40,704 bases of DNA from Candidatus Poseidoniaceae archaeon (GCA_030750665.1 JASMHR010000006.1:1-40704), one strand, 5' to 3'. Shown: positions 1-40,704, counted from the first letter of the stretch. Notes: generated from the letters alone by a model not told the origin. Translations and numbers: made by a program.

Positions 1-24
1 ATCTCCACTTTGTGACTCGCTCAT
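1..24 (-). CDS. 5' end of an unknown gene running off the left edge
   Basis: Read leftwards from 24, an ATG opens a frame beginning MSESQSGD that leaves the window after eight codons. It is preceded by a very strong Shine-Dalgarno (AAGGAGG at positions 39 to 33, eight bases before the ATG), and this is the main support. Only eight residues are visible, so no function can be given. It would be the next same-strand gene after srp19. Confidence 0.5.
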
Positions 25-29
25 GCGCT

Positions 30-44
30 CCCCCTCCTTGGGGG
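30..44 (-). promoter_or_regulatory. Hairpin embedding the Shine-Dalgarno of the left-edge gene
   Basis: Positions 30-34 (CCCCC) and 40-44 (GGGGG) form a five-base GC-only inverted repeat. The AAGGAGG ribosome-binding site of the left-edge gene lies in its loop and one arm when transcribed leftwards. Folding in the mRNA would hide the site. The pairing is visible; control of translation is inference. Confidence 0.35.
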
Positions 45-134
45 GTGCATTGCACACCATTCAAGGTTATGTTTGCATTTCAGATATTGAAAATTATCGC
101 TAGGTACGAAATCAGAACAAGAGTCCTAGATTCA

Positions 135-605
135 TCACTTCTTCCATTTCTTTCGCCCGCGTTGTTGCCTGTTCTTTTGGGCCCGTGCTGCCGCTTGTTT
201 TGCCGCCCCACTCGTTTTTCGCTGGGCCCGAGCCCGCTTATCCCCAGTTCGAGGCCCTCTTTTATTCGCCTCATCTTCCTCATTCTGGCGTTGGATATTG
301 AGTTCACGCCACTTGAGACCGATAATCTGTAGGATTTCTTCCTTTTTTCCCGTTCCAAGATCTGATTCAGCAGCAGTTCTAGAGACCCATAGCCGCCCTT
401 CCTTGGCCCAAGGCCTCCTTGGATGAGAAACGCTATCCTCCCGTTTCATCTTCTTGACACCCGCCTGACGAGCAGCCCATGCAAGCCCTTCGAGGTCTGG
501 TTTCTTGACGGAACAATCTACCCCTACGCGTCGACCATTTCTTCTCGATGAACGAGAACTGAAGTATCCCGGCCAGAGAATGATGCGGTCAGGATTGTGC
601 GCCAT
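135..605 (-). CDS. srp19: Signal recognition particle 19 kDa protein (SRP19)
   Basis: SRP19 binds SRP RNA and helps load SRP54 for co-translational targeting of membrane and secreted proteins. The 156-aa product opens with the family hallmark NPDRIILWPGYFSS, followed by a basic SRRNGRRV stretch, as in the archaeal/eukaryotic family. The C-terminal half is rich in Lys, Arg and Ala and is longer than in minimal archaeal SRP19 (about 90-100 aa), presumably an RNA-binding tail. I chose the ATG at 605 because the core begins right after it; an in-frame GTG at 614 would add three residues. It sits downstream of rps8e on the same strand, a sensible translation/targeting pairing, and probably shares its transcript. 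Confidence 0.85.
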   Translation of the reverse strand: MAHNPDRIILWPGYFSSRSSRRNGRRVGVDCSVKKPDLEGLAWAARQAGVKKMKREDSVSHPRRPWAKEGRLWVSRTAAESDLGTGKKEEILQIIGLKWRELNIQRQNEEDEANKRGPRTGDKRARAQRKTSGAAKQAAARAQKNRQQRGRKKWKK

Positions 606-667
606 ACTTCTCACTCATCGGGTGGGGGCGGTTGCCTTGAAGGCCACGCCTGAGAACAACTGGTGCT

Positions 668-1048
668 TCAATCCAATAGAACGCCGTTGATGACACCATC
701 ATGTCCTGGGCGACTTGTGATGCGCACATGGCCCATCTCTGTGTCGATCACCGCTCCTTTGGTTAGCACATTTCGTCTGACATAATTTGGATTTGCTGGG
801 CTTTCTACCACGGTTTTGATGGTGGTTCGCTCAGTTTTTCCAGTTTTTGGATTACTGACGCTCACCTTGTCTTCCATCAGAACTCTGACCAGAGTGTTCC
901 CCCCAGTCTTGCGATAGATCTTCCTCTTCGATTCACCTACGAGAGCCAACTGTTTCTCACTGCTGATTTCAGTACTTCTCTTGCCGCGAGCTTTGACCTT
1001 GCGGCCACCGGTCGATTTTCTCTTTGAAACGCCATGCCATTGTGCCAT
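668..1048 (-). CDS. rps8e: 30S ribosomal protein S8e
   Basis: S8e is an archaeal/eukaryotic-specific protein of the small ribosomal subunit. The 126-aa product starts MAQWHGVSKRKSTGG, close to the usual archaeal S8e N-terminus. It also carries the internal TGGNTLVRVL segment and the C-terminal NPNYVRRNVLTKGAVIDT pattern typical of the family. The length matches archaeal S8e. The ATG at 1048 is chosen because the conserved sequence begins there and AGAGGG lies a few bases upstream; the frame stays open 11 codons further, but that part is not conserved. It lies between the FAH-family gene and srp19, all on the minus strand with short gaps. Confidence 0.95.
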   Translation of the reverse strand: MAQWHGVSKRKSTGGRKVKARGKRSTEISSEKQLALVGESKRKIYRKTGGNTLVRVLMEDKVSVSNPKTGKTERTTIKTVVESPANPNYVRRNVLTKGAVIDTEMGHVRITSRPGHDGVINGVLLD

Positions 1049-1083
1049 GATGAACCCTCTGGGGATGCGCCGACTCAGCATCC

Positions 1084-1770
1084 CTATTTCAATTCTGAGG
1101 GTATGATGAAATCAACGGTCAGACAACTCTTGAGGCAACCATCCGCATCGTTGAGCCTTGCAACCGCTACATCCCCTCCCTTCAGCCAATCCACGCCTGC
1201 AGGAGTTCCAGTGAAGATCAGGTCGCTTTTTCTCAAAGGTGCCCACTCGTTCAGAGCTGCCAATAAATCAAGTGGTTTGCAAGTCATTTCTGCAACTCCA
1301 GCCTTCATTCTGCTTCGTTCATTGACTTTGAGTTCTAGAGCCCATCCCTGTTGGATATTGTGGATGTCCCCTTCTTTCAACTCATGCCAGTCTCCAATAA
1401 TCGCCGAACTGCGGAATGCTTTGGAACGAGCCCAAGGCAACCCTTTCACCTTCAATTGTGATTGAGCAGGTCTGTCGGTAAGATCGATTCCTACACAAAC
1501 CGCATCCACTGCAGAGGCCAATTTTTCAACATCTTCTCCTTGCTCAACATCTCGACCGAGTCTGAGGACTAGTTCAACTTCGTGCTGTATCGTTTTACCA
1601 TCAGCGATATCGATGGTCTGTGGGTCATCAAGAGGTGAAGACAACAATGCTGCTTCCGGTTTGAGAAAGAATTGCGGCACGGTCAGGCTACTTTCGTTCA
1701 TTTCCTCAGCATGCGCGGCATAGGTACGGATTGCACACCAGATTGTTGCCAGAAGAAACCCTCCATTCAT
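1084..1770 (-). CDS. Fumarylacetoacetate hydrolase (FAH) family protein
   Basis: Members of this family are Mg/Mn-dependent C-C bond hydrolases, isomerases or decarboxylases acting on beta-keto acids such as acylpyruvates and oxaloacetate, often in aromatic catabolism. The 228-aa protein has the family order: an RTYAAHAEEM segment near the N-terminus (family form RNYxxHAxE), a metal-binding HEVELVLRLG (family pattern HExExxxxxG), GIDLTDRPAQ, a GLPWARSKAF lid segment, and the C-terminal hallmark DLIFTGTPAGV. Length fits the single-domain YcgM/FAHD1 type. The ATG at 1770 lies four bases after the stop of the AhpD-like gene, so the two are probably cotranscribed. The exact substrate cannot be read from sequence. 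Confidence 0.88.
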   Translation of the reverse strand: MNGGFLLATIWCAIRTYAAHAEEMNESSLTVPQFFLKPEAALLSSPLDDPQTIDIADGKTIQHEVELVLRLGRDVEQGEDVEKLASAVDAVCVGIDLTDRPAQSQLKVKGLPWARSKAFRSSAIIGDWHELKEGDIHNIQQGWALELKVNERSRMKAGVAEMTCKPLDLLAALNEWAPLRKSDLIFTGTPAGVDWLKGGDVAVARLNDADGCLKSCLTVDFIIPSELK

Positions 1771-1774
1771 TTAT

Positions 1775-2110
1775 TCATTCATCGATCTGGGCTATCGTTT
1801 CCCAAACTTCTCGGATATGTGGAATGGTGATGGAACCCCCAACAACCAAAGCGACATTCAGTGCGTCGAGCAATTCATCTTTCGACCATCCATGCTCTAG
1901 ACATTTTTCAGCATGATAGGTGACACATTCCTGACATCGCAACACTGTGGAAGCAACGAGGCCCAACAATTCCTTGGTTTTCCCATCGAGAGCATCATCG
2001 CGGTAAGCACCACTGTCAAGAGCAAGGAATCTTTTGATGCCGCGATGTTCTTCTGACATCAGCAGGTTCATTCTACGTTCGCGATTCTCATGGAATTCGT
2101 GGATATCCAT
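1775..2110 (-). CDS. Carboxymuconolactone decarboxylase / AhpD-like protein
   Basis: The CMD/AhpD family includes gamma-carboxymuconolactone decarboxylases and AhpD alkylhydroperoxidases, all-helical proteins. This 111-aa protein carries CQECVTYH (Cys59, Cys62, His66), the CxxCxxxH redox motif of the AhpD branch. It is followed by a GxSxxE-type helix and the GGSITIPHIREVWE tail usual in the family. The redox Cys pair favours a peroxidase or thiol-disulfide role over decarboxylation. The start is uncertain: ATG at 2110 is used because AAGGTG precedes it, but ATG at 2143 or 2167 would add 11 or 19 residues. It is immediately upstream of the FAH-family gene, so a shared small-molecule pathway is possible. 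Confidence 0.85.
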   Translation of the reverse strand: MDIHEFHENRERRMNLLMSEEHRGIKRFLALDSGAYRDDALDGKTKELLGLVASTVLRCQECVTYHAEKCLEHGWSKDELLDALNVALVVGGSITIPHIREVWETIAQIDE

Positions 2111-2204
2111 ACACCTTGGAAATGGACCGCGGATTTGAGTCATACCCTGTTGTGGCCACCAATCCAATGGGCATCCTCATCAATGGAATCCTTCAGGTGG
2201 GAAC

Positions 2205-2714
2205 ATGGCCAAGGATTGGGTTGTCCGCAAACGCCGCCCCGTAAGGCGTAAGCAAATCGCCCCCCTTCTCGCTGTATTGGAGGAATCATTGGGCGTTGAT
2301 CTGAATCTTGATGGAGCATTTTTGGAGATTGCAGAATATGGGCCTTGGAGATTGATGATAGTCGACAAGGAACCGCATACAGTGGAAATAGAGAATCAAG
2401 ATGGGGAGATAGTGGCTGCATTGACACTCAGAGGATTATTGGCCAATAATGCTACGAGAGGATGGTTGGAGGTGGACAGAGGAGCGACGCCATTTCTGAT
2501 GAATGGAGCAGATTGTATGGCTGCAGGAATTCATGCTGCTCATGATGAGATAGTGGAAGGAGACCTTGTTTGGATCAGGGACCAAGAACACAAGCGACCG
2601 CTGGCACTTGGATGGGCTTGTTCAAGTGCTGAAGAAATGATTGAGGCCACCAGTGGGAAGGCAGTGAAGACCTTGCATTGGATTGGAGACGAATTGTGGA
2701 ACATGGAGTTCTGA
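2205..2714 (+). CDS. PUA-domain RNA-binding protein (MCT-1/Tma20-like)
   Basis: The C-terminal half (about residues 75-155) is a PUA domain: VDRGATPFLMNGADCMAAGI followed by EGDLVWIRD and ALGWACSS. This matches archaeal stand-alone PUA proteins related to MCT-1/Tma20 and archaeosine transglycosylase C-domains. PUA domains bind structured RNA such as tRNA or rRNA. The N-terminal half resembles the small alpha/beta domain that precedes PUA in the archaeal family, but I recognise it less surely. 169 aa fits. It is the first plus-strand gene after the divergent minus-strand cluster, with 94 bp between the starts. A role in translation initiation or RNA modification is inferred from the family. 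Confidence 0.82.
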   Translation: MAKDWVVRKRRPVRRKQIAPLLAVLEESLGVDLNLDGAFLEIAEYGPWRLMIVDKEPHTVEIENQDGEIVAALTLRGLLANNATRGWLEVDRGATPFLMNGADCMAAGIHAAHDEIVEGDLVWIRDQEHKRPLALGWACSSAEEMIEATSGKAVKTLHWIGDELWNMEF

Positions 2715-2757
2715 AAATCCAAATAGCGTTTGATTGAAAACTGATGAAGTTCCCCGT

Positions 2758-3351
2758 ATGCTCATGTCGAAGCCTATCGTACTGCTGCTTAGTTCACTGT
2801 TGATTCTATGTTTCAGTAGCATGGTGTCTGCTACCGGAGGAGTTGATGTTGAGCCAGAGATTGAATCTTCTCCAATCTCAAATATCACCCATTCAACAGG
2901 AGTTGCAGATGAATCATCGTGGAGTATTTCAGTTTCTCTTGAAGAGTCTGCAGTAAACAACAGTACCAGTGTTCGCATCCTCAAGCAGATGTGCACCAAT
3001 GAAGGGGTATGTTATGCACCAGAGTGGATTGAAGCGGAATCATCATCTGACAATCAGACATGGTCTACATCTTGGCAAACCATCAGTGACCACGCATATG
3101 TGAATTGGCGAGTAGCATTGGATTATGAGGATGGTGAATCTGAAGAGTATCCCTCAGAGGGATATGCCAAAGCTTGGAGTTCATGTTGGCACGATATTGA
3201 TTCAGATGAATGGGGGGGCAAGGACTGCCCTGATGGTCCATCGAATGATGAGAAATCAGCAGTTGACGATTCAGGTTTTCTTCCAGCCCTGAGTATGTTG
3301 GCTGCGATTGCGATGATAACTGCAGCAGCAGTGTCACGTGGTTCAAAGTGA
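2758..3351 (+). CDS. Small secreted protein with C-terminal membrane anchor
   Basis: The function is not recognised. The protein (about 197 aa) has an N-terminal signal peptide (KPIVLLLSSLLILCFSSMVSA), an extracytoplasmic part with several N-x-S/T sequons and four Cys likely to form disulfides, and a C-terminal hydrophobic segment (FLPALSMLAAIAMITAAAV) ending in a short basic tail. That layout resembles archaeal tail-anchored or sortase-processed surface proteins. Starts at 2758 or 2764 are equally good; a TTG at 2734 is in frame but less likely. Its 3' end overlaps the convergent gene at 3343 by nine bases. Confidence 0.7.
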   Translation: MLMSKPIVLLLSSLLILCFSSMVSATGGVDVEPEIESSPISNITHSTGVADESSWSISVSLEESAVNNSTSVRILKQMCTNEGVCYAPEWIEAESSSDNQTWSTSWQTISDHAYVNWRVALDYEDGESEEYPSEGYAKAWSSCWHDIDSDEWGGKDCPDGPSNDEKSAVDDSGFLPALSMLAAIAMITAAAVSRGSK

Positions 3352-3732
3352 AGCGTGTTCTGACAGCCGGTCCAATAACCTGCGAACTTCGACACCCCAG
3401 GCGGTGATAATTACGCTGGCAGAACTTCTGTCATCAGACAACTCACCCTTTTCAAATCCCGGCATGGCCAGATCTGAAGGCACCAGTGGCAAGGCATTCT
3501 CAGCATTTATTTCCAGAAGCACTCCATTTTCAACAACTTTGATTTTGAGTTCTTCGGGTATATTGTCATCCATATGTCTCCTCATTGCAGCATGGAGTTC
3601 TTGTGGCTCGGTAGTGAGCAGAGAACCCTCTATATGTTCTCCAGATGCTTCCCCATAAGCCGAAAGGAATGGCAGGTCGACATCATTGTCGTCTAACAAG
3701 TCATCCAGACCGCGCCCCAGTTTCCTCGCCAT
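3343..3732 (-). CDS. Unknown 129-aa protein with ParB-like N-terminal peptide
   Basis: The N-terminus reads MARKLGRGLDDLLDD. This is strikingly like the start of bacterial ParB/Spo0J proteins (LGRGLxALL), the short peptide whose Arg stimulates the ParA/Soj ATPase. The rest of the protein does not look like ParB: there is no ParB/sulfiredoxin CTP-binding domain and no helix-turn-helix KorB domain. It is an acidic, soluble-looking sequence ending in VEVRRLLDRLSEHASL. The gene starts nine bases after the SAP membrane-protein gene and is probably cotranscribed with it. A ParA-type partner is inference from 10-12 residues only; an unrelated conserved protein remains possible. Confidence 0.7.
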   Translation of the reverse strand: MARKLGRGLDDLLDDNDVDLPFLSAYGEASGEHIEGSLLTTEPQELHAAMRRHMDDNIPEELKIKVVENGVLLEINAENALPLVPSDLAMPGFEKGELSDDRSSASVIITAWGVEVRRLLDRLSEHASL

Positions 3733-3741
3733 TCATAACCC

Positions 3742-5889
3742 TCAGTCGCTGGAACGTATATGAGACCAGCCGACCATCCCACCATCGCTAGCATCTGCTA
3801 CGAAAGAGAATGAATGAGACCAATCACCGTCTTCCCAAGTCCGCACTCCATCGATTGTCACTCTACCCGCATCATTGAGAGGCAGGAAATCAAGTGTTGA
3901 AGGCAATTCTACACCCGTTGTTGCCACTAGGACCCCGAGCCTCATGTCACTTCTCCATTCACCGTTTACGGCAGCCATCCCTGTAGTCCCACTGAATTCC
4001 GGAAAGGCCTCGCCATTCAACCATCTTGCAGTTTCCATCCAACCAAGAGATGGCGTCTCGGGGATAGCATTTCGGTTATGATCAGGTGCTTCATCACCAT
4101 GTCCTCCAGAATCGAGATACGTACAATTTCCTTCACTTCCGCCAGTTCCCGAAACGTCGAACTTTACCCAGCCGCTGGTGTCATCACTTGCTAACCAGCT
4201 GAGGTTCCACTCCGTCACTCCAGCATCTGAGCGATTATCACGCGCTCTCCAAATGTATGCATCATACTCTTTCAAAGCATCTTCTGCTGCACCACCATCG
4301 CCGTCATCTGAGGTATTTCCAACACAACTGACAGCCATCTCCAAAGTCTGACTGCGTGTAGTGGATGCGTCGGGCATATGCCTGTCAAGATGCCAATCCT
4401 GCATCTCTGATGAAGGGGGTCTTGTCGAAGAGATATCTGGTTTGGAATCATATGAATATCCAAGATCCACTAGATGTTCTCCGCGTTTGAGATTGGTCTT
4501 CTCTATTGTCATCTTCATCTCCAATCGTCCATCAGGCATCGCATAGTCGCCCAAGATCTCTTGCAATGTCCCGCAATCACTCGAATCTTCTCCAGTAATC
4601 AACAGGTCTGTGGATTGACTTACTGCCCAAGGAGAGGATGGAGTTGCAAGGATGTGGATTGTTGCATGGCCTAAGCAATTCTCTTCCAAATCTTTGTTTC
4701 TGAAGAGGATTTTCCATGCAGTCTCTTCACCAAATTCTTCACTTCCAGTAACTTGCCAGGACCAGCCTGAAACATTACCTGCCGCATTTTCATCGATCAT
4801 CGTATTCCCAAGCACTTCATGGATCTGCAATGGAGCAAAGGTCATCGAAGCACCAAGTCCAACCGAATCCAATGAATCCAAGAAACCACCCAACCCAAAG
4901 GTCGTGATGTCTCCTTGCAGATGCCCATCAGGATGTGTCAACCCATAGCCAAATTCGGAGCGAATACTTTTCTCACTGCTGAGTTCAATCCATTCAGTCC
5001 AGTCGATATCCACCTTTGCATTCACCGCAGGCATCTCTATACATCCCAGCTGGCTTGATTTCTCACTTTGAGATATCTGCACGTCATTGAGGTCATACAA
5101 CAACTCCTTTTCCATCGTCAACCAAGAATATCCATTCTCCCCCACCTGACTGACTGAACCCAACCTGTCATCATTCATTTCTCCAGAGATATCAGCAACG
5201 CCTCCTTCAGATACTGTGATGCTTCCACTACCTGCAAATGCAATATTCAATGCACACACATCTTCTTCTGAACCGAACCACTCGAAAACTTTGGAAGCGT
5301 AATCCTCGGTGGCTACGAGCCTTCCTCCTGTTACCGCGAATTCCATTCTATCTCCATGTCGTAGCGGGTCTGGTGTGAATGGCTCAGCCTCGAGACTGAA
5401 CCACCACCATGCTCCTGCACCGAGAAGCACGAGAGTCAATATCAGCGCTCCGCTCATCCTCCAATCGAACACGGACTCTTCTAATCTGCTACTGGCACTG
5501 GAGACAATGGCACGTTCTGATGAATCCTTCCGAGCCTTTTCTTTGATATCAGCAGTTATCACATCCGCTTCAATCACGTCGTCATCAATCATTTCTGCTT
5601 CGTACACTTCTGCTTCCAGAATCTCCTCTTCATCCTCTTCTGTTTCGGTTTCTGCCTCAACAGCGCCATCCTCGTCGTCTTCAAGGAGTAACAATCCTTC
5701 TTCATCTTCCACGATGTCATCTTCTTCAGGAGTTTCTTCAGCCAATGGCTGTAGTCCTACTTCTTTTCTACTGGCCCCATATTTCAGTAGTCGATTCACA
5801 AGTTCAGCCTTTTTTCCTGATAGAGACAATTCCTTCTCTTTGCATAACGCCTTCAGAGCGGCAACGGTCAACGTCGAGTTGGCTGTCAT
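3742..5889 (-). CDS. SAP-domain single-pass membrane protein
   Basis: The 715-aa product begins with a SAP domain (about residues 7-38: LTVAALKALCKEKEL, then a Gly-Lys-Lys and AELVNRLLKYG). SAP is a two-helix motif usually binding DNA or RNA. A very acidic Glu/Asp-rich linker follows (about 52-118), then one transmembrane helix (about 145-165, GALILTLVLLGAGAWWW), then some 550 residues with Cys and N-x-S/T sequons that would lie outside the cell. Topology is predicted N-in. I do not recognise the outer domain. ATG 5889 is chosen because the SAP domain starts just after it; the open frame runs 23 codons further up. The ParB-peptide gene follows directly downstream. Tethering nucleic acid to the membrane is inference. 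Confidence 0.8.
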   Translation of the reverse strand: MTANSTLTVAALKALCKEKELSLSGKKAELVNRLLKYGASRKEVGLQPLAEETPEEDDIVEDEEGLLLLEDDEDGAVEAETETEEDEEEILEAEVYEAEMIDDDVIEADVITADIKEKARKDSSERAIVSSASSRLEESVFDWRMSGALILTLVLLGAGAWWWFSLEAEPFTPDPLRHGDRMEFAVTGGRLVATEDYASKVFEWFGSEEDVCALNIAFAGSGSITVSEGGVADISGEMNDDRLGSVSQVGENGYSWLTMEKELLYDLNDVQISQSEKSSQLGCIEMPAVNAKVDIDWTEWIELSSEKSIRSEFGYGLTHPDGHLQGDITTFGLGGFLDSLDSVGLGASMTFAPLQIHEVLGNTMIDENAAGNVSGWSWQVTGSEEFGEETAWKILFRNKDLEENCLGHATIHILATPSSPWAVSQSTDLLITGEDSSDCGTLQEILGDYAMPDGRLEMKMTIEKTNLKRGEHLVDLGYSYDSKPDISSTRPPSSEMQDWHLDRHMPDASTTRSQTLEMAVSCVGNTSDDGDGGAAEDALKEYDAYIWRARDNRSDAGVTEWNLSWLASDDTSGWVKFDVSGTGGSEGNCTYLDSGGHGDEAPDHNRNAIPETPSLGWMETARWLNGEAFPEFSGTTGMAAVNGEWRSDMRLGVLVATTGVELPSTLDFLPLNDAGRVTIDGVRTWEDGDWSHSFSFVADASDGGMVGWSHIRSSD

Positions 5890-5985
5890 CTTCTGACCTG
5901 TGATATTAAGGCGCCACTGTGACCCTTTGAAGGCTCGCTCGATAAGAACATGCAACAAGGGGGTTGGATGGTCGTTTCACGTACT

Positions 5986-7089
5986 TCAACCTGAGAATGG
6001 CACATAAGTGCCATCGTGTTGCTTGACGTATGGTTGAGGATCAAAGGTGTTGTCATCTTTGAGGATGTAGTAGTATCCATCTCCAGACTCAATGTAATTC
6101 AGTGTGCTAATCGGAGCGCTGGCAGGTGGCATTTGTTGTGCTGGTGCTGGCTGAGCCGGCGCAGGTGATGGTTGTGCCGAAAGGGCGGCATACGCATCCT
6201 CTATTGGTGCCCCATCTGCGGTTGGAGGTCCTCCTGGGCCTGCAGTGATGATGGCTTGTGCGGTCTCTTCCATGACTTCCTCTTCAATACTTATTGAACC
6301 ACGACGAATAGAAGTTCTTTCTTTGAGGATCTTGCCTTTGCGTTGAGCACCAATGAAGCCGAAGATGGCCCATAACAATGAGATTCCCCCCAAGCCTCCG
6401 CCTATCTCTCTCAAACCGTAGACTGAAGCAGTGACCTCCAATGATTCCAAGGGTTGTCCAACACCTTCGTATTCTACCACGAGGCAATAACTCCCGGGAT
6501 CGAGTTTGAATTCCATTTCGTAAGTCTCCCCAGGGGTAGAATCGACATAGAGTCGATGAGTGCTGTCAAACGATTCGTCTCTGGCAACCGCCGCTTCAAA
6601 TTCAATCAATTCATCTGTGATGGTGTTGGTTCCACAGTGTGCTTCAATCACGTGTGCATGAAAGGTCCCTCCGGTTTTGGGTACTACTTCAACCACCAAT
6701 CTCACATCAGTGGAATCTCTTCCATCGATTGGCATTCCGAATAGATATGGCAACTCCTGATGCAATATCCCTCCATCAACATCGTCTGTCAACACGGTTT
6801 CATCATCCCAAGGAGCGGGAACTGGTAATGGAATCAATGCAAATGCGAACATCATCGCTGCAATTCCAAGATACATGAAAACATTCCATCGTGCTTTCTT
6901 GACTATTGAGCGCAATTCTCCGGTATTGAGTTCAGATTCATGCTCCCTTTCTGCTTGATCCATGGCCGCAGCACCCGGAGGTGGCCCGCCCGGGCCAGCC
7001 GCTCCAGGTCGTGAAGCAGGAGGGGGCCCCCCAGGCCCATCAGTTGGTCCCCAAGCGGGCGGCATGGCCCCTCGGAGAGCAGACTTCAT
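5986..7089 (-). CDS. Pro/Gly-rich two-TM membrane protein, unknown
   Basis: The function is not recognised. In the 367-aa protein, residues 1-45 are Pro/Gly/Ala-rich (repeated GPGGPPP). A first membrane helix lies at about 69-89, followed by an extracytoplasmic domain of some 135 residues with a likely beta fold. A second helix lies in the GGISLLWAIFGFIGAQ region, then a cytoplasmic tail with a Pro/Ala linker. The C-terminal 35 residues are rich in Tyr and Asp (GDGYYYILKDDNTFDPQPY), like a small repeat or binding module. ATG 7089 gives MKSALRGAM; an in-frame ATG at 7107 is possible. It lies 96 bp upstream of the SAP membrane gene on the same strand and may share its transcript. Confidence 0.75.
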   Translation of the reverse strand: MKSALRGAMPPAWGPTDGPGGPPPASRPGAAGPGGPPPGAAAMDQAEREHESELNTGELRSIVKKARWNVFMYLGIAAMMFAFALIPLPVPAPWDDETVLTDDVDGGILHQELPYLFGMPIDGRDSTDVRLVVEVVPKTGGTFHAHVIEAHCGTNTITDELIEFEAAVARDESFDSTHRLYVDSTPGETYEMEFKLDPGSYCLVVEYEGVGQPLESLEVTASVYGLREIGGGLGGISLLWAIFGFIGAQRKGKILKERTSIRRGSISIEEEVMEETAQAIITAGPGGPPTADGAPIEDAYAALSAQPSPAPAQPAPAQQMPPASAPISTLNYIESGDGYYYILKDDNTFDPQPYVKQHDGTYVPFSG

Positions 7090-7186
7090 CTTGAAAGGCG
7101 CGTACAATCAAATCTCTCGACTATTCAAGATGAATGGCGATTTCTTTGCATTCATTTGAAATGGGAGGGGTGTGCGGTTTGCATCG

Positions 7187-8392
7187 ATGAGGCTTGCAAT
7201 ATTGTCGCGCGGTCCACGCCTATACAGTACCCGCAGGCTGGTTGAAGAAGCCAGAAAACGGGATTGTGATGTCGAAGTTCTCGACCCTCTTCAATTCTCG
7301 TTGATGATTGCTGAGGATAAAGTCCAGATTCTGCATAAGGGTAGGCATTTTTCGCATGATGTGGTGTTGCCGCGGATAGGTCATTCAATCACTGATCATG
7401 GTGTTGCATTGATGCGCCAATTCGAGCAACTCGGAATCTATACTGCAAATTCCAGTTCAGGAATCATCCAAAGTAGAGACAAGCTTCGTGCCAGTCAATT
7501 ACTGGCCAAGAACAAGATTGAGATTCCAAGGACCGCTTATGTCAGGGATCTGAGAGATGTTGAGAATGCCATTGACGATGTTGGTGGACTACCAGTGGTG
7601 GTCAAAGTCACTCAAGGTACTCAGGGGCACGGCGTATTCCTCCGTCATACTTTCAGAGAGACAAGAAACCTTGTTGAAGCATTGTTGTTGACTGGAAAAG
7701 CAGTATTGATTCAGGAATACATTGCTGAGAGCCATGGTACTGATGTTCGAGCATTGGTGGTAGGAGATACGGTTGTCGCCAGTATGAGGCGTCGAAGTCG
7801 CGGCCGTGAATTTCGTTCCAATTACCACCTCAATGGAGTGGTAGAGTCAATCGACCTACCTCTTGAATACGAGGAAGTTGCAAAACGTGCAGCCAGAGTA
7901 TTGGGGCTGAAAGTCGCCGGAGTGGATTTACTAGAAGGCTCCAACGGACCCCTTGTACTCGAAGTCAACTCATCTCCTGGCTTGGAGGGTATTGAGAAAG
8001 CAAGTGGAGTGAATGTGGCAGCGAAGATAATTGAATTCATCATGGATGATCATGACTTTGCCGATATTGATATGGCTCAATTGATGAGAACTCAACCCGG
8101 ACAAGGGGCACTTTCCTTGCATTTACGCAACCATCTTCCTCTCATTGGTAAGATGATTGAAGAGGTATTTCCGTCCACCATCAAGGAGACAGTTCCAGTG
8201 TTTGCTTTATCGCGAGATAAGAAATTGGTCTGGAATCCAGACCCACATACTCAGTTACGATACGACGATGTGGTTATTTTCTACGGTCAGACCAAGATGT
8301 TGAGAGCAGCGTTGAAAACTGTCACCAATAATCTTCAGTCGGCCAGAAAATCGGATTCCAAGGATCATTCCGATTCTGTGGGCTTGGGTTGA
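7187..8392 (+). CDS. rimK: RimK-type ATP-grasp ligase with RCK_C/TrkA_C-like tail
   Basis: ATP-grasp ligases of this family add glutamate (or related amino acids) to a carboxyl group; E. coli RimK modifies ribosomal protein S6, and archaeal relatives act on coenzyme F420, tetrahydromethanopterin or LysW. The start MRLAILSRGPRLYSTRRL matches the RimK N-terminus closely, which fixes ATG 7187 over the GTG at 7172. The ATP-grasp core spans about residues 95-285, with metal ligands near Asp247, Glu259 and Asn261 (VLEVNSSPGLEGIE). Residues about 303-371 are an extra domain resembling RCK_C/TrkA_C (PVFALSRDKKLVWNP, then DDVVIFYG), a small-ligand sensor absent from E. coli RimK. The acceptor substrate here is unknown. 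Confidence 0.85.
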   Translation: MRLAILSRGPRLYSTRRLVEEARKRDCDVEVLDPLQFSLMIAEDKVQILHKGRHFSHDVVLPRIGHSITDHGVALMRQFEQLGIYTANSSSGIIQSRDKLRASQLLAKNKIEIPRTAYVRDLRDVENAIDDVGGLPVVVKVTQGTQGHGVFLRHTFRETRNLVEALLLTGKAVLIQEYIAESHGTDVRALVVGDTVVASMRRRSRGREFRSNYHLNGVVESIDLPLEYEEVAKRAARVLGLKVAGVDLLEGSNGPLVLEVNSSPGLEGIEKASGVNVAAKIIEFIMDDHDFADIDMAQLMRTQPGQGALSLHLRNHLPLIGKMIEEVFPSTIKETVPVFALSRDKKLVWNPDPHTQLRYDDVVIFYGQTKMLRAALKTVTNNLQSARKSDSKDHSDSVGLG

Positions 8393-8452
8393 AACATTTC
8401 GCTTGATTTTCGTTTGGCGAGGTCATCAATCAACGAAGGTTTCTTGATGTGA

Positions 8453-8484
8453 TACCCCCAGTGGGCAATACCCCTCCGGGGGTA
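8453..8484 (+). promoter_or_regulatory. Alternative-hairpin leader upstream of the Xer recombinase gene
   Basis: GGGGGTA at 8478-8484 can pair either with TACCCCC at 8453-8459 (seven pairs, long loop) or, using 8479-8484, with TACCCC at 8469-8474. The second fold is a six-pair stem closed by a TCCG tetraloop, of the unusually stable UNCG type. The two folds exclude each other. The element ends 24 bases before the strong ribosome-binding site. It may regulate transcription or translation, or be a recombination site; sequence alone cannot decide. Confidence 0.45.
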
Positions 8485-8508
8485 GGGATGCACTCGCTAC
8501 GGCGATTG

Positions 8509-8515
8509 AAGGAGG
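8509..8515 (+). promoter_or_regulatory. Strong ribosome-binding site that fixes the xer start
   Basis: AAGGAGG lies seven bases before ATG 8523. This is the best Shine-Dalgarno match in the region and supports the long 375-aa form of the recombinase over internal starts. Confidence 0.75.
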
Positions 8516-8522
8516 CGTTAGC

Positions 8523-9650
8523 ATGCGCGATAGGGGATTCAGAGGCCTTGATGAGAGGCGCCAGACATTCTTGGATGCCGACAAGGAAAATGGAGTATCA
8601 AAGGTATCTCCTCCTCCCAACTTACCACAGCGTTTAGCACGGATATCTTCACTACCTTGGCTAGGATGTTGGCAACAACAACTTCAGACAGAGGGGAAGA
8701 GTGAGAATACCAGTAAATCGTATCTTATTGGAGTCAGGCGTTTGGTAGAGACTAGTCTGCCGGGCGAAATCATGTTGACCAGAGAACAGGCAGTTGCAAT
8801 CACTGTTGAGGAATTACATATTCGAATCGCTCCCCATACCGGTAGACTAGATTTATGGCAGCAATCTCTGAATCAATTGAAACCGTCTACAGTTCATGCC
8901 AGATTGGCTGCAGCGGGGCATTTATTGCGTTGGCTTGGCCATAGTATGCCAGACCACATCAGTCGTCCACATCGGGGCAAGAGATTACCCCGCACATTGA
9001 ATCGAAATGAATTGGAGATAGTATTGCGAACCGCAGCAAACTGGGAGAACCCAATTGCCAACATCATCATCACCATCTTGTTGGATACAGGTATGCGGGT
9101 GAGTGAAATATGTAATCTTGATGAATATGATATCGATATTGAGGATTATAGTGCTCGAGTTGTTGGAGGTAAGGGCAACAAAGACAGGATGGTTTTGTTC
9201 ACTGATAAGACGATTAGAGCAATCAATCTGTGGAATCCATCAAGAGAAGAACGTAACAAACACGAGGATAGTGCATTACTTCTCAATAATAGGGGGGGAC
9301 GGTTGACACCACGTTCAATTCAGAAATTGATGAATGTACTGGGTAAGCAAGCAGGTCTTCCAAGAGGGAGGCTTACTCCGCACGTACTACGACACAATTT
9401 TGCTACCGGATTACTTGAGAGAGGAGCAGACCTTGTTTCAATTCAGCGACTGCTGGGGCATGCTAACATATCAACCACCAGAGTGTATCTGGAGATTGGG
9501 GATCAGACCCTTCGGGAAGTCTACAAGAGAGCACAGACTCTCAGAGATGCACTTGAAGAGAAGAAGGCCCTTGATGCCGAAGAGAACCTTGCGGAAGAAG
9601 TTCCAATCATTGAGGCTGATTCAATCCTTCTTCCTGATACGCTTGATTGA
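8523..9650 (+). CDS. Tyrosine recombinase, XerA/XerC/XerD-like
   Basis: Tyrosine recombinases cut and rejoin DNA through a 3'-phosphotyrosine; Xer-type enzymes resolve chromosome dimers, while integrases move elements. All catalytic residues are present: Arg192 (TGMRVSEI), Lys217 (GGKGNKDR), His287 and Arg290 (HVLRHNFATG), His313 (LLGHANISTT) and Tyr322 (RVYLEI). An N-terminal SAM-like core-binding domain covers about residues 45-140. The protein is longer than typical archaeal XerA (about 280-300 aa) because of a 40-residue N-terminal extension and an acidic C-terminal tail. No attachment sites, tRNA target or other phage genes are nearby, so a housekeeping Xer role is more likely than a mobile element. 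Its 3' end overlaps the convergent gene by 30 bp. Confidence 0.9.
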   Translation: MRDRGFRGLDERRQTFLDADKENGVSKVSPPPNLPQRLARISSLPWLGCWQQQLQTEGKSENTSKSYLIGVRRLVETSLPGEIMLTREQAVAITVEELHIRIAPHTGRLDLWQQSLNQLKPSTVHARLAAAGHLLRWLGHSMPDHISRPHRGKRLPRTLNRNELEIVLRTAANWENPIANIIITILLDTGMRVSEICNLDEYDIDIEDYSARVVGGKGNKDRMVLFTDKTIRAINLWNPSREERNKHEDSALLLNNRGGRLTPRSIQKLMNVLGKQAGLPRGRLTPHVLRHNFATGLLERGADLVSIQRLLGHANISTTRVYLEIGDQTLREVYKRAQTLRDALEEKKALDAEENLAEEVPIIEADSILLPDTLD

Positions 9651-9803
9651 TTTGTTTGGCCCTTGCCATTTTCTCGAAGGTGAGACTTGATTGCCGACGT
9701 GACCAGCGATAGGGCAGAACTTTCCAGTTCTACAGCGTGAGCAATTCCCTTTGGGTGGAAGTTCAACAGCCTTCCTCAAACGACCGTACTTCCTTCTTGG
9801 CAT
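9621..9803 (-). CDS. Small basic Cys-motif protein, unknown
   Basis: This 60-residue, strongly basic protein starts MPRRKYGRLRKAVELPPKG and carries CSRCRTGKFCPIAGHVGN. Three Cys and a His are spaced like a zinc knuckle or an [Fe-S] site. I do not recognise the family. It is downstream of the H1-like gene on the same strand (43-base gap), and its last ten codons overlap the end of the convergent recombinase gene. An upstream ATG at 9818 is in frame. The dense, conserved-looking motif is why I call it real rather than a shadow frame; nucleic-acid binding is inferred from charge only. Confidence 0.55.
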   Translation of the reverse strand: MPRRKYGRLRKAVELPPKGNCSRCRTGKFCPIAGHVGNQVSPSRKWQGPNKSIKRIRKKD

Positions 9804-9845
9804 GGTTTCCCATTGCACCTGAGGTCCATGAAGGATTCGTGCATT

Positions 9846-10424
9846 TCAATTCTGGTTTTTCTTCACACGGTCTAAAATGTCTTGAAGACTAGGAGTCTTG
9901 AGTTTCTCTCGCTCATTAGGAGGAGATTCTTTTTTCGCTGAGGATTTCTTTGCAGTAGTCTTTTTCGCGGGGGATTTCTTTGCAGCAGCCTTTTTCGCAG
10001 CCGGCTTCTTCTTGGCTGGAGTCTTCTTTGCAGTTGATTTTTTCTTTGCCTGGGGCTTCTTTGCAGCGGCCTTTTTTGGAGCCGCTTTCTTTTCTTTAGA
10101 AACGGCGGGAGTTGTGGTGGCAATCTTCTTTGCTCTTTTAGTTGCAGCCGCTTTCTTTGCAGTGTCCTTTCTTTTTGCTGCCGCCGTCGCTCTTTTCTTG
10201 GTCGCAGCCGCTTTCTTCTTCTCTGCTGCTGCATTCGCTTCTTCTGCAGCGGCTTTCTTTGCCGCAGCATTCTTTCTTCTGGTTTCAGCGCCTTTCTTAG
10301 CAGCAGCCTTTCTTTTGCGTGCGGCTGCTTCTTCTGCTTTCTTCTTTGCCGCAGCGTTCTTTTTACGAGTCTCTGCTGCCTTCTTAGCAGCAGCAGATTT
10401 GTCGGCTGATTTCTTTGCGCCCAT
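9846..10424 (-). CDS. Histone H1-like Lys/Ala-rich protein
   Basis: The 192-aa product is built almost wholly of AAKK, PAKK and AKKS-type repeats, like the C-terminal domain of eukaryotic linker histones and bacterial H1-like proteins, which bind and condense DNA through charge. There is no globular winged-helix domain. Only the last 20 residues (TPSLQDILDRVKKNQN) differ: non-repetitive and predicted helical, possibly a contact site. The open frame extends upstream to 10481, but ATG 10424 (MGAKKSADKS) matches the composition. An AT-rich box 34-42 bases upstream fits a promoter. A Cys-motif gene follows on the same strand. DNA compaction is inferred; RNA or ribosome binding is possible too. 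Confidence 0.8.
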   Translation of the reverse strand: MGAKKSADKSAAAKKAAETRKKNAAAKKKAEEAAARKRKAAAKKGAETRRKNAAAKKAAAEEANAAAEKKKAAATKKRATAAAKRKDTAKKAAATKRAKKIATTTPAVSKEKKAAPKKAAAKKPQAKKKSTAKKTPAKKKPAAKKAAAKKSPAKKTTAKKSSAKKESPPNEREKLKTPSLQDILDRVKKNQN

Positions 10425-10457
10425 CAATACACCGGTGACGACGTAAAGGCCCGCGGA

Positions 10458-10466
10458 TTTGAATAT
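10458..10466 (-). promoter_or_regulatory. Candidate TATA box for the H1-like gene
   Basis: On the minus strand this reads ATATTCAAA, 34-42 bases before ATG 10424. That distance fits an archaeal TATA box driving a transcript with almost no leader. Flanking sequence is GC-rich, so the AT tract stands out. No BRE was confirmed. Confidence 0.35.
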
Positions 10467-10529
10467 GGCCCTAAGAATCAAATTTCATTTAGGCACAAGC
10501 ATCATGAATATCATCAATGTCCTTGGGAT

Positions 10530-11546
10530 GTGTCAGAGGACGAGACTCCACCCCCATCCACACTCGATGCGGTGAAGACTGTATTGTGGGCACAGGTCAG
10601 AAAGGCCAAGGATGAATTTGGGATAGAAATGAATGGTGAAACAGGAATCCTTCGTCCAGCCAACCATCCTTCGGCTGTTGGGTCAATCATTCTTGGAGAT
10701 GTAATGGCAATGTTGATGCGAGTATTTGGCGCCCATGCCCCTCCTAGAATTGTGGAGTTACCTGGTTTTGATGAACAGAGATGGAAAATTGAATTTGGAG
10801 ATGAGGTCGTTTGGGTTGAAGTTGAGAGCAGGCCATACTGGGGATTTGGGTTGTTGGCGTCATCATTCCTCAATCATATAGTCATCAAAGGGCCATTGGA
10901 AAGGAGATGTAGATTGGTTCTCGACCTTTCTTCCGCCATGGGCCGTCCTCTATGGGAGCCAGTGAGGCGGAAGAAATGGTTCAAAGTAACAGGATTGGAT
11001 ATTGAGTCTCATTCAGAAGAATGGAATCGACATATGAATCAATGCAGGACTGCATTGAGAATCGAGATCGAGAAAAGAGAGAGCAGAATCTTGGAGATGA
11101 AGAAGAAACTGGATGGTCTGGACAAGGATGCATTTCCGGATTTCAATCGGCGTTCTGCTGCAGCAGCGGTTGAAAGAGCATTGAGAGATGTGGATGTATC
11201 TTCAAAGGCATTACATGAGGACAATGCGGCAGCACTGGAAAGAGCATTTGCGAGAATCGATACCGCTCTCATCGAAGCAGACCCTGAGAAAGAGGTTGGA
11301 CATCAAATCTTTGAGGAGGAGGATGAAGAGGTAATCATGCACGCTGTCAGTGCTGAAGATGTTGAATTTGAGGAAGTATTCGCTTCTGCTCCGGTTCTAG
11401 AGGAATTTGGGGATTCTGTGGCAGAGGCGGATGAATCCCTCCCTCAGGAGACGGGTGCTGAAGCAGAGGACCTGTTGACTGATGAAAAAGGGGACTCCGA
11501 GGACGAAATACCCTTTATTGACCTGACTATTGACGGAGAAGAGTAG
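10530..11546 (+). CDS. Unknown soluble protein with coiled coil and acidic tail
   Basis: The function is not recognised. The 338-aa protein has an N-terminal globular alpha/beta region (about 1-165, with VELPGFDEQRWKIEFGDEVVW), a probable coiled coil (about 170-250, rich in Glu, Lys, Arg and Ala with IEIEKRESRILEMKKKL), and a very acidic C-terminus (250-338). No signal peptide or membrane helix is seen, so it should be cytoplasmic. It starts with GTG 10530, divergent from the H1-like gene across a 105-base gap. An acidic partner next to a basic DNA-binding protein is suggestive of a chaperone-like pairing, but that is only a thought. Sec61beta follows 59 bases downstream. Confidence 0.7.
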   Translation: MSEDETPPPSTLDAVKTVLWAQVRKAKDEFGIEMNGETGILRPANHPSAVGSIILGDVMAMLMRVFGAHAPPRIVELPGFDEQRWKIEFGDEVVWVEVESRPYWGFGLLASSFLNHIVIKGPLERRCRLVLDLSSAMGRPLWEPVRRKKWFKVTGLDIESHSEEWNRHMNQCRTALRIEIEKRESRILEMKKKLDGLDKDAFPDFNRRSAAAAVERALRDVDVSSKALHEDNAAALERAFARIDTALIEADPEKEVGHQIFEEEDEEVIMHAVSAEDVEFEEVFASAPVLEEFGDSVAEADESLPQETGAEAEDLLTDEKGDSEDEIPFIDLTIDGEE

Positions 11547-11605
11547 TTGTTGGATTCCCGTCGCGTTGAAATAGGGATGGCATTTCGCCGGCACGCTGGT
11601 TGACC

Positions 11606-11803
11606 ATGGCGGTGAAGAAAAGCAAGAAGAAGGATGGCAGTGGCATCCAACAGGCAGCTGGACTGATTCGTTATTTCGATGAGGAATCGGAGGATGCTTG
11701 GCATTTCACCAAAGGGCAAATCTATGCAGCATGTATCATTTTGTCAGCAGTTGTTTATCTTGCCAATCATGGCGTTTTAGAGTGGTTCTTCGGAATCTTT
11801 TGA
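11606..11803 (+). CDS. Preprotein translocase subunit Sec61beta (SecG equivalent)
   Basis: Sec61beta is the small tail-anchored subunit of the archaeal SecYEbeta channel. The 65-aa protein shows the family plan: a basic, Gly/Ser-containing N-terminus, the conserved AAGLIRYFDEES segment, then a single C-terminal membrane helix (IYAACIILSAVVYLA). Length and layout match archaeal homologues. ATG 11606 is preferred over an upstream in-frame TTG at 11600. It works with SRP, whose SRP19 subunit is also encoded in this window. Confidence 0.88.
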   Translation: MAVKKSKKKDGSGIQQAAGLIRYFDEESEDAWHFTKGQIYAACIILSAVVYLANHGVLEWFFGIF

Positions 11804-11840
11804 TGGAGAACCATTCTCCAGACTGAATCCGTGGATTCAG
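11804..11840. terminator. Two tandem hairpins between convergent genes
   Basis: TGGAGAA (11804-11810) pairs with TTCTCCA (11814-11820) across a three-base loop. Directly after it, CTGAATCC (11823-11830) pairs with GGATTCAG (11833-11840). They fill the gap between the stop of the Sec61beta gene and the end of the minus-strand gene at 11837. The position suggests a two-way transcript end or a 3'-end stabilising structure; no long T run is present. Confidence 0.45.
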
Positions 11841-12301
11841 AGATTTGGTTCGATGAGAATGACTTCACCTTCATTTGCCATTTCTTTAGCCAATGCTAGA
11901 GCGGTATCGAAATCTGCTGTACAGCCTAGGGGCTGAGCATTACCATCTACATCTTGAATCATCAATCTATGAGATAGTGAAGCCAGAACGTCAGCGCTCA
12001 CCTGTTCCCAAATCCATTCTTCATCTTCAACCGTGATCATTGCTGGCACTCTGACGCGGGGACCTTCGCCCGCTTTACTGCTTCTCGCTCTTCCACCAAT
12101 GTTCATCATTTGCGATATTCTTTGGTGAAATCGCACCTTATTATCATCTAATATTCCTTCTCTGAAGGCCCTTCCCATCTTCCATCCCATCCTAGGAATA
12201 CTAGATTCCCGAACGCCCATGCCATTCATTGCATTGATAATAGTTAGGGAATGATAGAAATCACGGGCCGTATTGAACGACCTTTCTGATATTGCCGTCA
12301 A
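11837..12301 (-). CDS. Unknown 154-aa protein coupled to the membrane protein upstream
   Basis: I do not recognise this protein. It is soluble-looking, with a basic central part (GGRARSSKAGEGPRVRVP) followed by VEDEEWIWEQVSADVLASLSHRL and a C-terminal half resembling a small alpha/beta domain (FDTALALAKEMANEGEVILIEPN). The proposed TTG start at 12301 overlaps the TGA stop of the upstream membrane-protein gene, typical of translational coupling; internal ATGs at 12232 and 12226 are alternatives. Coupling suggests it works with the membrane protein. Confidence 0.6.
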   Translation of the reverse strand: MTAISERSFNTARDFYHSLTIINAMNGMGVRESSIPRMGWKMGRAFREGILDDNKVRFHQRISQMMNIGGRARSSKAGEGPRVRVPAMITVEDEEWIWEQVSADVLASLSHRLMIQDVDGNAQPLGCTADFDTALALAKEMANEGEVILIEPNL

Positions 12302-13710
12302 TCAATATGATCAGGCCATGCATGAACCAACATTCCCGGAATCAAGGTACTAGCCAACAATCCAGGGAGCACTGCAATCAATCCAATGCTATCGACGGCA
12401 AAAAGGAATAAACTGATGAAAAGCAGTGTTTCAGTCACTAGAATTATCCAAATCCATTTTTTCCTTCTTTCAGAGGAAAGTCGGACATCAGCCTCAAACA
12501 ATGGTGGAATGATTGCAGTGAAAGACAACGCAGGAAGGAGAGTCAAGGCGAGAAAAGCCGAACGCGGCTCCCACAGTGCAAGAGCAGGAGCGCCCAACAT
12601 CAGCATCAGCGTCCAACCCCATATCTCTGCCCTTGGACGTTCATCAAACCCAACCAATGGTAGCAACATCCCAACTGCACCCAACAAGATCAGGGGGGTG
12701 GCAATTCTCGCCATCAAGGAGATTGCCCCCCATGATGCATCAATTCCCGGGAGTCCGGCCAGCAAGCACCAGCCACCGAGCAGTATCCAGAAAAGCGAGT
12801 GGCTAATAGTTGCTACAAGTCCCTTCCAACGGTCGCTGCCTATTCTTGTTCGATGAACAGAGACTGCCGCAACTTGAAGTGCACAACTACCTAACACGAG
12901 GGTGATTGAGAAGGCCAGCATGAATGCCGTACGCGTCCCGTGTGTCGCATCAAGAATGAGGTCAGACATTGCCATCCCATCAGACATGGTGTTCAGATCA
13001 GCCATGGTGAAACCGAATAGAATAGCGATGACTGGTAGGGCCACGAACCAGCCCGTTCCTGGATGGGGCCTAGAGATGGTTTCGGGCCACCTAGCGGGAC
13101 AAGTAACATCTGCGAGGTGAAGAATGCCGAAACCGATAAGCCAACCGGCAAGTAATATGGTGGGCGCCATCAACATTACACTCCACAATGAGGGGGGAAA
13201 CGGAACTTCTTCTGGGGAGGCCATTCCATTAGCCGATGGAAATGGGTCAGGAGGTAACAATGCAAACAATAACATCACCCAGAATATCCCAAACAAGATG
13301 AGTACACCATCATGCATACGATGGCTATCTCCAGCAATATCTCCACTTTCATCGAGAACCGTGGAAGTCACTGCAAGATGTAATCCAAGACCGAGCATCA
13401 ACAGCAAGGCCCAAGATGTCCACCCAGTCAAGGAGACTGCCAGCCTGCTGAAGAGGGACATTTCTGTATCCAGCCGCGTTATCACGCGTTCATGTCCGGT
13501 ATTGTAGGTGAGGTGAGCAATGATATCGAAAAGGAGTGCCAACCCAATGAATGCCCCTGGCAACCAAGGGAGAATGCGGTCAATCTTACCCCATATCGGG
13601 TGATGCTCATCATCAAATCGCATATGGATCATTGGCCAGAATGGAAGGAATGCAGCGCTTAGAAGAGATAGGAAAGCAGGCCAATCTGGTGTCAACAGTC
13701 CGGTCGCCAT
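12298..13710 (-). CDS. Polytopic membrane protein, unknown
   Basis: The function is not recognised. The 470-aa protein is strongly hydrophobic with roughly 12 to 14 membrane helices, separated by short loops with little charge (for example WALLLMLGLGLHLAV, ILFGIFWVMLLFALLP and LVTETLLFISLFLFAV). A loop near residues 135-145 contains HRMHDG, and isolated His and Asp residues sit near membrane segments. Layout recalls transporters or quinone-linked membrane subunits, but no signature confirms either. I chose ATG 13710 because the hydrophobic part starts immediately and it leaves a promoter gap to the divergent methyltransferase; ATG 13770 would add 20 residues. The coupled gene at 11837-12301 follows. 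Confidence 0.7.
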   Translation of the reverse strand: MATGLLTPDWPAFLSLLSAAFLPFWPMIHMRFDDEHHPIWGKIDRILPWLPGAFIGLALLFDIIAHLTYNTGHERVITRLDTEMSLFSRLAVSLTGWTSWALLLMLGLGLHLAVTSTVLDESGDIAGDSHRMHDGVLILFGIFWVMLLFALLPPDPFPSANGMASPEEVPFPPSLWSVMLMAPTILLAGWLIGFGILHLADVTCPARWPETISRPHPGTGWFVALPVIAILFGFTMADLNTMSDGMAMSDLILDATHGTRTAFMLAFSITLVLGSCALQVAAVSVHRTRIGSDRWKGLVATISHSLFWILLGGWCLLAGLPGIDASWGAISLMARIATPLILLGAVGMLLPLVGFDERPRAEIWGWTLMLMLGAPALALWEPRSAFLALTLLPALSFTAIIPPLFEADVRLSSERRKKWIWIILVTETLLFISLFLFAVDSIGLIAVLPGLLASTLIPGMLVHAWPDHID

Positions 13711-13770
13711 GCCGCGTGGGTGGAGTTTCAATTCATCAATAAGCCCCCTCCTCCATTTGCATAGACTCAT

Positions 13771-15375
13771 TTGCGATGGCTTCCCCGTCGTGCCGTGGTC
13801 AGCATTGAAGAGGTCAAAGACAGTGCATTGGCAGTCTTGGCTATGGAAACGGGTCATTCCATGGAGGATTGGTTTTCGCATACGATTAGCGAACTCCCAG
13901 AAACCGTTCGACTCAATCCATTGAGATCAGATGTTGAAAATACTAGAACGATGCTAGAACAGATGGGTGCAGAACCGATACCTTGGTTCTCTGGTGGTAC
14001 GGCATATACCATGCCTTGGCCAAGAGGTTCGATTCCTGAGCAATATGAACAGTTGTATATCGCTCTTCATGAAACAGGAAGAACGACACGTCAGGAAGCA
14101 GTCTCCATGTTACCTGCTATTTGTTTAGCACCAGAACGAGGAGAGAGAGTACTCGATCTATGTGCCGCTCCAGGTTCTAAGACTACTCAGTTGGGTGAAT
14201 CAATGTTTGATACCGGCGTCTTGGTTGCCAATGATGTTTCATCTTCAAGATTGAACACATTAGTGAGTAATCGTGGAAGAACAGGATTGTCAAATGTAAT
14301 TCTCACTCGTCATGACGGGAGGCATTTCCCTTCGGTACCCGACCCTGGTTTTGATGCAATATTGGTCGATGTTCCATGTACTGGAAGTGCTACGATGCGT
14401 AAGAACAAACATGTATGGTGGAACTGGAAACCAGAATCAGCATCCGGTTTGAATAGATTGCAAGTGGATATTCTGAAACGAGCCTGTGCATTGTTGCGTC
14501 CAGGGGGTCGGCTTGTCTATTCCACCTGTTCATTCGATCCGGTTGAGAATGAGGGAGTTGTACATCAGATTCTCAGTGAACTGGAGTATATGGAATTGGA
14601 ACCGATCGATTCAGAAAAGATATTCCCAGGGCTAATATCAAGGCAAGGAATTTCCAATTGGGAAAATGAAAAATACAATTGGAATGATGACGCTTTGAGG
14701 GGGGCGCTCAGAATCGCTCCTGAGGATAATGACAGCGGAGGATTCTTTCTTGCCAGGCTCAAACATCGACATCCGGATGAGGATACCGCCAGAGCGATGA
14801 TGCCTAAGATTCCTAGAGAGGAAATGAAGCCTCATGATGCTCGAGATAGAGACCATCACCTTCCAGTCGCAGCGGATTCAAATGAGGTTTCAGAAATCAA
14901 GAACCGTTGGGGGATGTCTGAGGATGAATCTTATTCATGGTGGAAACGTGGAAAGAAATACTCGTTATCGTCGATTGTTGCCAGAGAGTGGTTGTGGGAA
15001 CAACCCCGTACTGTGAAACGTAGAAGGATATCATCAGGGGGACGATGGACTCCTCTGAATGTCATTCATGCCGGTATCACGGCTTTCCAACCTAGCAAGG
15101 GTGGTATCAGGCCGCGTTCTGAAGCCAGACCGGTACTTGAGCGACTGATCAGCAATACTGTATCGGTTGCAGATGCATTGATTCTGCAGATTCTCGAGGA
15201 AGGTGAGGTTGACAACAAGGACAATGACACAATTCAAGGGTATGTTATTCTCAGTTCAGAGAATCATCAGAGTCTACCAGTGTGGGCAGGTGCTTATCTC
15301 ACCCTGATGGTCAACGGGGCCGAGAGGACGATATTGCTTGCTCAGGCCAGTCAAAGGGCAGAGGATTCATCGTGA
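13771..15375 (+). CDS. RNA (cytosine-5) methyltransferase, NSUN2/Trm4-like
   Basis: NOL1/NOP2/Sun enzymes transfer a methyl group from SAM to C5 of cytosine in tRNA or rRNA, using two cysteines. Both are present: Cys203 in DVPCTGSAT and Cys253 in VYSTCSFDP, the latter being the nucleophile by family knowledge. The SAM site is VLDLCAAPGSKT (127-138). HVWWNWKPESASGLNRLQ closely resembles the equivalent segment of eukaryotic NSUN2/Trm4, pointing to tRNA as substrate. Residues about 390-534 form an extra C-terminal region with a PUA-like RISSGGRWTPLN segment, probably RNA-binding. The start is unclear: TTG 13771 or GTG 13795. The next gene's GTG start overlaps its stop. Confidence 0.88.
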   Translation: MRWLPRRAVVSIEEVKDSALAVLAMETGHSMEDWFSHTISELPETVRLNPLRSDVENTRTMLEQMGAEPIPWFSGGTAYTMPWPRGSIPEQYEQLYIALHETGRTTRQEAVSMLPAICLAPERGERVLDLCAAPGSKTTQLGESMFDTGVLVANDVSSSRLNTLVSNRGRTGLSNVILTRHDGRHFPSVPDPGFDAILVDVPCTGSATMRKNKHVWWNWKPESASGLNRLQVDILKRACALLRPGGRLVYSTCSFDPVENEGVVHQILSELEYMELEPIDSEKIFPGLISRQGISNWENEKYNWNDDALRGALRIAPEDNDSGGFFLARLKHRHPDEDTARAMMPKIPREEMKPHDARDRDHHLPVAADSNEVSEIKNRWGMSEDESYSWWKRGKKYSLSSIVAREWLWEQPRTVKRRRISSGGRWTPLNVIHAGITAFQPSKGGIRPRSEARPVLERLISNTVSVADALILQILEEGEVDNKDNDTIQGYVILSSENHQSLPVWAGAYLTLMVNGAERTILLAQASQRAEDSS

Positions 15376-16703
15376 GAAGCGTTCTGCCTAGTTTGATGGA
15401 TAACATCCAGCGTTCACATATATTGGTTCCAATCATCTTGATGATGGTATTGATTCCAGTAGTTGATGCGCAAGGAGAAGCCTCCGTGAGCAGGTACATC
15501 CTGGCGAGCAAGAGTGTGGCCGATGATGGTGCTACGGCTCCTCTCATCGAATGGTTCTGTCATTCCGATGTTAACCAATGCAATCAGTTCGAAGAGGATA
15601 ATGCGCTGAGTATGGATAAGGATGAGGGCATGGTCTGGTTGTCTTGGCATCCCAGTATTGATTCCAATGATCCATTGTCTAATAGTGACTCCAATTTCAG
15701 GGCAGATGAATTGAACGCTCAAGTCCCTGCGATCAGGGTCGATTTTCAAAGACTGGAAGGCATTGAAGATGGATCCGCTTTCAATTCGGTACGGGCGGGA
15801 CTGGCATTGAATGGAACCACTCCAAATGCAGGTGGCGTCGTTGCGGCTGAACTACCTCTGGAAGTGACTCTCATCGATATCGATGGTGATGAGATAGTTG
15901 ATGAGATAGATATTGAAAGCGATTTCAAGCCCTTGGTCAATCTTTCTTCTGATGTGATACTGAATATTGTATTGGTTGAATGGTATTCCGAGGTATGGAA
16001 CGAGGGTGTTCGCCCTGCTCATGTAGTCAAGGAATGGACTGCCACCCAAGCCTTTTCCAAGAGGGCTGGAAATGTCACACACCTTGTTTCAGGCTTTGGC
16101 TCTGAGCATCTTGAGGCTGCTGGTATCAGAATCGATTCTGATAATTCTCAACGTTGGGGCGTAGTGGCTTTCCTCGCAGGTCACGCAGTGGCTGAAGGGG
16201 GTGCTGCAGGCGAGCCTCCTCCTCCATCAGAACCGTCTGTAGTTCTCGCTATGACGGAAATGAATCTACCAACGATGTGGGAAGGAACTTCGATGAATGA
16301 AGCCCTCCCTAGAATTGGGTTTCTGGTATTTGCCATTATCTGTGTCTTCTTCATAATCATCACTGAGAAACAGAGAGAGGGAGCCTTGCCAAGAATAACA
16401 GGTAGACTACTGAATGATGAGCAGGACAAGGATTCTGAAGAACTGCGTTTGGTGGCAAGTCTTGATATCAGGATTGGCAAGTATTCTGCCAGGATGGAGA
16501 AGGTGGAGATAAGTGATCCATGGAAGATGAAGAAGCGGGTGGATCTCAATGAATTGAAAGCTGATTCCGAACATTCAATACAATTACTGATTAAAGGAAT
16601 GCGTGAGTACTGCGAGGAGCCTGTAGTCATACGATTCTCCCTTGAAGTTGAAACCTATGGCAATTGGGTTATGGATCTGAGCCTCATGCCTCCACAGACG
16701 TGA
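15372..16703 (+). CDS. Signal-peptide, C-terminally anchored membrane protein, unknown
   Basis: The function is not recognised. Starting at GTG 15372, which overlaps the methyltransferase stop (GTGA), it is about 443 aa. It has a signal peptide (ILVPIILMMVLIPVVDA), an extracytoplasmic domain of some 290 residues with two Cys and several N-x-S/T sequons, and a Pro-rich stretch (EPPPPSEPS). A membrane helix follows (GFLVFAIICVFFIIIT), then a cytoplasmic domain of about 115 residues that looks alpha/beta. ATG 15396 is an alternative start. The receptor-like layout (outer domain, one helix, inner domain) suggests sensing or assembly, which is inference. Confidence 0.72.
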   Translation: MRSVLPSLMDNIQRSHILVPIILMMVLIPVVDAQGEASVSRYILASKSVADDGATAPLIEWFCHSDVNQCNQFEEDNALSMDKDEGMVWLSWHPSIDSNDPLSNSDSNFRADELNAQVPAIRVDFQRLEGIEDGSAFNSVRAGLALNGTTPNAGGVVAAELPLEVTLIDIDGDEIVDEIDIESDFKPLVNLSSDVILNIVLVEWYSEVWNEGVRPAHVVKEWTATQAFSKRAGNVTHLVSGFGSEHLEAAGIRIDSDNSQRWGVVAFLAGHAVAEGGAAGEPPPPSEPSVVLAMTEMNLPTMWEGTSMNEALPRIGFLVFAIICVFFIIITEKQREGALPRITGRLLNDEQDKDSEELRLVASLDIRIGKYSARMEKVEISDPWKMKKRVDLNELKADSEHSIQLLIKGMREYCEEPVVIRFSLEVETYGNWVMDLSLMPPQT

Positions 16704-16710
16704 TAATGAA

Positions 16711-16727
16711 CAATATCGCTGATATTG
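16711..16727. promoter_or_regulatory. Palindrome upstream of the lrp-like gene
   Basis: CAATATC-GCT-GATATTG is a perfect seven-base inverted repeat with a three-base spacer, eight bases after the stop of the preceding gene and 114 bases before the Lrp-family start. Lrp proteins often bind AT-rich palindromes in their own promoters, so an autoregulatory operator is plausible. A hairpin at the end of the upstream transcript is the alternative. Confidence 0.45.
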
Positions 16728-16769
16728 CTTAATTCAGCGCCATCCAGTTGGCAGCCGTTCGATTTCAAT

Positions 16770-16807
16770 GGCCAAGATTGTGCGAACGTTCAAGAACCTA
16801 CTTGGCC
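16770..16807 (+). promoter_or_regulatory. Nested inverted repeats in the lrp leader
   Basis: GGCCAAG (16770-16776) is complementary to CTTGGCC (16801-16807), and the loop contains the eight-base palindrome GAACGTTC (16784-16791). If transcribed, this would form a seven-pair stem with inner structure, 20 bases before the ribosome-binding site. The same stretch is an in-frame open extension of the gene, so it could instead be coding. Confidence 0.3.
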
Positions 16808-16826
16808 GGAACAGCAATTCCAAGAC

Positions 16827-16833
16827 GGAGGTG
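16827..16833 (+). promoter_or_regulatory. Ribosome-binding site that fixes the lrp-like start
   Basis: GGAGGTG ends seven bases before ATG 16841. It argues against the in-frame upstream extension that begins near 16748, which also lacks similarity to the family. Confidence 0.7.
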
Positions 16834-16840
16834 GAAGCGA

Positions 16841-17293
16841 ATGGGTCTCGATGAAATCGACAAGAAGATGATACTTGAACTATTGAAAGAGCCGAAGGCA
16901 AGCCTTCGAACCCTCGCCTCTGCCGTTGGCATTGCTCTTGGAACTGCTTCCAGTCGTTTGCGCTCATTACAAGAGAGAGGAGTTGTTCGTGGTTGGAGTG
17001 TCGATCTCGATCCTCACGCCATAGGTTGGGAGATGTGTGTCATCGTTGGCTTGAGAATCGAGAAAGGAAGGATGATGGATGTACAACAGAGAATTGCTTC
17101 AGATCCAAGAGTGTTCTCTGTTTACGATGTCACAGGTGATTTCGATAGTATCGCCATGGCGAGAATACGGAATAGAGAGGAATTGAATGACTTGACCAAA
17201 GAGGTCTTTTCGGTGGATGGAGTAATTCGTTCCTTCACCCATGTTGTATTGAATACGGTGAAAGAATCAACAGTGATTCCTCCATTCGAGTGA
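16841..17293 (+). CDS. Lrp/AsnC-family transcription regulator
   Basis: Lrp/AsnC regulators bind DNA as dimers or octamers and respond to amino acids or related ligands. The 150-aa protein has the usual order: an N-terminal winged HTH beginning LDEIDKKMILELLKEPKAS and including LASAVGIALGTASSRLRSLQERGVVRG (about residues 2-55), then a RAM ligand-binding domain (about 65-140) with VYDVTGDFDSIAMARIRN, the Gly-Asp-containing turn typical of the family. Size is standard. Upstream lie a palindrome (16711-16727) and a structured leader, consistent with autoregulation. Target genes cannot be read here. Confidence 0.92.
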   Translation: MGLDEIDKKMILELLKEPKASLRTLASAVGIALGTASSRLRSLQERGVVRGWSVDLDPHAIGWEMCVIVGLRIEKGRMMDVQQRIASDPRVFSVYDVTGDFDSIAMARIRNREELNDLTKEVFSVDGVIRSFTHVVLNTVKESTVIPPFE

Positions 17294-17298
17294 CTTCC

Positions 17299-17311
17299 AT
17301 GGTCGAACCAT
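17299..17311. terminator. Small hairpin between convergent lrp-like and Toprim genes
   Basis: ATGGT (17299-17303) and ACCAT (17307-17311) are separated by CGA in the 17-base gap between two convergent stops. The stem is short (five pairs). It matches in position the hairpins at 11804-11840 and 34309-34324. Confidence 0.3.
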
Positions 17312-17835
17312 CATTCCGCCTCCTTTGAAGGGTCTAGTTCTTCCAGCAATGGCAGCAACTCTTCCGTCATGCTATGAAGGTCTTCGACCACACAGGTCTC
17401 TGGTTTCAGTGCTCGCATCAATGTATTGCGAGTGGTCTCATCGACACTGATGTCAAATGCTCTAAGTCTCCGACGCAGTTCATTCTGCAATCTGCCTCCT
17501 GTGCGGTCCCAATCCATCAGAAGAATGATTGATTCTTTAGCATCGACCGGATTCTTGTGTTGTAGACGCTGGGCGAACCATCCGGCCAACTTTTCCAACG
17601 ACCAACCGCGATTGACCAACTCCAACTCTCCTTCAAATAATAATGAGAGCAAGGCGTTTTTGTCCCTCTTTCCTTCGATCAGGATTGGGCATCCCGAACC
17701 ACCGAGTTTGACAGGCCGGTTCCTTTTTCGCGCTTCGGCCAGAACTTCAGCTGCTATTCGCTTCCGCTCTTCGCCATTGTTTGCGTTGCTGAAATGATTC
17801 TTTCGAACCCGTTTGCGTTGCCCATCCAGAGACAT
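17311..17835 (-). CDS. Small Toprim-domain protein (RNase M5/primase-like, UPF0292 type)
   Basis: The Toprim fold catalyses phosphodiester chemistry in primases, topoisomerases and RNase M5. The 174-aa protein has the two defining motifs: Glu54 in PILIEGKRDKNAL and the DxD pair Asp108/Asp110 in LLMDWDRTGG, with a basic N-terminal tail. Archaea commonly encode stand-alone Toprim proteins of this size, of unproven function. ATG 17835 follows the DUF167 gene's stop after a single base, so the pair is cotranscribed and probably coupled. Nucleic-acid cleavage or binding is inferred from the fold. Confidence 0.82.
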   Translation of the reverse strand: MSLDGQRKRVRKNHFSNANNGEERKRIAAEVLAEARKRNRPVKLGGSGCPILIEGKRDKNALLSLLFEGELELVNRGWSLEKLAGWFAQRLQHKNPVDAKESIILLMDWDRTGGRLQNELRRRLRAFDISVDETTRNTLMRALKPETCVVEDLHSMTEELLPLLEELDPSKEAE

Positions 17836-17836
17836 T

Positions 17837-18157
17837 TCATATACCCTCAAGAATCTCTGTGAGTCGCTGGTGAATCTCCTCAAGTCCGCTGCCTATAATG
17901 GAGATTGTTTTGCGTCTGGAAGTATGGCCGTTGATTAATTTCAACGAACTGAGAGGAAGGTCTAGGTATTCTGACAACAGATCCAGTACAGCATCGTTCG
18001 CTTCACCGCTCTGGGGCAATGCTCGCACTGCAACCTGTAATCTATTGCGCCATTCATTCAGCCCAGTGATTCCTTCCCGTTTTGCTCCTGGCTGAACTTC
18101 GATATTCAACTTCACCATCCCTTCACATGAAGTGAGTGCTATCGAGGCATCAGCCAT
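17837..18157 (-). CDS. DUF167 / UPF0235 (YggU-like) protein
   Basis: The 106-aa protein has the family's recognisable core: LNIEVQPGAKREGITG, LQVAVRALPQSGEANDAVLDLLSEYL and LINGHTSRRKTISI (family form VxPxAxxxxI, APPxxGxANxAL, GxxSRxKxV). The fold is a small alpha/beta sandwich and the function is unknown in all lineages. ATG 18157 is chosen; the frame is open further upstream without similarity. It heads a two-gene unit with the Toprim protein and is divergent from the cytochrome oxidase operon. Confidence 0.88.
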   Translation of the reverse strand: MADASIALTSCEGMVKLNIEVQPGAKREGITGLNEWRNRLQVAVRALPQSGEANDAVLDLLSEYLDLPLSSLKLINGHTSRRKTISIIGSGLEEIHQRLTEILEGI

Positions 18158-18229
18158 GGATATCTTGATTCGTGTGAAGTACTTGTGGGTGTCTCTTCTC
18201 CTGAGTATCAAACCAAGGTTTCTTGGCTT

Positions 18230-18240
18230 TGAGATATTAC
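18230..18240 (+). promoter_or_regulatory. Candidate TATA box for the cytochrome oxidase operon
   Basis: The AT-rich stretch TGAGATATTAC lies 34-44 bases before ATG 18274 in the divergent gap and is the best TATA-like sequence there. A short inverted repeat (CCAAG at 18213-18217, CTTGG at 18222-18226) sits just upstream, where a regulator could bind. Confidence 0.3.
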
Positions 18241-18273
18241 CCATCCCCCCCCCTCTTCGTGGAGTGATAGCAA

Positions 18274-19233
18274 ATGTTCATGAGCGACAGTCTCCCGCCT
18301 GCGGGTGGGAGAGTTATGGTATCTGGAGAAATCCCTTGGGAGACTCAGTATAATCAATTCATGTTTTGGTCCATAGTTGTGGGATTGATTGTCTTCGTAT
18401 GGTTGCTTTATGCAGTCCTAAGATTCCGTCGTGGAATGGTGGATGAATCGAATCTTGAGAAACTTGAGCCGGGTACATTTCCAAAGGAAAGAGACAACCT
18501 CCGTTTGGAGGCTGTATGGGTCGTCATTCCATCGATTCTTGTTGCTTGGCTCTGTTTGTTGTCTTGGACATCAATGTATGATGCTTGGGGCAACCCCCCC
18601 TCTGATGAAGAAGCATTCGTTGTTGAGGTCACAGCGACTCAGTGGAACTGGGCATACACTTACACTGAACCATTGGTCATCGAAGAAGCGACTGATGGCC
18701 TTTCCTATCCTATTCATGTAAGTGTTTCAGAAGGAACGATTCTGGTATCAACCAGCACTGTGGATGTCAATCTCACGGCGATATGGACGAATGGACCAGC
18801 CAATGGTCAATTCAACATCAGTTCAGGATTGGCTACACTGAACACGGTTGTGGATATGCACGAGATGTTTTCCTTGACCATCACTGATGAAGAAGGCTTG
18901 CAAGTATATTCCTATGTCAGGTATGCGGCTCAGACTTCAAGTTCTGGAGAAGTTTACGTTCCTTGTGATAGAACAATCAAGATGACAATGAACAGTGAAA
19001 GATTGGATGAAGCCGATGCCGTAATACATTCAATGTTCCTACCTGAATGGGGAATGAAGGAAGATATTGTTCCAAATCTTGAAACGATGCTTTATTTTCA
19101 TCCCGAAGAGATTGGGACATATGACGTCATATGCGCTGAATATTGTGGGATGAGACATGCATATATGACTGGAAAAATCACTGTAGTGGCGAATCCGAAT
19201 AGTGATTTGGAGTCTTGTGGCGGTGGTGCTTGA
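18274..19233 (+). CDS. coxB: Cytochrome c oxidase subunit II (CuA)
   Basis: Subunit II takes electrons from a soluble donor at its dinuclear CuA centre and passes them to heme a of subunit I. The 319-aa protein has two N-terminal membrane helices (FWSIVVGLIVFVWLLYAV and WVVIPSILVAWLCLLSW), then an outer cupredoxin domain with the aromatic QWNWAY stretch. All CuA ligands are present: His252 (VIHSMFLP), Cys287, Glu289, Cys291 (CAEYC), His295 and Met298 (HAYM). There is no heme c domain. The start is ambiguous: ATG 18274 has GGAG nine bases upstream, while ATG 18316 has GGGAGAG just ahead. Its stop overlaps the coxA start (TGATG). Confidence 0.93.
   Translation: MFMSDSLPPAGGRVMVSGEIPWETQYNQFMFWSIVVGLIVFVWLLYAVLRFRRGMVDESNLEKLEPGTFPKERDNLRLEAVWVVIPSILVAWLCLLSWTSMYDAWGNPPSDEEAFVVEVTATQWNWAYTYTEPLVIEEATDGLSYPIHVSVSEGTILVSTSTVDVNLTAIWTNGPANGQFNISSGLATLNTVVDMHEMFSLTITDEEGLQVYSYVRYAAQTSSSGEVYVPCDRTIKMTMNSERLDEADAVIHSMFLPEWGMKEDIVPNLETMLYFHPEEIGTYDVICAEYCGMRHAYMTGKITVVANPNSDLESCGGGA
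18291..18312 (+). promoter_or_regulatory. Competing hairpins at the coxB 5' end
   Basis: TCTCCC (18291-18296) can pair with GGGAGA (18307-18312), or CCCGC (18294-18298) with GCGGG (18301-18305). The first fold covers the GGGAGAG that would serve as ribosome-binding site for the alternative coxB start at 18316. The pairing is visible; regulation is inferred. Confidence 0.3.
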
Positions 19234-21533
19234 TGCGCCGAAAACCAATCCTATTATTGGCAATAATTGCTATTGCTTTGATAGTAACACCACAATTCCA
19301 AGCATCTCCAGGTGGTATTGGAAGCACTTCTGATGACAGCGGTTGTTTTTGTCATACCGAGGATAGCGGAACCGAAGTATCCATCTCGGGACTTCCGGAT
19401 ACTTTCAATGCAAGCGCCATATACAATTTGACAATCACAATTTCAAACTCTGATATTGCCGGTGCAACGGAAAATGCCAACATGGGTGGTTTCCGATTGT
19501 TGATCGAAGGTGGAACCTTGGATTTCGACCAAACACTGGTACAGGTGGTAGAAGGAGGATTGACACACACCGAACTTGGAAATGATTACCGTTCTTGGGA
19601 AGTGTCTTGGACAGCACCTGCTGATGATACCAAGGTTGCAGAATTCATTCTTTGGGGTAATGCAGTGAATGGAGATGCCAATGGCGCAACCGGTAACTCT
19701 GGAGATGGGTACAACGGAGCAACATTTCAGGTTGCAGGCCTTAATGCTGGGGCTATTGAAGAAACCGTTGATGCCCAGCGTGCTATGGTTGTATTGATGT
19801 CCACAGTTCTTCTTGTCCTCACTCTCATGGGATTGGCAGCGATGTATGTGTTCTATTCACAGAATCCTGAAGGTTTCAATATGGGCAATTTCTGGGAATG
19901 GTTGAAAGGTTGGCTGACAACAACCGATCACAAAGGAGTGGGGTTGCTCTATCTCAACTTTGGATTACTCTTCTTCTTGGTTGGCGGTCTTCTAGCATTA
20001 CTGTTCAGAATACAACTTGCGACTCCAATGAATGATTTTTTGACTGAAAAAGAGTACAATTCCTTCTTCACTTTACATGGAACAACGATGGTCTTCCTTG
20101 CTGCGATGCCTTTGATATCAGGCTTCGCGAATTATATTGTTCCACTTCAAATAGGTGCTCAGGACCTTGCTTTCCCTCGTGTCAACGCTCTTGCTTTCTG
20201 GATGTTGCCCGGTGCAGCAATTTTGTTGTTTGCTGGCATCTTCAGTGGACAGACTGGCGATATCACTTGGGTCATGTATCCACCATATTCCACGTCATCT
20301 GGGGGAGGGGATATGTCGGCCAATCCAGGTACTACACTGTTTGTTGCTGGAATAGTGATGTTAGGCGCTTCATCAACCCTATCGGGTGTTAACTTCATCA
20401 CCACCATCCTGACCATGCGTGCTCATGGTGTGACTTGGATGAAAATGCCACTCTTCTCTTGGAGCATTTTCGTCTCGATGTTCATGCTTTTCCTTTCTCT
20501 TCCAGCGCTCATTATCGGTGTGCTTATGATGTTCCTAGACCGAACAATTGGTTCCGTATTTTTCGCGACAAATGTTGGAGACCCTATTTTGTACCAACAT
20601 CTATTCTGGTTCTTTGGCCATCCTGAAGTATATGTGGTCGTTCTTCCCGCTTTTGGAGTGATTTCTGAAGTGCTGGCCACCAGTGCAAGGAGGTCAATAT
20701 TCGGCTATAAGTCAATGGTTTATGCTATGGCGGGCCTTGGCGTCGTTGCGTTCATTGTGTGGGGGCACCATATGTTGACCAGCGGAATGGATCCGCAGTT
20801 GAGATTCATAATGATGGGTGCTACTATGTTGGTGGCGATTCCAACCGGAATCAAAGTATTCAATTGGTTGGCTACTTTATGGGGAGGTGCTTTGGTGTTC
20901 AAAACTCATACGCTTTGGGCTTTAGGATTCATTCTTACTTTCACTTTAGGAGGAATTTCTGGGATGTTCTTCCCTGTTGCTGGATTGGATATGTACTTCC
21001 ATGACACATATTTCGTGGTTGCTCATTTCCACTATGTATTCGTTGGTGGAGTGGTGTTTGGATTATACGCTGCATTCTACTACTGGTACCCGAAATGGAC
21101 TGGTCGAAAGATGAATGAGAAACTTGGAATGTTGCATTTCTTGATTTCATTCATTTCCTACAATGCGGCATTCTGGCCGATGCACAACCTTGGAATCATG
21201 GGGATGCCTAGGAGGACCCATTCGTATACGATTGAATCTGGATACGGCGAATTGAATTCTTCAATCACTATCTGGGTATTCATCTTCGGTTTGTCACAAT
21301 TGATCATGGTATGGAACCTGATATACAGCCGCAAGCACGGTGAGGTCGCTGGACCAGACCCATGGGGTGGCTGGTCACTTGAATGGTCGACAACTTCTCC
21401 TCCGCCAACACCATCATTCGCAGAGATTCCAATCCAGAAAGATGCCAATACTGAGGCTCATCGTGATGGAACATTCATGAGGGGCGTGAAGAAACTATGG
21501 ATGATTGGGGAAAAGAAGGAGGCGAAAGAATGA
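19233..21533 (+). CDS. coxA: Cytochrome c oxidase subunit I fused to an extracytoplasmic N-terminal domain
   Basis: Subunit I reduces O2 to water at a heme-CuB centre and pumps protons. From about residue 222 the 766-aa protein is a standard A-type subunit I: His282 (LHGTTMVF), His463-Pro-Glu465-Val-Tyr467 (crosslinked His-Tyr and D-channel Glu), Lys493 (GYKSM, K-channel), His512/His513 for CuB, and His598/His600 (AHFHYV) for the hemes. Unusually, residues 1-210 add a signal peptide, a beta-rich domain (about 35-170) starting SGCFCHTED, and one extra helix (184-207). The added domain resembles Reeler/choice-of-anchor-V domains; its CxCH differs from a normal heme c CxxCH. It overlaps coxB (TGATG) and coxC (ATGA). 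Confidence 0.92.
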   Translation: MRRKPILLLAIIAIALIVTPQFQASPGGIGSTSDDSGCFCHTEDSGTEVSISGLPDTFNASAIYNLTITISNSDIAGATENANMGGFRLLIEGGTLDFDQTLVQVVEGGLTHTELGNDYRSWEVSWTAPADDTKVAEFILWGNAVNGDANGATGNSGDGYNGATFQVAGLNAGAIEETVDAQRAMVVLMSTVLLVLTLMGLAAMYVFYSQNPEGFNMGNFWEWLKGWLTTTDHKGVGLLYLNFGLLFFLVGGLLALLFRIQLATPMNDFLTEKEYNSFFTLHGTTMVFLAAMPLISGFANYIVPLQIGAQDLAFPRVNALAFWMLPGAAILLFAGIFSGQTGDITWVMYPPYSTSSGGGDMSANPGTTLFVAGIVMLGASSTLSGVNFITTILTMRAHGVTWMKMPLFSWSIFVSMFMLFLSLPALIIGVLMMFLDRTIGSVFFATNVGDPILYQHLFWFFGHPEVYVVVLPAFGVISEVLATSARRSIFGYKSMVYAMAGLGVVAFIVWGHHMLTSGMDPQLRFIMMGATMLVAIPTGIKVFNWLATLWGGALVFKTHTLWALGFILTFTLGGISGMFFPVAGLDMYFHDTYFVVAHFHYVFVGGVVFGLYAAFYYWYPKWTGRKMNEKLGMLHFLISFISYNAAFWPMHNLGIMGMPRRTHSYTIESGYGELNSSITIWVFIFGLSQLIMVWNLIYSRKHGEVAGPDPWGGWSLEWSTTSPPPTPSFAEIPIQKDANTEAHRDGTFMRGVKKLWMIGEKKEAKE
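21516..21522 (+). promoter_or_regulatory. Ribosome-binding site that fixes the coxC start
   Basis: AAGGAGG lies seven bases before ATG 21530, inside the end of coxA. It supports initiation at the ATGA overlap rather than at the in-frame ATG at 21497. Confidence 0.75.
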
Positions 21534-22666
21534 GTGCCAATTCACATCAAGAGAGCCCTTGGATGGGTAGTGTAGGTATTGGTATGCTTCTTCTTGGCCT
21601 AGCGGGCGGTATTCTTGCTCTTTCATTCATCGGATATTCTGTTACCCATTCTCATGCTATTTGGACAGGAGGGCGAGTGGCAACCATCCTCGTAGGATTC
21701 TATGGTTTGATGGGAGTGCTTGCAGGACTGGTCAACAGTTCAGTCGAAGCAGGAAATGGTGATGGACATGATGACCATGGACATGATGAACACGCTCACC
21801 ATGGTTCCTTTTCACCCTTTATCGTTGGTGTTGGAATCTTGACATTCCTCTATGGTTTTGTTGAATCATATGCAATATTAGTTATCGGATTATTGGTGAT
21901 ATTACTTGGCGCCGTCAATTGGTGGAGAGAGGATTACCCCAATGATGGAAAGCAAGAGATGAAATCTCTTGGCCAGCCATACAAGGGTCAGGATGTTCGT
22001 AAGGTTGGTTTGTGGGTATTGCTAATGTCAGAAATTCTGATTTTCGGTTCGTTCTTTAGTTCGTATCTACGTATGCGCATGGGATGGTCAACTCACTGGA
22101 ATGAAGATTGCAACTCAATGCTTGAAACTGGCAGCGAACTTCCAGTATGTTCTGAGAGTTATGTGATTGTTGCATCCGAATATGTGACTCATAGTTTCTG
22201 GACTCTACTACCAGGGGCGATAAACACCTTTGCTCTGATTCTATCCTCTTACACTGTTGTTCTGGCTCTGAAGTCTGCTAAGGCACATGAGTTCGTTCCT
22301 TCAAAGAACAAGTGGATTCGCATGTGGATGCCAGACCGACGTCGAGCAGTTCGAAACAATCTGTTGGCAACATTGGCTCTTGGGACTCTTTTCCTGATTC
22401 TCAAACTCATTGAATGGGAGCACCTCATCTATGGAGAAGACTTCACTGTCAAATCAAGTCTAGCCGGTTCCATCTTCTATGTTTCAACAGGAGCGCACGG
22501 TTTCCACGTATTCGTTGGTTTGATCTTCCTCTGCTACTTCTGTTTCAAGGCTCACAATGATGGCTGGCAACCTGAAAATTCACAGAGCATAGAGTACTTT
22601 GGTTTGTACTGGCATTTCGTTGACTTGGCTTGGGTTGCCATATTCCCCGCGTTTTATTTGTATTGA
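21530..22666 (+). CDS. coxC: Cytochrome c oxidase subunit III with His-rich N-terminal extension
   Basis: Subunit III is an all-helical partner that stabilises subunit I. The C-terminal two thirds of the 378-aa protein are standard, with VGLWVLLMSEILIFGSFFSSYL, a TLLPGAINTFALILSSYTV helix, STGAHGFHVFVGLIFL and the C-terminal YWHFVDLAWVAIF. The first 130 residues are extra: about four helices with a loop reading GHDDHGHDEHAHHG, a likely metal-binding patch. This may be a subunit-IV-like fusion or copper-handling loop. A strong ribosome-binding site and the ATGA overlap with coxA set the start. The subunit IV gene follows after 12 bases. Confidence 0.92.
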   Translation: MSANSHQESPWMGSVGIGMLLLGLAGGILALSFIGYSVTHSHAIWTGGRVATILVGFYGLMGVLAGLVNSSVEAGNGDGHDDHGHDEHAHHGSFSPFIVGVGILTFLYGFVESYAILVIGLLVILLGAVNWWREDYPNDGKQEMKSLGQPYKGQDVRKVGLWVLLMSEILIFGSFFSSYLRMRMGWSTHWNEDCNSMLETGSELPVCSESYVIVASEYVTHSFWTLLPGAINTFALILSSYTVVLALKSAKAHEFVPSKNKWIRMWMPDRRRAVRNNLLATLALGTLFLILKLIEWEHLIYGEDFTVKSSLAGSIFYVSTGAHGFHVFVGLIFLCYFCFKAHNDGWQPENSQSIEYFGLYWHFVDLAWVAIFPAFYLY

Positions 22667-22678
22667 AGAGGTGTTTGA

Positions 22679-23062
22679 ATGGGAGAATATGCAGCAACTG
22701 GATTTGAAAAGTGGCTAAAGGACAAGACTGGCAAAGATATCTATTTTTGGAATTTTATCGCTCTGATGGTATTGACCGTAATAGAAGTAGCAGCGGTTTA
22801 CATTGATTGGACAGAAGTTCTTGGTACCACATTGGAGAATGCAAAACTGTTGACCTGGGCGATTCTCATCGGAGTAGGTCTGGTCAAAGTCTACGGGATT
22901 GCAGGCTTTTTCATGCATTTGAAAGGCGACCCTTTCATCTACACCAAGACTGCAGTCTTCCCATTGTTCTTCGTGATGTTGATGTTGTATGGCATTGGTC
23001 TTTCCAATCCAGGCGGAATAGATGACCTACCTCGTTGGTGCCTTCCTCCATGGCTCAAGTGA
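22679..23062 (+). CDS. Cytochrome c oxidase subunit IV family protein
   Basis: The 127-aa protein has three membrane helices and the prokaryotic COX IV signature: helix 1 FWNFIALMVLTVIEVAAVY, helix 2 WAILIGVGLVKVYGIAGFFMHLKGD (the family's xxMHLK pattern), and helix 3 FPLFFVMLMLYGIGL. It is a small stabilising subunit of the oxidase. ATG 22679 is preceded by AGAGGTG, and only 12 bases separate it from coxC, so it belongs to the operon. Confidence 0.88.
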   Translation: MGEYAATGFEKWLKDKTGKDIYFWNFIALMVLTVIEVAAVYIDWTEVLGTTLENAKLLTWAILIGVGLVKVYGIAGFFMHLKGDPFIYTKTAVFPLFFVMLMLYGIGLSNPGGIDDLPRWCLPPWLK

Positions 23063-23065
23063 AGG

Positions 23066-23100
23066 CTATATTTTTCATACTCAAGGTATTGTGGAGTATG
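23066..23100 (+). promoter_or_regulatory. TATA-like box and overlapping palindrome upstream of the sco gene
   Basis: CTATATTTTT (23066-23075) lies about 38 bases before ATG 23108, good spacing for an archaeal TATA box with a short leader. Directly downstream, CATACTC (23076-23082) and GAGTATG (23094-23100) form a seven-base inverted repeat spanning the expected transcription start, where a repressor could act. Alternatively the T run and hairpin mark the end of the cox transcript. Confidence 0.4.
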
Positions 23101-23107
23101 TGGTAAG

Positions 23108-24316
23108 ATGTTGTTGGCTCGCGGTCTTCTGTTCGGTTTGATGATGGTTTTTGCCAGCATGTCCGGATGTTTGGAAGGTTCTCCATCTGAAGACATTCAT
23201 GGCGAGGATTACAATGGAACTCCATTGGCCAATGGTAATGCTGGCGATTTCACCCTCATCGATCAAGATGGTAATAATTTCAGCCTATCAAGTCTGGAGG
23301 GAGACCTAGTGGTAGTCAGTTTCATTTTCACTCGATGTACAGATACCTGCCCTCTGATTACTTCGAAATTGCGGCAGGTGGGGGCCAATCTTGGCGACAA
23401 GATGGGGAAAGATGTGTACTTCGTCTCAGTGACCATGGACCCTGAATATGATACCCAAGAAAGAATGGCTGAATATACGGAAATCCATATGGTTGACTGG
23501 CCACATGTGTCAGGTAGTAGAGAAGACTTAGAGCAGATTTGGTCCAACTTTGGCATCCTTGTTGATAGGGCATACATCGAATCACACGTTGAAGTCGGCA
23601 TGAATCATGTTTCGGTACTTTATCCAGACAATTCCACAGAGTTGCATGGGGTGATGGCTGATATGCTGGCTGAGAATTCCACGGGATGGAATTTAACGAC
23701 CATGGCATTGAATTCAAGCAACGTTTCTCTTAATCATTCATATCACGAGCAATGGGGGCACAGCGTTGAAGGAATCAATGGAAGCACAGTTCCGGATGAT
23801 GGTTCTTGGTGGTGGAAGCTACATGTATGGAATATGAGCAATTCTACTTGGGATGAATCATCCGTAGGAATCGATTCTATCGTGGTGGATAGCATGACTC
23901 ATATTGCCTGGGCGGCTAATACTTCGAATATTTCTGCACTCCCTGACCCAACTTCTGCGATGGCGCATTCTCATGTTGGTCATGATACTGATGACAATGA
24001 AACGCATTCAAACCAATCTGAAGACTCTCATTCCCATGGCGACGGAACGGAGCATGAGGATGTAGAGATCGTCAATTATACTGTTGGCCATAACACAATC
24101 ACATTCATTCTCGATGAGGAATTGGACAAGCGCATCGCTTTTCTTGGAGATGAATGGTCTGCAGAGAATCTAGTGGAAGATCTCAATACTCTTCTGACTG
24201 AAGACGGCGATTATGGTGACCATGAAGATGACCATTCAACCCCAGCAACAGGGATTGTTCTTTCATTAGTCACCGTTATTGTGGCTGCCATAGCACTTCT
24301 GAAGAGGCGAGAATAA
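23108..24316 (+). CDS. SCO1/SenC copper chaperone with extra C-terminal domain and anchor
   Basis: Sco proteins deliver copper to, or reduce the cysteines of, the CuA site of subunit II, which fits the position right after the cox genes. The 402-aa protein has a lipoprotein-type signal (MSGC, Cys21), a thioredoxin-like Sco domain with Cys77-TDT-Cys81-Pro and the partner His167 (GMNHVSVLY), all needed for copper binding. After about residue 205 comes a second domain, with WWWKLHVWNMSNSTW and VDSMTHIAWAAN, that I do not recognise. A His/Asp-rich stretch (HSHVGHDTDD and DSHSHGDG) follows, and a C-terminal helix with a basic KRRE end. Most Sco proteins lack the C-terminal half. Confidence 0.9.
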   Translation: MLLARGLLFGLMMVFASMSGCLEGSPSEDIHGEDYNGTPLANGNAGDFTLIDQDGNNFSLSSLEGDLVVVSFIFTRCTDTCPLITSKLRQVGANLGDKMGKDVYFVSVTMDPEYDTQERMAEYTEIHMVDWPHVSGSREDLEQIWSNFGILVDRAYIESHVEVGMNHVSVLYPDNSTELHGVMADMLAENSTGWNLTTMALNSSNVSLNHSYHEQWGHSVEGINGSTVPDDGSWWWKLHVWNMSNSTWDESSVGIDSIVVDSMTHIAWAANTSNISALPDPTSAMAHSHVGHDTDDNETHSNQSEDSHSHGDGTEHEDVEIVNYTVGHNTITFILDEELDKRIAFLGDEWSAENLVEDLNTLLTEDGDYGDHEDDHSTPATGIVLSLVTVIVAAIALLKRRE

Positions 24317-24317
24317 G

Positions 24318-24399
24318 CGCGGAGAGGGAGATTTGAACTCCCGCGGCGTGCACCACCGGATTTCAAATCCGGCGCAATACCAGGCTATGCGATCTCCGC
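24318..24399 (-). tRNA. tRNA-Ser (anticodon UGA)
   Basis: Read on the minus strand, GCGGAGA (from 24399) pairs with TCTCCGC (24325-24319), followed by discriminator G. The anticodon stem CCGGA/TCCGG encloses the loop TTTGAAA with anticodon TGA. The T arm is GGGAG-TTCAAAT-CTCCC and the D loop contains GGT. The long variable arm is the class II feature expected for serine. CCA is not encoded and there is no intron. The 3' end lies two bases from the stop of the opposite-strand sco gene. Confidence 0.93.
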
Positions 24400-24508
24400 A
24401 ATGACACTGCGAGCCACTAACCGGTCTTCAATACGCAGGTTAACAGGACTCTTTCGGAATGTGTTGGAAACGATTGTTTTTCAAATCAGGCCGCGCCTCG
24501 GGTGGTTG

Positions 24509-25966
24509 ATGCGGACCCCCCGAGTGGCAATTGTGGCCGTCGTGGTCATCTTCTTAGCCCCGCTTTCTGGATGTGTAGGTTCCGATATGCCAGAATGGGG
24601 CAATGATTCAGGTGAGATATCAGTGACAGTGGTCGATTCAAAGGTCACAATTAACTCAAAATTGACGGAAGGCGGTACTCTACATTCGATGTCAGCGACC
24701 AAGACAGGATGCGATAATGATACCAATGAGCCTTTTGTCGTGGAAGGATGGTTATCACAATTCCATCATTATCCTATGAGCGCTGATGAGGCGGGGGACG
24801 ATGATGATCTTCTGATGGGTGTCACGACTGTGGCCATCATTGAATTGATGTCCTTTGATATGGCTCTCGAAGTGTCTCCTGCCAATGCTCCAAGGGTCGA
24901 CGTCAAGGATTTCGGTGACCCTGCTACAGGCGGTAAGGCCAATCCATTGGCACCAAGAACATTGGGCGAGCCGAAACTGGACAAGGATACAGGATTCATG
25001 ACCTTGGGGTTGATTCCTGCGAATGAGAACATTCTCTTCGGATTGAATGCATTTGATTGGCATATTCCAGTAAGACTCAGTGGTTATTTCCTGACCAAAG
25101 AAGAAAACAGTACGCTAGGAAACTCATTGAATATTGGAGGAAAGAGACCTGATGATGTCGGTTGTCGACTGAGCAAGGGCCCCGGAGGGGAAGCATTCCT
25201 AGTAGAAGAGATTCAGTTGGGTGAAGACACCATAATTTCCATGTCTGGCGAAAGTTCGGATGAATGGGTCAATGGAGATGTTCCAATTATTGGGCGTTGG
25301 GTGTACATGATATCATTGATGGCTGTTGGTGGCGGTGGTGCCTTTGTTCTGTTTGGAGTATCTACTGCGATGCAGCGTAAGAGTGCAGCTGCAGCCGCTT
25401 CGATGTTGCTTGGTGCAGAGCGGGTTTCCAAGGCCAAGGGTATCAAGAAAGAGATCAAGGATGCTCGAGACGATGGTCTTGAGATAACCAAAACAAAGCG
25501 TAGCAAGGGAGGTGCCTCCTCTGCTACCCCTAAGGTTGAGGACGAGGATATCAAGGGATTCAGCCTCGACAACATTCTCGAATCTGGCCCCAGCATTTCT
25601 TCCAGTACAGTAGAGATGGGCGGTGGTTCAGTATTGGTGACCGATGAAGCCATCGATATGGATGAGAAACTCGAGGATATGCAAGCCCCTTCCGGTCTTG
25701 TTGACAGCATTATTGGTGGTCAACAACCTGTGGCAAGAGGCCCACCGAGTGGAGGGAGCCGTGAACAGGCCGCTCCAGTCAGGGAAAGTTCACCTCCGAG
25801 GCGTGAAAGAACACCTCCGCGAAGCGAGCAACAAGCACGTTCCAGAGGCCCTCCAAAGCGAGCGGCACGTCAAGATAGCAGAGAACAACAACCACAAGAA
25901 GCGCCTAAAAGGAGAAGACCTTCGATGACAGATGACGATGACTTCTCCGATTTTTCATTTGATTAA
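24509..25966 (+). CDS. Membrane-anchored lipoprotein with Pro/Arg-rich cytoplasmic tail, unknown
   Basis: The function is not recognised. ATG 24509 gives a 485-aa protein with a lipoprotein-type signal (AVVVIFLAPLSGCVGS), an outer domain of about 240 residues (paired Cys, LSQFHHYPMSADEAGDDDD), a membrane helix (YMISLMAVGGGGAFVLFGV) and a long cytoplasmic tail. The tail starts with Ala/Lys-rich helix and ends in a disordered stretch rich in Pro, Arg and Gln, closing with DDDDFSDFSFD. The frame is open upstream to 24401. The layout resembles other single-helix proteins in this window whose tails are low-complexity. Its stop overlaps the convergent lipid kinase gene by four bases. Confidence 0.72.
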   Translation: MRTPRVAIVAVVVIFLAPLSGCVGSDMPEWGNDSGEISVTVVDSKVTINSKLTEGGTLHSMSATKTGCDNDTNEPFVVEGWLSQFHHYPMSADEAGDDDDLLMGVTTVAIIELMSFDMALEVSPANAPRVDVKDFGDPATGGKANPLAPRTLGEPKLDKDTGFMTLGLIPANENILFGLNAFDWHIPVRLSGYFLTKEENSTLGNSLNIGGKRPDDVGCRLSKGPGGEAFLVEEIQLGEDTIISMSGESSDEWVNGDVPIIGRWVYMISLMAVGGGGAFVLFGVSTAMQRKSAAAAASMLLGAERVSKAKGIKKEIKDARDDGLEITKTKRSKGGASSATPKVEDEDIKGFSLDNILESGPSISSSTVEMGGGSVLVTDEAIDMDEKLEDMQAPSGLVDSIIGGQQPVARGPPSGGSREQAAPVRESSPPRRERTPPRSEQQARSRGPPKRAARQDSREQQPQEAPKRRRPSMTDDDDFSDFSFD

Positions 25967-26997
25967 TTCCAAGCCACTACTTTGGCTCCACGAACTCTCA
26001 ATTGTTGCGGCTGGAATTCCAATGTTGCTGGAGTCTGGATGCATGGCTCACCATCTGCTTGGATGAACAATGTTGGTGAATGAGGACCCTCGGTCACTTC
26101 ACCTTCGCTATCCAAAGCTTTGATTTCCAGTCTCTTTGCATTTCTGTATTCTATGTTATATCTCCCAATATGCGTTCCTTTACGAAGCGGCCCCATTAGC
26201 CGAATCATCTTCAACTTGGATAGATTGAATCCGATTATCAAGTGTCCATGGGGATTTGCAGGACTGGCACCTGGACAGACACGATAACCACCACCAAATG
26301 TTTCACTCATTGTGAAAGCCATGACCGAAAGGTCCCCCTTCATTGGCTCTTCATCGTCAATCTTGACCCATGCCATTTTTTTCTTCCATCGCAACACTTC
26401 AGTCAGTCCGAGATATGTGTATTTCAGACTGCCACGAATCCATTTTCCACGCGTTAGTTTCGCTCTGCTGGTCATCGAGGTCACACCGCCATCAGATTCG
26501 AGGAATACCCATCTGACCACATTTCCTTCTTTTTCCACCGGACCATCGCATTCGCGTGTTTCGGGAGCAGGGTATCCTTTCACAGAGGGAGCAGGCAGTC
26601 CTTCTAATCTCAAAGCACCGACATCTCGGTCAACACCATTTGTCAATGTTTCAATCGATAGATCCAATTTTTTCCTGTGAAGGCCATGTGCCATTGCCAT
26701 ATCGTTGCCAGAACCCGTGGGTATGAGTCCGAGAACGAATTCACTCTCTCTCAGAGCGCTTGCAATTTCGTGAACCGTACCGTCTCCACCAACAGCGACA
26801 ATCAGCGGCTTTTCCTCCTCTTCTTCGAATTCCTGACGTAGTCTCCATGCAATTTCTGTTGCATGACCGACCCTTTCGGTCATGTGGGCTGTGACATCCC
26901 AACCTGCAGCCTCCAGTCGGGAAAGTATGGCAGGCCAACGTTTGCCAGTACTGCTGTCACGCCCTACGGGATTGATGATACAGTGCATTGCACCCAT
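25963..26997 (-). CDS. Diacylglycerol/sphingosine kinase-like lipid kinase (YegS type)
   Basis: Enzymes of this fold phosphorylate a lipid hydroxyl using ATP. The 344-aa protein shows the catalytic-domain motifs VAVGGDGTVHEIASAL (nucleotide-binding Gly-Gly-Asp-Gly) and LGLIPTGSGNDMAMAHGL (the P-T-G-S-G-N-D motif), with a C-terminal beta domain that contains MSETFGGGYRVCPGASPANPHG (family pattern GGGxxxxPxAxxxDG). The N-terminus reads CIINPVGRDSSTGKRW, as in the family's NPxSG start. ATG 26997 is chosen because similarity begins there and it leaves 78 bp to divergent ribD; the frame is open further upstream. Possible roles are archaeal ether-lipid head-group or precursor phosphorylation. Confidence 0.88.
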   Translation of the reverse strand: MGAMHCIINPVGRDSSTGKRWPAILSRLEAAGWDVTAHMTERVGHATEIAWRLRQEFEEEEEKPLIVAVGGDGTVHEIASALRESEFVLGLIPTGSGNDMAMAHGLHRKKLDLSIETLTNGVDRDVGALRLEGLPAPSVKGYPAPETRECDGPVEKEGNVVRWVFLESDGGVTSMTSRAKLTRGKWIRGSLKYTYLGLTEVLRWKKKMAWVKIDDEEPMKGDLSVMAFTMSETFGGGYRVCPGASPANPHGHLIIGFNLSKLKMIRLMGPLRKGTHIGRYNIEYRNAKRLEIKALDSEGEVTEGPHSPTLFIQADGEPCIQTPATLEFQPQQLRVRGAKVVAWN

Positions 26998-27060
26998 GTG
27001 ATGTGCAGGAAGCGCATGAGTCTTGAATGAGTCGATGTTCTCTTCAGGGGCGGTCTGTTC

Positions 27061-27066
27061 GGAGGG
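27061..27066 (+). promoter_or_regulatory. Ribosome-binding site that sets the ribD start
   Basis: GGAGGG lies nine bases before ATG 27076. It touches the in-frame ATG at 27067, which is too close to be used, so the later ATG is preferred. Confidence 0.6.
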
Positions 27067-27075
27067 ATGAAACTC

Positions 27076-28179
27076 ATGTCGTGGTCTTCCGAGGAGATGT
27101 CGTTCATGGCTCATGCCATTGAGGTTGCAGAGCGCGGACGAGGTAGAGTACGCCCTAATCCGCTTGTTGGATGTGTTCTGGTCAAGGATGGAAAGGTCAT
27201 TGCCGAAGGGTGGCATGATCATCTCGGAGGCTTACATGCTGAACAGATGGCTATTCATGATGCTGAGGAAAATGGACACTCCCCAAATGGAAGCACTGCA
27301 TATGTCACCCTTGAGCCCTGCAATCATCATGGAAGAACACCACCTTGCACGGAATCTTTGATGTGGGCTGGAATCAAGGAGGTGGTCATCGCTCATCGTG
27401 ACCCCAATCCAACAGTTCGTGGAGATGGAATCAAGGTTCTGAAAAATGAAGGCATTGTTGTCAGAGAGGGATTGTTACAGGACGAGGCAGCATTTCAGAT
27501 GCGCTCTTTTTTGCATTGGTGTGAGAACTTGCGCCCGTTGGTGTCTCTCAAGATAGCAATGGATTCCGATGGAAATGTGGATGACCTTGCTGCTGACTCC
27601 AAACGTTTCACCTCAAACGACTCTCTCGATGCAGTGCATCATCTAAGGAAAGAGGTGGATGCCATAATCATTGGAGTTGAGACAGTGCAACGAGATGACC
27701 CCGCTTTGACCATACGTAGAATAGATAGTGAGAAACAACCACTTAGAGTAGTGATGGACCGAACTCTACGAATACCACATGATTGCAAGTTACTCAATGA
27801 TGAGTACGAAACACTCGTTCTTCATTCAGAGGGAGATGAGGTTGAATGGTCGAAGAGAATGGCTCCAGACGAAGATGGTTTCATTTCACCAGTGGCAGTG
27901 TTGAGAATGTTGGGAGACCGAGGATTCCAAGAGGTATTACTCGAAGGTGGACCGAGTACAGCTCAGCATTTCCTCAGAGCGGGGCTTGTTGATCGGGTGT
28001 TGTTGGTCAGTACCAGTCACCGATTCAAACAAGGAGTTCCACTTGGAATATCGAATGAAGACCTTAGAGCAAATGATATGGAGGTCGTCAATGAATTTGA
28101 TTGGGGTGGAGACATGGTGCATTGTTGGAGCAGAAAGGGCCTAGGTTGGCCTACACCATCATGGCCGACCCCATTGTGA
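27076..28179 (+). CDS. ribD: Bifunctional riboflavin biosynthesis protein RibD (deaminase/reductase)
   Basis: RibD deaminates the pyrimidine from GTP cyclohydrolase and then reduces its ribose side chain, two steps toward riboflavin, FMN and FAD. The 367-aa protein has an N-terminal cytidine-deaminase-like zinc domain with His54-Ala-Glu56 and the two zinc cysteines Cys82 and Cys91 (EPCNHHGRTPPC). The C-terminal reductase domain (about 150-355) contains PLVSLKIAMDSDG, DAIIIGVETVQRDDP and EVLLEGGPSTAQHFL. The fused form is bacterial; many archaea use a separate reductase that acts before deamination, so transfer from bacteria is likely. No other rib genes or FMN riboswitch are seen nearby. Confidence 0.93.
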   Translation: MSWSSEEMSFMAHAIEVAERGRGRVRPNPLVGCVLVKDGKVIAEGWHDHLGGLHAEQMAIHDAEENGHSPNGSTAYVTLEPCNHHGRTPPCTESLMWAGIKEVVIAHRDPNPTVRGDGIKVLKNEGIVVREGLLQDEAAFQMRSFLHWCENLRPLVSLKIAMDSDGNVDDLAADSKRFTSNDSLDAVHHLRKEVDAIIIGVETVQRDDPALTIRRIDSEKQPLRVVMDRTLRIPHDCKLLNDEYETLVLHSEGDEVEWSKRMAPDEDGFISPVAVLRMLGDRGFQEVLLEGGPSTAQHFLRAGLVDRVLLVSTSHRFKQGVPLGISNEDLRANDMEVVNEFDWGGDMVHCWSRKGLGWPTPSWPTPL

Positions 28180-28321
28180 ATCGAATATTCTAGATTTCCT
28201 GAATATCAAGCCTACTCGTTGAGTCAAACTTTTTCGTCATTATTGGAAACTGGTAACCAACCTTCGATTATTTCGAGGCCCTGCTGGAATTGAGAACTGA
28301 TTATCAATAGTTCCATCGTGG

Positions 28322-28395
28322 CGGGCGATGCAGGATTCGAACCCACGTCTCCGGCTCCGAAAGCCGGAAGGATATCCAGACTACCCTAATCGCCC
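28322..28395 (-). tRNA. tRNA-Arg (anticodon UCG)
   Basis: On the minus strand GGGCGAT (from 28395) pairs with ATCGCCC (28329-28323), followed by discriminator G. The anticodon stem CCGGC/GCCGG closes the loop TTTCGGA, giving anticodon TCG, which decodes CGA-type arginine codons. The T arm carries GGTTCGAATCC and the D arm AGTCTGGATA. There is a short variable loop, no intron and no encoded CCA. Between ribD and this tRNA (28180-28321) I see only AT-rich spacer with a palindromic GAATATTC and a TTTTT run. Confidence 0.94.
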
Positions 28396-28452
28396 ATTCC
28401 GACTCGCCACAGTCCCGCCCTTTGAAAGCAACGGCTATTCAGGCCTCGCTCA

Positions 28453-28905
28453 ATGCCCCCCCCTTGTCTTGCTCATGGCTGCAGCAAATGTTGTAGAGAT
28501 ACGAAGATGCCTTTGAGCGAGGAAGATGCTCTGAGGATTTCTACAGCCACAGAACTGAGTGTGAAAGGGTTCACCAAACCACTATCAGAAACAGGAGGAG
28601 TTCTTGAATTGGCAAACTCTACTGATACCAATGCTTGTGTCTTTCTTGAGACCGATTCAAGGGAACTCGACGCTCCAGGGCTTTGTCAAATCCATCAAAA
28701 TCGCCCAACTGGCTGCCGTTCTTATCCAATTGTCTTGGATATGGAGGATTTGGTTTTCAAGGATGACTTATGCCCTTGGAAAGAAGAATTCGAGGAGCCG
28801 AATGAAGGCCATCGGACTGAATTATTGAAGTTGGATTCTTTGATCAGGAGTGAAGCCGCACAGCGCGTACAAGGCGACGTCCAAGACTTGCATGAACCGG
28901 AATGA
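28453..28905 (+). CDS. YkgJ-family cysteine cluster protein
   Basis: This family (putative zinc- or iron-chelating) is defined by clustered cysteines. The 150-aa protein has HGCSKCCRDT near the N-terminus, PLSEEDALRI, CVFL in the middle, then GLCQIHQNRPTGCRSYP, the family's hallmark CxIHxxRPxxCRxYP, and a final CPW. It is cytoplasmic with no signal peptide. The family likely binds an Fe-S or Zn centre, but its biochemical function is unknown. The stop lies 62 bases inside the end of the convergent methyltransferase gene, an unusually long tail-to-tail overlap. Confidence 0.88.
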   Translation: MPPPCLAHGCSKCCRDTKMPLSEEDALRISTATELSVKGFTKPLSETGGVLELANSTDTNACVFLETDSRELDAPGLCQIHQNRPTGCRSYPIVLDMEDLVFKDDLCPWKEEFEEPNEGHRTELLKLDSLIRSEAAQRVQGDVQDLHEPE

Positions 28906-29917
28906 ACCAATCCCCATCCATATTCCATCCTGCAGAGGAGAATAATTGTTCAACATCATGCCATTCCATGCCCATCACTAGAGTTCCATCTGGAGTAGTT
29001 GGTAGCATACAGCACACGACGGCGTCGCCACTGCAAACAGAATGCAATGAATCCAATACAGATGAGAATAGTTCCGGTGTTGAATCCGAGCGCCATGCAT
29101 TGCGCCCGTAAGGCGGGTCGAAACAAACCATCTTGATACCACTGATATCAAGTTCCGAGAGTCTCGTTGCATCACCACAGATTACCCTTGCCTTTGCCCC
29201 ACTCCATTCCAGATTTTGTTGAGTTCCAGCCACCATTTCAGGATCCAGATCAACTCCAGTTGATTCTATTCCACTGGCCGCAGATTCGATGAGTATCCCC
29301 CCAGTTCCACACATTGGATCCAGTAGCGGGCCTTTCTTCCCAGCCAGATTCAACATCAACCGAGCGTGCCTTGGGTCAAGGCTGACCGGTTTGAAGAATG
29401 GACGTTGAGTCGCCACTCGATCCTTCCAACCTTTGCGAGGCGGCTCTTTTAACAGCGGGGTTCCCCAATACAGTTCTTCCCCATCGATCAATAGTTCAAT
29501 CAGTTGTCCGGGAGTCTCCAGTTCAATCTTGTAACCGGCGTCAGTGAGAATACCGCCCATCTCTTTCGCTAATTCGATTCCTTTGATACCAGGTTTACGT
29601 TCACCATGTCTGGACCATCTGATAGCAATGGATTCGTCCCCGTTCAATGGATTGCTTGAAAGCCAATCAGAAAATGAATCTGAGAGAGTGGCCACGCTAC
29701 CAATACATGGTTGTGCAAGGATCTGGTCAACGGTTGCTGCATCATCAAGACCGGAGTCAGAATTGGTCTGTACGATTCTTGGCGTTAGAATCTTAACGAC
29801 CCCTGTCAGTGAATCGACTTCAGCATGGAACAAAGAAGGGTGCCAACCACTGCCAAGAACCAGATGTCCTTTCTCCATGAGAAAAGCCGACAAGTCACCA
29901 CTATTCACAGGTTCCAT
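28844..29917 (-). CDS. tRNA guanine-N2 methyltransferase, Trm11/TrmG10 family
   Basis: Archaeal TrmG10/Trm11 enzymes methylate N2 of G10 in tRNA using SAM. The protein (about 357 aa) has an N-terminal THUMP-like region and a Rossmann methyltransferase domain. Motifs, numbered from this start, are RPFFKPVSLDPRHARLMLN before the SAM site, LLDPMCGTGG (about 198-207), GVDLDPEMVAGTQQNL, CGDATRLS and the catalytic DPPYGR (267-272), which by family knowledge positions the guanine amino group. ATG 29917 leaves room for a divergent promoter; ATG 29971, touching the neighbouring start, or ATG 29878 are possible. Confidence 0.9.
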   Translation of the reverse strand: MEPVNSGDLSAFLMEKGHLVLGSGWHPSLFHAEVDSLTGVVKILTPRIVQTNSDSGLDDAATVDQILAQPCIGSVATLSDSFSDWLSSNPLNGDESIAIRWSRHGERKPGIKGIELAKEMGGILTDAGYKIELETPGQLIELLIDGEELYWGTPLLKEPPRKGWKDRVATQRPFFKPVSLDPRHARLMLNLAGKKGPLLDPMCGTGGILIESAASGIESTGVDLDPEMVAGTQQNLEWSGAKARVICGDATRLSELDISGIKMVCFDPPYGRNAWRSDSTPELFSSVLDSLHSVCSGDAVVCCMLPTTPDGTLVMGMEWHDVEQLFSSAGWNMDGDWFIPVHASLGRRLVRAVRLHS

Positions 29918-29969
29918 ACCTAGAGCATATTGAGACAACCTCTTGATAGGCGGGTGATTCGCGTGAAGC

Positions 29970-31556
29970 ATGGCGGCGAGGAGGTCCATACGCTCACTTC
30001 TTGTGCTGCTGTTGGTACTGTTCTCTCTGTTTATCGCTGCATTCGCTGTTGCTGCAGACGCTGCATTCGTTGACGCCGAAGAGGGAGTGATGCAGGGAGA
30101 GCCTCCACATGGCACTCCTACCTCTCATCTCAACAAGCGTATGTACATGTATGGAATTCAGGACGGTGCTCAACAATACTCCAATTGGGAGACCTGGACA
30201 CATGCTGGAAATGACGGTACTTCCGATGACAGTTTCGCTGAGGATAATGTTCCCGGACAACCAAATAGTGGTGGAGGAACAAGAGCGTTCACATTCACAG
30301 GGAGTGCGCCTAACCCAGAGGTAGTGCGTTTGGATCCAAGTGTTCCTTTTACAGGACGATTCAGTCTGGATTTCTTCTGTCCACAGACTCAAACTTGTTC
30401 AGAACAGGTGCGGGTAGAACTGATGTATCAACAGAGTTCAATCGGAGGAGTGATACTAGATGGGCCACTGGAAGAAGGCGGCAACCAGTTCGAGTTCAAT
30501 ATTTCACACGATTTGAATGAGATTGAAGAGAATGTTTCCTTAGGATTGAGAATCGAATTCACCAAACCTCATGATGTTCTTGGTGGAGGTTATACATTGT
30601 TTCTTCAGAATGATTTCTATCTTGATGTACCCGCATTACCACCTGAAGAGTTTGTCATTGAAGTCGAGGAAGGAGGCGTCTATGAGAGCCCATTTGCCTC
30701 CGAAGGGAGTGGATACAGCGAAATTGATGTGTACCAGTTCTCTGCTTTCAATCCAATAATTTGGGGAATAGCAGTTATTGTTTGTGGCATACCACTGATT
30801 ATGTTCACTCCTTACTTGAACCTCAAGATACCGGCTGTGATTATCGCAATGATAGGTTTGATATTCTCAATGACAGTCATGCCTTTCATCGTCATGATCG
30901 TTCCATATGATGAAAGCGAACTTGGAAGTAAGATATTGACAATTGATCAAATTGTCAGTCAAGGAGATGAAACAGGCCAATTCCTTTCAGGCTTCCCTGA
31001 AGGAACTGAATTTCAGATATGGATGTCATTGGATTCAGTTTACGAAAGCAATGTCGATTCATTAGGTGTTCGAGGAACAGAGAAGATAGATGTCTACGGA
31101 TTAGGTTTTGACCATTACAAGGAAACGTTGTCTGATTCAAGTTCAACTACAAAGCATGGGTTATCTAAGGTTCAGGAATATTTCTCATTACTTGAGGTGA
31201 ACCCTACTGGTGGACATGGAGTATTGATCGATGTCAAGATGGTGAAACGTTGTCCAAACTGTGTTGAAGTGGTGCCGCAATGGGGGCTTACGTCAGAAGG
31301 TAGTGAAGGAACTCCAGTCAATGATACAAGATTGGTACCGATCAACAACGGTCAGGCTGCTTTGTTTGTTATTCCCAAGAGCGCAATCACTGTGACTAAT
31401 ACTGACCCTACATGGATTGATACACCGATGTACGTCAGTATCGGAAGTTGTGTACTGATGCTTGGAATTGGTGCTCTGCTTCAACACCGTTCTACTAAGG
31501 CTTATGAAATGTGGATGCTCGAACAGGAGATGGATGAAGAATCCGCGGATGTGTGA
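29970..31556 (+). CDS. Signal-peptide membrane protein with central helix pair, unknown
   Basis: The function is not recognised. The 528-aa protein has a signal peptide (SLLVLLLVLFSLFIAAFAVAA), an outer beta-rich domain of about 220 residues with a Cys pair (FCPQTQTC), two adjacent membrane helices in the middle (IIWGIAVIVCGIPLIMF and AVIIAMIGLIFSMTVMPFIVM), another domain of about 170 residues with a CPNC pair, and a last helix (VSIGSCVLMLGIGALL) before an acidic cytoplasmic end. The CPNC pair could bind a metal or form a disulfide. ATG 29970 is used. FEN-1 starts three bases after its stop, so the two are probably cotranscribed. Confidence 0.75.
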   Translation: MAARRSIRSLLVLLLVLFSLFIAAFAVAADAAFVDAEEGVMQGEPPHGTPTSHLNKRMYMYGIQDGAQQYSNWETWTHAGNDGTSDDSFAEDNVPGQPNSGGGTRAFTFTGSAPNPEVVRLDPSVPFTGRFSLDFFCPQTQTCSEQVRVELMYQQSSIGGVILDGPLEEGGNQFEFNISHDLNEIEENVSLGLRIEFTKPHDVLGGGYTLFLQNDFYLDVPALPPEEFVIEVEEGGVYESPFASEGSGYSEIDVYQFSAFNPIIWGIAVIVCGIPLIMFTPYLNLKIPAVIIAMIGLIFSMTVMPFIVMIVPYDESELGSKILTIDQIVSQGDETGQFLSGFPEGTEFQIWMSLDSVYESNVDSLGVRGTEKIDVYGLGFDHYKETLSDSSSTTKHGLSKVQEYFSLLEVNPTGGHGVLIDVKMVKRCPNCVEVVPQWGLTSEGSEGTPVNDTRLVPINNGQAALFVIPKSAITVTNTDPTWIDTPMYVSIGSCVLMLGIGALLQHRSTKAYEMWMLEQEMDEESADV

Positions 31557-31558
31557 AA

Positions 31559-32575
31559 ATGGGGTGTAACCTGAGAGACCTTGTTGAGAAACATCCAATC
31601 GAATTGAAGTCACTTGCAGGAAAGGTCGTCGGTATCGATGCTTTTCTAGTAGCATTTCAGTTCATTACCTCAATGCGCAACAGGGGGCCCGAAGGGGATG
31701 GAGGGCCGTTGTCAGATTCGAAAGGTCGTCCAACACCTCATCTGATTGGTTTTCTAGAAAGGACCACTACAATGATTGAACTTGGATTGAAGCCGGTGTA
31801 CATCTTTGATGGCGAGCATCCAGAGTTGAAGGCTGATGTCATCAAGGCACGGAGTAGCAGACGTGCAGAAGCCAAAAAGAAATGGAAGGAAGCATTGGCT
31901 GCTGGAGATTATCAGAGGGCACAGAAATATGGTCAACAATCAGCAGAATACACTCCAGAGATGCAGGCGCAGACCAAGAAATTACTCGATCTATTAGGAG
32001 TTCCATGGGTGGATGCTAGCGCCGAGGGAGAAGGTCAAGCAGCAGTCATGGCCAAGCGTGGGGAGTTGGATATCGTGGCGACACAGGATTGGGACGCCTT
32101 GCTATATGGCTCTCCGGTATTGATCCGAAATCTCATGTCTCATGGAAAGAAGCGAATGGGAAGATTGGTGACCGCAGAACGTATCGTATTGTCAGAATTA
32201 TTGAGCAAGCACGAAATCAGCATGGAGCAATTGGTTGATTTGGCCATCATGATAGGCACTGATTTCCATCCTGGAATCAAAGGCATTGGCCCCAAGACTG
32301 GATTGAAATTAATCAAGGAACATGGAGATATTGAAACAATCTGCGCGGCGAAAGAGAGAGCAATTCCCGAGAACTTACCAGAGATAAGAGAATTATTTCT
32401 CAACCATCCATGCCGCCAAGTCACTGAAATGAAACAAGGAATTGCCAACGAGAATGACTTGCGCCGTTTCTTGTTGGAGGATTTCGATTTCAGTGAACAA
32501 CGCCTTGAGCGCAATCTGAAACGTTTGAAAGGCCGTCTTCGCAGAGGTGGACAACCGACATTATTCGAGTTTTGA
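31559..32575 (+). CDS. fen: Flap endonuclease FEN-1
   Basis: FEN-1 removes 5' flaps during Okazaki-fragment maturation and base-excision repair, and binds PCNA. The 338-aa protein has the N domain with Asp27 (VVGIDAF), IFDGEHPELK, the acidic SAEGEGQAA, the I-domain metal site TQDWDALLYG, and the DNA-binding helix-hairpin-helix in GTDFHPGIKGIGPKTG. The C-terminus QPTLFEF (332-338) is a textbook PCNA-interacting (PIP) box. The usual archaeal start MGVPIG reads MGCNLRD here. ATG 31559 is chosen over the GTG at 31553, which overlaps the upstream stop. Confidence 0.95.
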   Translation: MGCNLRDLVEKHPIELKSLAGKVVGIDAFLVAFQFITSMRNRGPEGDGGPLSDSKGRPTPHLIGFLERTTTMIELGLKPVYIFDGEHPELKADVIKARSSRRAEAKKKWKEALAAGDYQRAQKYGQQSAEYTPEMQAQTKKLLDLLGVPWVDASAEGEGQAAVMAKRGELDIVATQDWDALLYGSPVLIRNLMSHGKKRMGRLVTAERIVLSELLSKHEISMEQLVDLAIMIGTDFHPGIKGIGPKTGLKLIKEHGDIETICAAKERAIPENLPEIRELFLNHPCRQVTEMKQGIANENDLRRFLLEDFDFSEQRLERNLKRLKGRLRRGGQPTLFEF

Positions 32576-32624
32576 TGTTGTTTGAACGCGCAGCATTGAA
32601 CATCTGTGAAGCAACGCCAGTCTG

Positions 32625-34286
32625 ATGAGCGACGAAGTGGAGGACGACGCGGAGGGCGATGTCCACCCATGGTGGAGTCCCGAGTCCAGCAAGTTCTGGA
32701 GCTTGCTGTTCATGCTGGGGATAATTCTCCATATCATAGTGACTTCAGTCAGTGAAATCGGCCTTGATGCCCATGTTCACGCAACTTACGTGACTGTTGA
32801 GGATGGGACCGGGGAAGATAGATTGGATTGGGGACATACAAGACCAGTTGATAGCCAATCTTCAGATCCATCCTACAGTCCTGAGATTGGCGGTACTTAT
32901 TGGGCATGGCATGCTTGGTTTGGGCTTTGGTTCGACGTGATGGGCCACAGTACAGAAGCAATACAGACTGGAGCCCTATTACTGGCTGCCTTGATGCTCT
33001 TCATCGTTTGGCGCTGTACAGAGCGTCTCTATGGAACTGAGGAAGCAGCCAGATTAACCGCTCTAGTCAGCATCAATCCCGCATTGTTGTTTGCTGCAGG
33101 TCGTGTATATCCTGAAGAGTTCATGCTTATTGCCATCAGTATTGCTCTGTTGACATTGTTACTTGGTTTACGTACAGGTGGGAAGGGGATGCCTCTGTTG
33201 TGGCTGATGGCGCCAGCAGCGGTGCTCTTTGGCGCTACAGTGAAGGGAATAGACCCAACCGCTGCAGTTCTTATCTTCATCATCGGATTCATTGCTTTCG
33301 CCATTGATGAATCAAATGAGTTACTAGTGAAAGTGACTCGTAGACCACATCGCGCATTCATCGCTTCTAGTGGTGCTGTTGTTTTGGTCTTCCTCGGCTT
33401 TGCATTGTTTGCTCCTGCTGGATTGACGGTTTCTTCACTTAGAGAAGCGCCATTGCGATTTCTTTCCGCAGTCATGTTTTCAATTCTCGATGTGGCCATC
33501 ATCTTCATGCTGTTTGGGATGGTCCTTTGGCCATTCATCAAGGATTCATTGAGTGCCGGATTCACTCTGGTTGACAGAGAAGCGGGCTTGCTTGCAGGTG
33601 TAATCGGGGGCATGACTACTGCAATCGTTCTCTATGTCGCTGCGCTTTGGACTCATGAATCGCTTCTTTGGAATGCCGAATGGCCATGGATGATATGGAG
33701 TATGGGGAATAATGGTAGATATGCTACGATGTTGATGATTCCATGCTTCTGGTACGTGATGAGGATTCGCCAATTACAGGTTGAAGAGAGAGAAGAAGAA
33801 AAGGAAGTTGAAGAAGAGGTGGGATATCATTCACTGGAGAATCTGGGCATGAAATGGAGATCAGTCTTGATTGGAATATGTTTGCTCCTTCCCCTTTCAT
33901 TGTTGGTTGCGTTTCATGGCCAGACATCATGGACAGGTGATGCGGCTGAATACCTGAGCACTGAAATGGATGATGAACAAGATTTTCTTTTCGTCAGCGA
34001 AGCAACATTGGGGATGCATTGGCTCTATTCCTTCCATCTAGAAGTGGATGCTGATGGAACCCGCAACATAACAGGCCATTGGAGAGCAATGGATTCTAGT
34101 TGGCAAGATGAATTATTGAATGGAACTGAGTTTGAGGACAGGGGAAACCTATCAAATGTGAAGTGGGTGATTCTTTCACCTGAGGTTGGCGAAGATTTCA
34201 GCCACCAAGATTGGCAGCAGGCCAATTCTGGCATCGCCCCATGGATGAACGGTGGGGGCGAATGGATAATATTGAGCAAGAACTGA
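32625..34286 (+). CDS. Polytopic membrane protein, GT-C glycosyltransferase-like
   Basis: The 553-aa protein has an acidic N-terminal tail, about 10 to 12 membrane helices, and a C-terminal outer domain of about 120 residues with N-x-S/T sequons. The first outer loop, SEIGLDAHVHATYV, places acidic and His residues right after helix 1, as GT-C glycosyltransferases (PMT/STT3/ArnT class) place their catalytic Asp. Tandem helices with YPEEFMLIAISIALLTLLLGL also recall that fold. This is topology-level resemblance only, with no sequence signature. If right, it would transfer sugars from a lipid carrier outside the membrane. A basic/acidic charged loop lies near residues 385-400. Confidence 0.7.
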   Translation: MSDEVEDDAEGDVHPWWSPESSKFWSLLFMLGIILHIIVTSVSEIGLDAHVHATYVTVEDGTGEDRLDWGHTRPVDSQSSDPSYSPEIGGTYWAWHAWFGLWFDVMGHSTEAIQTGALLLAALMLFIVWRCTERLYGTEEAARLTALVSINPALLFAAGRVYPEEFMLIAISIALLTLLLGLRTGGKGMPLLWLMAPAAVLFGATVKGIDPTAAVLIFIIGFIAFAIDESNELLVKVTRRPHRAFIASSGAVVLVFLGFALFAPAGLTVSSLREAPLRFLSAVMFSILDVAIIFMLFGMVLWPFIKDSLSAGFTLVDREAGLLAGVIGGMTTAIVLYVAALWTHESLLWNAEWPWMIWSMGNNGRYATMLMIPCFWYVMRIRQLQVEEREEEKEVEEEVGYHSLENLGMKWRSVLIGICLLLPLSLLVAFHGQTSWTGDAAEYLSTEMDDEQDFLFVSEATLGMHWLYSFHLEVDADGTRNITGHWRAMDSSWQDELLNGTEFEDRGNLSNVKWVILSPEVGEDFSHQDWQQANSGIAPWMNGGGEWIILSKN

Positions 34287-34308
34287 ACCTGTCAAGAATA
34301 ACTAATCA

Positions 34309-34324
34309 TCCCAGAGGACTGGGA
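34309..34324. terminator. Hairpin between convergent genes
   Basis: TCCCAG (34309-34314) pairs with CTGGGA (34319-34324) across the loop AGGA, in the 55-base gap between the GT-C-like gene and the Hc1-like gene. Its tail-to-tail position suggests a shared transcript end. Confidence 0.4.
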
Positions 34325-34341
34325 ATCAGCAAACTTCGAAT

Positions 34342-34524
34342 TCAGCGGGAGTTCTTGTCGTTCTGAACAGTAGTGCGTACGGACTGAGCAGTTGCCTTGG
34401 CTGCTTGCATTGCTTTGCGCACACGTGTTCCAGCGGCGGAGTTTCCTCCGTCGTGCTTGGCGGCATCGCCAAGAATTTTGGTCAAATCATCAATCATTCC
34501 TTGTACCATGGCTTCAACAGACAT
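34342..34524 (-). CDS. Hc1-like small DNA-binding protein
   Basis: From ATG 34524 (AAGGGG just upstream) the product is 60 aa: a helix with IDDLTKILGDAAKH, then GGNSAAGTRVRKAMQAAKATAQSVRTTV. This matches the pattern of Hc1 histone-H1-like proteins of Chlamydia and other bacteria (GNKAAxxRVRxxxxxxxKxAxxxR), small nucleoid proteins that condense DNA. Upstream in-frame codons to 34599 overlap the neighbouring deacetylase gene and are less likely to be coding. It differs from the long Lys/Ala-repeat protein at 9846-10424, so the window holds two H1-type proteins of different design. Confidence 0.68.
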   Translation of the reverse strand: MSVEAMVQGMIDDLTKILGDAAKHDGGNSAAGTRVRKAMQAAKATAQSVRTTVQNDKNSR

Positions 34525-34580
34525 AGCCCCTTGCCGTAGTCGAATGACTAAAAGGATATTCATGACACCATATTGGGAAA

Positions 34581-35384
34581 TCATAGTGGAGGAAGCCATT
34601 TTCCTGAGTTTCTTGCATGATCGAGCAAGTGCCAGTATACGGTGACAATTTCCGCATCCGAGTCCTCAATATCTGAATCAGTGGCATGTTCAAGGGAACT
34701 TTGAGACAACCATTGTCGCCTTGAAATGCTCTTCAAGAAAGTTTTGTGCAGTGCAGGACCACAAGAAGGGAGAGATAATCCAAGCACCTTTTTTGTTAAC
34801 CATTGTCTTTCCACCAAACCATTGTTCTTCATCGCCGCTACGACCTTGTTCCAGTTGTTGCCATGGCCAGTTTTTCGTTTGAGCAAGGCTGATGGATTTA
34901 CTGATGAATCTACCACATAACCTAGTTTGGACAATACTTGTGCCATCCATGGAGCGATGTATCCCGCAGGTGCCCTGAACCATGGTCGCCAAGCCTCGCC
35001 TGAAAATTCTTTGAGGCGTTTTGTTGCTATTTGGAGTTCTGCGGTGAATCCTTCTACATCCTCTGGCCATGCTGCCCAGGAGCGATGAGTATTACCATGT
35101 GAAGCGATTCTCAACCTACCAGTGTCTAGCATCGGCTTCAGCCAATTTTTGAAATCAACAGAGTCCAATTGGTCAGCGATCAGGAAGAGAGTTACTTCGC
35201 CCGCTTCAGCGAACCACCTGCTGAAACCTTCCATTCCAATCTTCAATTTGGGGCTAGGGTCACTTTTGGTGCAATCCATGGGTAGTGGATGACGGCTTCT
35301 CAAGGGATGACCTTGATATCGGGGAAGATGACGAATATCGTCACTATCGATGGTTAGCCACAGTCTTCGCTCACTCAGTTTCAT
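34581..35384 (-). CDS. Polysaccharide deacetylase (NodB-fold) family protein
   Basis: NodB-fold enzymes remove acetyl or formyl groups from sugars using a metal held by Asp-His-His. In the 267-aa protein, LWLTIDSDD (11-16) replaces the canonical TFDDGP, SHGNTH gives His96 and His100, and WFRAPAGY (135-142) is the third motif (R-x-P-x-G). The metal triad is therefore present in altered form. There is no signal peptide, so it acts in the cytoplasm, for example on nucleotide or lipid-linked sugars. ATG 35384 lies inside the end of the GNAT gene (14-base overlap) with GGAGTGG ahead. Confidence 0.82.
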   Translation of the reverse strand: MKLSERRLWLTIDSDDIRHLPRYQGHPLRSRHPLPMDCTKSDPSPKLKIGMEGFSRWFAEAGEVTLFLIADQLDSVDFKNWLKPMLDTGRLRIASHGNTHRSWAAWPEDVEGFTAELQIATKRLKEFSGEAWRPWFRAPAGYIAPWMAQVLSKLGYVVDSSVNPSALLKRKTGHGNNWNKVVAAMKNNGLVERQWLTKKVLGLSLPSCGPALHKTFLKSISRRQWLSQSSLEHATDSDIEDSDAEIVTVYWHLLDHARNSGKWLPPL

Positions 35385-35973
35385 CCACTCCATCATCACG
35401 AGGCAGAGGGATGACGTGAATATGGTGGAGAACAGTTCTGTTGTCGATCACGATGGGATGCAGGTCTGGACTGACCTCTACTCCCCCCCACTCTCTACAG
35501 ATTGCATGGCTGGTCGATAATCCAGCATCATTGTGGGGATGAACGGTGACTTCAACCAATAATTCTTCATCTTTGGAAATGAGCCATTCAAAAATTTCAG
35601 AGACTGCACGAAATGCGATTCCTTTGCGCCGGTATTGGGGCCTCACCCAATAGCCGAGATTCCAATCCGTTTCTTTCAGAACCAATTCATCTCCAAGGCC
35701 AACCATGCCTACAAAGCTATCAGATTCATTTTTTTCATGAATGCTCCAGAAATGAATCCTACCTGTATTGCTGTGAATTTCAAGTTCGAAAAGAAAATCT
35801 GACATTTGCAGAGAAACATCCTCTTCGCTTTTCAGCCATGGCAATGCAGATACCGCACCTTCTGGGTCTTCTTGGTATGCTTCAACAACTGATTTCAACA
35901 ACCGGCGATGCACCGGTCGAAGGATGAAATCTGAGCCCAGGCGCAGAGAAGGCGTCGCCCGGGTAATCATCAT
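35371..35973 (-). CDS. GNAT-family N-acetyltransferase (RimJ/RimL-like)
   Basis: GNAT enzymes move an acetyl group from acetyl-CoA to an amine. The 200-aa protein has the RimJ/RimL type layout, with LGYWVRPQYRRKGIAFRAVSEIFEWL carrying the acetyl-CoA pyrophosphate loop (R/Q-x-x-G-x-A form), then VEVTVHPHNDAGLSTSHAI. The substrate is unknown. Its ATG overlaps the stop of the zinc-ribbon gene (ATGA), and its own end overlaps the deacetylase gene. An acetyltransferase next to a deacetylase could act on the same sugar or amine. Confidence 0.85.
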   Translation of the reverse strand: MMITRATPSLRLGSDFILRPVHRRLLKSVVEAYQEDPEGAVSALPWLKSEEDVSLQMSDFLFELEIHSNTGRIHFWSIHEKNESDSFVGMVGLGDELVLKETDWNLGYWVRPQYRRKGIAFRAVSEIFEWLISKDEELLVEVTVHPHNDAGLSTSHAICREWGGVEVSPDLHPIVIDNRTVLHHIHVIPLPRDDGVDETE

Positions 35974-37211
35974 GATTGCAGGAGAGCGGCCGCCGCTGTT
36001 GAAACATTGGGGTCATCGGGATGGGTTTTCTGAGCTACCAGAATCATGGCTTTCATCTGTTCTCCCCTCCCAAGGCTGTGCAATAATGCGCCAATGTGGT
36101 GCAGGGCATCAAATCTATTCCCAAGGTGGGGGCCCAATCTATCCAGTGCTGCACCTGCAGCCTGACGATCTCCCCTTTGGGCTGCTTCCATGGCTTCGAT
36201 AATGTCTCTTCTGAGGACTCTGTCATCCCATGGCTCTGATTGTGGCCAGGGCCAGATATTGTTACTGTTCAATATAGCATTCGAGGTTGGAATTGCATTG
36301 GCTGGAGCAGAGGCAGGGATCGAGGGAGGTATGGCTCCATTGACTATCGCGGGACTGGAGGGAACTATTGCTGGTGGTGGCGGTGTTTCTACTGCCGTTG
36401 GAGGCACGATTGCTGGAGGGGGCACGATTGCTGGTGGAGGCGCGATTGTTGGAGGGAGCACGATTGCTGGTGGAGGCACGATTGCTGGTGGTAGTACTGA
36501 GGCCGTAGTCGCTACCACTGTTGGCGGAGAAGTATCGCCCTGTACCTGAGCGACATCTACAGGTTGAGTAGAATGGGGCTTGGCAGCAGCGATTATCGCA
36601 TCCAAATCATCATCTATTTCATCATCAGATGACAATAGATCAAGTTCGATGGAAGGTATTGGTGGTGGAATGAGTGCTGGTGTTTGAGCAGGTGCTGGGG
36701 GAGTGACTATTGCCGGCTGTGGAGATGAAACAGGAACTGGAGGTGTTATGTTCGCAGATTCAGCATCTTCAATGACGGCCTCAGTCCTCGAAATAACTGG
36801 AGAACTTGCTGGAGCCAATGCATCCTCCATTGATACTGACTCTTCCTTAGCACTTACTTCACTGTCCATAATCTCAGCAAAACTGGGCCCTCCTTGCGAC
36901 ATGATGATGACTTCATCATCCCCTACAGTTTCGTATTCATCGACTTCGACAGCCATCTCATCCATGGTGATAACAGAAACAGAATAATCTTCCTCGGTCC
37001 CTGGCATGACTTCTTGAATCAGTTCACCCCATAGGGTATCTTTGTCTTCTTCTAACTTGGATGCACTTTGATGCATGGCTTTGACATCCAATTCGTAGTA
37101 ACATTGGTAGCATGTAGTTGCCCCTGAAGGGTTTTCAGTTTCACAGAAAGGACAGGTACGATTAGAGGAACGGCGCCTACCGCCCCCAGCCTTCTTGCGC
37201 TTACCCCACAT
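35970..37211 (-). CDS. Zinc-ribbon protein with Pro-Ala-Ile-Val repeats, unknown
   Basis: The 413-aa protein starts with a basic tail and a zinc ribbon (Cys20, Cys23, Cys34, Cys37: CPFC and CYQC), followed by acidic segments. Then comes a long low-complexity region of PPPAIV-type repeats (encoded within about 36340-36500), and a globular helical C-terminus (about 325-413, RRDIIEAMEAAQRGDRQAAGAALDRL) that resembles a TPR-like bundle. There is no membrane helix. Similar zinc-ribbon plus disordered-linker designs occur in archaeal scaffold proteins. A TATA-like box at 37242-37249 fits its start. The GNAT gene is coupled downstream. Confidence 0.75.
   Translation of the reverse strand: MWGKRKKAGGGRRRSSNRTCPFCETENPSGATTCYQCYYELDVKAMHQSASKLEEDKDTLWGELIQEVMPGTEEDYSVSVITMDEMAVEVDEYETVGDDEVIIMSQGGPSFAEIMDSEVSAKEESVSMEDALAPASSPVISRTEAVIEDAESANITPPVPVSSPQPAIVTPPAPAQTPALIPPPIPSIELDLLSSDDEIDDDLDAIIAAAKPHSTQPVDVAQVQGDTSPPTVVATTASVLPPAIVPPPAIVLPPTIAPPPAIVPPPAIVPPTAVETPPPPAIVPSSPAIVNGAIPPSIPASAPANAIPTSNAILNSNNIWPWPQSEPWDDRVLRRDIIEAMEAAQRGDRQAAGAALDRLGPHLGNRFDALHHIGALLHSLGRGEQMKAMILVAQKTHPDDPNVSTAAAALLQS
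36403..36492. repeat. Five tandem 18-bp repeats inside the zinc-ribbon gene
   Basis: Five consecutive 18-base units (consensus GGCACGATTGCTGGTGGA) run in frame at 36403, 36421, 36439, 36457 and 36475, each encoding six residues of the Pro-Pro-Ala-Ile-Val repeat on the minus strand. Degenerate copies flank them. Perfect length periodicity suggests copy-number change by slippage. Confidence 0.85.
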
Positions 37212-37241
37212 GAGTGTCCGAATTTTGCGGTTTGTCAACAC

Positions 37242-37249
37242 GGTATAAG
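37242..37249 (-). promoter_or_regulatory. Candidate TATA box for the zinc-ribbon gene
   Basis: The minus strand reads CTTATACC, 31-38 bases before ATG 37211, at the distance expected for an archaeal promoter with a very short leader. Confidence 0.45.
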
Positions 37250-37266
37250 GCTCACCGCGCAATGTA

Positions 37267-37287
37267 TATTCAATACTTCATTGAATA
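37267..37287. promoter_or_regulatory. Palindrome in the divergent promoter of the zinc-ribbon and helicase genes
   Basis: TATTCAAT (37267-37274) and ATTGAATA (37280-37287) form a perfect eight-base inverted repeat with a five-base spacer. It overlaps a TATA-like TATATTC and lies between the divergent starts at 37211 and 37332. Position and symmetry suggest an operator for a dimeric regulator. Confidence 0.5.
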
Positions 37288-37331
37288 ACCGTGCAGGAAA
37301 TCTCCTTGACCTACATTCTTTCCGAGAGGCC

Positions 37332-39332
37332 ATGAGCAAAGGAAATGTTCGCAGAATGGGTCCAGGAAAATCCCATTGCGAAAGTATTCCTGAGAATCAG
37401 ATACACTGGCGCCGAAGTCAGGATCATCTCAAATTGTTCAGCATGTTGACTCGTTGGGAATTAGAAGATGAGATGGAGATGATGGAAGAACGCTGGAGTT
37501 CTTGGAGTAACAAGAGATTGGCTGCGGCTGGAGTTTCACTTTTCAATCTCAATGGGAGGATGAATGGTCGTTTCTTCGGTGATCCAATCATTGCATTCAC
37601 CAGTGATTCTGAAGAGGGATTACCATGGCACGGCTTCAGTCATGGAGACATTGTCATTCTCAGTCGTTCCAATCCGGCGGAGAAACGTGGCAAGGAAGGA
37701 ATCGTGCTCGATAGGAATCGAAAGCGGCTACGAATCGTCTTCAAAGATAAACCAGAGGATCTACGAAAAGGTAGATGGCGGCTGGATAAGGGGGCCAACA
37801 GAGTCGCTCATGACCGTATGCAGAAGGCATTGAATTCCTTTCATGATGAAGAGGAAGAAATGGGCACCCCTTTGCGAGACCTCTTGTTAGCCAGTGTCCA
37901 TGATATGGAGGCCTCTTCTTCTCAATTACCTGAGGTGGGTGGGCTTAAGCGGATCATCAGCAGAATAGATGTATCCGATTTGCCTTTGAATGAAACTCAG
38001 ATGAAAGCAGTTGAGAATTCATTGAGTAGCAGGTTGACAGTTATTCAAGGTCCTCCGGGAACTGGGAAAACACATACTGCAGTGCAGCTGGTTCGAGCGT
38101 GGGCGCGCTATGAAATGGGCCCAGCAATGGTTTGTGCAGAATCAAATGTTGCAGTGGACAATCTCCTTGAGGGTCTGCTGGAATGTGGAGTCAATGCAGT
38201 TCGTATCGGTCAACCTGTCAAGGTGCGAGAGAGTTTGAGGTCGGCAACCATTGATGCTTTGGTCGCCGACCATCCTGATCAAGAGAAGATTCGCTTGGAG
38301 AAGGAGACTCTTGAAGAAATACAATCAGAACTCAAGAATCTGAGAGGTAAGGAAAGAGGTCTGGCACATCGAGACATCAACAAAGGATGGAAGGAAGTCA
38401 AGCGTCTTGAGAAAAAGATGGCAGCAGATATCCTTGACCGCGCTCAAGTTGTATGTTCAACCTGTATTGGAGCAGGGCATGACATCCTTGCCCAGCGCAG
38501 GTTTCCATTCGTTTTAATCGATGAAGCGACACAAGCGAGTGAACCTTCGACTCTTGTTCCATTGGTCCGTGGAGCAAGGCAGGTCATTCTGGTCGGAGAT
38601 CATAAGCAATTGCCACCGACGGTAATATCGCGGCGTGCAGAGGACGGTGGCTTGAACAGAAGTCTGTTTGAGAGGCTCATCAATTCCGGTGTTCCTGCGC
38701 ACATGCTTGAGATTCAATATCGAATGCACCCAACCATCCGTGACTTTCCCAGTGGTAGATTCTACGATGGAAGATTGGAAGATAGTGCCGATGCATTATC
38801 GAGGACTGCTCCTGCAGGTGTGTCCTGGCCAGATTGGGATAACCCAGTTGCATTCGTTCCTGTTGAAGGCGCAGAGATAGTTGATGAAATGGGTTCTAGC
38901 AGGTCGAATATGGATGAAGCAGCAACCGTTGTGCAGATGGTGACAGAGATATTGGACGCTATGGAATTGAGCAGTGGAGATATTGGCGTCATCTCTCCCT
39001 ACGCTGGACAAGTCAGGCTTCTCAAGACTCTTTTTGAACAATCAGGAGGGACTTCGGAGGGCGAACGTTTCCATGGATTGGAGGTGAAGACGGTTGATGG
39101 TTTCCAAGGTAGGGAGAAAGAACTCATCATCATCTCCACGGTCAGGTCCAATGAACAAGGAACGGTTGGATTCCTGAAGGACAAAAGAAGACTCAATGTT
39201 GCTATGACCCGTGCAAAGAGAGGACTGTTGGTCATTGGAGACTCCAAGACCCTACGTCACGACCCTTCATGGGCATCATGGCTGGATTGGGTCGAAGAGA
39301 AGGGCCTCATGGCTTGGCATCTGCGGTCTTGA
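37332..39332 (+). CDS. Superfamily 1 DNA/RNA helicase, IGHMBP2/UPF1-like
   Basis: This SF1B family unwinds DNA or RNA 5' to 3'. The 666-aa protein has an N-terminal beta-barrel region (about 60-170, LAAAGVSLFNL and SHGDIVILSRS) like the 1B domain of IGHMBP2. Helicase motifs are Q motif LNETQMKAV, motif I GPPGTGKT (240-247), motif II DEAT (397-400), motif III GDHKQLPPT, motif IV-like IQYRMHP, motif V TVDGFQGREKELIIIS and motif VI LNVAMTRAKRGLLVIGD. The motif set is complete. ATG 37332 is the first ATG; a TTG at 37281 is also in frame. The RDD gene follows after 37 bases. Confidence 0.93.
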   Translation: MSKGNVRRMGPGKSHCESIPENQIHWRRSQDHLKLFSMLTRWELEDEMEMMEERWSSWSNKRLAAAGVSLFNLNGRMNGRFFGDPIIAFTSDSEEGLPWHGFSHGDIVILSRSNPAEKRGKEGIVLDRNRKRLRIVFKDKPEDLRKGRWRLDKGANRVAHDRMQKALNSFHDEEEEMGTPLRDLLLASVHDMEASSSQLPEVGGLKRIISRIDVSDLPLNETQMKAVENSLSSRLTVIQGPPGTGKTHTAVQLVRAWARYEMGPAMVCAESNVAVDNLLEGLLECGVNAVRIGQPVKVRESLRSATIDALVADHPDQEKIRLEKETLEEIQSELKNLRGKERGLAHRDINKGWKEVKRLEKKMAADILDRAQVVCSTCIGAGHDILAQRRFPFVLIDEATQASEPSTLVPLVRGARQVILVGDHKQLPPTVISRRAEDGGLNRSLFERLINSGVPAHMLEIQYRMHPTIRDFPSGRFYDGRLEDSADALSRTAPAGVSWPDWDNPVAFVPVEGAEIVDEMGSSRSNMDEAATVVQMVTEILDAMELSSGDIGVISPYAGQVRLLKTLFEQSGGTSEGERFHGLEVKTVDGFQGREKELIIISTVRSNEQGTVGFLKDKRRLNVAMTRAKRGLLVIGDSKTLRHDPSWASWLDWVEEKGLMAWHLRS

Positions 39333-39369
39333 GGGTAGTCTTCACAAATGGCTGCCCTTCCCCGTGAAC

Positions 39370-39921
39370 ATGGCTGATGCTGCGGTGAGTCTGCATGGTG
39401 GAAATCCTGCACGTCAATTAGTTGCAGAGGATGCGCCAGAGGGAGTGCTTCTCGCTCCATCTTGGAAGAGGATGTCTGCCTATATTCTCGATGTCATTTT
39501 CATCATGGGAGTTTTGACGCTATTCACCAGTGGTACTTTCATCGTCTGGCTATACAGTCTTCAGGGGTTGAAGGAAGAACCTCAATGGGTCATCTTTCAT
39601 TGGTTGATTCTGTTCCTCATTCATTGGCTCTACTTCAAGTATACCGGATTGTGGATGGCAAGATCGCTGGGACAAAGATGGTTTGGTATCGCCTTGGTGC
39701 ATGAAGATGCCACTCCACTGGGCCCGCAACATTGGGGGGCTAGGGCTTGGTCCAAAACACGGTACGCCGTTCCAGTAATCGGTCAGTTGTGGTGGGGATT
39801 CCGGGATTATCTCCGGATACGCGACGAGCAGCACCATCGTTCAATCATCGATGAGAAGAATGGAACAGTTGCTGCAGTAGCCTGGTCATTACCTCCATCA
39901 ACCAGAGCGATGATTCGATGA
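39370..39921 (+). CDS. RDD-family membrane protein
   Basis: RDD proteins are small membrane proteins named for conserved Arg and Asp residues; some are implicated in ion transport. In this 183-aa protein the first helix starts SWKRMSAYILDVIFIMGVLTLF (the Arg and Asp signature), a second helix follows (WVIFHWLILFLIHWLYF), and then GLWMARSLGQRWFGIALV, the family's typical TxGQxxxGLxVV-like segment. The remainder has a possible third helix and a basic tail. ATG 39370 is chosen; a GTG at 39364 is in frame. Confidence 0.82.
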   Translation: MADAAVSLHGGNPARQLVAEDAPEGVLLAPSWKRMSAYILDVIFIMGVLTLFTSGTFIVWLYSLQGLKEEPQWVIFHWLILFLIHWLYFKYTGLWMARSLGQRWFGIALVHEDATPLGPQHWGARAWSKTRYAVPVIGQLWWGFRDYLRIRDEQHHRSIIDEKNGTVAAVAWSLPPSTRAMIR

Positions 39922-40015
39922 ACATCACCAATAGGATTCTGAAGTGTGAAATTCACCCGTGATGGCACAAGTCCCAAAAAGGGTTCATCATGTGTTCTGA
40001 TACAGGGGGGCGACT

Positions 40016-40704
40016 GTGGCCGAACAACTGACTGCAAGAAGTGGAGCGTTAATCGCTACAGTAATTTCTGTGAAGATGGAGATTGATGATGATGATCGCG
40101 ATGTCATCGAAGCAGAGATTGAAGTCTCAAATGAGGCAGGAATCCCCATGGGTCAATTGGAGCCAGTGGTAGAAACTACCGAGGGGTCCATGTTTCATTC
40201 AATTGATCCAATATCCAGCATCGGCCCAGGTTTGAGTAGATTCTTCATCTTCAATTTTTCATTACCTGGTGGCGAATGGACATTCAAACTATGGCACGAA
40301 ACAGCAGGCGGGAGAAAATCTCTCGACCTTGGACCATATCATTCGGAATTTGAATTGACGAAGCAAGATGTTGGAAGAAAGCCGAAAACCACGATGGGAG
40401 AAGGTCTATTTGGTGGAGCATTCAATATGGGGATGGGCGATTTTGGTAATGTCAGCGAGCGTGGTTTCATCGATTCAACAAGTATGGAACTGGTTGATTA
40501 CGAAGCTGAGCACGATGCTGGCGGTGGAACCAAGATCAATGTATCAAGTTCTGAGGGAGGAAACCTTTCCAATCTTTCAACTGAAGTGGAAGAACCAGTT
40601 TCCAGTTCTTTGACTGAACCTGCTGCCGCTCAAATGGATCAGGCGTTGAACGCCATCACTAGCGCTTCTTCAGGCCTCTTGACTAGTGCACCCGCTGGTC
40701 CTCC
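40016..40704 (+). CDS. Unknown acidic protein, 3' end beyond the window
   Basis: From GTG 40016 (six G's just upstream) the frame is open to the end of the window, about 229 residues: VAEQLTARSGALIATVISV at the start, a beta-rich part with GEWTFKLWHETAGGRKSLD, then a Ser/Glu/Pro-rich low-complexity stretch ending TSAPAGPP. No signal peptide is visible. The Pro/Gly-rich end suggests a linker before further domains or a membrane helix, as in other proteins of this window. The function is not recognised. Confidence 0.65.
   Translation, partial: MAEQLTARSGALIATVISVKMEIDDDDRDVIEAEIEVSNEAGIPMGQLEPVVETTEGSMFHSIDPISSIGPGLSRFFIFNFSLPGGEWTFKLWHETAGGRKSLDLGPYHSEFELTKQDVGRKPKTTMGEGLFGGAFNMGMGDFGNVSERGFIDSTSMELVDYEAEHDAGGGTKINVSSSEGGNLSNLSTEVEEPVSSSLTEPAAAQMDQALNAITSASSGLLTSAPAGP

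Follow-up and report, generated by a model that had tools for sequence, protein, structure and literature searches.

The window, the whole 40,704-nucleotide stretch analyzed here, is a single contig from the genome of a Poseidoniales archaeon, which measures 1.7 Mb and is 71% complete. Two adjacent open reading frames, both starting with ATG, were confirmed on its minus strand: 3343–3732 (129 aa) and 3742–5889 (715 aa), separated by a gap of 9 bases (3733–3741), as the sequence-only reading had described them. Gene starts were picked by rule and may be wrong by a few codons; for the longer gene, a TTG at 5958 is a possible alternative start. The longer gene encodes a membrane protein with a SAP domain (the SAP protein), and the shorter one, which we named ADP, encodes a small peptide-bearing protein referred to below as the adaptor. 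The order S8e, FAA hydrolase, PUA protein, small membrane protein, adaptor, SAP protein, proline-rich membrane protein, RimK and XerA is largely kept in about 40 loci. The sample comprised 146 genomes from 22 genera of the order Poseidoniales, and a phylum-wide profile search covered 390 genomes. We label the window's own family, Poseidoniaceae, f1, the Thalassarchaeaceae f2, and the window's genus g1. Since the sampled genomes are mostly metagenome-assembled and incomplete, completeness limits the calls of absence.

Several other genes of the window were noted. The gene at 5986–7107 (minus strand) immediately precedes the SAP gene, in the same orientation, in most relatives and possibly belongs to the same operon; its proline-rich product has two apparent membrane segments and no Pfam or NCBIfam match. 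A convergent gene at 2734–3351 (plus strand) encodes a small, conserved exported protein, whose C-terminus, a hydrophobic segment with a basic tail (for example, SSGLPGFTMLATISVLGMMAIAVRRLNN in relatives), resembles a PGF-CTERM archaeosortase signal. At 9846–10481 (minus strand) lies a gene for an AAKK-repeat protein, rich in lysine and alanine and similar to a histone H1 tail.

The SAP domain of the 715-aa protein (residues 5–37; 5779–5877) scores above the Pfam cut-off (PF02037, E = 3.9e-9). Its core residues T8, V9, A10, L12, G25, K27, L30, R33 and L35 are invariant in a 32-sequence alignment, and the model places two helices at residues 9–18 and 27–36. The segment is basic (pI 9.7), consistent with predicted binding of DNA or RNA. 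A disordered acidic linker follows (residues 50–142; 5464–5742; pLDDT below 50; pI 4.05 for residues 41–142), then a transmembrane segment at about residues 143–166 (5392–5463; modelled helix 143–161) and a beta-rich ectodomain (residues 167–715; 3745–5391), all on the minus strand. Kyte-Doolittle windows above 1.6 start solely at residues 146–148, leaving one hydrophobic segment, near 146–166; the single-pass protein with a SAP domain and a large outer domain that had been proposed is thus borne out. Cysteines occur at positions 16, 212, 283, 405, 439, 522 and 589, and the six in the ectodomain are invariant in the 32 sequences. Together with a basic residue before the membrane segment, they suggest that the SAP domain lies on the cytoplasmic side. 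Fold comparison did not assign the ectodomain a function, yielding generic beta-barrel matches only (TM about 0.25 or less).

Nearly every genome of the order has a full-length relative of the SAP protein; outside the order, the matches listed included no more than one weak one. The gene adjoins the adaptor gene or a ParA gene (ParA1, below) everywhere except in most of g2, where it has moved off by a few kb, behind two other genes, or by about 100 kb (genome G002). A locus scan had suggested that g2 lost the gene altogether, and a genome-wide search ruled this out by showing relocation. The expected synteny of the pair stood in all sampled adaptor-bearing genera apart from most of g2, where the SAP gene is kept without being adjacent. 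In part of g2, the position upstream of the adaptor that the SAP gene takes in other genera is occupied by genes for large exported proteins, which have fasciclin-like repeats and end in a cupredoxin-like part (L049 9961–12869, minus; L064 5787–7994, plus; L067 9008–12097, minus; L071 5571–7532, plus). Many Poseidoniales genomes also encode a second SAP-domain protein, a short one in frames of about 205–264 aa, for example at G104:C48:3599-3841 and G008:C51:24787-25032.

Homologues of the adaptor gene (3343–3732, minus strand) occur in 83 of the 146 genomes of the order, and the profile search of the phylum gave none outside Poseidoniales among the matches listed. In the predicted structure, residues 1–38 have low model confidence and are predicted to be disordered. 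Residues 40–129 (3346–3615) form an acidic domain (pI 4.7) modelled with high confidence (pLDDT about 90–96) as a helix, two strands, a short helix, two strands and a helix, with no confident fold match in the PDB. A disordered peptide joined to a well-folded domain fits the expectation for an adaptor with a free tag. We also considered the adaptor as a degenerate ParB and rejected this, as sequence searches of Pfam, NCBIfam and the PDB gave no match and the fold search of the PDB gave nothing better than E = 0.04.

The protein starts with MARKLGRGLDDLLDD (first residues, MARKLGRGLDDLLDDNDVDLPFLSAYG), and its disordered N-terminus reads MARKLGRGLDDLL. In M. xanthus ParB, L11, L15, L18 and I19 are each required for ParA binding, and R13 is required for ATPase stimulation (PMC12462528). 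Residues 5–13 of the window protein (LGRGLDDLL; 3694–3720, minus strand) match this motif at all key positions, L5-G-R7-G-L9-D-D-L12-L13 having all five of the residues L11-R13-L15-L18-I19; the small protein does begin with the ParB-type LGRGL(D) peptide noticed earlier. Given the composition, a genome should contain about 0.1 N-terminal LG[RK]GL motifs by chance, and one such protein on its own would not be decisive. The motif recurs in adaptor orthologues of both families, however, and its repeated occurrence in different genera rules chance out. Within the first 27 codons, the adaptor of the window and that of its g1 congener L173 differ by 16 synonymous and 0 nonsynonymous substitutions; for two congeners, the synonymous counts are 7 and 16, with 0 nonsynonymous differences in either. 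Judged from these counts, the peptide is under purifying selection in the window's genus, and the ParA-type motif is apparently still in use there. A second N-terminal motif, DLPFLSAYG (residues 19–27; 3652–3678, minus strand), is conserved as well, with L20, F22, L23, Y26 and G27 invariant in 65 sequences, genera without ParA1 included.

Elsewhere in the phylum, the search for LGRGL carriers gave a few weak matches, and those inspected were mostly frames overlapping unrelated genes. A 236-aa HTH-like protein of another family (L337 1404–2114, plus strand; start MQKRGLGRALEDALQG), whose gene adjoins that of a KaiC-like ATPase, looks real but has LGRAL only, near the ParA-binding motif without matching it, and was rejected as a carrier.

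In 15 of the 22 sampled genera, a gene for a Soj-like ParA, ParA1, directly follows the SAP gene. These are every sampled f2 genus and g6, g7, g9 and g11 of f1; the adaptor or an EamA transporter comes next. In eight of them (g6, g7, g9, g11, g15, g17, g19 and g22), ParA1 separates the SAP gene from the adaptor, at the site of the 9-base junction of the window (3733–3741, minus strand). The product, about 310–340 aa long, is a Soj-type ParA (PF13614, AAA_31; 6.2e-53) to which, among solved structures, Thermus Soj (1.1e-54) and chain 8ray (1.7e-52) are closest; the residue numbering of 8ray identifies it as the M. xanthus ParA of PMC12462528. Across 60 ParA1 sequences, K36, D58, D60 and N64 are invariant, and the position of the DNA-binding R238 is occupied by R or K. 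ParA1 has every catalytic residue, and the marks of the Soj class (deviant Walker A, motif 2, DNA-binding residue) are present in the relatives, not in the window. The ParB-pocket positions are hydrophobic at 4 of 6; compared with ParB-binding ParAs, ParA1 differs at V116 (Q/E/D), Y81 (R/K) and L187 (E, which Thermus Soj also has).

An EamA transporter (PF00892, 7.6e-23) replaces the adaptor after ParA1 in the f2 genera g13, g14, g16, g20 and g21, and the LGRGL peptide is fused to its N-terminus (for example, MASRGLGRGLEDVSHLAEDGPDLSSF). Because about 26 genomes in these five Thalassarchaeaceae genera carry the fusion, it is not an assembly error. When a profile of the 29-residue N-terminus was run over the 146 genomes, every significant carrier was an adaptor or this EamA protein. 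In g12, g18 and parts of g13, ParA1 and the EamA protein were present and no peptide carrier was found. The N-termini of EamA/DMT transporters face the cytoplasm. As the tag sits on a membrane protein, the EamA form is the strongest hint of membrane-side cargo. The suspected link to a ParA is strongly supported by a ParA gene that stands between the two genes in relatives and a peptide that is kept there, even on an unrelated transporter beside the same ParA.

ParA1 is absent from g1, g2, g3, g4, g5, g8 and g10. A tree of neighboring genes, some nodes of which are weakly supported, implies 4 (Fitch) to 6 (losses only) loss events. None of the six g1 genomes (57–83% complete) has ParA1, the locus being intact where readable, and the chance of this result from incompleteness alone is near 3e-4. 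Of the 23 adaptors with ParA1, 20 have the start of the motif (hydrophobic residue-G/S-R/K, assigned by hand), against 10 of the 64 without it. Relatedness inflates the Fisher value of 1.4e-9; counted by genus, p = 0.13. The LGRGL peptide was expected in orthologues; it does recur in both families, but several Poseidoniaceae genera have no complete LGRGL, and most of these also have no ParA in the operon, g9 and parts of g6 being the exceptions with a partly altered motif although ParA1 is present. Conversely, g1 keeps the complete motif without ParA1. In g2–g5, which have no ParA1, four motif residues, R, L, L and M/I, are still conserved, and R-x-L-D-H-L-[MI]-E-Q-N is conserved in genera without ParA1. 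Plain erosion of the motif after ParA1 loss had to be softened as an account, given that R-x-L-x-x-L-[MI] persists in g2–g5. The exceptions (g1, g6, g9, g2–g5) suggest that the peptide region serves something besides ParA1.

A second ParA, ParA2, was detected in almost every genome of the order; in the window's genome, its gene lies on another contig (L102 7887–9459, G000:C79). Its ParB-pocket is hydrophobic at 6 of 6 mapped positions. Further copies lie at L113–L119, L157 and L158, and the protein has KGGCAKTT with an insert. The gene is followed by those for an 80–90-aa ribbon-helix-helix-like protein (a likeness judged by eye) and an 85–90-aa conserved protein, and in the window's own genome MoxR and IF2 precede it. 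The ParA2 locus is likely a SegAB-like chromosome segregation locus of Poseidoniales. ParA2 is also the only other Soj-class ParA found in g1. Since ParA1 is gone there and the peptide is under selection, the peptide of the window's genus most likely engages ParA2 as its partner.

Taken together, we consider it probable that the locus encodes a ParA positioning module, in which the peptide is a portable tag and the cargo is membrane associated. Engagement of a ParA by the peptide, argued from motif and gene order, is the firmest part of this reading and highly likely; for the cargo to be the SAP protein or some other protein of the membrane seems a little short of an even bet. The sequences themselves show the order of the genes, the identity of the motif, its selection, the domains and the catalytic residues of ParA1, from which binding, ATPase stimulation, cargo, DNA contact and the change of partner are inferred. 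The ancestral module would have had three genes, for the SAP membrane protein, the ParA1 ATPase and the peptide adaptor, and the pair in the window would be its remnant. ATP-bound ParA1 dimers would coat the nucleoid and be bound, and perhaps stimulated, by the peptide. The folded domain of the adaptor, or in some relatives the peptide-bearing transporter, would provide the link to cargo at the membrane, of which the SAP protein is most likely a part. In this way, nucleoid-bound ParA would spread out or hold in place the membrane cargo with respect to the DNA, which the SAP domain would also contact directly. With ParA1 gone from the window's genus, the selected peptide would act there most likely on ParA2.

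Several observations weaken this reading. The peptide is kept in the window and its genus although ParA1 is missing there, no carrier was found in g12 and g18, which have ParA1, and g6 and g9 have an altered motif beside ParA1. The association between motif and ParA1 is weak when genera are the units, and ParA1 departs from ParB-binding ParAs at the three positions given above.

Chromosome segregation, with the SAP protein, ParA1 and the adaptor as a partition system without ParB and the membrane SAP protein as a centromere-side anchor, is unlikely. The closeness of ParA1 to chromosomal Soj and the DNA-binding type of the SAP domain would suit it, as would the failure to find a canonical chromosomal ParB in the order, where the PF02195 cut-off was passed in 5 of the 146 genomes, always in frames of 139–218 aa; this last point also favors the positioning module. 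But repeated loss shows that ParA1 is dispensable, and ParA2 with its ribbon-helix-helix-like neighbor, present in nearly all genomes, is a better SegAB analogue; this makes segregation the less likely role. The adaptor, moreover, is acidic and has no DNA-binding domain. The window's genus might instead retain a static tether between DNA and membrane that has no motor, with the SAP domain holding DNA, the adaptor serving as a regulatory subunit and the role of a ParA lost along with ParA1. All six g1 genomes are without ParA1 and the two genes are still adjacent, as such a tether would have it, but the lack of nonsynonymous change in the peptide makes it quite improbable. Similarly improbable, finally, is a helix LGRGLDDL that binds a partner other than a ParA (for example, the linker of the SAP protein or another conserved partner) and resembles ParB by convergence, for although the motif remnants and the invariant DLPFLSAYG in genera without ParA1, and the complete motif of g1, are in keeping with it, coincidence can hardly account for a complete ParB motif, adjacency to ParA1 in two families and the presence of the peptide on a protein of another kind next to that ParA.

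The positioning module would make the locus a concrete three-part system in an abundant marine archaeal group. It also offers an evolutionary natural experiment, with repeated loss of the ParA, retention or change of the peptide and its transfer to a transporter, and the tag is short and testable. Should the ParB-type peptide prove functional on its multi-pass transporter, ParA systems would be able to act directly on membrane proteins. A broader and rather doubtful proposal is that a Poseidoniales ParA motor organizes membrane proteins, with the nucleoid as a track or anchored to them; the ParB peptide would be an exchangeable tag, carried by a soluble adaptor for the DNA-contacting SAP protein or by a transporter, and a second ParA would take the tag over once the dedicated one was lost.

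Little is known about the roles of ParA-class ATPases in archaea (PMC10241942), and the open-licence literature searched held no paper on a ParA or SAP-membrane system of Poseidoniales. Compared with the chromosomal ParABS system (ParA/Soj and ParB/Spo0J; M. xanthus, PMC12462528), the locus has in common a Soj-like ParA1 and a disordered adaptor peptide with the full ParB motif, L-x-R/K-x-L-x-x-L-[IL]. An adjacent parA is found in the eight genera that have ParA1 beside an adaptor, not in the window or its genus. The differences are larger: the adaptor, at 129 aa, is too short for a ParB/Srx CTPase domain (PF02195) and has no Pfam match to one; neither the family search nor the model gave a central HTH; a SAP membrane protein belongs to the cluster; and the peptide also occurs on a transporter. 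With the CTPase and HTH domains missing, the adaptor is not a ParB. SegAB of Sulfolobales (PMC12284271) and ParA-ParB-AspA of pNOB8 (PMC7333895) are likewise archaeal and have a ParA-class ATPase, but their partners bind DNA (SegB, AspA, and ParB with a histone-like domain) and the adaptor does not; it is acidic and has the helix and strand order given above in place of a ribbon-helix-helix domain. SegAB fits the separate ParA2 locus better than the adaptor locus. The window protein belongs with the SAP family PF02037 by its score, its retained core residues and its two-helix core, but here the SAP domain forms the cytoplasmic end of a membrane protein whose ectodomain is large, an architecture of which no description was found in the papers searched.

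The closest parallels are PpfA-TlpT of Rhodobacter chemotaxis clusters, with a ParB analogue that modulates the ATPase through its N-terminus (PMC7333895), and further ParA/MinD adaptor systems, whose partners engage the ATPase through a charged, disordered N-terminus (PMC10241942). As in these, a ParA-class ATPase is combined with a partner that is not a ParB, has a ParB-like N-terminus and leaves its remainder for cargo; the adaptor has a free, positively charged, disordered N-terminus and a separate domain with a predicted cargo role. The Poseidoniales locus differs in being archaeal, in having a SAP membrane protein as constant neighbor, in an adaptor family without known relatives outside the order and, in one lineage, in carrying the tag on a multi-pass transporter. 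These features point to an undescribed ParA system acting at the cell membrane, and the best reading is a variant of the ParA/adaptor systems seen only in Poseidoniales.
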